34,400 nt of DNA, taken from the NCBI GenBank assembly GCA_005800325.1, contig SYFR01000362.1, positions 1-34,400 on the forward strand, given 5' to 3'. The translations under genes and the position numbers were made by a program. Below are positions 1-34,400 of this stretch, piece by piece. The notes under the pieces are model-generated. The model saw only the letters and a list, made by a program, of their open reading frames with translations, did no database searches and was not told where the DNA came from. This stretch comes from Myxococcales bacterium. Its GTDB lineage: Bacteria; Myxococcota_A; Polyangia; Polyangiales; Polyangiaceae. Position 1 is the first letter of the stretch. Each line of letters begins with the position of its first letter.

Positions 1-695
1 CGCGCGGCGATCTCGGTGTGGAGTTCAGCCCCGAGCGCGTGCCCGTGATGCAGCGCAAGATCCTGGGCCTCGCCCGCATGCACCAGCGGCCGGTCATCGT
101 CGCGACCGAGATGATGCAGTCGATGATCACCGCGATGCGGCCGACCCGTGCGGAGGCGAGCGACGTCGCGACGGCGGTCTTCGACGGCACCGATGCGGTC
201 ATGCTCTCGGGCGAGACGGCCACGGGCGCCCACCCGGCGCTGGTCGTGCGGACGATGCACAAGATCATCGTCGAGGCGGAGCAAAGCGCGTTTTATCGGG
301 CCAGCACGAGTCGCAAGGCAACCGAGCGTGCGCGCGTGTCCGAGGCGATCGCGCGCGGCGCCTGCGACATTGGCGCGGCGGTAGGCAGCAAGGTGCTCGT
401 GGCGTTCACCGAGAGCGGACAGACGGCGCGCTTCGCGTCCGGCGCGCGGCCGTCGATGCCGATCATCGGCCTGTCGCCCAACATCAAGACGCTCCGGCAG
501 CTCTGCTTGCTCTGGGGGATCGTGCCGATCTTCGTCGAGCCTCTTCGTGCCTCCGACGAGATGGTCGATCGGGCGCACGCGCTGCTCTTGGCCAATGGTA
601 TCGTCTCTCCGGGAGACTCGTTCGTCGTCATCTTCGGCGCACCCGTCGGTGTGTCCGGTACGACGAACGCCATTCAGGTCAAGGTCGTGGAGTGA
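1..695 (+). CDS. pyk: Pyruvate kinase, C-terminal part (5' end outside window)
   Basis: Glycolytic pyruvate kinase transfers phosphate from phosphoenolpyruvate to ADP in the cytoplasm. The frame is open from base 3 and begins with ARGDLGVE, the conserved pyruvate kinase segment that binds Mg2+ and substrate. It continues through VIVATEMMQSM, PTRAEASDVA and AVMLSGETA, all family signatures of the TIM barrel. The last ~115 residues form the usual C-terminal domain (KVLVAFTESGQTARFAS and later GVSGTTNAIQV). The GTG at 18 in the ORF track is an internal valine, not a start. Roughly half of a typical ~470-residue enzyme is visible. Its TGA overlaps the GTG of the following Ser/Thr kinase (GTGA), implying cotranscription and coupled translation. 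The family call is very secure; the isozyme type and effector response cannot be read from this part. Confidence 0.96.
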   Translation, partial: RGDLGVEFSPERVPVMQRKILGLARMHQRPVIVATEMMQSMITAMRPTRAEASDVATAVFDGTDAVMLSGETATGAHPALVVRTMHKIIVEAEQSAFYRASTSRKATERARVSEAIARGACDIGAAVGSKVLVAFTESGQTARFASGARPSMPIIGLSPNIKTLRQLCLLWGIVPIFVEPLRASDEMVDRAHALLLANGIVSPGDSFVVIFGAPVGVSGTTNAIQVKVVE

Positions 696-2620
696 GCGCC
701 GCGCCCAGCTCGGATCGGCTACCGCAGATCGGCAAGTACGAGCTGCTCGAGGAGCTCGGCCACGGGGGTATGGCCACCGTCTACCGCGCGCGCGACCCGC
801 GGCTCGAGCGCGACGTCGCGGTGAAGCTCATCCACAAGCACCTGCGCGAGCACGCCGAGGTGCGGAGCCGATTCGTGGCCGAGGCGAAGGCCGTGGCCAA
901 GCTTCGGCACCCGGGCATCGTCGATGTCTACGACGTCGCAGAGGACGACGACCCCGAGCGGTACCTCGTCGTCGAGCTGATTCGCGGCACGACGCTGCGC
1001 AAGCTGCTCGACAGCCACCCGACGATGCCGGCCGAGATCGTGGCGATCCTCGGGTCGATCCTCTGCGACGCCGTGCAGCACGCCCACGATGCGGGCGTGA
1101 TTCATCGCGACATCAAGCCCGAGAACGTGCTCGTCGAGATCGCGCCACCGCCGGGAGACGGCGCTGCGGTTCCGGCGGCGCGCGCGTCGAACAGCGGCGC
1201 GGCAGGCTCCGATCCGCAAGCTGCCGATCGCTCGGGGACGTCCTCGTCGCGGCGCGGCCGCGTGCGCGTCAAGCTCACCGACTTCGGGATCGCGAAGGTG
1301 CTCGATGCACAGGGCGTGACGTCGACGGGCCAGATCTTGGGCTCACCGGCGCACATGGCTCCGGAGCAGATCGAGGCCGGCGAGATCGGCCCGCACACCG
1401 ACGTCTTCGCGCTTGGCGTGCTCATGTACGAGTGCATGGTGGGGCACCTTCCGTTTCACGGGAGCAATCCGGCGCAGGTCCTGCGGCGCGTGCTCGGCGG
1501 TACGTACGACGCGCCTGACGCGGAGCGTCCCGAGATCGGTGCGCGTTGGGCAGCGATCCTCGCCGGTGCGCTACAGCATGAGATCGCGAACCGAACGAAG
1601 AGCGCGGCCGAGCTCGCCGAGTCGATCGCGCGGGAGCTCACGGCGCTCGGGATCGACGACAGAACGAAGTGGCTCGAAGATTATTTCGCGAGCCCCGACG
1701 AAGCTCGCGCGGAGCTCGTCGCGTCGATCGTGCCGCGTCTCATCGAGCGTGGCGAACGTGAGCACCGGAATGGCGCGGCGCTGGCCGCAGCCGGTGATCT
1801 TAACCGCGCGCTCGCGCTGCGTCCCCACGACCTGGCGATTCTCAAGCGCGTGGGTACCCTGGCGCGAGCGCGGGCGATGCGTGAGTGGGTGCGAAAGGCG
1901 GTGCTCCTCGCAGCCTGCGCTTCGCTCGTCGGCGTGCTGGCGTTCGGTACGACACGGCTCGTGAAATCACAGCGCGCGAGAGGCGACGTCGTCCCGGTGA
2001 TCGCGTCGGCGCCGCTCGTAGCAACCGCCGAGCCCGCGACTCCGGCCGTGACGAGCGCGCCTGCATCCGCGTCGAGCGGGAGCGAGGCCCGAGGCGCGGA
2101 ACCCGCGACGGTGTCGCCGACCTCGAGCGCGCTCGTAGCCGTGAGCCGTGGAGCTCTCGATGCGCGGGTCGGGCGCGTCCAGCGGCGCGTGCGGTTTCAT
2201 GCAACTCCCGAGGGGGCGCGCCTCACGCTGAACGGGACCGAGCTCGCGTGGTTCGGGCAGGTGCACGTCCTCGCTCCGGGGAGCTACTCGGTCACCGGGG
2301 CGATGCCTGCCGATGTGCCGTGCTGCGAGCCCGTCACGCTCGGCGTCACGGTGACCGCGCCGCCGAAAGAGGCCCCAGACGAGCTGCAGACCGTGGCCGT
2401 GCCGCTCACGATCAAGCCGGCGCGCGCCATGCTTGCCGGCTCGCCGGCGGGCAGCTCGATGACCTGCGACAACGGGCTAACCGTGGCCCAGCAGGGCATC
2501 GCGAGCGTACGGATGACCCGCGTGGAGTGGGCCGGCGCGTGCAGCTTCAGCCCGGGCGGCACGAAACGGCGCGTGACCCTGCGGGCGGGCGAGCTCACGA
2601 AGGTGTCCTGGCCGCGGTGA
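692..2620 (+). CDS. Transmembrane Ser/Thr protein kinase (Hanks type) with C-terminal PEGA-like sensor region
   Basis: 642-residue eukaryotic-like kinase. The N-terminal catalytic domain (about 16-330) has the glycine loop GHGGMATVY, the lysine in VAVKLI, the catalytic HRDIKPEN near residue 138, DFGIAK near 196 and APEQ; all key residues are present. An Ala/Ser/Pro-rich insert of about 40 residues separates the catalytic loop from DFG. One hydrophobic helix (about 403-423) follows an Arg-rich stretch. An Ala/Thr/Ser linker leads to a beta-rich tail that starts like a PEGA domain (FHATPEGARLTLNG) and contains an adjacent cysteine pair (PCCEP). Topology is inferred: kinase in the cytoplasm, tail in the periplasm. 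The GTG start overlaps the pyruvate kinase stop, so the pair is probably translationally coupled; whether the kinase acts on pyruvate kinase is unknown. Ligand and substrates cannot be predicted. Confidence 0.93.
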   Translation: MSAAPSSDRLPQIGKYELLEELGHGGMATVYRARDPRLERDVAVKLIHKHLREHAEVRSRFVAEAKAVAKLRHPGIVDVYDVAEDDDPERYLVVELIRGTTLRKLLDSHPTMPAEIVAILGSILCDAVQHAHDAGVIHRDIKPENVLVEIAPPPGDGAAVPAARASNSGAAGSDPQAADRSGTSSSRRGRVRVKLTDFGIAKVLDAQGVTSTGQILGSPAHMAPEQIEAGEIGPHTDVFALGVLMYECMVGHLPFHGSNPAQVLRRVLGGTYDAPDAERPEIGARWAAILAGALQHEIANRTKSAAELAESIARELTALGIDDRTKWLEDYFASPDEARAELVASIVPRLIERGEREHRNGAALAAAGDLNRALALRPHDLAILKRVGTLARARAMREWVRKAVLLAACASLVGVLAFGTTRLVKSQRARGDVVPVIASAPLVATAEPATPAVTSAPASASSGSEARGAEPATVSPTSSALVAVSRGALDARVGRVQRRVRFHATPEGARLTLNGTELAWFGQVHVLAPGSYSVTGAMPADVPCCEPVTLGVTVTAPPKEAPDELQTVAVPLTIKPARAMLAGSPAGSSMTCDNGLTVAQQGIASVRMTRVEWAGACSFSPGGTKRRVTLRAGELTKVSWPR

Positions 2621-2709
2621 TCCGGGGGAGGCGCGGTGCGCTCGTCGACGCGCATTTGTGACGGCGTCGCGCTCGCCGCCGGCGCTCACATCGAGTAGTC
2701 ACGGGCAGA

Positions 2710-3630
2710 GTGCGACTGCGCGCAATTGCCCTGGTCGTCGCAGCCTGCGCCATGACGTCGCCGGTGTACGCGAGCCTGCACAGCGATTTCGAGGCTGCGC
2801 GCAGTCTATTCACGAGTGGCCAATACGAAGAGGCAGCGCAGCTCTTCGCGCGCGTACTCGATGAGCCGCTCGAGCCGACCGCTCCCGACTTCAAGAAGCG
2901 GCGCGAGATCCTCGAGGCGGCGCGACCGGTCTACGCGGCCTGCCTCGTGGCGTTGGGGCGCTCGAGCGAGGCCGATCGCGTCATCCTCGAGCAGCTGCGC
3001 GACGATCCGTTTTACGAGCCGGCGCCAGGACAGTTCGCGCAGCCCGTGATGTTTCGGTACATCGCGGTGCGCGAGGAGCACCTGACGGAGCTCGACGCGC
3101 TCAAGCAGCGTGTTCTGCGGACGCGGCAGGAGAGCCTCCTGAAAGAAGAGCGGCAGCGTGAGCTCGACGAGGGGCGGCTCGCCAAGCTCGAGGAGCTCGC
3201 GGGCACCGAGACCGTCGTCGAGGCCCGCTCGAGGCTCGTCGCGACGGTGCCGTTCGGAATTGGACAGCTCCAGAACGGCAGCTCCGGGCTCGGGGCGTTC
3301 TTCGCGGCGAGCGAGGTGGTCGGCGTGGCAGCGACGATCGCCTCCGCGTTCGTGGCGCACGACTTCGCGTCGGTCGATTGCCGCGAGCACACCGACGTGG
3401 ATTGCGTCGAGCTCGAGCGGCGCTTCGATACGGCACGCGCCGTGAATTGGGCGAGCTTTGCCGTCACCGGCGCGCTCATCGTCGCAGGTGTCGCGGAGGC
3501 CCACGTGTCGTTCGTGCCAGCGACGACGACGCGAAAGCGGCGCGCTATCCCGCCTCGCGTGACCCTGGAGCCCGCCGTCGTCTTCGCCGAAGAAGGTGCC
3601 CTCGTTGGCGTCACGGCGCGGTTTTTCTGA
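2710..3630 (+). CDS. Secreted or envelope TPR/coiled-coil protein with two hydrophobic segments
   Basis: 306 residues. A signal peptide is clear (MRLRAIALVVAACAMTSPVYA). A TPR-like helical pair follows (FEAARSLFTSGQYEEAAQLFARVL), then a second helical section up to about residue 110. A charged coiled-coil stretch (about 115-165, many Glu/Arg/Leu) comes next. The segment VPFGIGQLQNG followed by GLGAFFAASE and a hydrophobic helix resembles the DUF5683-like membrane motif; a second hydrophobic helix lies near 245-265. It ends in beta-like VGVTARFF, so envelope location is likely. The GTG start at 2710 is chosen because it puts the signal peptide exactly at the N terminus; no strong ribosome-binding site is visible. 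It lies 89 bp after the kinase on the same strand and may be in its operon. Such small TPR genes often follow Ser/Thr kinase genes in myxobacteria. No molecular function can be assigned. Confidence 0.8.
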   Translation: MRLRAIALVVAACAMTSPVYASLHSDFEAARSLFTSGQYEEAAQLFARVLDEPLEPTAPDFKKRREILEAARPVYAACLVALGRSSEADRVILEQLRDDPFYEPAPGQFAQPVMFRYIAVREEHLTELDALKQRVLRTRQESLLKEERQRELDEGRLAKLEELAGTETVVEARSRLVATVPFGIGQLQNGSSGLGAFFAASEVVGVAATIASAFVAHDFASVDCREHTDVDCVELERRFDTARAVNWASFAVTGALIVAGVAEAHVSFVPATTTRKRRAIPPRVTLEPAVVFAEEGALVGVTARFF

Positions 3631-3676
3631 GGAGCTGCGGTGTGTGTGGCGACCCCTCTCTCGTGAGACAGCAACC

Positions 3677-4543
3677 ATGAAGGAAGCCATCGAGCGGATG
3701 CTGGGGAACCGTGCTCAGCCCACGGGCGACGTGCCGCGAGCACTGCAGCTCTCCCTCATGCACGGGTGGCGCGAGCGCGCCGACGCGGGTAGAGCCGCGC
3801 TCGCTTTTGCAGATGTCGGCTTCGACGTGTTCAGCTCGACCTGGGAGGACGGCATTCTCCTTTATGTGTTCGCGCTCATCGGCATGACGAACCGAAAGTG
3901 CGTGGACATCGGCGCGGGCGGCGTCGACGGCAGCAACGTCTGTAACCTGCTCGTCCACCACGGCTTCTCCGGTCTGCTCATTGACGGCGACGCGGAGAGC
4001 CTCGAGGTCGCGAGGCGTTTTTACGCCGGGCGCCGGGAGACGAAGCTCTTTCCTCCGTCGATTCGAGCTGGGTTCGTGACCGCCGAGAACGTGAGCTCCA
4101 TCTGCAAGGAGCGCGGATTCGGCGGTGAGATCGATCTGCTTTGCCTCGACATCGACGGCGTCGACTACTGGATCTGGAAGGCGCTCACCGAGGTCGAGCC
4201 GCGTGTCGTCGTCGTCGAGTATCAGGACATCCTCGGACCGGAGCGCTCATGGACGGTGCCGTACCGTCGCGACTTCGAAGTCGCGTCGTACCCGGTCAAC
4301 CGCGAGCGCCGCAACTACTGCGGGGCGTCACTGCGCGCGTTCGAGAGGCTCGCCACCTCGAAGGGGTATCGGCTCGTCGGCTGCAATCGCGGCGGCTGGA
4401 ATGCCTTCTTCGTGAAGGAGGGCCTGGCCGACGCGCTCTTGCCGAGGGTGACGGTCGAGAGCTGCTTGTCGTCGGACTGGAACCGCTTCGGGATGGAGAC
4501 GCGCTTTCCGCTCGTCGCCGATCTCGAGTGGCAAGAGGTGTAG
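3677..4543 (+). CDS. FkbM-like SAM-dependent methyltransferase family protein
   Basis: 288 residues from ATG 3677. The track's earlier GTG at 3596 overlaps the previous gene, so the internal ATG is preferred. The Rossmann motif I is CVDIGAGGVDGSN (about residue 75), followed by GLLIDGDAESLEVARRF, the acidic strand expected to bind the SAM ribose. A second conserved stretch, IDLLCLDIDGVDYWIW (about 150-165), followed by VVVVEYQD, is typical of FkbM-like methyltransferases found in glycan and secondary-metabolite loci. There is no signal peptide, so it is cytoplasmic. The C-terminal NYCGASLRAFERLA and GYRLVGCNRGGWNAFFV match the usual end of this fold. The substrate is unknown; sugar O-methylation is only a possibility. 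It converges on the next methyltransferase gene, with 29 bp between stops. Confidence is high for the fold, low for the reaction. Confidence 0.8.
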   Translation: MKEAIERMLGNRAQPTGDVPRALQLSLMHGWRERADAGRAALAFADVGFDVFSSTWEDGILLYVFALIGMTNRKCVDIGAGGVDGSNVCNLLVHHGFSGLLIDGDAESLEVARRFYAGRRETKLFPPSIRAGFVTAENVSSICKERGFGGEIDLLCLDIDGVDYWIWKALTEVEPRVVVVEYQDILGPERSWTVPYRRDFEVASYPVNRERRNYCGASLRAFERLATSKGYRLVGCNRGGWNAFFVKEGLADALLPRVTVESCLSSDWNRFGMETRFPLVADLEWQEV

Positions 4544-4568
4544 CGCCGCGTCCCGTCTCGCCGCGGCG
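4544..4568. terminator. Weak hairpin between convergent genes
   Basis: CGCCGCG and CGCGGCG form a 7-bp stem with an 11-nt loop in the 29-bp gap between two converging methyltransferase genes. There is no T-run on either strand, so this could be a weak bidirectional terminator or simply GC-rich chance. Confidence 0.3.
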
Positions 4569-4572
4569 TGCG

Positions 4573-5379
4573 TCAGCTCTTCTTCAGCGCGGCAATCCAG
4601 AACCCCCCGAACGCCGCGAGCGGCGAGTCGCAGAGGCGCCACTCGATCGAGCGGAGCATCGGTCCGAGCACGGGCACGGCGAGCGCGCGGGCTGCGGGCG
4701 TCACGATGCGGACGCCGCGGCGGGCGACGATGCGGAGGCACTCGGGCAGCATGGCGCGGACCTCGCGCGGCGAATCGAAGCGAGTGTAGACGGCGTCCTC
4801 GCGCGTGTGCTTGCTGATGGCGCCAGCGGGACCGAGTCGCTTGGCGAGGCCGCGAAGACTGTACGGGTTGTAGAATTCGGCGACGATGACGCCACCGGGT
4901 CGCGTGACCCGCGCCATTTCGGCGAGCGCGCCTCGAATGTCGGGCACATGCGCGAGGACCTTGAAGGAACACGCGACGTCGAATGCGTCGTCGGAGAAGG
5001 GGAGGCTCGTTGCGCTCGCCTCGGACACGTCGAGCCCACGGTCCCGCGCGCGCTCGAGCATACGAGGTGAGAGGTCGACGCCGCGGGCGCTGCGTGCGAA
5101 ACCCGCGATGCGCTCGAGCAAGAGGCCCGTGCCGCAGCCGACCTCGAGCACGTCCTTGCCGCGCGCGAACCGCTCGAGGAATTCCATCTCGAGGTCGTCG
5201 ATCAAATCGTGGTAGCCCCCAGTGACGGCTCCGCCTCGCTGGTCATCGTAGCGCCCCGCGAACTCGTCGTAATACCGGCGCGTCTCGTGCGCGCGGTGTG
5301 GCTCGGGCTCGCTCACGACGCGCGAGCCTACGCCCGCGTCTCCGTCGAATCGACGGAAAACACGCCGTGCACGTGCCAT
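4573..5379 (-). CDS. Class I SAM-dependent methyltransferase (Methyltransf_11/25 type)
   Basis: 268 residues from ATG 5379; GTG 5316 (giving MSEPEPH...) is an equally plausible start and would remove a basic, poorly conserved-looking extension. After YYDEFAGRYD, a common opening for ubiE-like methyltransferases, comes motif I DVLEVGCGTGLLLERI (about 77-92), then GVDLSPRMLERAR (acidic SAM-binding residue), ATSLPFSDDAFDVACSF (motif II region) and MARVTRPGGVIVAEFY (post-motif III). These are textbook class I motifs, so the SAM-dependent fold is secure. It is cytoplasmic with no membrane segment until possibly the C-terminal FGGFWIAALKKS. The substrate is not predictable; small-molecule or lipid methylation is typical of the family. 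The gene is divergent from the DUF1285 gene, with a 76-bp gap that must hold both promoters. It is unrelated in sequence to the FkbM-like neighbour. Confidence 0.88.
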   Translation of the reverse strand: MARARRVFRRFDGDAGVGSRVVSEPEPHRAHETRRYYDEFAGRYDDQRGGAVTGGYHDLIDDLEMEFLERFARGKDVLEVGCGTGLLLERIAGFARSARGVDLSPRMLERARDRGLDVSEASATSLPFSDDAFDVACSFKVLAHVPDIRGALAEMARVTRPGGVIVAEFYNPYSLRGLAKRLGPAGAISKHTREDAVYTRFDSPREVRAMLPECLRIVARRGVRIVTPAARALAVPVLGPMLRSIEWRLCDSPLAAFGGFWIAALKKS

Positions 5380-5455
5380 CCTCGTCGCTTAGGATCGAGC
5401 AGCGCGCCCCGAAGTTCCGGTTCATTCCGACCTCCGAGCCACCGGACGCCCCGCG

Positions 5456-5983
5456 ATGAAGCCCTCTGACCGCGACGACTTCTTCCGCCTGCCGGCGCCC
5501 GACGGCAGGGGTCGGGAGAGCACGATCGTCCTCGATCGCAGCGGCGGCTGGCATCATGAGGGCGCGCCCGTCGAGCACGAGGGGCTCGCGCGCGGTCTCG
5601 CGAGCTGGGTGCGCCGCCACCCCGACGACGGTCGCTACATTCTCTCGAACGGCTACGACTGGTGCTACTTCGCGGTCGAGTGCGCGCCGTTCTTCGTGGC
5701 GAGCGTGTGGGCTGACCACGGACAGGCCCACGTGCGGCTGACCGACGGGTCCGTGGAGCCGCTGCTGCTCGAGTCGCTGGTCGTCGACGAAGACGGAGTC
5801 TGCGGTTGCAAGGTGCGCGACGGCGCCTTCGACGCGCGCTTCACCCGCGGCGCGCAGCTCATGCTGGGGGCGCTGCTCTGCGACTGCGATGCGGCAGCCA
5901 TCTCCGTGGCCGGTCGCGTCTACACGATCCGCTCACGGGCCGGCGAAGACGAAGACGAGGCGGCTCGAAGGGAGCGAGGCTGA
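5456..5983 (+). CDS. DUF1285 domain protein
   Basis: 175 residues of a family without known biochemical function. Recognisable features are the opening DRSGGWHHEGAPVEHEGLARGLASWV, a tryptophan/charged start followed by a short helix, then DDGRYILSN and VECAPFFVASVW, which match the DUF1285 pattern (polar strand, PF motif, beta-rich barrel). It is slightly shorter than or equal to usual family members. No signal peptide or membrane segment is present, so it is likely cytoplasmic. Cysteines occur at CGCK and LLCDCD; metal binding is conceivable but unsupported. The last 51 bases overlap, in the opposite orientation, the 3' end of the M16-like gene. The start ATG lacks a visible Shine-Dalgarno sequence. 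Context offers no clear pathway. The family call rests on pattern memory and a profile search would settle it. Confidence 0.72.
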   Translation: MKPSDRDDFFRLPAPDGRGRESTIVLDRSGGWHHEGAPVEHEGLARGLASWVRRHPDDGRYILSNGYDWCYFAVECAPFFVASVWADHGQAHVRLTDGSVEPLLLESLVVDEDGVCGCKVRDGAFDARFTRGAQLMLGALLCDCDAAAISVAGRVYTIRSRAGEDEDEAARRERG

Positions 5984-8350
5984 GAGCCCAGCTGCGACCG
6001 CGGCCGGATCGGCGGGGCTCGTGGGCGCGCCGCGAAACAGCGCGATGAGCCGCGTTCGCGGATCGCGACGCGATACGAGCTCGTCGTGCGCGAGTTTCTC
6101 GTGGGCGCGCGTGAGCGTCCCCGCGTCGAGGCCGTCGCGTCGTAACCGCGCGAGCAGCTCGTTGATGGCTGCGCGCGCGTCGCCCTGCCGCTCCGCAGGG
6201 ACGCTCACGTCGATGACGAGCGCAGGCGCCCGATCGCCTCCGAGAGCCGCGGCGTTCGCGCTGAGCGCAACTCCGCCTAGCGCGGATGCGAGCAGGCCGT
6301 CGGTTCCGTTGAGCGCCGCTGCCAGGAGCTGCGGCACCTCCGCGTGCGTCGGCTCCATCCGTGCGCCGACGAGGATGCGTGACTCGGGGCCGCTCGCGCG
6401 GCGGTGGTAGGTGCCTCCTTCGGGCGGCTCGGGCGCGGCGGAGCCATCGCACCCCCTCGAGCCAACGTCCGTGGGGTTTTGCCACCGTGAGAACTCGCGC
6501 GTGGCAACGTCGGCCTGCGCCCCGGTGCGGTTCGCGAGCACCGCGATGCGAAGCGGCCCGCGCGCCACGGACCGAAGGCTCCTCTGCGCGTCCGCGTGCG
6601 ACAGCGTGAAGGTGTCGGCCGCGGCTCCGAGCGGAACGATCCACGACGGGTGATTCGGCACGAGGTGCTCCGACAACAGGACCGCGCTAGCGAGCGAATG
6701 CGCGTCGAACGTGTCCGCGAGCCGCACGCGCGCTCTCGCCAGCGCTGCTTCGTCGAGGTAGGCGCCGTGGAGCGCGGCGGCCGCGGCGCGAGCCACGCGC
6801 TGCGCGACGAGCGTGCCATCTGCGTCGCCGACGATCGCGTCCGCGTGTGCGAACACACCGATCCCACTCGGATCGATCCACGCCTCGAGCGCAACGTCGC
6901 CGACGTGCCCGAGCTCCACGGCCGACAGCATCGCCATCGTGGCGCGCCCGCGTTCCCACTCGCTCTCGGTCGCGAGCGCGCAACGATTGCCCGCCAAGAT
7001 CCAGAAGCGCCCCTGGCCTGCTTCGACCGAAGCTCGCGTCTCGAGCGCCTGGGAGCGGAGCGTCAGCGCGCGCGGAACTGCGGCTCCGTAGTCTCTCGTG
7101 AGCGCGGCCTCATCGCTCGGTGCGGCGTCACGTCCGCCTGCACCCACGAGCAGCGCCGAGGTGAACGCGCGGGGCCGCGAAGGTTCGCTCGCTCCAGCGA
7201 GGGCCCACCACGCCGCCAGGAGCGCGCCTTGACGGGCGTCGCTGCTCCGGGCGACGAGCGCCGGTACGATGCTGGCGTCAGCGGGAGCCGCGAGCTCGAG
7301 CTCGACCTCCGAGCTTACCACCGCTGCTGCGAGCGCCGCCGACTCGACGAGCCGCGCGGCGGGGCGAGGCGCATTGGATGCTGGCTCCGCCGTGACTCGA
7401 ACGCAGCCGCCATCGCCGAGCGCCGTCGCGTCGAGGGACACGACCCTGAACGGCACCTCGAGCCCCGCGAGCTTGGTGCGCATCGCCCATGGCGCCCTCC
7501 CGAGCGCGTCAACGGCGCTCGCCGCACGCGACGGATCGCCGACGCGCCAACCGAGCTCGAGTCGCGCGGTGCCCTCCGGCATCGCTCCCTCGGCGGCCAC
7601 GCTATGGCTCTCCATCATGGTTGGCGCGGGCGGACCCGCGGAGCCGAGCTCGAACTCCGTCCCCTCGAGCTGAAGGAGCGCGGCGCGCATTACGGGCTCT
7701 GGTCCGACGACGCCCACGGCGACCGCGTTCGCCACCATGGTCGTCGCTCTCCATCGCTCGAGCTCTGCCGTTCCGAGCTTCGTCGTGAGATCCGGCAGCG
7801 CTTCTCGAGGACCGAGAGCTCGCCGTCCGTCACATGCCGCCACCGCGTGGACCGCTGCCGGCACACGTGCGGCCGAGAGCGGCACGAGCGCCTGCGTGAC
7901 GCGTGCAAGGTTGTCGCTCGCGGCGACGGGCGTCGCCATCGCGCGCGCAAGGTCTTGCACCACGCGCTCGAGCTCCCCCGAATGTTCGAGCTCGATGGCG
8001 AGGCGGAAGCTCGCGCCGTCGCTCGCGGCAAAGGTCTCGAGCCCGCGCGCCTCTAGCCGTGCTTGGAGCAGCGCAACGAGCGCCGCGTTTGCGATCGTCG
8101 CCGTCGTGCTCCCCCCCGAGGACCGTACCGCGAGGCCGAGGGCAGGGCGTGGATCGCCGCTGCGGGTGATGAGCGCGAGGTGCGGACGCGAGCCGAGCCT
8201 TCGGACGTCGATCGCGGCGATGCTGCCTTCGCCGCTCCATGCAAGCGGGCCTCGCGTAGCGGTGTCATGGCGCCGCGCGCACCCCGCGATGGCACCGGAC
8301 AGCGCCGCCACGGCCGTGAACGCGAGCCACGACCGCGGCGAGCCTCTCAT
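5933..8350 (-). CDS. M16 peptidase-like lipoprotein, probably catalytically inactive
   Basis: 805 residues from ATG 8350, chosen because its ATGA overlaps the stop of the upstream Fe-S gene; the track start at 8362 is four codons earlier. The N terminus MRGSPRSW...ALSGAIAGC is a lipoprotein signal with acylated Cys24. The body resembles insulinase/pitrilysin M16 proteins: two similar halves with strands such as PRPALGLAVRSSGGSTTATIANAAL, a region like the M16 C-terminal domain (ERWRATTMVANAVAVGVVGP) and a second copy near PLRIAVLANRTGAQADVATREFSRWQ. The zinc-binding HXXEH motif is absent; its expected place reads NAALVALLQARLEARG. It is therefore probably a non-catalytic scaffold or chaperone partner. 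It is very Ala/Arg-rich. It is the last gene of the putative envelope redox operon. M16 membership is inferred from layout, not a search. Confidence 0.68.
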   Translation of the reverse strand: MRGSPRSWLAFTAVAALSGAIAGCARRHDTATRGPLAWSGEGSIAAIDVRRLGSRPHLALITRSGDPRPALGLAVRSSGGSTTATIANAALVALLQARLEARGLETFAASDGASFRLAIELEHSGELERVVQDLARAMATPVAASDNLARVTQALVPLSAARVPAAVHAVAACDGRRALGPREALPDLTTKLGTAELERWRATTMVANAVAVGVVGPEPVMRAALLQLEGTEFELGSAGPPAPTMMESHSVAAEGAMPEGTARLELGWRVGDPSRAASAVDALGRAPWAMRTKLAGLEVPFRVVSLDATALGDGGCVRVTAEPASNAPRPAARLVESAALAAAVVSSEVELELAAPADASIVPALVARSSDARQGALLAAWWALAGASEPSRPRAFTSALLVGAGGRDAAPSDEAALTRDYGAAVPRALTLRSQALETRASVEAGQGRFWILAGNRCALATESEWERGRATMAMLSAVELGHVGDVALEAWIDPSGIGVFAHADAIVGDADGTLVAQRVARAAAAALHGAYLDEAALARARVRLADTFDAHSLASAVLLSEHLVPNHPSWIVPLGAAADTFTLSHADAQRSLRSVARGPLRIAVLANRTGAQADVATREFSRWQNPTDVGSRGCDGSAAPEPPEGGTYHRRASGPESRILVGARMEPTHAEVPQLLAAALNGTDGLLASALGGVALSANAAALGGDRAPALVIDVSVPAERQGDARAAINELLARLRRDGLDAGTLTRAHEKLAHDELVSRRDPRTRLIALFRGAPTSPADPAAVAAGLSASLPSSRLVFVFAGP

Positions 8351-8832
8351 GGATGCTTCCACGCGAGCGCCTTGCTGACGACGAAGCGCTTGATCGCCTG
8401 GAACGGGACGCGGGTCGGGCAGATGCGGCTTTTTTGCTCGAGCACCTCGTCCGGCACGTGAGCGAAGGCTCTCTTTGCCGCGTGAAAGTCGGGGATGTTG
8501 CGGCTCGACGCCAAGACGAGCTGCATGAGTCCCACGTATTCACCGCTCGAGCTCGCGATACGACTCGCCTCACCGTGGTCGCAGCGACCGCACGCAATGC
8601 ACCGCGAGAAGTCAGGCATCGACTCGCGCTCCTCCGGGGCGAGTGCGACCAGCCCCTCGGCGTCGTAGTTTCGATGAAAGACCTCGAGGCCAGACTCGTC
8701 CCGGCGAAAGACGCGCCTCACGAGCACCTTGAGCAGCGACCACGCGAGGATGAGGAGCGCGAGCGGCCGACCGGTGAGCACCGCGGATCCCTTACCAGAG
8801 CCGCCGACCCACTGCACGCGATGGGGCGCCAT
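8347..8832 (-). CDS. Membrane-anchored Fe-S protein with one predicted 4Fe-4S cluster
   Basis: 161 residues. An N-terminal hydrophobic helix (about 21-38, PLALLILAWSLLKVLV) is followed by basic RRVFRR, giving an N-anchored protein whose soluble part should face the cytoplasm by the positive-inside rule. The cysteine set is CIACGRC (Cys78, Cys81, Cys84) plus a distant Cys-Pro at 138 (RICPTRVPF), the spacing of a 4Fe-4S ferredoxin-type site as in HdrC/SdhB-like proteins. Only one cluster is encoded, where such proteins usually carry two. Its role is probably electron transfer to or from a quinone or protein partner, by inference. It lies 39 bp after the haem-like lipoprotein gene and overlaps the start of the M16-like gene by ATGA, supporting one operon. 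The partner enzyme is not visible in the window. No closer family is recognised. Confidence 0.7.
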   Translation of the reverse strand: MAPHRVQWVGGSGKGSAVLTGRPLALLILAWSLLKVLVRRVFRRDESGLEVFHRNYDAEGLVALAPEERESMPDFSRCIACGRCDHGEASRIASSSGEYVGLMQLVLASSRNIPDFHAAKRAFAHVPDEVLEQKSRICPTRVPFQAIKRFVVSKALAWKHP

Positions 8833-8871
8833 CGGGGGTGCGTGGCCCCGTCGCCCTGAGGCCGCTGCGCC

Positions 8872-10056
8872 TCAGTCTGCGGGACACTCCACGACGGCGC
8901 CGTGCGCGATCCAATCGCTGATCAGCTGGAGCGCGGCGAACGACTTCGAGCCGTCGGGATCGATCGGATTGCCATCCTTGTCGCTGCCACCCACGAGCCC
9001 GCGATGCTCGCCATTTTCGGCGGGCATGGGGAGGCCGACGACGACGCTCGCGCGCAGGCGGTCGAGCTCCGCCTGGTGCTGCGGCTCGAGCGCGCCGGGT
9101 TCGCGCGGGTGGTTCAGCGGGTTGGCGATCAGCTTGTACAAGAGGTAGCTCTGTCCAGGGTCGTCCGGGGCGATGAGCGCCATCGCCCGCCCGAACTTCG
9201 GACCGCTCGGCTCAGGCGCGAAGCTCGCCTCGCCCGTTGCCGTGCCATGCGCGACGACCCCAATCGCCGTGGCGGAGATCAGGCTTTTTCGGGAGAGGTC
9301 GAGCCCCATCGGCGCGGGGACGCCCGGAGCGGCCGCGTGGCAGGGCGAGTACGCGCACGACCCAAAGACCTCAGGAACGAACCCCGCGAGGACGTCACCG
9401 TCGCCTTGACAAGCGTCGTCGAGGCAGAGCGGCCGGCAGCCGTTGCGGCAGGTCTCGACGTCGGTCGCATCGGCACACGAGCGCAAGCACTTCTGCGCGG
9501 CGCAGTAGGCTTCGGCCGACGGCCCCAGCTCGTCGCGCGCGGTCGACGTGTCGGCCTTGGTCTTGAAGTCGAACGCATACGATCGCACGAGCGGCGCTCC
9601 GTCGAAGGCGCGAAGCCCGGTCGAGTCCTCGTCCCGCGGCGGAAATACGGTCAACCGGTACAGCGTGTCGGCGCTCAGCCGCGTGCCGGGCGCGAGCCGC
9701 ACGACGAGCTCGCGCTTCACGGGGTTGTACTCCGGGGCGGCGAAGGGCTGAAACGGCTCGACGCAGGCGTCGATGCTCGCAATGGGTGTCGCGCTCGGAT
9801 GCAGGCAAACGGCCTGGCGAATGGCGGTCGTCGGCAGCAGATAGCGATCGAAGAACAGCCGAAAGCTCGCCGAGACCTCGAGGCCTTCGGCGATCGAAGT
9901 CTCCGAGAGGGTGACCCGCTCACCGCCTCCATCGCCGTACGATCCCGTCGCGCTCACGACGCCGAGCTGCAGCGGCGGCCGGTCCGATCCGCGCGCCCGC
10001 GCGTTCTCCGGAGGGATCTCGACATCGCAGGCCGCCATGGCCGGCGCGAGGGCCAT
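8872..10056 (-). CDS. Lipoprotein with SbsA-type Ig-like region and a cytochrome-like CX4CH site
   Basis: The track's 619-residue ORF extends far upstream through the 84-aa gene and cytochrome reading frames; that part is shadow. The real protein begins near the lipobox LAPAMAAC. ATG 10056 leaves only nine residues before the Cys, too short for a signal. A CTG at 10113 would give M-RRGPISAH...AMAAC, a normal lipoprotein signal, so a non-standard start is possible. The N-terminal part (FRLFFDRYL...VVRLAPGTRLSADTLYRLTVFP) resembles bacterial Ig-like/SbsA domains. The middle is Cys-rich (CAAQKCLRSC, CRNGCRPLC). Then CAYSPCH gives a CX4CH haem-like site, as in c-type cytochromes of Myxococcota and Planctomycetes. 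The C-terminal part (GQSYLLYKLIANP...GLPMPAENG...LISDWIAHGA) matches the region that follows such haem sites. Electron transfer is suggested by context; haem binding is unproven. Confidence 0.72.
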   Translation of the reverse strand: MALAPAMAACDVEIPPENARARGSDRPPLQLGVVSATGSYGDGGGERVTLSETSIAEGLEVSASFRLFFDRYLLPTTAIRQAVCLHPSATPIASIDACVEPFQPFAAPEYNPVKRELVVRLAPGTRLSADTLYRLTVFPPRDEDSTGLRAFDGAPLVRSYAFDFKTKADTSTARDELGPSAEAYCAAQKCLRSCADATDVETCRNGCRPLCLDDACQGDGDVLAGFVPEVFGSCAYSPCHAAAPGVPAPMGLDLSRKSLISATAIGVVAHGTATGEASFAPEPSGPKFGRAMALIAPDDPGQSYLLYKLIANPLNHPREPGALEPQHQAELDRLRASVVVGLPMPAENGEHRGLVGGSDKDGNPIDPDGSKSFAALQLISDWIAHGAVVECPAD

Positions 10057-10157
10057 GAGTGTCGCAAGCGGGACTCGCGACCCGGAGTGCGCCGAAATCG
10101 GGCCCCGCCGCAGGCGCCCTTCAACGCTGAGCCCTTCAGCGCGGGGCAGCGCCGCCT

Positions 10158-10412
10158 TCAGGACTCGGAGTAGATGCTCAGTTGGTCCGAAACGACCTTC
10201 TCGCTGATCCCCGTCTGGAGGTAATCCCGGAGGCAGTCCGAGAGCGTGAGAAGCAAGTCGTCCGCTCTGCCGTCCTCGATCAGCTTCTTCATCAACTTGC
10301 GCGCCTCGCGGCTGTCGTCCTCGCGGAGGAACGAGCGCATCGTGTCGAGCGAGATCTCCGCCGGGAAATCCAACTGCATGTTTTCGATGAGGTATTGAAT
10401 GAGCTCTTTCAC
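10158..10412 (-). CDS. Small conserved-looking cytoplasmic protein, 84 aa, unknown function
   Basis: 84 residues from GTG 10412, with a purine-rich AGAGGG about 10 nt upstream. Composition is balanced and helix-rich (MKELIQYLIENMQLDFPAE, ARKLMKKLIEDGRADDLLLTL), unlike the Arg/Ser/Ala shadows around it, so it is very likely real. There is no signal peptide or membrane helix. It has one cysteine (SDCLRDYL). It sits 129 bp after the multihaem cytochrome stop and about 100 bp before the haem-like lipoprotein, in the same orientation, so it may be cotranscribed. Its role could be regulatory or assembly-related, but nothing in the sequence states this. I do not recognise the family. The overlap with the long upstream extension of the lipoprotein ORF is part of the reason for rejecting that extension. 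Confidence 0.72.
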   Translation of the reverse strand: MKELIQYLIENMQLDFPAEISLDTMRSFLREDDSREARKLMKKLIEDGRADDLLLTLSDCLRDYLQTGISEKVVSDQLSIYSES

Positions 10413-10541
10413 TCTTGTCAGCCCTCTCAGCTGGATCCAACTGGGCGTGCCCGGGGTGGCGGGACGATCCCGGCCCTGCGACGCGCCGGACGCTATAGCG
10501 CTCGTCGGCGGCCTGCGGCAAGGACAATTGCGCGAGCTTCG

Positions 10542-12014
10542 TCATCGGCAGGCTCCGAGGGACGCGTCGGTCGTCGCATGGCACACGAGGCAGGGTCGCG
10601 GATTGCGGCGCATCGCGTCGACGCAGTTGGCCTCGAACCCCGGGGCGTGGGGGTTCACACCCTGACCGCCGCGCGCGCCCTGCGTCGCGTGGCACGTCGC
10701 GCAGTCGCGCTCGGTATGGCACGAGACGCACGCGTTCAGGTTGCGCTCGGCCTCCCAGGAGTGGTGCTGCGGACTACGCGGGGCGACGGTCCACACGTCG
10801 GCCGCCGGGTGAAAGCGCCGGCCGGCGAGTCGATTCGCGCTCGGAGCGTCGCGCGCCACGCCGACCCTTCGATGGCAGTCGCCGCAGAACGTCGTCAGCT
10901 GATGGCAGCTGACGCAGCGTGGGTTGTCCTGCCTCGCCGCCTGCGCGTGTTGCGAGATCCAGTCGTCCGGGTGGACGTCGCGCGGTCGCACCTTGCCGTC
11001 GTGGCAGTCGGTACAAAACTCGGTCGCGTGGCAGCTGGCGCACAGCTCGCTGTTGGCGCCCGCGATGCCCTTGTGGCGGTCGAGCCAATCCGGCGTGTGC
11101 GCGGCTCCGTGAAGCCACACCGGGGGCACGAGCTGGCCAGTCGAGAACGTCGTCTCGAGTCGACCACTCGCCTCGGTCACATGGCACGTGACGCACGCGC
11201 CTTTCGCGTCGCCGGTCGCCGCCGCAGAGCGAGCGTGGCACGAAAAGCACCCGGCCATTCGAGGTAGCTGCTCGCGTGTCGCGAGCTCGAGCTCCTCGAT
11301 CTGCCCGTGGCACTGCGCGCAGCCGATGTTGCGCCGCAGATGCGCCTCGTGATTCATCTTGAGGTTCGGCGCGGGGACGACGACCTTGGCGACGCGGCCG
11401 CCCTTGCCAGCTTCGTCGCCGAGGTGGCAATAGCCGCATTGCCCGTTTGGCTCCGTGCCGGCGACTACGTTGGCGAGGTTCCGGTGGTCGACGTCGTGGC
11501 AGTTGTCGCAGGTCTTCGCCGGACTTGGCAGCAGCGTGTCCGTCGACTTGGCGCTTCGATAAGCCGCGGCGTGGCAAACCTTGCATGTCTGCTGCAGCTC
11601 TCCGACGTGCTTCTTGTGGTTGAAGCGAATCGTGAGCTGCTGCGGCGGAAAGATCTCGTCGCTCGGGACCGGGCTCGCGCTCGTTCCTGGCGGCATCCAC
11701 TCGAGGGGCACGAGCGTGTCTCCGAAGAGCGGCGCCAGGCCGTGCCTGCGATCGATCGCGGCGAGCGGCTCCGCGGGCTGGCCCGCAGCCGGCCCAGCAG
11801 AGGGCCCAGCAGAGGGCCCAGCAGAGGGCCCAGCAGAGGGCCCAGCAGAGGGCCCAGCAGAGGGCCCAAGCGTGGCGGCGTGTGCGCTCGCACCTGCTGC
11901 GGGCGCGTCAGCGGCGGTTGGCGCGGCGCTGGCCCCCGCGAGGCCGACCACGACCGCGAGCGCGCACGCGAGCGCGGCGACCCACCCGGGCAGGAGTCCG
12001 CGCGCCCCGGTCAT
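10542..12014 (-). CDS. Multihaem c-type cytochrome (13 CXXCH motifs), exported
   Basis: 490 residues from ATG 12014, whose ATGA overlaps the stop of the barrel gene. The track's extension to 12341 is antisense to nothing real and runs into the barrel frame. The signal peptide (GWVAALACALAVVVGLAGASA) is followed by an Ala/Gly/Pro/Ser linker with six GPSA repeats. Thirteen CXXCH haem sites follow, in order: CKVCH, CDNCH, CGYCH, CAQCH, CFSCH, CVTCH, CASCH, CTDCH, CVSCH, CGDCH, CVSCH, CATCH, CLVCH, many spaced with distal histidines (FNHKKH, NHEAHL). It should be periplasmic or outer-membrane-associated and carry electrons along a haem wire. Pairing with an adjacent barrel recalls MtrA/MtrB- or OmaB/OmbB-type porin-cytochrome conduits, but electron donor and acceptor are unknown. 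No catalytic site for nitrite or sulfite reduction is evident. Confidence is very high for cytochrome, moderate for conduit. Confidence 0.93.
   Translation of the reverse strand: MTGARGLLPGWVAALACALAVVVGLAGASAAPTAADAPAAGASAHAATLGPSAGPSAGPSAGPSAGPSAGPSAGPAAGQPAEPLAAIDRRHGLAPLFGDTLVPLEWMPPGTSASPVPSDEIFPPQQLTIRFNHKKHVGELQQTCKVCHAAAYRSAKSTDTLLPSPAKTCDNCHDVDHRNLANVVAGTEPNGQCGYCHLGDEAGKGGRVAKVVVPAPNLKMNHEAHLRRNIGCAQCHGQIEELELATREQLPRMAGCFSCHARSAAATGDAKGACVTCHVTEASGRLETTFSTGQLVPPVWLHGAAHTPDWLDRHKGIAGANSELCASCHATEFCTDCHDGKVRPRDVHPDDWISQHAQAARQDNPRCVSCHQLTTFCGDCHRRVGVARDAPSANRLAGRRFHPAADVWTVAPRSPQHHSWEAERNLNACVSCHTERDCATCHATQGARGGQGVNPHAPGFEANCVDAMRRNPRPCLVCHATTDASLGACR
11795..11866 (-). repeat. 6 x 12-bp tandem repeat inside the cytochrome gene (encodes GPSA)
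   Basis: Six perfect copies of CAGCAGAGGGCC on the plus strand, in frame with the minus-strand cytochrome, encode repeated Gly-Pro-Ser-Ala in the linker between signal peptide and haem domain. Perfect identity suggests slippage-prone length variation that keeps the frame (12 = 4 codons). Confidence 0.93.
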
Positions 12015-13675
12015 GGCACCTCTACCGTGAGCGTGCCCACCACGCGGAAGCGGTGGCCGACGAGTCGGTTCATGTCGTGCTCCCACTCGATCCGCACCTT
12101 GGTCCGCTCGACCGGCGCGACCTCGGGGGCGACGACGTATCCGAACGACGTCGCGTCCCGATCCGGACGGAGCGGATTGTGCCACTCGTAGGTCGAGACC
12201 CTTCCGCCGAGCGCGAGTGTCCCGGGGACGATGTCTTGATGCGCGCTCAAGGTCCCGCCAACACGACGCCCCCGATCGCTGTCGGTGCCACCGAACCCCG
12301 TCTCGAGGTTGGCGCGCGCCGTCGCACGACCCGTGCCCCAACGATGCGTCGCCCCGAAACTGGCCAGCAGATCGGGCGCGATCACGGTCCCGCGGCTCGC
12401 ACTGGCGCGTACGAACTCGGCTTCCGGCCCGGTCGTCGGTTCAAGGCCGTACTCGAGGCAGGCGCGCTCAAGTTCTGGCGTCGCGAAGCCCGCCGCGGTG
12501 CACTCGGCGGCCGCGAAGCCGGCGGGGCTGCCGTCCGTGAGCCACAGTCGCGTGCCGGCCTGGCCCGACAGCTCGAGGCGCGGCGTCGGGCGCGTCGCGA
12601 CCCGCGCGAGCGCCGTGATCGACGGATTGTGTGCAAACCAATTGAAGATGGAATCGGCGTCGAAGGTCGGCAGAAAAAACTCTCCGTCGAGTCCAACCGT
12701 CGTGCTCTCGCCGACACGCGCCTCGAGCCCCCCGTACGCGCGTGAGAGGGCCGCCGCGTAGACGTCGTAAACGAAACCTCCCCGTGCGCTGCCCACATCC
12801 GACAAGAACGCGGTGAGCGCGTAGCCGAGGCGCTCGTGCGAGATCCGGAGACCGCTGACTTCCTCGAGCCCTCCGCCGCCTGGCGCGGGAAACTGGGAAG
12901 TGAACGCGCCGCCGGAGTTATAGACGCGGCGGTAGTCGAAGCGACCGTGAACCCAGTTCGGCCCCGAGCTCTCGATCGCAGCGCCGAACGCCGGCGCCAG
13001 CGAGGCCTCTTGAAATGACGGAAACACTTGCGGCTCGTCCGCGAGGCCGCCATTGCGCGCGCCGCGCCACACGCCCTGGGCCTCGTACCGCGGCGTCGAG
13101 AGCGGAAGTCCGCCGCGTTGCTCGAACCCACCGAACGCCTCGACCGCGAAGAAATACGGAGTCGTCAGTCGCACGAGGCCACCGTCGAACGTCCACCAGC
13201 CGAGCACGTTCGTCGTCATCTGGCGCCCGACGCGCACGCCGAAGAGGCCTCGGGCGATATTGCGCGCCTCGACATAGCCGTGCATGAGGTCAATCGGAGA
13301 ATAGGCGAGCCCCGGCACGAAGCGGCTCCGATTGCTGGCGTCGTAGTTCGCCTCGGCATCGTCGACCCCAAAGTCGGCGTCGATGCGCATCCTCACGTGG
13401 ACGCTGTAGTCGGCGGCGAGCGGGTCCTGATTGCCCTCGAGGTCGTAGGCCGCAAAGCCGAGCGTCGTGGTCATTCGCCGCCGCCCCAAGATGACGTCCC
13501 CGAACGGGCTCACGACGTCGTAGCCCTGGGCGCTCACTGCCCCCTCGACCGCGGCCTCCACGGCGTGGGCGACGGACGGACGCAGCGCATTCGGCGCGAC
13601 GACGGCGAGCGCCACGAGCCAGCGCTTCGGTGCCCATGTGGCAACGCGAGCGGCTTGGCGCGGGACGACATTCAT
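12011..13675 (-). CDS. Outer-membrane beta-barrel protein paired with the multihaem cytochrome
   Basis: 554 residues from ATG 13675, which has GAGGGG 12 nt upstream; the track's GTG 13705 shares one base with the previous stop and is the alternative. The signal peptide (RWLVALAVVAPNALRPSVAHA) is followed by long alternating hydrophobic/polar strands rich in Tyr, Phe, Gly and Arg (MTTTLGFAAYDLEG, YSVHVRMRIDADFG, LFGVRVGRQMTTN, WVHGRFDYRRVYNSGG, GRATARANLETGFGG, RFRVVGTLTVEV), the pattern of a large barrel. I recognise no porin family by name. The ATGA overlap with the 13-haem cytochrome indicates a shared operon and suggests a barrel-cytochrome complex similar in idea to MtrB-MtrA. Alternatively it is an ordinary porin. 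It is 1-30 bp after the HEAT gene. Confidence is high for the barrel, moderate for the complex. Confidence 0.82.
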   Translation of the reverse strand: MNVVPRQAARVATWAPKRWLVALAVVAPNALRPSVAHAVEAAVEGAVSAQGYDVVSPFGDVILGRRRMTTTLGFAAYDLEGNQDPLAADYSVHVRMRIDADFGVDDAEANYDASNRSRFVPGLAYSPIDLMHGYVEARNIARGLFGVRVGRQMTTNVLGWWTFDGGLVRLTTPYFFAVEAFGGFEQRGGLPLSTPRYEAQGVWRGARNGGLADEPQVFPSFQEASLAPAFGAAIESSGPNWVHGRFDYRRVYNSGGAFTSQFPAPGGGGLEEVSGLRISHERLGYALTAFLSDVGSARGGFVYDVYAAALSRAYGGLEARVGESTTVGLDGEFFLPTFDADSIFNWFAHNPSITALARVATRPTPRLELSGQAGTRLWLTDGSPAGFAAAECTAAGFATPELERACLEYGLEPTTGPEAEFVRASASRGTVIAPDLLASFGATHRWGTGRATARANLETGFGGTDSDRGRRVGGTLSAHQDIVPGTLALGGRVSTYEWHNPLRPDRDATSFGYVVAPEVAPVERTKVRIEWEHDMNRLVGHRFRVVGTLTVEVP

Positions 13676-13704
13676 GAACGCGACGCGCCCCTCGAATCGA
13701 GCCA

Positions 13705-14505
13705 CTACACCCGGTCGATCTCGCCGTCGTCGCCGACGCGATATTCGCGCGCGTCACGCAGCCCCGTGCGAAGCGCATCGCGAAGCTCGACGCCTGCGGA
13801 CCACCCGGCACGTGCGAGTCCCTCGGCGACCTTGTTCTTGATGCGCACCGACTCCTCTTTGGCGAGCATCGCTACGAGCGCCGGCACGCAAGCAGCATCG
13901 CCCTCGGCGTAGAGCGTCTGTACGGCGTGGTAGCGGACGGTCTCGTTGACGTCGCTGAGGTACGCCTCGACGGCTCGCCGCGCGCCAGGGCTCTTCACGC
14001 TCTCGAGGGCCGCCAGCAGGTTGACCTTCGGCTCTACATTGCGCACGTACTCGGTGTCGTGACGCTCGAGCAGCGCCAACAGCTCGCGCTCGTAATCTTC
14101 ATCGACGAGCAGGCTCCTCAGCAGCTTGATGGCCCAGGTGAGCGTCTCGGCCGCCTCGCAAAACGAGCGCACGCGTTCGATGACCGCCTGCCGCAACGCG
14201 CTCCGTCCGGCATCGTCGAGCGGCACGCCCTTCTTGCCTGCCGCGATCGCGAGGATCCCGTCGAAGACGAGCTGCTTCTCGTCCTCGTCGGTGATCGACG
14301 GATCGACCTTGACGCCGAAGCGCTTGAGAAGCGCGCTCGCCGCTGCGCTCGTTCCTAGCTCGATGAGTTGCCGTAGCGCCTCGTCGCGGTCGTAGGCCTG
14401 AAGGCGGATGTCCGTCGCGGTCTTTCCGAGCGACGCCACCTTCGCCTCGGAGCCCCTCGTTTCGTCCCCCTGCGCGCGTGGCTTGAGAAAGTCGAAGAGA
14501 CCCAT
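13705..14505 (-). CDS. HEAT-repeat protein
   Basis: 266 residues from ATG 14505 (MGLFDFLKPR); the track's GTG start adds 23 residues of low-complexity type and is less likely. The opening GLFDFLKPRAQ is a common start for HEAT-repeat proteins of this sort. Helix pairs in the C-terminal half look like HEAT units: LLAALESVKSPGARRAVEAYLSDVNETVRYHAVQTL, then DAACVPALVAMLAKEESVRIKNKVAEGLARAGW. There is no signal peptide or membrane helix; it should be a cytoplasmic interaction scaffold. It heads the minus-strand group leading to the barrel and multihaem cytochrome, with its stop abutting the barrel gene's possible GTG start, so it may aid their expression or assembly; that is inference from position only. 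No ribosome-binding site is evident before the ATG. Confidence 0.82.
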   Translation of the reverse strand: MGLFDFLKPRAQGDETRGSEAKVASLGKTATDIRLQAYDRDEALRQLIELGTSAAASALLKRFGVKVDPSITDEDEKQLVFDGILAIAAGKKGVPLDDAGRSALRQAVIERVRSFCEAAETLTWAIKLLRSLLVDEDYERELLALLERHDTEYVRNVEPKVNLLAALESVKSPGARRAVEAYLSDVNETVRYHAVQTLYAEGDAACVPALVAMLAKEESVRIKNKVAEGLARAGWSAGVELRDALRTGLRDAREYRVGDDGEIDRV

Positions 14506-14619
14506 GGGACGAGTGCCTAGACCAGAAGTTACGCCTAGCCCTGATTTGCTTGCCGCGGCACGGCGAGCGAGCACGGTGCGACTACCGAGCGGACCGGTGC
14601 GCCGCTCGAGCCGAATTGC

Positions 14620-15486
14620 TCAGTCCGATAGATTGATCGCCGTCGGGAGCTGGACGCTCGCGAACACGGTCAACATCGGATTGAAGTGGAACGAGCGATC
14701 GTTCGTGTCGATGGCGTCGTCCGGAAAGTTCGATTCCGGGCCGGCGATGTCAAAGCCCGAGGTGTTCCACGACAAGGGCGTCGCGCGGAACTCGGCGCCG
14801 AAGGACATGTAGTCCGTCGGATAGAAGTTGAACCCGAGCCCGAACGTCGCCGTTCCGGTCACGCGCGAGTCGAGCTTGAAATTGTCCGCGCACTCGCCCT
14901 TCGTGCATTCCGCGCGCTCGTTCAACCCGACGACCGCGGGGCCGAGAAACAGGCTGATGTCCGCGTCCATGAAGAAGGCACCGAAGAACGAAAACTTGCC
15001 GCGAAACGGGACCACCGTGAGCTGCGGCGCAAGCATCCACACGATGCTCCCGAGCTGGCTCTCCTCAAGACAGTTCGGTCCGCGGCACAGGCTCACCGCC
15101 GTGCGGCGACAAGCGAGCGTGTTCGGATTGTCCGCGCAGTCGCGACCGTCTACCGCCTTGGTCTGAAGCTCGTCGGCGAGCCCAGCGTTGTAGCTGATGC
15201 CGCCAGCACCGAAGAGGCCGGCCCCGAGCGAGTCCGTGAAGTGGTAGTTCGCCCGCGCGCCGAAGAGCACGTTGCGACGGAACTCGTCGAGCAGCGTGAA
15301 CGTCGCGTGTGGCGCGATGTCGAAGCGTCCGTCGCGGTGGAGCCGGAGGCGTCGCACGGCGGGGGCGCCCGCGAGGGGCCCAGTGATCTGGAGCTCCTGG
15401 GCGCTCGCGTCGGGCGCGGACGCGAGGACGATCGTGCCGGCAGTCAGACCGGCGAGTAGAGCGAGGCGACTCGTCATGTTCTTCAT
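14620..15486 (-). CDS. Outer-membrane beta-barrel protein of the myxobacterial type (GltA/GltB candidate)
   Basis: 288 residues from ATG 15486, preceded by GAAGGG at 7 nt; the ATG at 15504, which overlaps the upstream stop, is the alternative. The signal peptide (MKNMTSRLALLAGL...ASAPDASAQ) is followed by strands typical of small barrels: GRFDIAPHATFTLLDEFRRN, VLFGARANYHFTDSLGAGLFG, LTVVPFRGKFSFFGAFFMDADISL, ATFGLGFNFYPTDYMSFGAEFRA, NPMLTVFASVQLPTAI. This matches the 'outer membrane beta-barrel domain' family enriched in myxobacteria. It shares the layout of the upstream gene, so the two are likely paralogues. In Myxococcus, the gliding proteins GltA and GltB are a pair of such barrels; the nearby gltC-gltI run supports that identity here, but many barrels of this family exist per genome. 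It is probably outer-membrane and cotranscribed with its neighbour. Confidence 0.82.
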   Translation of the reverse strand: MKNMTSRLALLAGLTAGTIVLASAPDASAQELQITGPLAGAPAVRRLRLHRDGRFDIAPHATFTLLDEFRRNVLFGARANYHFTDSLGAGLFGAGGISYNAGLADELQTKAVDGRDCADNPNTLACRRTAVSLCRGPNCLEESQLGSIVWMLAPQLTVVPFRGKFSFFGAFFMDADISLFLGPAVVGLNERAECTKGECADNFKLDSRVTGTATFGLGFNFYPTDYMSFGAEFRATPLSWNTSGFDIAGPESNFPDDAIDTNDRSFHFNPMLTVFASVQLPTAINLSD

Positions 15487-15500
15487 GGCAGCACCCTTCG

Positions 15501-16469
15501 TCATTTCGCCAGCTCGTACTTCCAGGAGAATGGCAAGAACACGGACAGGCCGAGCTGCGCCTGGACGTTATTCGTGAAGCTCTTGTCTGGCGCGAGCCAG
15601 GTGCTGGGATCCTGAGCTAGCGGGAGACCCCTCGAGTCGATCCCCGACGCGATCGATGGGTTCTCGAGATCCTCGAGGAACATATAGTCGCGAATTTCGA
15701 GCATCGCGGAGAGGTAGCGCGTGAAGAAAATGCGAATTCCGCCGCCAAAGCCCCAGGTCGGCTTGACCGACCAATCGAAGGTTCGGTTGTCGGGGTCGAC
15801 GACCGCCTTCGGACGCGTGCTCATCGCGCCTGCGCCGGCGAGGAAGTAAAAGTCGTAGTGGAAGATGAAGTTCGAGAGCACCGCGAACTTTCCATACGCT
15901 GGCACCAGCGTGACGTTCGCGTTCACGTTCCACTGGTACTCAGTGATCGGCTGACCCACGCGCGCCGCGCGGCTCGTCTCGAAGTTGAAGTCCGACTCCG
16001 CGTTGAGCTCTTGGTAGAAGTTGCCGTTTACGCCGCCCGCGAGCCAGTTCAGGACGTAATAGTTCAGGCCGACGCCGGGCCCGGGATGCGCGACGAACTG
16101 GTCGTTCATCGTGACGCTCCCGTACGGGTTGATCTCGAAGCGGCCCTTCCGCAGCGCCCAGATCTGCTGCACCGCGTACATGTCCGGCGCCAGCACGCGA
16201 TCTGCCGCGGCCTTCATGTCGACCTTGACACAGTTTTCGGGGTCGATCCTGCAGAGCTCCTCGAGGCTGCCGGCGTCCGCATCTCCGGCCTCTTCGCCCG
16301 CGACGGCGGTCGCGTCTCCGGTCGGGGCCGTGTCTTCCGCCGGAGTCGGAGCTTCGGCGGCGGCGCCCTCGGCGGCCTTGCCTTCTTCGGTCTGCGCCAG
16401 GCTCGGTGCGGCCGTGAGCACGAGCGCTACCGAGAACCAGAGCCCCACAGTAGCTTGCTTGATCGCCAT
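15501..16469 (-). CDS. Outer-membrane beta-barrel protein of the myxobacterial type (GltA/GltB candidate)
   Basis: 322 residues from ATG 16469, preceded by GGAG at 9 nt; the upstream ATG 16496 has no comparable site. The signal peptide (MAIKQATVGLWFSVALVLTAAPSLA) is followed by an acidic Ala/Glu/Pro/Thr-rich linker (about 25-75), then a short Cys pair (LCRIDPENC) and the barrel: GRFEINPYGSVTMNDQFVAH, PGVGLNYYVLNWLAGGVNG, YQWNVNANVTLVPAYGKFAVL, FHYDFYFLAGAGAM, WGFGGGIRIFFTRYLSAMLEIRDY and C-terminal QLGLSVFLPFSWKYEL. It belongs to the same family as the downstream gene, with stop and possible start overlapping. It is proposed as one of the GltA/GltB outer-membrane parts of the gliding complex by family and by closeness to gltC-I; which is A and which is B cannot be told without alignment. 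A sigma70-like promoter lies at 16544-16573. Confidence 0.84.
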   Translation of the reverse strand: MAIKQATVGLWFSVALVLTAAPSLAQTEEGKAAEGAAAEAPTPAEDTAPTGDATAVAGEEAGDADAGSLEELCRIDPENCVKVDMKAAADRVLAPDMYAVQQIWALRKGRFEINPYGSVTMNDQFVAHPGPGVGLNYYVLNWLAGGVNGNFYQELNAESDFNFETSRAARVGQPITEYQWNVNANVTLVPAYGKFAVLSNFIFHYDFYFLAGAGAMSTRPKAVVDPDNRTFDWSVKPTWGFGGGIRIFFTRYLSAMLEIRDYMFLEDLENPSIASGIDSRGLPLAQDPSTWLAPDKSFTNNVQAQLGLSVFLPFSWKYELAK

Positions 16470-16543
16470 CCCTCTTTGCTCCGCCGCGGCAGCCAAGTGC
16501 CGGATCTTATTAAAGAAAACGGCTAGCCGCGAATTGACGGCGC

Positions 16544-16573
16544 ACTATAACACGCGCAATTTTTTGACCGCAA
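16544..16573 (-). promoter_or_regulatory. Sigma70-like promoter for the two-barrel operon
   Basis: On the minus strand TTGCGG and TATAGT are separated by 18 bp inside an unusually AT-rich patch for this genome. The predicted transcript starts about 65-70 nt before ATG 16469. It lies in the 133-bp gap after ftsY, giving the barrel pair its own promoter. Confidence 0.62.
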
Positions 16574-16602
16574 CCAATAACGCGATGCGCGCCTGACGAG
16601 CG

Positions 16603-17979
16603 TCATGCCGCGCGCGCCGGGTCGTCGCCTTGGCCGAGCAGCGCCTCGACGAACTCGTCCGCATCGAATTCGCGCAGGTCTTGAGGTCGCTCGCCAACCC
16701 CGACGTAGCGCACGGGCACGCGGTGCTCGGACGCGATCGCCAGGACGCTGCCGCCCTTCGCCGTGCCGTCGAGCTTCGTCAGGACGAGCCCGGTGAGCCG
16801 CAGCGCCTCGCCAAACTCCGACACCTGCTGGACGGCGTTTTGTCCCGTCGTCCCGTCGACGACGAGGATCGTGTCGTGCGGGGCACCAGGGAGCGCCTTC
16901 TTGATCGTGCGCTCGACTTTGCGCAGCTCGTCCATGAGGTTCGATTTGGTGTGAAGTCGCCCCGCGGTGTCTACGAGCACGAACTCGGGCTTGTCTTTCA
17001 CCGCCTTGGTGATCGCATCGAAGACGACACTGGCCGGATCCGCGCCGTCCGCACCCGCGTGGACTTCGCATCCGACGCGCTTGCCCCACGCCTGAAGTTG
17101 CTGCACCGCCGCGGCTCGAAAGGTATCGCCCGCGACGAGCAGGACCTTGCGCCCTTGCTCGGTCAGCTTGGTGGCGAGCTTGCCAATCGTCGTGGTCTTG
17201 CCCGTCCCGTTCACGCCGATGAACAGCACCACCGTGGGCTTGTCACGCTGGCGCAGTGCGCCGCCGCCAGGAATTTCGAGTAGCTCCCGCGCGCGCTCGC
17301 GCAGTCGTGTCCAGACGCGCTCGGAGCTCGTCAGCTCTTTGCGGCCAAGCGCTTGCCGTACATCGTCGAGGAGCATCGCCGTGGTCTTCACGCCGACGTC
17401 GCTCGTGAGCAGCACCTCTTCGATTTGGTCCACCAGGCGCGGATCGATCTCGGTCTTGCCGGCAATCAGCTCTTTGAGGCGGCCAAAGAACCCGCCCGCG
17501 CCGCGCATCTTCGCCAGCCCTTGTCGCAAGCCGGCGACGTCGCGCTTGTGCGCGGCCGGCGGCGGCATCGGCGGTGCCGAAACCTCGACGCTGAGCGGCA
17601 CGGTCGACTCCGGAATGTCCTCCTCTTCGCGCTCACCCTCTTCCGCTTCCACGCGCTCCGCCTTGCGCGGGGCTGCTTGCGCCTGCGGGCTCGGCTTCGC
17701 GCTCACCGCGGGCGCAGGGCGCGGCTCCTCGCGCGAAGCTTCCGGTGCGCCTGCAGGTTCCGGCGCCCGCCCCGCCTTCTCGCGAGGGAGCGGGGCAGGT
17801 GGCCCGTCGGACGCTGGCCGCCTCGGCGGCACGGATTGCGGTTTCCGGAGCCGCGGCCCCCCCGCGCTCTCCGTCTCATCGTCCGGTAAAGTCGGCAACG
17901 CCGGCCTCTTACGAATGAGCGCCAGCACGACACCGCCAACGATGAGGAGGGCGGCGACGACGAGGAGGAGTGTGGTCAC
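16603..17979 (-). CDS. ftsY: Signal recognition particle receptor FtsY
   Basis: 458 residues. FtsY is the membrane-associated GTPase that docks SRP-ribosome complexes at the Sec translocon. An N-terminal hydrophobic helix (about 3-22) leads into a long Pro/Ala/Glu-rich acidic linker, as in FtsY proteins with a membrane-anchoring N terminus. The NG domain begins near 165. G1 is GVNGTGKTTTIGKLA (about 253), followed by DTFRAAAVQQL, DTAGRLHTKSNLMDELRKV (about 335) and TKLDGTAKGGSVL (about 400), then VPVRYVGVGERPQDLREFDADEFVEALL, the classic FtsY end. All GTPase motifs are intact. The start is GTG 17979; no Shine-Dalgarno sequence is visible. A weak promoter just upstream would make a nearly leaderless message. 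It is followed on the same strand by the two-barrel operon, which has its own promoter. Confidence 0.97.
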   Translation of the reverse strand: MTTLLLVVAALLIVGGVVLALIRKRPALPTLPDDETESAGGPRLRKPQSVPPRRPASDGPPAPLPREKAGRAPEPAGAPEASREEPRPAPAVSAKPSPQAQAAPRKAERVEAEEGEREEEDIPESTVPLSVEVSAPPMPPPAAHKRDVAGLRQGLAKMRGAGGFFGRLKELIAGKTEIDPRLVDQIEEVLLTSDVGVKTTAMLLDDVRQALGRKELTSSERVWTRLRERARELLEIPGGGALRQRDKPTVVLFIGVNGTGKTTTIGKLATKLTEQGRKVLLVAGDTFRAAAVQQLQAWGKRVGCEVHAGADGADPASVVFDAITKAVKDKPEFVLVDTAGRLHTKSNLMDELRKVERTIKKALPGAPHDTILVVDGTTGQNAVQQVSEFGEALRLTGLVLTKLDGTAKGGSVLAIASEHRVPVRYVGVGERPQDLREFDADEFVEALLGQGDDPARAA

Positions 17980-17985
17980 GGCACG

Positions 17986-18014
17986 GTGTTAGTTTCGCAA
18001 GTCGGAGCCGTCAA
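17986..18014 (-). promoter_or_regulatory. Possible promoter directly at the ftsY start
   Basis: TTGACG - 17 bp - TAACAC on the minus strand. The -10 box ends only six bases before GTG 17979, so transcription would begin at or next to the start codon. The -10 match is modest (3 of 6), so this is tentative. Confidence 0.32.
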
Positions 18015-18080
18015 CGCGCGTGACGCGTCGTGTCGCTAGGTTGAGCACCTTCGGCACGCGTGCGTCGCGAGCGTGGCGAA

Positions 18081-19790
18081 TCACCCCGGGGACTGGTGCG
18101 CGCCCGGCTCGCGCGTCGCGATCGCGTGCTCGGTCGCGGCATCGAGTTCGCCGCCGCCGAAGGCTGCTTCCTCGACCTCCGCGGCCCACTGGCGGACGTC
18201 GTCGCGCTCGCCGGCGACGGCCATGACCTGAGCAGGGGTGGGCTCGCGTGTGCGGTCGAAGGGGCGACCGGCTCCGCGCGTCCAGCTCACGAGGCGTGCG
18301 AGGAGCGACCGGCGCCGCGTCGACAGCGCGACGACGAGACGGCCGCCGCTCGGGAGGTGGCGCTTCACGGCGCTGTGTGTCGAGACGCTCGCCTCGAGCC
18401 AGAGCGTGTCGTGCCCTCGCTCGAGCCCGAACGCGAAGGTGCCGTCGCTGCCGCTCAGCGTGCGGGCCACGACCCCGTCGCCGTCGATCGCCGGCGCTCG
18501 CACGACGAGCTCGACGTTCGCGAGAGCGACGCCGTCGTGCGCGTCGACGACGCGGCCATGGAGATCGCCGCGCTCGTGGCCGGCCTCGAGCACATGGACG
18601 CCTGGTGGCAACGCACGCGCGGGCGGCGCAGCGGGCGCGGGGCGCTCGCGGCTGCGCTTCCACCCGGACAACGCCCAGGCGAGCGTGCGGATCACGAGCG
18701 CGAGGAGCGTCGTCCTCAGTACGGCGCTCGGCGGGCTCACGGCGACGCGAACGTCGAGCGCACGGCCGGCTCGCAAGTACGGCGACGCGGGTAAGAAACG
18801 AAGCGTGATCGCCGCCTCGCCGAGCGCGCCCGGATCGACCGGCACCTCGAGCACGGCGCGGCCATCGCGGAGCGGAACCGAAGCGACGCTGGCGCCGGAT
18901 GCAAGCGCCTCGACCGCGCCGACCGCGACGACGTCGAAAGCAGCCGCGCGGACGTGCAAGGCTGCGATGCCGCCACGCACGACGGCCTCGGGCTCGCGCT
19001 CGAGCTCGAGCCGGACCGTGCGAAAGCGCGTGACCGTCGCCTCGTCGCTCGCTCGCGCGAACGCGCCGTCGCCGTCGAAGCGCGCGCTCAGCTCGCCGAG
19101 TCCCGGCGGTCCGAGCCGGTCGCTCGCGATCTCGAAACGCGCCTTTTTGTCGCCACCGATCTTGGCCGTCGCGAGCTCGCGTTCGCCATCGCTGAAGAGT
19201 CGCACGACGAGCGGGTCGCCGAGCGAGAGCGCGTCTTCGATGTCCACGCGCGCCGCGATCACCGTCGTGCGCAAGTCGAGATCGATCTCGGTCGGCGGTG
19301 GATCGAACGTCACCGCCGCTCGGCGCTTGCGCGTCGCGTCTCGGTCGAAGGCGACGCTTGCGGTGGCAGCCGTGTGGTGCGCGTGGCCCGGGAAGCGGAG
19401 TCTCAATTCTCCGATGGGCGCGCCGCCCGCGAGACGCAGGCAGATCTCGCCGCGTGCTGCAGTCTGGACCCGCACGCCTCCGTCGAGCGGTGCGATCGAG
19501 ACGCGCGGCGTCGGACACCCGCCGACGTCCCGCGCGGAAAACGGTGCGGTCGAGGTCAGCTCGAGCCACGCCCTCTCGAGCGGCGCGCCGTCGTCGTCGG
19601 TGAGGGTCGCGCGGAGCTCGAGTGTACTCTTGTCCTCGAGGAACACTGCCTGGCCCGCAAGCCTTGCGCCCCCACGGACGCGCACGTCGAGCGCCGCGGC
19701 CGGCCCGACGGCAACGATCGCGGGGCCAAGAGCTGCGAGCGCTGCGCCGAGGCGCGCCTTCGTGCGAAGCGACCAAGAACCGCGGCTCAT
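18081..19790 (-). CDS. Secreted or membrane protein with carboxypeptidase-regulatory-like domain
   Basis: 569 residues from ATG 19790, whose ATGA overlaps the yraN stop. An N-terminal signal (LGAALAALGPAIVAVGPAAAL) precedes a large beta-rich Ala/Arg/Val region with several Ig/beta-sandwich-like blocks (VFLEDKSTLELRATLTDDDGAPL, FRTVRLELEREPEAVVRGG). A hydrophobic helix near 360-385 (LRTTLLALVIRTLAWAL) followed by RSRERP suggests a membrane anchor. After it comes GDLHGRVVDAHDGVALANVELVV...TLSGSDGTFAFGL, the pattern of the carboxypeptidase regulatory-like (beta-sandwich) domain. The C-terminal tail is charged (AQVMAVAGERDDVRQWAAEVEEA). No catalytic motif is seen. It follows yraN and precedes ftsY on the same strand. 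Its job is unknown; a structural envelope or export-linked role is only a guess from context. Confidence 0.72.
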   Translation of the reverse strand: MSRGSWSLRTKARLGAALAALGPAIVAVGPAAALDVRVRGGARLAGQAVFLEDKSTLELRATLTDDDGAPLERAWLELTSTAPFSARDVGGCPTPRVSIAPLDGGVRVQTAARGEICLRLAGGAPIGELRLRFPGHAHHTAATASVAFDRDATRKRRAAVTFDPPPTEIDLDLRTTVIAARVDIEDALSLGDPLVVRLFSDGERELATAKIGGDKKARFEIASDRLGPPGLGELSARFDGDGAFARASDEATVTRFRTVRLELEREPEAVVRGGIAALHVRAAAFDVVAVGAVEALASGASVASVPLRDGRAVLEVPVDPGALGEAAITLRFLPASPYLRAGRALDVRVAVSPPSAVLRTTLLALVIRTLAWALSGWKRSRERPAPAAPPARALPPGVHVLEAGHERGDLHGRVVDAHDGVALANVELVVRAPAIDGDGVVARTLSGSDGTFAFGLERGHDTLWLEASVSTHSAVKRHLPSGGRLVVALSTRRRSLLARLVSWTRGAGRPFDRTREPTPAQVMAVAGERDDVRQWAAEVEEAAFGGGELDAATEHAIATREPGAHQSPG

Positions 19791-20155
19791 GTGAACGCCG
19801 CGCGAATGTACTCCACACGCGGGCCGCCTTCAGCGTCGAGATCGACCGAGGCCACATCGAACCGGAGACGTTCGATCCCCGGCCAGCGCGACGCCTGCTT
19901 GACCCACAGCAGCTCGGCAGCCCGACGCAGCCGCGCCTGCTTCTTGTGGTCCACGCTGTCGAGGGCGCCGGCCCACGCGCCTTTTCCGCGCGTGCGCACC
20001 TCCACGACGACGACCACCGCGCCGTCACGCGCCACGAGGTCGAGCTCGAGGCTGCCGAAGCGGAGGTTGCGCCCGATCACGTCGAGCCCGAGGTCGCGCA
20101 CGAACTGTTCGGCCACCGCCTCGGCGGCGCGCCCCCGCGCGGCACGCAGCGTCAC
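19787..20155 (-). CDS. yraN: YraN/UPF0102 family protein (nuclease-like fold)
   Basis: 122 residues, the usual length for this family of PD-(D/E)XK-fold proteins of uncertain role, possibly linked to DNA processing. Characteristic features are RAAEAVAEQFVRDLGLDVIGRNLRFGSLELDLVARDG near the start, then VVVVVEVRTRG. The candidate catalytic residues Glu37, Asp39 and Glu52 are present (ELD...VEVR); the usual Lys of EVK is replaced by Arg54. This is followed by the helix KKQARLRRAAELLWV, where family members have RKQ/RRA-type helices. No signal peptide; cytoplasmic. The start is GTG 20155, 11 bp after the stop of the Cys-rich lipoprotein, and the stop overlaps the next gene by ATGA. The Lys-to-Arg change makes nuclease activity uncertain. 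Confidence 0.93.
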   Translation of the reverse strand: MTLRAARGRAAEAVAEQFVRDLGLDVIGRNLRFGSLELDLVARDGAVVVVVEVRTRGKGAWAGALDSVDHKKQARLRRAAELLWVKQASRWPGIERLRFDVASVDLDAEGGPRVEYIRAAFT

Positions 20156-20166
20156 GAGTCAGGCGG

Positions 20167-21096
20167 TCACTTCGGGGTGCCCTGACAGCTCTCTCCGACG
20201 TGTCCGTCGACGGTGCCGCAGTTCACCGTCTCCTTTTCGAACGTCGTGCCCTGCTTGACGCAGTACTTTCCCGCGACGACCGCATCACCGAGACCGACGT
20301 TGGGTCGAATCTCGACGCACTCGTAGCCCTCGTCGCAGGTGCAGAAGTTGAAGTTCGCGTCGGCCTCGCTGGCGCCGTCGCTTGGCGGTCCACAGCGGCA
20401 CGAACAGTACACGGCGTCCTCGGCGTCGCGGCCCGAGTTCTGGTCGCACTGTCCGCACACCTCGACGGCGATCGGGATCCCGGTGCCGGGGACGTAGCAG
20501 CGCCGATCGCTCTCCGCATCCGAGAGCGGCAACGAGCACACCTTGATCTTGCACAGGCCCGCGTCCGAGTCGCAGGTGTAGCGGTCCGGGCACTGCGGGT
20601 TCGACGGATTGCAGCGGCAGAATCGGCCGTCCTTGTCGCACACCTCGTTCTTGCACGCAGGGTTGCGACCCATCTCGTCGTTGCAGTTGGCTGGGTTCGC
20701 CCCGCTACCACAAGGAGTGGGATCGCAGTCGTTGAAGAGGACGCCAGCGTCGAGGCACTGTTCGGTGCCATCGCACGCGCTTTCGCCCCCACTGCAGACC
20801 TTCGGCTCCGGCTGACCGTGCTTGCAGCTCGCGCGCCCCTGGAAGTGATTCACCAGGCAGACGCGCGTGTCGCACTGAAAGGACCGCGACTCGATGTTCT
20901 CTTCTTCGAGCGCGAAGCCCGAGAAATTCTCGCGGTACTCGTCTTCTGGGGTGCACGGATCGCCGACACCACCCGCGGGGCATCCGACCAACGCGACCGA
21001 CACGAATCCGCCCGCCACAAGGGTGGCAGAGAGCGCGCGTAGCCCACGAATCCAGCCGCCCACGACGGTGCTACCAACCCGAAAAGATCGCGACAT
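20167..21096 (-). CDS. Cysteine-rich lipoprotein
   Basis: 309 residues from ATG 21096; the track's start (21255) is 53 codons too early, in a divergent promoter region. The signal (RGLRALSATLVAGGFVSVALVGC) predicts a lipoprotein with acylated Cys39. The mature part contains about 30 further cysteines spaced in short loops (CDTRVC, CSGGESAC, CNPSNPQC, CDSDAGLC, CSCRCGPP, CTCDEGYEC), like the Cys-rich, disulfide-stabilised repeats of secreted Myxococcota proteins; EGF-like or similar loops are conceivable. An envelope or surface location is inferred. It heads the minus-strand group with yraN and the secreted protein, and is divergent from gltC, sharing a 270-bp regulatory gap. No known family name is recognised. 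Cysteine number is even or odd depending on the acylated one; at least 30 could pair. Confidence 0.85.
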   Translation of the reverse strand: MSRSFRVGSTVVGGWIRGLRALSATLVAGGFVSVALVGCPAGGVGDPCTPEDEYRENFSGFALEEENIESRSFQCDTRVCLVNHFQGRASCKHGQPEPKVCSGGESACDGTEQCLDAGVLFNDCDPTPCGSGANPANCNDEMGRNPACKNEVCDKDGRFCRCNPSNPQCPDRYTCDSDAGLCKIKVCSLPLSDAESDRRCYVPGTGIPIAVEVCGQCDQNSGRDAEDAVYCSCRCGPPSDGASEADANFNFCTCDEGYECVEIRPNVGLGDAVVAGKYCVKQGTTFEKETVNCGTVDGHVGESCQGTPK

Positions 21097-21169
21097 CAGA
21101 AGGTCATCTCCTACGTCCTCGCGCGAAGGTGACGGCCCCGCGAGGAGCGCAACGAATTGTGGAGCGTCA

Positions 21170-21198
21170 AGGTAGTCGAACGGACGCGGCACCGTCAA
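21170..21198 (-). promoter_or_regulatory. Tentative promoter for the Cys-rich lipoprotein gene
   Basis: TTGACG - 17 bp - CTACCT on the minus strand in the divergent gap. The -35 box is good and the -10 box is poor, so confidence is low. Confidence 0.3.
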
Positions 21199-21277
21199 CG
21201 ACTTGCGCCTCACGGCCTCCGCGCGGCCGAGCCGCCACCGCGGCGGGTGAATCACGCCCGTTTTGGCGATACGCTCG

Positions 21278-21307
21278 TTGACAACGGTCGCACCGGAAAA
21301 CTAGCAT
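21278..21307 (+). promoter_or_regulatory. Sigma70-like promoter for gltC
   Basis: A perfect -35 TTGACA is followed after 18 bp by TAGCAT (4 of 6 to TATAAT). The predicted transcript starts near 21314, about 50 nt before ATG 21367, whose AAGGA ribosome-binding site is 8 nt upstream. It is in the gap divergent to the Cys-rich lipoprotein. Confidence 0.6.
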
Positions 21308-21366
21308 CGGTCGCCCAAAGCCGGAATTTCAAGTCAAGTTTCGGCGAATTGCGAAGGATCTCACGG

Positions 21367-23103
21367 ATGGCGAAGTCGTACCGCTGGTTGCTCGTGGCCC
21401 TGTCCCTCTCGCTCGGCGCAACCACCGCCGAGGCGCAAGGCAGGCGCGGGAAAAAGAACGGCAAGGACGAGAAGTCCGCGCCCGCGAAGGGCGGCAAAAA
21501 GACGATCGATCTCGACGCCGCCGAGGGCGACGACAAGGGCAAGGCCGAAGACGACGGCCCCGTAACCGCCGGCGAGATGACCGAGGCGGCCGCGCAGGCG
21601 AAGCGCCTATTCGATCAGGAGCGGTGGGGCGAGTCGGCGATGATGCTGAAGCAGGTCGTCGACGGCGAGACCAACGACGACGCCGGCAACCGCCAGATTG
21701 CACAGTATCACCTCGCGATCGCGCTCTACCGGCTCAAGTTTTTTCAGGCCAGCTACGACATTTTTCGCCGCGTCGCGGACAACCCGAACCACCTCAAGTT
21801 CAAGGAGACGCTGCTGTGGCTGGCCAAGCTCGCCACCCAGCTCCCGGAGCCGGCGGACATCATCGGCGCGGTCGGCAAGTACTCGAAGGATCAGGTCGCC
21901 CGCTTCAACAATGATCAGCAGCGCGATCTGTACTTTCAGCTCAACTACCTGCTCGGACGATCCATGTATCGCCAGCGTGAGTTCCAGCAGGGAATCGACC
22001 TCTTCTCGAACGTCAAGAAGGAGAGCCCCTACTTCGTCAAGTCCCAGTTCTTCATGGGGATCTCGTATGTGCAGTTGACGAAGAGCGCACCGGCCGTGCG
22101 CGCCTTTCAGCGCATCATCGACGCGCTCGACGAGGGCATCGAGGGCGTCGAGGACGAGGCACGCATGCGCGATCTGGCGAACCTCTCGATCGCCCGCACG
22201 CTCTATTCGGCGTCGACGAAGCTCGACCAGAACAACGTGCCGAAGATCGACGGGCAGAAGATTGGCTACGCCGTCCAGTATTGGAACCAGGTCGACGTCG
22301 CCAGCGAGTACTGGCTCGATGCGCTGTTCGAGCAGTCTTGGGCCTACTTCATGGCGAGCGACTTTCCGCGCGCCCTCGGCAACGTCCACACGATCCAGTC
22401 GCCGTACTTCCCCAACTCGTTCTACCCCGAGGCGGACATCCTTCGCGCCGTCATCTACTTCATGACGTGTCAGTACGACGACGCGACGTCGATCGTGGCG
22501 AAGTTTCAGACGCGCTACGAGCCGATTCAGAAAGAGCTCAATGCCATCCTGAAGCGCTTCGAGGGCGAAGGCAGCGAGCAGAAGTTCTACGAGTTTCTGA
22601 TCGCCGTGCGCGACGGCAAGGCGAACCTCTCACCCGCGGTCGAGCCCATCGTAAAAATAGCGCTCAGCGACCGCGAGCTGCTTCGCAACATCGAGTACGT
22701 CGCGGTGCTCGATCAGGAGCTCGAGCGGTTCGGCACCGCCAACAAGGGCTTCCAAAACAGCCCGGTCGGAGCCGACGTCGAGGACAACGTCAAGCTCGCG
22801 AAGACCAACGCCATTCGCAAGGCCGGCGAGCTGGCGCGACGCCGCTACCGCCGAAACCTCACCGAGCTCGGCGAGCATCTCCGTAGCGCGCAGAAGATCA
22901 TCGTCGATATCACGAACGCGCAGCGCAAGAAGCTCGACGAGGAGATCGAGGCGGGCAGGTGGTCCCAGGAGGACGCCTACGAGTTCGGCCAAGTGAAACC
23001 CGACGAAGAGCATGTGATCTGGCCCTTCGCGGACGAGTATTGGCGCGACGAGCTCGGCTTCTATCGCCAGGTGATGCAGTCGCAGTGCGGCAGCGGCAAG
23101 TAG
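21367..23103 (+). CDS. gltC: TPR protein, GltC-like gliding-motility component
   Basis: 578 residues from ATG 21367 with AAGGA 8 nt upstream; the track's start 70 codons earlier lies in the promoter region. The signal peptide (MAKSYRWLLVALSLSLGATTAEA) is followed by a Lys/Asp/Glu-rich linker (about 24-75). TPR-type helices follow, e.g. AKRLFDQERWGESAMMLKQVV, AQYHLAIALYRLKFFQASYDIFRRV, LGRSMYRQREFQQGIDLFSNV, FFMGISYVQLTKSAPAVRAFQRII. The C-terminal third is helical and charged, possibly coiled. It should be periplasmic. In Myxococcus xanthus GltC is a periplasmic TPR protein encoded beside the GltA/GltB barrels and needed for gliding. Here it directly precedes gltD, 246 bp apart, which with its architecture supports the call. 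Orthology is inferred from order and build; another TPR protein of similar size cannot be ruled out without alignment. Confidence 0.76.
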   Translation: MAKSYRWLLVALSLSLGATTAEAQGRRGKKNGKDEKSAPAKGGKKTIDLDAAEGDDKGKAEDDGPVTAGEMTEAAAQAKRLFDQERWGESAMMLKQVVDGETNDDAGNRQIAQYHLAIALYRLKFFQASYDIFRRVADNPNHLKFKETLLWLAKLATQLPEPADIIGAVGKYSKDQVARFNNDQQRDLYFQLNYLLGRSMYRQREFQQGIDLFSNVKKESPYFVKSQFFMGISYVQLTKSAPAVRAFQRIIDALDEGIEGVEDEARMRDLANLSIARTLYSASTKLDQNNVPKIDGQKIGYAVQYWNQVDVASEYWLDALFEQSWAYFMASDFPRALGNVHTIQSPYFPNSFYPEADILRAVIYFMTCQYDDATSIVAKFQTRYEPIQKELNAILKRFEGEGSEQKFYEFLIAVRDGKANLSPAVEPIVKIALSDRELLRNIEYVAVLDQELERFGTANKGFQNSPVGADVEDNVKLAKTNAIRKAGELARRRYRRNLTELGEHLRSAQKIIVDITNAQRKKLDEEIEAGRWSQEDAYEFGQVKPDEEHVIWPFADEYWRDELGFYRQVMQSQCGSGK

Positions 23104-23135
23104 GCGCGATGCCCGCAGCGCGCGCGGGACGCTGC

Positions 23136-23155
23136 CCCGGGCCGACTTGCCCGGG
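23136..23155. terminator. GC hairpin after gltC, weak terminator candidate
   Basis: CCCGGGC and GCCCGGG form a 7-bp stem with a 6-nt loop 32 bp after the gltC stop. There is no T-run after it, so intrinsic termination is doubtful; it may only attenuate or stabilise the 3' end. Confidence 0.3.
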
Positions 23156-23210
23156 CGCATATGTGCTCGGCGGTGTAGGCCCGCGGACGACGTGGTGTTT
23201 CTCGGGTAGC

Positions 23211-23324
23211 GTTGACTTTCGGTAGCAGGGTTGACTTTCGGTAGCAGGGTTGACTTTCGGTAGCAGGGTTGACTTTCGGTAGCAGGGTTGACCTTCGGTA
23301 GCAGGGTTGACTTTCGGTAGCAGG
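23211..23324 (+). repeat. 6 x 19-bp tandem repeat upstream of gltD
   Basis: Six head-to-tail copies of GTTGACTTTCGGTAGCAGG, five identical and one with a single change (T to C, copy five). The array ends about 25 bp before the gltD start. Each copy holds TTGACT, close to a sigma70 -35 box, but no -10 box stands at the right distance in the array. A period of 19 bp is not a multiple of three, so it is not coding in gltD. A degenerate copy may precede it (about 23192-23210). It may be an operator array, a slippage-variable spacer, or neutral. Confidence 0.96.
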
Positions 23325-23349
23325 CTCACAGCAAGCGAGCACGGTGGAT

Positions 23350-26300
23350 ATGACTAGATCGAAGGCGGATCGGTTTCGGGTTGGAATTCTGTCGGGCGTC
23401 GCGGCGCTCTCGGCCGCGCTCTTCGCGGCGCCCTCGCCGGCGAGCGAGTGCACCTCGTCGCAAGCTCAGAAGACGCTCGCCGAATGTCCGGGCGGGAAGT
23501 TTCAGTCGAACGTCACGAAGCGGCCCCAGGTGAGCTTCACGACGGCGCCGGAGGCCATCAAGAAGAAGGACCGGACCGACGACATCAAGCCGGTGAACCC
23601 GACCGACATCACGCAAACGGCACAGCGCGACGAGCGTGCCTCGCGCCTCAAGCCAAAGGTGCGAAAGCTCCTCTTGACCGAGATCGCCAACGTCGAGCGG
23701 CTTTACAAATCGACTCCGAAGAACGACAAGGACCGGCCCCAGCTCATGCGGCGCCTCGCCGAGGGCTACGTCGAGCTCGAGTCGAGCGCGTTCAAGGACA
23801 AGGTCGAAGGCGAGGTCCGGGCGCAGGAGCTGCGTGCCAAGGACCCGAGCGGCGCATCGAAGGCGAAAGACGGCGTCAAGAAGGCGACCGAGATCATCAA
23901 GGTCGCGCGCAAGAACGCGATCACTTTCTACAAGCAGCTCAAGGACCAATACCCGAAGTGGTGCCAGTTTCCGGACAACCCGGAAGGGCAGCAGGGGTGC
24001 ATCGACGAGGTGCTGTACTACCTCGCGTACGAATACGAGCAGGCCGGCGACCTCGAGAACGCGCGCTCGGCTTACCTCGAGCTCACGGAAAACTGGAAGA
24101 AGTCTCGCTTCGTGCCGAACGCCTTCCTCGCGTTCGGCGAGCTCTATTTCCAAGAGGCGCAGGGCGACCCGAGCAAGTGGCCATTCGCGCAGAACTTCTA
24201 CAAAGAGGTGCTCAAGTACGACCCTCCGGAAAATAAGCTCTGGGGCTACGCGGCGTACAAGCAGGCCTACGTCTTCTGGAATCAGGGCGACTATGCGACG
24301 GCGATCGAGCAGTTCAAGAAGGTCATCGAGTTCGGTGGCAAATTCCCGCAGCTCCCCAACGCGAAGAGCCTGGCGAGCAGCGCGCGCCGCGACATCATTC
24401 CGGTCTACGCGCTCAAGGGCGATCCGGCGAAGGCGCACGACTTCTTCCGGCCGCTGAGCGGCGATTCGGGCGTATCGAACGCGGGCACGATCACGATGAT
24501 GGAGGCCCTCGGCGCCAACCTCCTCGACACCGGCCACTACGACGAGGCGGTCATCCTCTATCGCGACCTGATGAAGCGGAACCAGGGCGACCAGCTCTGC
24601 TTCTACCAGGCGCAGATCACGCAGGCCATCATGGCCAGCAAGAGCGGCAACAAGCCCGCCATCGTCGCCGAGCTCGAGAAGCAGCTCGGCACCTACAAAG
24701 AGTTCATGTCGAGCCGGCACGAGAAAGAAAAGCTCAAGTGCGCGAACACGACGGCGGCGGTCATGAGCGAGACGGCGATGGCCTGGCACCTCGAGGCCGT
24801 CGGCTCGGGCGGCGTGCGCGGCACCGGCGACGCGAAGACGATGGATCAGAGCGAGAAGCTCTATTCGCTGGTCATCGATAACTTCACGCCCGATCAGTTC
24901 CGCGGGTTCACCTTCCCGCGAATTGTCAAAGAGGACTGGCCGACCGTCTCCAAGATTCGCTACGCGATGGCGGACCTCCTCTACTTTCAGAAGAAGTGGG
25001 AGAAGTGCGGACCGGCGTTCGATCAGGTCGTCGCCGACGACCCCAACGGGCCGAATGCGGCCGAGGCGGCGTTCGCCTCCGTGCTCTGCTACCAAAACAT
25101 CTATGCCCAGCAGCACGCGGACGGCTCGCATCGAAAGGGCGGTGGCCACCTCGACGATGGCGCCGCGAAGGGCAAGAAACCGCAGAGCGACGCCGACAAG
25201 CTTAAGGCGAAGGAGTTCTCGCCCGGGCAGAAGGGCATGATCACCGCCTTCAACCGGTATGTTTGCTACATCAAGCCGCCGGACTCCGACAAAGAGGCGC
25301 TCGAGCAATACGTCGAGGTGAAGTACGCGCGTGCTCGCACCTACTTCGAGGCTCAGCACTGGCAAGAGGCCGCCCTCGCGTTCCGCGATGTGGCCATGAA
25401 CCATCATCAGCTCGACGCCGGGCTCTACGCGGCGCAACTCTACCTCGAGGCGCTCAACGTTCTCGGGACGCGTGTCGATCCGCCGAATCCGGACTGCCTG
25501 CTCGACATGGAGCAGGACGTGCCGAAGTTCATCGAGTTCTTCTGCAAAGATGACAAGCAGAAGCAGGAGAACGAGGAACAGTGCTCGGTGCTCTTCCGCA
25601 TCCAACGCGACGTTCAAGCGAAGCGCGCGGAGGCGCTCGTAAAGAAGGCCGACGGGGGAGCATCCAACCGCATCAAGCTCTACGAAGAGGCCGGGCAGCT
25701 CTACTTCAACCTCTGGAAGCAGTACGGCGAGCCGGCGTGTCGCGATAAGAAGCCGACCTGCGAGAAGAACGACAAGATCCTCTACAACGCGGCGCGCGCG
25801 TTCCAGGCGGCCCGCCTCATCGCCAAGTCGATCAAGATCCGGCAGATCCTCATCAACCCCGAGTTCAACCTGCACCAGACGGAGTCGGCGAAGCTCGCGG
25901 TCTATGAAATCGGCGGCAACTACCAGGCCATCGCGGTCTACGAGCTGGCGGCCGAATGGTACGAGCGATTTGCCAACGAGAACCCCAAGCTCGAGAAGGC
26001 GGACGACGCGCTCAGCGACGCCGTCGTCCTGCGCCTTGGGCTCGGCCACAACGACAAGGCGATCGAGGACGCGAAGCTCTTCGGGCAGCGCTACGGCGCG
26101 AAAGAGCCCGCCAAGGCGGCCCAAATCGCGTTCGCGATCGGCTCGTATTACGGCGAGCGCGAAGACTGGAAGAACGCCGAGAAGGCCCTCTCCGGGCAGA
26201 TTGGCAAGATCGACCAGCAGGCTACCGTCGACGTGAAGCTTCAGGCCCACGCGCTGCTCGGCCGCACCTACGCGGCCCTCGGCAAGGCGCCTCAGGCCGA

Positions 26301-27114
26301 GAAGGAATTCGGCGTCGTTCGCGACACCTGGAAGGATCCGGCGGCCGTTCAAAAGGCGCTCGCGGCGCTCGGCGGTGGCAAAGCCGCCGAGGTGCGCCGG
26401 CTCGTAAAATCGCTCACCGCCGCGGGCGAAGCGCTGTTCTTCTTCGCTGAAAAAGCGCGCGTGGCGCAGGTCGATGCCCTGGCGTTCCCGGTCTACAAGG
26501 GCAAGGGCGATCCGAAGGACGTCAACGACTTCACCAAGACGAAGGTGAAGGAGTGGTACGAGTCCAAAGAGAAGGCCATCGACCTCGTCAACAAGGACTA
26601 CCTCAAGATCGTCGAGCTCAAGCCCGAGCCGCCGCCGATGTGGGTCATCAAGGCGGGAGCGAGCGTCGGAAAGATGTGGGGGCAGTTCGTCGCGGACTTC
26701 AACAACGCGCCGTACCCCAAGGACTGGGACAAAGACGCCTACGTCCCCGGCTTCGATCCGCCGCTGCATTTCCACGAGCTGCGCGCGAGCTACAAGGCGG
26801 GCCTCGCCGAGGCGAGCGAGAAGTACAAAATCCGCGCGAAGGGCGCCTTCGTGACGTGCCTCGGGTACTCGACGAAGTTCCAATACTTCGACAAGGACTC
26901 CCGTTCTTGCGAGAAGTGGCTCAGCAAGGAATACGGCAAAGAGTTTCACCTCATCGACGAGTTCCGCGGTGCGCCGACGCGCGTGAACTCTCCGCTTGCC
27001 GAGCGTCCGCAGGCCGTCGCTCATGACGGAACCTCGCTCGTCTACGACACGCGCGAGCAGGAGGACAAGGAGTCCGGCGCCGAGGCGAAGGACGCAAAGG
27101 CGGGCGACAAATGA
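23350..27114 (+). CDS. gltD: Large TPR protein GltD (AgmU-like), gliding motility
   Basis: 1254 residues from ATG 23350 (GTG 23344 is an alternative two codons earlier). The signal peptide (RVGILSGVAALSAALFAAPSPA) precedes a Lys-rich entry and then a very long helical repeat region with many TPR-like pairs (YYLAYEYEQAGDLENARSAYLEL, KQAYVFWNQGDYATAIEQFKKVI, VYELAAEWYERFANENPKLE, HALLGRTYAALGKAPQAEKEF). AgmU of Myxococcus xanthus is a TPR protein of about 1200 residues that spans periplasm and complex; the size matches. There are many Cys in the mature part (CQFPDNPEGQQGC, CRDKKPTC), so disulfides are plausible, consistent with the periplasm. The stop overlaps the ATG of gltE by ATGA. The neighbour order D-E-F-G supports identity. 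The antisense 1278-residue ORF over it is a shadow. Confidence 0.85.
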   Translation: MTRSKADRFRVGILSGVAALSAALFAAPSPASECTSSQAQKTLAECPGGKFQSNVTKRPQVSFTTAPEAIKKKDRTDDIKPVNPTDITQTAQRDERASRLKPKVRKLLLTEIANVERLYKSTPKNDKDRPQLMRRLAEGYVELESSAFKDKVEGEVRAQELRAKDPSGASKAKDGVKKATEIIKVARKNAITFYKQLKDQYPKWCQFPDNPEGQQGCIDEVLYYLAYEYEQAGDLENARSAYLELTENWKKSRFVPNAFLAFGELYFQEAQGDPSKWPFAQNFYKEVLKYDPPENKLWGYAAYKQAYVFWNQGDYATAIEQFKKVIEFGGKFPQLPNAKSLASSARRDIIPVYALKGDPAKAHDFFRPLSGDSGVSNAGTITMMEALGANLLDTGHYDEAVILYRDLMKRNQGDQLCFYQAQITQAIMASKSGNKPAIVAELEKQLGTYKEFMSSRHEKEKLKCANTTAAVMSETAMAWHLEAVGSGGVRGTGDAKTMDQSEKLYSLVIDNFTPDQFRGFTFPRIVKEDWPTVSKIRYAMADLLYFQKKWEKCGPAFDQVVADDPNGPNAAEAAFASVLCYQNIYAQQHADGSHRKGGGHLDDGAAKGKKPQSDADKLKAKEFSPGQKGMITAFNRYVCYIKPPDSDKEALEQYVEVKYARARTYFEAQHWQEAALAFRDVAMNHHQLDAGLYAAQLYLEALNVLGTRVDPPNPDCLLDMEQDVPKFIEFFCKDDKQKQENEEQCSVLFRIQRDVQAKRAEALVKKADGGASNRIKLYEEAGQLYFNLWKQYGEPACRDKKPTCEKNDKILYNAARAFQAARLIAKSIKIRQILINPEFNLHQTESAKLAVYEIGGNYQAIAVYELAAEWYERFANENPKLEKADDALSDAVVLRLGLGHNDKAIEDAKLFGQRYGAKEPAKAAQIAFAIGSYYGEREDWKNAEKALSGQIGKIDQQATVDVKLQAHALLGRTYAALGKAPQAEKEFGVVRDTWKDPAAVQKALAALGGGKAAEVRRLVKSLTAAGEALFFFAEKARVAQVDALAFPVYKGKGDPKDVNDFTKTKVKEWYESKEKAIDLVNKDYLKIVELKPEPPPMWVIKAGASVGKMWGQFVADFNNAPYPKDWDKDAYVPGFDPPLHFHELRASYKAGLAEASEKYKIRAKGAFVTCLGYSTKFQYFDKDSRSCEKWLSKEYGKEFHLIDEFRGAPTRVNSPLAERPQAVAHDGTSLVYDTREQEDKESGAEAKDAKAGDK

Positions 27115-28643
27115 GCCAAGCGAACAGGGCAAGGACCATGAGAAGCGCGACGAACTCTGCACTGGCCGCCTTGGTTGCGGCGGGGCTCCTCGGCCTCGTC
27201 GGGTGCGGCACCTCTTCGGGGACGATCGATCCGGCCGTGGACCCGACGACGATGGACGTATTGAAGACCGGCGGCGGCACTGCGCTTTCGAAGGAAGCGG
27301 CGGGCCTCTTCAAGAAGGGATCCGAAGCGATGGTCCAGCACGACCGCGCTGGGGACTGGAGCGATGCCCTGTGCGACGACATCGCGAGCATGTTCAAGCG
27401 CGCTGCCGACGAGCAGTCGGACGGAAAGTTCCACGAGGCGCTCTACAACTCGGGCGTGGCGCAGCAACGCTGCAAGAACGACGCTAAGGCGCGGGCCACC
27501 TTCGATGAGCTCCTCGGCAAGGAACCGAAATTCCATCGGGCCCGCGTCCAGGTCGCGCTCTATGAGTTCATCGCGTCCGGCCAGAAGGACGTCGAGAAAG
27601 CGATCGGCGAGATGAACCAGGCCGTGACCGACGCGCAGTTCAAGAACGAGGAAGCGCTCGTGCACCTCGCGATGCTGCAGATGATGCGCGACAACGACGT
27701 CTCCGATGACGACGGCGCCAACGACTTCGAACGGGCAAAGTCGAATCTCCAGCGCGCGCTGGCCATCAACGATTCGTACATGTCGGCGTTCAACCAGCTG
27801 GCGATCTACTACCTCGAGATGGCGAAGAAGAAGGCCCTCGGGGAAAAGGCGCCGAAGGGCAAGCGCCGTCGCGGCATCGCGGTCGCGTCCGAAGACAAGA
27901 AAAAGGCCGACTCACAGGCGCTCGAGCTCGCGGCCCTCGTCTGCTCGCAGGCGATCCGCAAGAACCCCAATTACGCCCCCATCTACAACACGATGGGCCT
28001 CATCTCCGCCGAGCTCGGCGATCTGTCGCAGTCGGCGCAATCGTTCGGCAAGGCGCGCGCGCTCGACGCGAAGTTCTTCGAGGCGCACATGAACTACGCG
28101 GCCGTGAACCTTCAATTCCGTGGCTTCGAGCAGGCCGAGGACGCCTACCGAAAGGCGCTCGGCGAGAAGAGCAACGATTTCGAGGCCCACCTCGGACTCG
28201 CCCTCGCGCTTCGCGGCCAGATCACGGACGCGAATTTCGATTCGCAGATCGCCGCTGTGGCGAAGGAGCTGGACGCGGCGCGCAAGATCGACGGCGACCG
28301 ACCTGAGACCTACTACAACGACGCGATCCTCACGCAGGAGTACAAGAGTAAAACGCTCGATCAGGCCAAGGTCGAGGGGATCCTCGAGCAGTCGAAGACC
28401 TTGTTCCGCGATTTCCTCGCGAAGGCGACCGGCAAGGACGAATACGCCGATGCCGCCAAGCGCGCCGAAGAGCGCATCAAGGAAATCGACGACGTCATCA
28501 AGTTCACGCGAGAGACCCGCGAGATGGAGAAGAAGACGCCGCCGGCCGCCGCACCGGCGCCGGGGGGCGCCAACGGAACGCCGCCGGCCGAGGGCAAGCC
28601 GGAGGCGGGTGCCAGCGCCGCGACTCCGCCGACGAATGGCTGA
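27111..28643 (+). CDS. gltE: TPR lipoprotein GltE (AglT-like), gliding motility
   Basis: 510 residues from ATG 27111 (ATGA with gltD stop); ATG 27138 is an alternative that still keeps the signal. The signal ends in AALVAAGLLGLVGC, giving an acylated Cys32, so it is a lipoprotein, probably on the outer membrane. TPR-like helices fill the mature part: FHEALYNSGVAQQRCKNDAKARATFDELL, EEALVHLAMLQMMRDND, SAFNQLAIYYLEMAKKKAL, APIYNTMGLISAELGDLSQSAQSFGKA, AHMNYAAVNLQFRGFEQAEDAYRKAL. A basic block (GKRRRG) interrupts the repeats near residue 245. The tail is Pro/Ala/Gly-rich. AglT/GltE of Myxococcus is a TPR lipoprotein of about this size needed for gliding, encoded directly after agmU. Matching size, lipid anchor and order make this one of the safer assignments. 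Its own promoter is not seen; it is probably cotranscribed with gltD. Confidence 0.87.
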   Translation: MSQANRARTMRSATNSALAALVAAGLLGLVGCGTSSGTIDPAVDPTTMDVLKTGGGTALSKEAAGLFKKGSEAMVQHDRAGDWSDALCDDIASMFKRAADEQSDGKFHEALYNSGVAQQRCKNDAKARATFDELLGKEPKFHRARVQVALYEFIASGQKDVEKAIGEMNQAVTDAQFKNEEALVHLAMLQMMRDNDVSDDDGANDFERAKSNLQRALAINDSYMSAFNQLAIYYLEMAKKKALGEKAPKGKRRRGIAVASEDKKKADSQALELAALVCSQAIRKNPNYAPIYNTMGLISAELGDLSQSAQSFGKARALDAKFFEAHMNYAAVNLQFRGFEQAEDAYRKALGEKSNDFEAHLGLALALRGQITDANFDSQIAAVAKELDAARKIDGDRPETYYNDAILTQEYKSKTLDQAKVEGILEQSKTLFRDFLAKATGKDEYADAAKRAEERIKEIDDVIKFTRETREMEKKTPPAAAPAPGGANGTPPAEGKPEAGASAATPPTNG

Positions 28644-28741
28644 GGTGCGCGCAGAGATTTTTGGAACCGGCCAACGCGCGGCGTGTCTCTCCGGACGGCG
28701 GCCGCGAGCGGCCACGCCGTGAGCCTGCCGCGAGTTCTCGG

Positions 28742-28771
28742 TTGACCCTGACCCGGCGAGGCGGTTACAAT
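28742..28771 (+). promoter_or_regulatory. Strong sigma70-like promoter before gltF
   Basis: TTGACC - 18 bp - TACAAT, 5 of 6 matches in each box. The predicted start near 28778 leaves a leader of about 33 nt that contains GGAGG 7 nt before GTG 28812. gltF and perhaps gltG can therefore be transcribed apart from gltC-E. Confidence 0.7.
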
Positions 28772-28811
28772 CGTACTGTAAAGAGGGCGTCTTTTTCAGG
28801 GAGGCCATAAC

Positions 28812-29096
28812 GTGACGAGGCAAAACGTGTCGAAGGTAGTGCGAACGACGTTGTCTGCAGCGGTAGCGAGCGCCTTGCTCTTGGCGGCCGGGGCTGCTTC
28901 AGCTCAGGGCGGCCCGAAGAGCGAGGACTCCGAGGACGGCTACGGCTACACGTTCTCCGATGACCCGCTGACGGCGGGTGGTTTCGGTCCGTCCGACAGC
29001 AACATCAAGGTGCGTCCGCAGGGCGTGCGACGGACGCTCATCCGACCGCGCATCTCGTTCGTTCCCGAGATGTTGAAGTCCGTCGAGAACATCTGA
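28812..29096 (+). CDS. gltF: Small exported protein GltF-like, gliding motility
   Basis: 94 residues from GTG 28812, with a near-ideal ribosome-binding site GGAGG 7 nt before it, so the start is well supported. The signal peptide (TTLSAAVASALLLAAGAASA) leaves a mature part of about 62 residues. The mature part is acidic at first (KSEDSEDGYGYTFSDDPL), then has a conserved-looking stretch GGFGPSDSNIKVRPQGVRRTLIRPRISFVPEMLKSVENI read here in two parts; the basic core and the end FVPEMLKSVENI look like a binding surface. Periplasmic location is inferred. In Myxococcus gltF is the small gene between aglT and pglI, exactly this place. The assignment therefore rests on position, size and export signal. 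The preceding promoter and terminator-like hairpin after it hint that it is expressed strongly and partly on its own. Confidence 0.76.
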   Translation: MTRQNVSKVVRTTLSAAVASALLLAAGAASAQGGPKSEDSEDGYGYTFSDDPLTAGGFGPSDSNIKVRPQGVRRTLIRPRISFVPEMLKSVENI

Positions 29097-29128
29097 GTGA
29101 GGTCGCGCGCACGCGATGCACGACGCTA

Positions 29129-29147
29129 CGGCTGCGCAGTGCAGCCG
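29129..29147 (+). terminator. Hairpin after gltF, weak terminator or attenuator
   Basis: CGGCTGC - GCAGT - GCAGCCG is a 7-bp stem with a 5-nt loop, 33 bp after the gltF stop. The downstream sequence has only scattered T residues. It may reduce read-through into gltG and so raise gltF relative to gltG. Confidence 0.38.
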
Positions 29148-29256
29148 GGCTTGCGTTCATTTCGTGTCGGGGCGCTAACGCACGGCGTTCGCGGTCCGCG
29201 GTATTCGGGTCTCAAGAAGTCTTAGTCCACCTGATTGCAAGGGGCATCACGCGCTC

Positions 29257-31248
29257 ATGGAAGCCAAGCAGAATCTCGCACTCACGTTCGCGTTCTATCA
29301 GGGCAACGAGCTGATCCGTCGCGAGACGGTCGCGCAGGACATCATCAAGGTCGGCAAGGATCCGAAGAGCCACCTGCGCGTCGACGACGAACAGGCGGCG
29401 CGGACCCACGCGGTGATCGAAGTCCAGGACGAGATCACGCTCATCGACCTGGGCATCGAGGCTGGGACGATGGTGAACGGCGCGCGCGTGAACAAGTGCC
29501 GCCTCAACGCGGGAGACCAGCTGCAGATCGGCGCCACGGTGATCGTGCTCGAGCGTATCGAGGATGCGGGCGCGGTCGCCGCGGTTCCTGCCCCGGCCTC
29601 GTCGGCGGCCGCAGCGTTCGTTCCCCCTCCCGCAGTGAGCAATCCGTTTGCGGTAGCCGTGACCAGCAACCCGTTCGCGGCGCCGGCGAGCGTGCCGATC
29701 GCGTCGAATCCGTTCGCGGCCCCGAACCCGTTCGCGCCGTCGCACCGCGGCGGCGTGCCGAAGAACGCAGCCGAGGGCACGTACGAATACCAGATCGTCA
29801 AGGCTGGGCCGGCAGTGCCCCCGGAAGAGGTGGAGACGCCGGCGGATGCACTCGAGGTTCGCGTCCTCTGGGGCCGCAATCTCCTGCATGTCGCTCACCT
29901 GTCTCCGCCGCGCTCGTTCTACGTCGGCGAGGCGGAGGGCAAGGGCACGAGGGTTGATTTCTCGGTGCCGTCAGAGAAGCTCGGTGCAGGTGGGCGTGTA
30001 GCCATCGTCGAGGCCGGCGGTGGCAGCGCGTTCGCGGTCGTGCCGGCAGCGGCGGGCGGCTACGCCGAGACCGGCGGTCAGAAGGTGTCGCTCCAGGACG
30101 CTGCGAAGGCGCAGGGTGGTCGCATCGCGCTCAACCGTGGCACGAGCATCCGCATGGAGGTTGGGGATCTCGTGTTCGAGGTGAACTCGGTCGCGGGAGG
30201 CAAGAAGGTCGCGGCCGCGTTCTCGCTCGCGGCGCTCATCACGGGAGGATCGCTGCTCTACATCCTCGGCGCCGGCGTCGGCGTCGGCGGTTTTCTCGCG
30301 GCGACGGCGATGTTCACGCCGGATCTCAACAGCACGTCCGACGATCAGATGACCGACGAGCAGCGGTATCTGATTTCGCACTACCTCGAGTCCGCGGCCG
30401 AGCAGGAGCTCGAAGAGAAAGAGACCGAGCAAGTCTCTGAGGACAACGCCGACAACAAAGAGGGTGGCACCGGCACTCGCGCCAAGGGCGAAGAGGGGTC
30501 GATGGGCAATCCCAACTCGAAGGCGTCCGGCAATCGCTACGGCGTCGCCGGCCCTGCCGACAACCAAGATCCGCACATCGCGCGGCAGGCGGCGCTGCGT
30601 GACGCGGCGGAGTTCGGCATGATCGGGCTCCTGAATTCCGGTGCCGGCGGCGATCCGGATGCTCCGACGGCACCTTGGGGACGCGATGACTCGCTCGGCA
30701 ACGACCCGCTCAGCGCTCGCGGCAACATGTGGGGCGACGCGATCGGCGAGTCGTTCGGCGCCGGCGGCCTTGGCTTGACCGGCATTGGCGAGGGCGGTGG
30801 CGGTCGCGGCGAGGGGATCGGCCTTGGCAACATCGGCACCATCGGACACGGCGCTGGCACCGGCACGGGTCAGGGGTTCGGCTCTGGTCACGGTCGCCTG
30901 GGTCGCTCGCACCGCGCGCGCCCGCCACAGGTTCGCATGGGTGCGACGAGCGTGAGCGGCAGGCTTCCGCCCGAGGTCATCCAGCGCATCGTGCGCCAGA
31001 ACTTCGGTCGCTTCCGCGTGTGCTACGAGACGGGCCTTCGAAACAACCCGAACCTTCAGGGCACCGTGAGCGTGCGGTTCGTGATCGGGCGCGATGGCAG
31101 CGTATCGAACGTCGGCGGCGGCGGCAGCATGCCTGACAGCGGCGTCACGAGCTGTGTGACGCGCGCGTTCTACGGGCTGAGCTTCCCGCAGCCCGAAGGC
31201 GGCATCGTGACGGTTTCGTACCCGATCTCGTTCTCGCCGGCGAGCTGA
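29257..31248 (+). CDS. gltG: FHA-domain inner-membrane protein GltG (PglI-like) with AgmX/PglI C-terminal tail
   Basis: 663 residues. Order of parts: N-terminal FHA-like domain (about 27-105; IKVGKDPKSHLRV, ARTHAVIEV, GTMVNGARV), a linker with four NPF motifs (129-160), a second beta-rich domain (about 195-310), a hydrophobic helix region (about 322-352), an acidic periplasmic stretch, a Gly-rich hinge, and a TonB-like end from about 565 (VSGRLPPEVIQRIVRQNFGRFRVCYETGL). The end matches the AgmX/PglI C-terminal domain, with a likely disulfide Cys589-Cys633. Topology is then cytoplasmic FHA, one membrane crossing, periplasmic tail. In Myxococcus GltG links the inner-membrane motor side to the periplasmic and outer-membrane parts. 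The FHA is atypical: GK replaces GR and ARTH replaces SRTH. No strong ribosome-binding site: AAGGGG is 12 nt upstream. The call is well supported by architecture and order. Confidence 0.92.
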   Translation: MEAKQNLALTFAFYQGNELIRRETVAQDIIKVGKDPKSHLRVDDEQAARTHAVIEVQDEITLIDLGIEAGTMVNGARVNKCRLNAGDQLQIGATVIVLERIEDAGAVAAVPAPASSAAAAFVPPPAVSNPFAVAVTSNPFAAPASVPIASNPFAAPNPFAPSHRGGVPKNAAEGTYEYQIVKAGPAVPPEEVETPADALEVRVLWGRNLLHVAHLSPPRSFYVGEAEGKGTRVDFSVPSEKLGAGGRVAIVEAGGGSAFAVVPAAAGGYAETGGQKVSLQDAAKAQGGRIALNRGTSIRMEVGDLVFEVNSVAGGKKVAAAFSLAALITGGSLLYILGAGVGVGGFLAATAMFTPDLNSTSDDQMTDEQRYLISHYLESAAEQELEEKETEQVSEDNADNKEGGTGTRAKGEEGSMGNPNSKASGNRYGVAGPADNQDPHIARQAALRDAAEFGMIGLLNSGAGGDPDAPTAPWGRDDSLGNDPLSARGNMWGDAIGESFGAGGLGLTGIGEGGGGRGEGIGLGNIGTIGHGAGTGTGQGFGSGHGRLGRSHRARPPQVRMGATSVSGRLPPEVIQRIVRQNFGRFRVCYETGLRNNPNLQGTVSVRFVIGRDGSVSNVGGGGSMPDSGVTSCVTRAFYGLSFPQPEGGIVTVSYPISFSPAS

Positions 31249-31630
31249 CGTTCGCGAGACGAGACGAGGCGAGGCGCGTTCGCGCGGCTCCTGGGTTCGC
31301 CCGCCCCTGCCAGTGAGGGGGCGGGCGAGTTCGTTTTGTGGCGCCGTGGCGACATACGTTGCGGCGCGGCGCGACGACGCGGACGACTGTGGCATCAGGC
31401 TGCGGCCTGGGTGCACGGCGCGCCGCGCGCGAAACGCATGCGCGGGTTGGCCGGGGCGACGGGCGCTACGGCCTCGCGGGTGCGTGGTATTTTTGTGGGC
31501 CGCGCGGGGCGTGTGCCGCTGGACTTCGGCGAGCGGGGAACACTATCCTCCCAGCGCCGTGAAAGGCTTGATCTTGTCTTCGTTACGCTCGCGGTGGACG
31601 CGGGGGACGCAGCCGAGGAAAGGTGGCTCG
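31249..31630. other. 382-bp non-coding gap between gltG and gltH
   Basis: The gap holds the intrinsic terminator at 31297-31336 and then about 290 bp without a convincing ORF; track ORFs here are start extensions or shadows. A weak TGGACT/CTATCC pair near 31520-31548 might be the gltH promoter. No RNA gene is seen. Confidence 0.6.
31297..31336 (+). terminator. Strong rho-independent terminator after gltG
   Basis: A perfect 11-bp stem TCGCCCGCCCC / GGGGCGGGCGA with a 10-nt loop, followed by GTTCGTTTT. It starts 48 bp after the gltG stop and should end the gltF-gltG transcript, so gltH needs its own promoter. Confidence 0.82.
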
Positions 31631-32572
31631 ATGAAGTTTCGTGCGATGTTGACGGGGGCCGTGTTCTTGGTTGCGCTCGGGGGCGGTTGCAGCCGCGCGA
31701 AGCAAGAGGCGGTGCTGCTGTCGAACCAGGGTGACAATCTCGTCGACTCGAACCCGGGACAGGCGATCGGAAAGTACGAAGAGGCGACGAAGCTCGACCC
31801 CGCCAACCACCTCATCCTCTACAAGCTCGCGAAGGCCTACAAGAAGAAGGAAGACTGGGAGAAGGCGGCATCGACCTTGGCACGCGCAGCGGAAAAGGCG
31901 CCCGCGTTCGCCAGTTATTGGTTCGAGCTAGGCAACGCGCTCGAGCAGCAAGCGAAGAAGGGCACGGTGAAGTGGTCGGAGACGATTGAGCCGTACTCGA
32001 AGTGCATCGAGAAGGACCCGAACAAGGACGAGTGCTACGCGCGCTTGGCAAACGCCTACGTCTGGAGCGACGACGATCAAAAGGCGCTTCAGAAGTACGT
32101 CGAGGCGATCGAGAAGCGCCCCGCGTCGAGCGATCGTGCGTGCATCGATGACCCGCTGCTCCTGTGCCCGGTGGCCTATTACACGAGCCTCGCGAACCTC
32201 TTGATGCGACTCGACTACTACAAAGAGGCCGAGCAGGTGCTCAACGCGGCCAAGGAGTTTGCGGATCCGAAGGACAAGCGGCTCTTCAACGTGCACACGC
32301 TGCTTGCGCAGGTTTACCGGGAGCAGAACGACGTCGACAAGCAGGTGCGGGCGCTCGAGGACGCGAAGAGCGTGCGCGAGGATGAGCCGACTCTGCTCTT
32401 CAACCTGGGGATGGCCTACGCGGCGAAGAAGCCGCCGAACAAGGCGGACGCGCTCGCCCGGCTCAAGGGTTTTTCAGCGCGGGCCTGCAAGCAGAAGGAC
32501 GCGGCGAAGTACAAGTCGCAGTGTGAACAGACGCAGACCGTGATCATGCGCTTGCAGGGTCCTGGCGGCTGA
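31631..32572 (+). CDS. gltH: TPR lipoprotein, GltH-like
   Basis: 313 residues from ATG 31631, with AAAGGTGG about 5-6 nt upstream; the track's start 106 codons earlier crosses the terminator region and is rejected. The signal MKFRAMLTGAVFLVALGGGC predicts a lipoprotein with acylated Cys20. The mature protein is a chain of TPR pairs: NPGQAIGKYEEATKLDPANHLILYKLAKAYKKKEDWEKAASTL in two steps, FASYWFELGNALEQQAKKG, CYARLANAYVWSDDDQKALQKYVEAI, YTSLANLLMRLDYYKEAEQVL, NVHTLLAQVYREQNDVDKQVRALEDA. Four or more internal Cys (CIEKDPNKDEC, CIDDPLLLC) could pair in the periplasm. Its place after pglI matches gltH in Myxococcus, but I am less sure of GltH's architecture there, so the name is mainly from order. 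Being downstream of a strong terminator, it probably starts a new transcript that includes gltI. Confidence 0.68.
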   Translation: MKFRAMLTGAVFLVALGGGCSRAKQEAVLLSNQGDNLVDSNPGQAIGKYEEATKLDPANHLILYKLAKAYKKKEDWEKAASTLARAAEKAPAFASYWFELGNALEQQAKKGTVKWSETIEPYSKCIEKDPNKDECYARLANAYVWSDDDQKALQKYVEAIEKRPASSDRACIDDPLLLCPVAYYTSLANLLMRLDYYKEAEQVLNAAKEFADPKDKRLFNVHTLLAQVYREQNDVDKQVRALEDAKSVREDEPTLLFNLGMAYAAKKPPNKADALARLKGFSARACKQKDAAKYKSQCEQTQTVIMRLQGPGG

Positions 32573-32675
32573 AGCGCGCGGGCTGCGCGTGGCTCGCCGT
32601 GTGACGTCGTGGGCGATTTCGCTGCCGCCACGAGAAGACAGCGCATTCAAGTTGGGTGTTCATTCGTCGCCTCAG

Positions 32676-34400
32676 ATGCAAATTACGCAGCGCCTAGCCG
32701 AGCTTGAAGCTACACGCGAGTGGTCTGCATTTGCCGACGCGCTCGAGCAGGCCATAGAGCTCGAGCCGAGCGAGCCGGCAAAGGCCGAGCTCTTCTTGCG
32801 GCTCGGACGCACCCTGAACGAGAAGCTTGCGCGAGGGCCGCGGGCGCTCAAGGCGTTTCAGCAGGCGTGGAAGCTTCAGCCCGCGGACGTCGGCGCGCTG
32901 CACGAGGCGAGTCGGGCGTATTGGGATCTCGCCAAGATCAAGATGGTCGAGACGGTCCTCCGCAAGGGCCTCGCGGTCGTGACCGGCGAGGCGCGTGCCA
33001 AGGTGCTCGTCGACCTCGCCGACGTGCTGCAGGACCTCGGTGATTACGACGCCGCGCGCGAGTGTTGTCACGAGGCTGCGGCCGTCGATTCGCCCTTGGC
33101 GTTCGAGGCCCAGCTGTGCGGAGAGGACTTGAGCGTGGACGCGGCGTCGCAGGCCGACCGCATCGACGAGCTCGTCTCGGACGCCGCGGAGCGTTCCGAC
33201 GTGGCCGAGCGAGCGAGGCTGTTGATTCGGGCGGCCCGGATCGCGAGGCGGTTCGCGGCACCACGCCATGAGGAGCTGTTGCTGCTCGCGTATCAGGCCG
33301 ACCGCGGGGACCGGCAAACGGCTGCGCTCTACGAGGAGCTGCTCGCGAGCGATGGCCGACTCGACGAGGTCATGTCGCGCCAAGTCGAGCTCTTGGACGC
33401 CGCCGGCGGCCTCGAGCGATCGCGGTTGGCCCTTCGGTTCGGCGCGCGGTGGGCAACGCGGCACCAAGACCTCGCACGCGCGGCCGAGTTGTTCGAACGA
33501 GCGGTGCGTGCGGACCCAAGCAACGACGCGGCGTTTGCGTCGCTCGTCGAGTTGTGGGGCGCCCAAGAGGGCAGCGCGGGCAAGCTCCTCGCGCTCGCCG
33601 AGGAGCTCGTTGAGAGCGCCGGTGCCCCGGACTTCGTGCTGGCCGCTGCGGGCAAGGCCTCGTGGCGAATGCTTGGCGACATCGAGCGCGCCGGATCGTG
33701 GTTTGCTCGCCTGGCGCCCGTGGCACCGAACCATCCGGAGCTACGCGCCTATGAGGCGTGGCTCGGGGCACTGGAGCACGAGGCTGTCGGGGCGCGCGAA
33801 CCCGCGACGGAAGCGGGGTCGTGTGGCGACGTGGCTCGGTCGGCCCCACCCGCAGCTGGCGCACTGGCGTCGCCGACGGAAGAGGGCGATGTCAGAGGCG
33901 TTCCTGAGGACGGGCAGGCGGCCTTCAATACGACGGACGTCGACAGAGGGCTTCACGTGAGTGCCGAACAGGGCAGAGACGACGAGGAAAAGATGGTCGT
34001 GGACGAAGGGGACAGCGCGGTGAATTCGGTGGGTGACGAGGATCTCGACAACACGACGGAATTGGACTCGTTGGTCGACTCGGTGAGCGGAGCGGACATC
34101 GAAGCCGTGGTCGACTCGGTGAGCGGAGCGGACGTCGAGACCGTGGCCGACTCGGTGAGCGGAGCGGACATCGAGTCGGTGCCGAGCTCGCGTGAGGCGG
34201 CGCAAGACGTGGCGCGCGCCGTCGCGGATTCGGCCGATGCGGCCCTGGCGGCTCCCGCGGATGCCAGCCACGAAGCAAGCGCTGACGGGAACTCACCAGC
34301 GAGCCCCGCCGAGCCCGAGCCGTGCAGTGCCACGCCGGTCAGTGCCACGCCGGTCAGTGCCACGCCGGTCAGTGCCACGCCGGTCAGTGCCACGCCGGTC
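32676..34400 (+). CDS. gltI: Large TPR protein, GltI-like (AgnA-like), N-terminal part; runs off the window
   Basis: Open from ATG 32676 to the window end (575 codons, no stop), so the ORF track omitted it. It begins MQITQRLAELEATREW with no signal peptide, so it is likely cytoplasmic. TPR-type helices cover about 1-365: WSAFADALEQAIELEPSEPA, LFLRLGRTLNEKLARGPRAL, KVLVDLADVLQDLGDYDAAREC, LARAAELFERAVRADPSND, AAGKASWRMLGDIERAGSWF. From about residue 370 it becomes acidic, Ser/Ala/Val-rich and repetitive (3 x 12 residues, then SATPV repeats at the edge). GltI of Myxococcus is a very large cytoplasmic TPR protein encoded after gltH, so order, TPR content and lack of a signal agree. The full length, and whether TPRs resume after the linker, is unknown. 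Confidence 0.7.
   Translation, partial: MQITQRLAELEATREWSAFADALEQAIELEPSEPAKAELFLRLGRTLNEKLARGPRALKAFQQAWKLQPADVGALHEASRAYWDLAKIKMVETVLRKGLAVVTGEARAKVLVDLADVLQDLGDYDAARECCHEAAAVDSPLAFEAQLCGEDLSVDAASQADRIDELVSDAAERSDVAERARLLIRAARIARRFAAPRHEELLLLAYQADRGDRQTAALYEELLASDGRLDEVMSRQVELLDAAGGLERSRLALRFGARWATRHQDLARAAELFERAVRADPSNDAAFASLVELWGAQEGSAGKLLALAEELVESAGAPDFVLAAAGKASWRMLGDIERAGSWFARLAPVAPNHPELRAYEAWLGALEHEAVGAREPATEAGSCGDVARSAPPAAGALASPTEEGDVRGVPEDGQAAFNTTDVDRGLHVSAEQGRDDEEKMVVDEGDSAVNSVGDEDLDNTTELDSLVDSVSGADIEAVVDSVSGADVETVADSVSGADIESVPSSREAAQDVARAVADSADAALAAPADASHEASADGNSPASPAEPEPCSATPVSATPVSATPVSATPVSATPV
34074..34181 (+). repeat. 3 x 36-bp in-frame repeat in gltI
   Basis: Three near-identical 36-bp units encode VDSVSGADIEAV, VDSVSGADVETV and ADSVSGADIESV. 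They sit in the acidic linker and keep the frame (12 codons each). Confidence 0.92.
34326..34400 (+). repeat. At least 5 x 15-bp in-frame repeat at the window edge in gltI
   Basis: Five perfect copies of AGTGCCACGCCGGTC encode SATPV repeats; the array continues past the window, so copy number is unknown. Perfect identity implies recent expansion. Confidence 0.95.

Follow-up and report, generated by a model that had tools for sequence, protein, structure and literature searches.

Does a single run of glt-like genes encode an Agl-Glt type machine, and is gltC joined to gltD-I by a local rearrangement or as the usual state? The question arises here because in Myxococcus xanthus the corresponding clusters G1 (MXAN_4870-4862) and G2 (MXAN_2538-2541) lie apart (PMC3169522). 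The window, by which we mean the whole stretch of 34,400 nucleotides analysed, is the entire contig C318 of draft genome G000 (4.36 Mb, 551 contigs, 67.6% complete). By gene calls and translations, its positions 21367-34400 carry, on the plus strand, GltC-D-E-F-G, a TPR lipoprotein at the H position and the N-terminal part of a giant GltI (Table 1). Coding signal was strong in all seven same-strand genes. Intergenic gaps of 161-383 bases occur within the run and a 17-pair terminator-like stem follows gltG (31292-31333), so a single operon is not evident.

Table 1. Positions of the features discussed, counted from the first letter of the window.
Feature	Position	Strand	Basis
OMP1, outer-membrane beta-barrel, GltA/GltB candidate	14620-15504	-	TIGR04565, 51 bits, just below cut-off 60
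OMP2, outer-membrane beta-barrel, GltA/GltB candidate	15501-16469	-	TIGR04565, 85 bits, over cut-off 60
Cys-rich lipoprotein, unnamed family	20167-21255	-	Divergent to gltC
GltC, periplasmic TPR protein, signal peptide, 578 aa	21367-23103	+	NF033756 gliding_GltC
19-bp tandem repeat, six copies, gltC-gltD gap	23211-23324	+	TRF, 97% matches; unit GTTGACTTTCGGTAGCAGG
GltD/AgmU-like exported TPR protein, 1256 aa	23344-27114	+	TPR content; position conserved
GltE/AglT-like TPR lipoprotein	27138-28643	+	NF033758; lipobox LVGC
GltF/CglF exported protein, 89 aa, C-terminal end FVPEMLKSVENI	28827-29096	+	NF033764 gliding_CglF
GltG/PglI: FHA, hydrophobic segment 318-338, AgmX/TonB-like tail	29257-31248	+	NF033760, NF033768, PF00498
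TPR lipoprotein at gltH position, 313 aa	31631-32572	+	PF13414 TPR, 5.7e-15; lipobox ALGGGC
GltI/AgmK-like giant TPR protein, N-terminal 575 aa	32676-34400	+	Relatives; cut by contig end

The first-pass annotation had read these seven genes as the M. xanthus Glt set in gltC-I order. That reading held for GltC, GltE, GltF and GltG by curated models, below the equivalog cut-offs; GltD and GltI agree with it in position, size and TPR content, and the GltH label is not supported. The matches of GltC, GltG and GltF were near full length. GltC scored 266 bits against its NCBIfam model (E 5.7e-79, positions 60-619 of 622; cut-off 450), GltG 290 bits against gliding_GltG over the full length (E 4.3e-86; cut-off 650) and GltE 64 bits against gliding_GltE (E 1.1e-17; cut-off 225). 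The window GltF on its own reached a score of 16.8 (E 0.005; cut-off 90), and the same model was matched by all four aligned GltF members (best E 4e-29). All matches of the window to gliding equivalog models lay below the curated cut-offs; the AgmX/PglI tail domain alone exceeded its own, with 79.5 bits for the GltG tail against myxo_SS_tail (cut-off 40). The resemblance to GltC, GltE and the AgmX/PglI tail proposed on first reading was upheld by these profile searches. The FHA domain of GltG was recovered with E 1.1e-12, and a search of the PDB returned no GltC relative and, for GltG, FHA domains only. The 19-bp repeat GTTGACTTTCGGTAGCAGG was absent from the 10 relatives searched and is species-specific among these genomes.

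The gene between gltG and gltI is kept across the phylum. Its position agrees with gltH but its type does not: by published description GltH of M. xanthus has 209 aa and weakly matches an autotransporter beta-domain (PMC3169522, Table 1), unlike the TPR lipoprotein found here, and the assignment is not supported. Comparison with relatives gave 32676 as the best start of gltI. The contig ends inside a 15-bp in-frame repeat that interrupts the gene, which continues on C172 (same repeat at its start, 65-base repeat overlap) and has its C-terminal part on C61. Across the three contigs GltI comes to about 3970 aa, within the range of about 3300-4200 aa of its orthologs. Short tandem repeats stand at several contig ends of this genome (window 34325-34400, C429, C209 and C172). 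Neither GltD nor GltI matched any NCBIfam gliding model; position, size class (1256 and about 3970 aa, respectively) and TPR content agree with their identities.

How general the order is was assessed in 84 Myxococcota neighbourhoods in which 8.5 kb or more lay upstream of gltG, recruited by GltG similarity after removal of six duplicates; some genomes may be represented by both a G and an L locus. Using profiles derived from relatives, gltC-D-E-F was found directly upstream of gltG and on the same strand in 75 of the 84, the GltD ortholog likewise occupied its place in 75/84, and 53 had the exact C-D-E-F-G-H-I order. The neighbourhoods outside the 75 were mostly stand-alone extra GltG copies. 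GltG matches without a nearby gltC (Polyangium L173-L175, G017a and C429, for example) are such extra copies; in G017 a second gltG sits within a full run (G017b). The copy on C429 (L009 7660-9249), in the same draft genome as the window, encodes a GltG-like protein beside isoprenoid-type genes, with 49% identity in the region beyond the FHA domain. A row of unrelated TPR genes assembled by chance might be considered, given that TPR domains are common and that no curated model specifically matches GltD, H or I, yet its probability is negligible: the specific GltC, GltG and CglF matches speak against it and the order conserved in 75/84 neighbourhoods already refutes it.

The C-D-E-F-G-(H)-I order occurs throughout the order to which the window belongs and extends beyond it to other orders and classes within the phylum. 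Polyangiaceae and Sandaracinaceae MAGs are among the named matches carrying the same run; these relatives place the window in Myxococcota, most likely in Polyangiales. The run is also present in G046 (a complete genome of 5.05 Mb), G117, G178, G071, G239, G107 and G040. In other families the GltC model was matched in all 12 genomes searched, with gltC about 7-8 kb before gltG wherever both were listed on one contig. The fullest single-locus set was seen in G040 (C25, L241-L242), where a VWA-type lipoprotein and a TIGR04565 barrel precede GltC-D-E-F-G-H-I and GltJ-like ORFs follow. There the GltC in the same position scored 480 bits, over the gliding equivalog cut-off of 450, and the GltJ-like ORFs reached 128 bits for the N-terminal zinc-ribbon/GYF part and 47 bits for the AgmX-tail part. 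Sampling of the phylum and of the class of G046 yielded no genome that passed the GltG cut-off, and a GltG-alignment search of genome contigs returned 80 loci, mostly from MAGs and Polyangia, with no Myxococcus among them. Given how widely the gene order recurs, M. xanthus, with G1 and G2 apart, looks like the odd one. Judged from gene order, the one-run arrangement looks usual in the phylum, the split set of M. xanthus looks like the exception, and the form in which gltC adjoins gltD-I seems to be the older one. It had earlier been suggested that the run may be an ancestral or a rearranged single-locus form of the gliding machinery; the first of these fits, while a special rearrangement does not, as the order is kept in 75/84 neighbourhoods.

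Two further elements upstream of the run were absent from the first-pass annotation. One is the tandem OMP1/OMP2 pair, whose genes overlap by 4 bases. AlphaFold models gave 8 strands for each at a mean pLDDT of only 64; the OMP1 model matched OmpA/OprF barrels and that of OMP2 was OmpA-like. In G000, G002 and G004 there are exactly two TIGR04565 proteins per genome, namely this pair, and OMP2 homologues lie directly upstream of gltC in G040, G040b and G046b. In M. xanthus the GltC-binding proteins GltA and GltB are barrels of the outer membrane (PMC4488436), and the pair, 5 kb upstream of the run, provides candidates for these two proteins. A 275-aa ORF in G007, between the homologues of 18081 and 19787, had been considered as GltB by size, but it matches HEAT-like repeat families.

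The other element, the Cys-rich lipoprotein encoded divergently to gltC and overlooked on first reading, had no Pfam or NCBIfam match. A five-round iterated HMM search of more than 12,700 ORFs of the fetched neighbourhoods found 61 relatives, all divergent and at most 3 kb upstream of gltC, a few of the entries being extended copies of the same locus. By a cruder Cys-count scan, a Cys-rich ORF was present in 62/74 loci versus 139/550 random segments. Its position and lipobox are reminiscent of CglC/GltK. Both this lipoprotein and the one at the H position are kept across much of Myxococcota and belong to no named family. We tentatively suggest that they could be two further structural parts beyond the M. 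xanthus parts list, perhaps outer-membrane lipoproteins of the complex, a proposal that we hold as possible rather than probable.

It is very improbable, in our view, that the locus is an ancestral core envelope complex (the group B genes of Luciano et al.) of unknown function that was never a motility machine in this lineage. Core clusters of gltC/D/E/G do exist in bacteria without known gliding (PMC3169522), and a CDEFG-only version occurs among Myxococcota (L147, L148, L152 and L164), but G000 also has gltF and gltI of the group A type and the GltA/B-like pair.

A motor for the complex may be encoded elsewhere in the genome. Five MotA/TolQ/ExbB proteins were found in G000, and two TolQ-TolR-TolR sets lie head to head on contig C549 (L094 6711-11168). 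The TolQ of the first, AglRQS-like set (R1Q1S1) had a strong match in 37 of the 39 genomes searched, at 63-87% identity, with a second copy (29-39% identical) beside it in most of them; at locus L158 a gltG is followed by the first set at a distance of 6 kb downstream. In the first C549 set, both TolR proteins retain an Asp in the membrane segment; such an Asp, and proton conductance, are needed in AglQ of M. xanthus (PMC3858216). From its sequence, we take the C549 set to be a putative AglRQS-like motor, located in this MAG on a contig separate from the glt run. The same bin holds a flagellar cluster on contig C256 (L093) with MotA, MotB-like, FlgC, FliF and FliG proteins. As for GltJ/AgmX, searches of G000, which is 68% complete, gave weak partial NF033761 matches, none over the cut-off, and a 1119-aa zinc-ribbon protein on C241 considered for this role turned out to be a TPR protein. 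Of the two components that the first-pass annotation expected elsewhere in the genome, the AglRQS-like motor was located and a recognisable GltJ was not found.

In our view the locus probably codes for the transducer portion of an Agl-Glt type envelope machine, whose most likely use is surface gliding like that of M. xanthus. This reading draws on gene content, order, conservation and domain make-up, which are observed directly: the model matches, the order in 75/84 neighbourhoods, the G040 locus, the presence in the window of the only TIGR04565 pair of the genome, and the C549 motor. Weighing against it are the equivalog scores below cut-offs, a likeness to M. xanthus drawn from published description, the lack of a clear GltJ in a genome 68% complete, the location of the motor on a separate MAG contig, the existence of Glt relatives both in bacteria that do not glide and in Nfs, the spore-coat machine, and the flagellar set in the bin.

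For assembly, coupling and gliding we argue by analogy with M. xanthus, in which AglR interacts with GltG, GltA, GltB and GltC interact directly, and proton conductance by AglQ is required (PMC3169522, PMC4488436, PMC3858216). The inner-membrane AglRQS-like TolQ/TolR motor from the other contig would use proton flow, and GltG would pass force via its periplasmic AgmX/TonB-like tail to periplasmic GltC, GltD, GltE and the H-position TPR lipoprotein. The giant GltI may be a further TPR scaffold, and the periplasmic TPR proteins would in turn engage the outer-membrane barrel pair OMP1/OMP2.

The same set of parts might instead be a co-ortholog of Glt and Nfs that now moves a surface polymer (capsule or spore-coat-like wrapping) rather than serving gliding. 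Nfs is a Glt paralog encoded in one locus and uses the common AglRQS motor (PMC3858216); moreover, the Glt/Nfs split is thought to be recent (PMC3169522), so that Polyangiales clusters may predate it, and the flagellar genes of G000 are also in keeping with this alternative. Nonetheless, we judge it unlikely. Nfs has no paralogs of GltI, J and K (PMC3858216), and its hallmark, A to H genes without a GltI paralog, is not that of the window locus; the presence of gltI, here and in most relatives, favours the Glt side. In a GltC tree the window groups with members of its genus and family, within a well-supported set of Polyangiales-type loci, and the paralog clusters G040b and G046b fall outside that set, but on long branches. 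These more divergent-looking second clusters coexist with a window-type cluster in other genomes, which also speaks for the Agl-Glt reading over a polymer-moving one.

These results make the split arrangement of M. xanthus look like the exception and provide a compact ordered gene set to seek in uncultured Myxococcota; the two unnamed lipoproteins and the barrel pair are flagged as testable parts of a gliding or surface-transport machine. Linkage of G1 and G2 in Anaeromyxobacter, of the group B core in one region and of nfsA-H in one region has already been published (PMC3169522, PMC3858216); new here are how widely the order is fixed, the lipoprotein at the H position, the Cys-rich lipoprotein and the presence of the barrel pair within one window with the run.

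Compared with known systems, the locus resembles M. xanthus G1/G2 in the gltD-E-F-G order, a GltI-sized TPR protein after G/H, the GltC family and a tandem pair of putative outer-membrane barrels near gltC. In contrast to M. xanthus, gltC is joined to gltD, a TPR lipoprotein takes the H position, the barrel pair is on the opposite strand, and gltJ is unrecognised beside gltI in genomes of the window's order. The complete genome G046 has the same C-to-I run, whereas none of its TIGR04565 proteins adjoins that run; they are found at a second gltC cluster and at other places. With the nfsA-H sporulation locus, which is syntenic to glt and homologous to gltA-H (PMC3858216), the window locus shares the placement of A to H genes (A and B as candidates, H by position) in one region, and it differs in having gltI. 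Clusters combining gltC with gltD/E/G in one region are also known from Geobacter and non-Deltaproteobacteria (PMC3169522). Similar in this respect are the four Anaeromyxobacter in which G1 and G2 are grouped (PMC3169522; Luciano 2011, Figure S1), where, as in the window, both clusters are found on one stretch.
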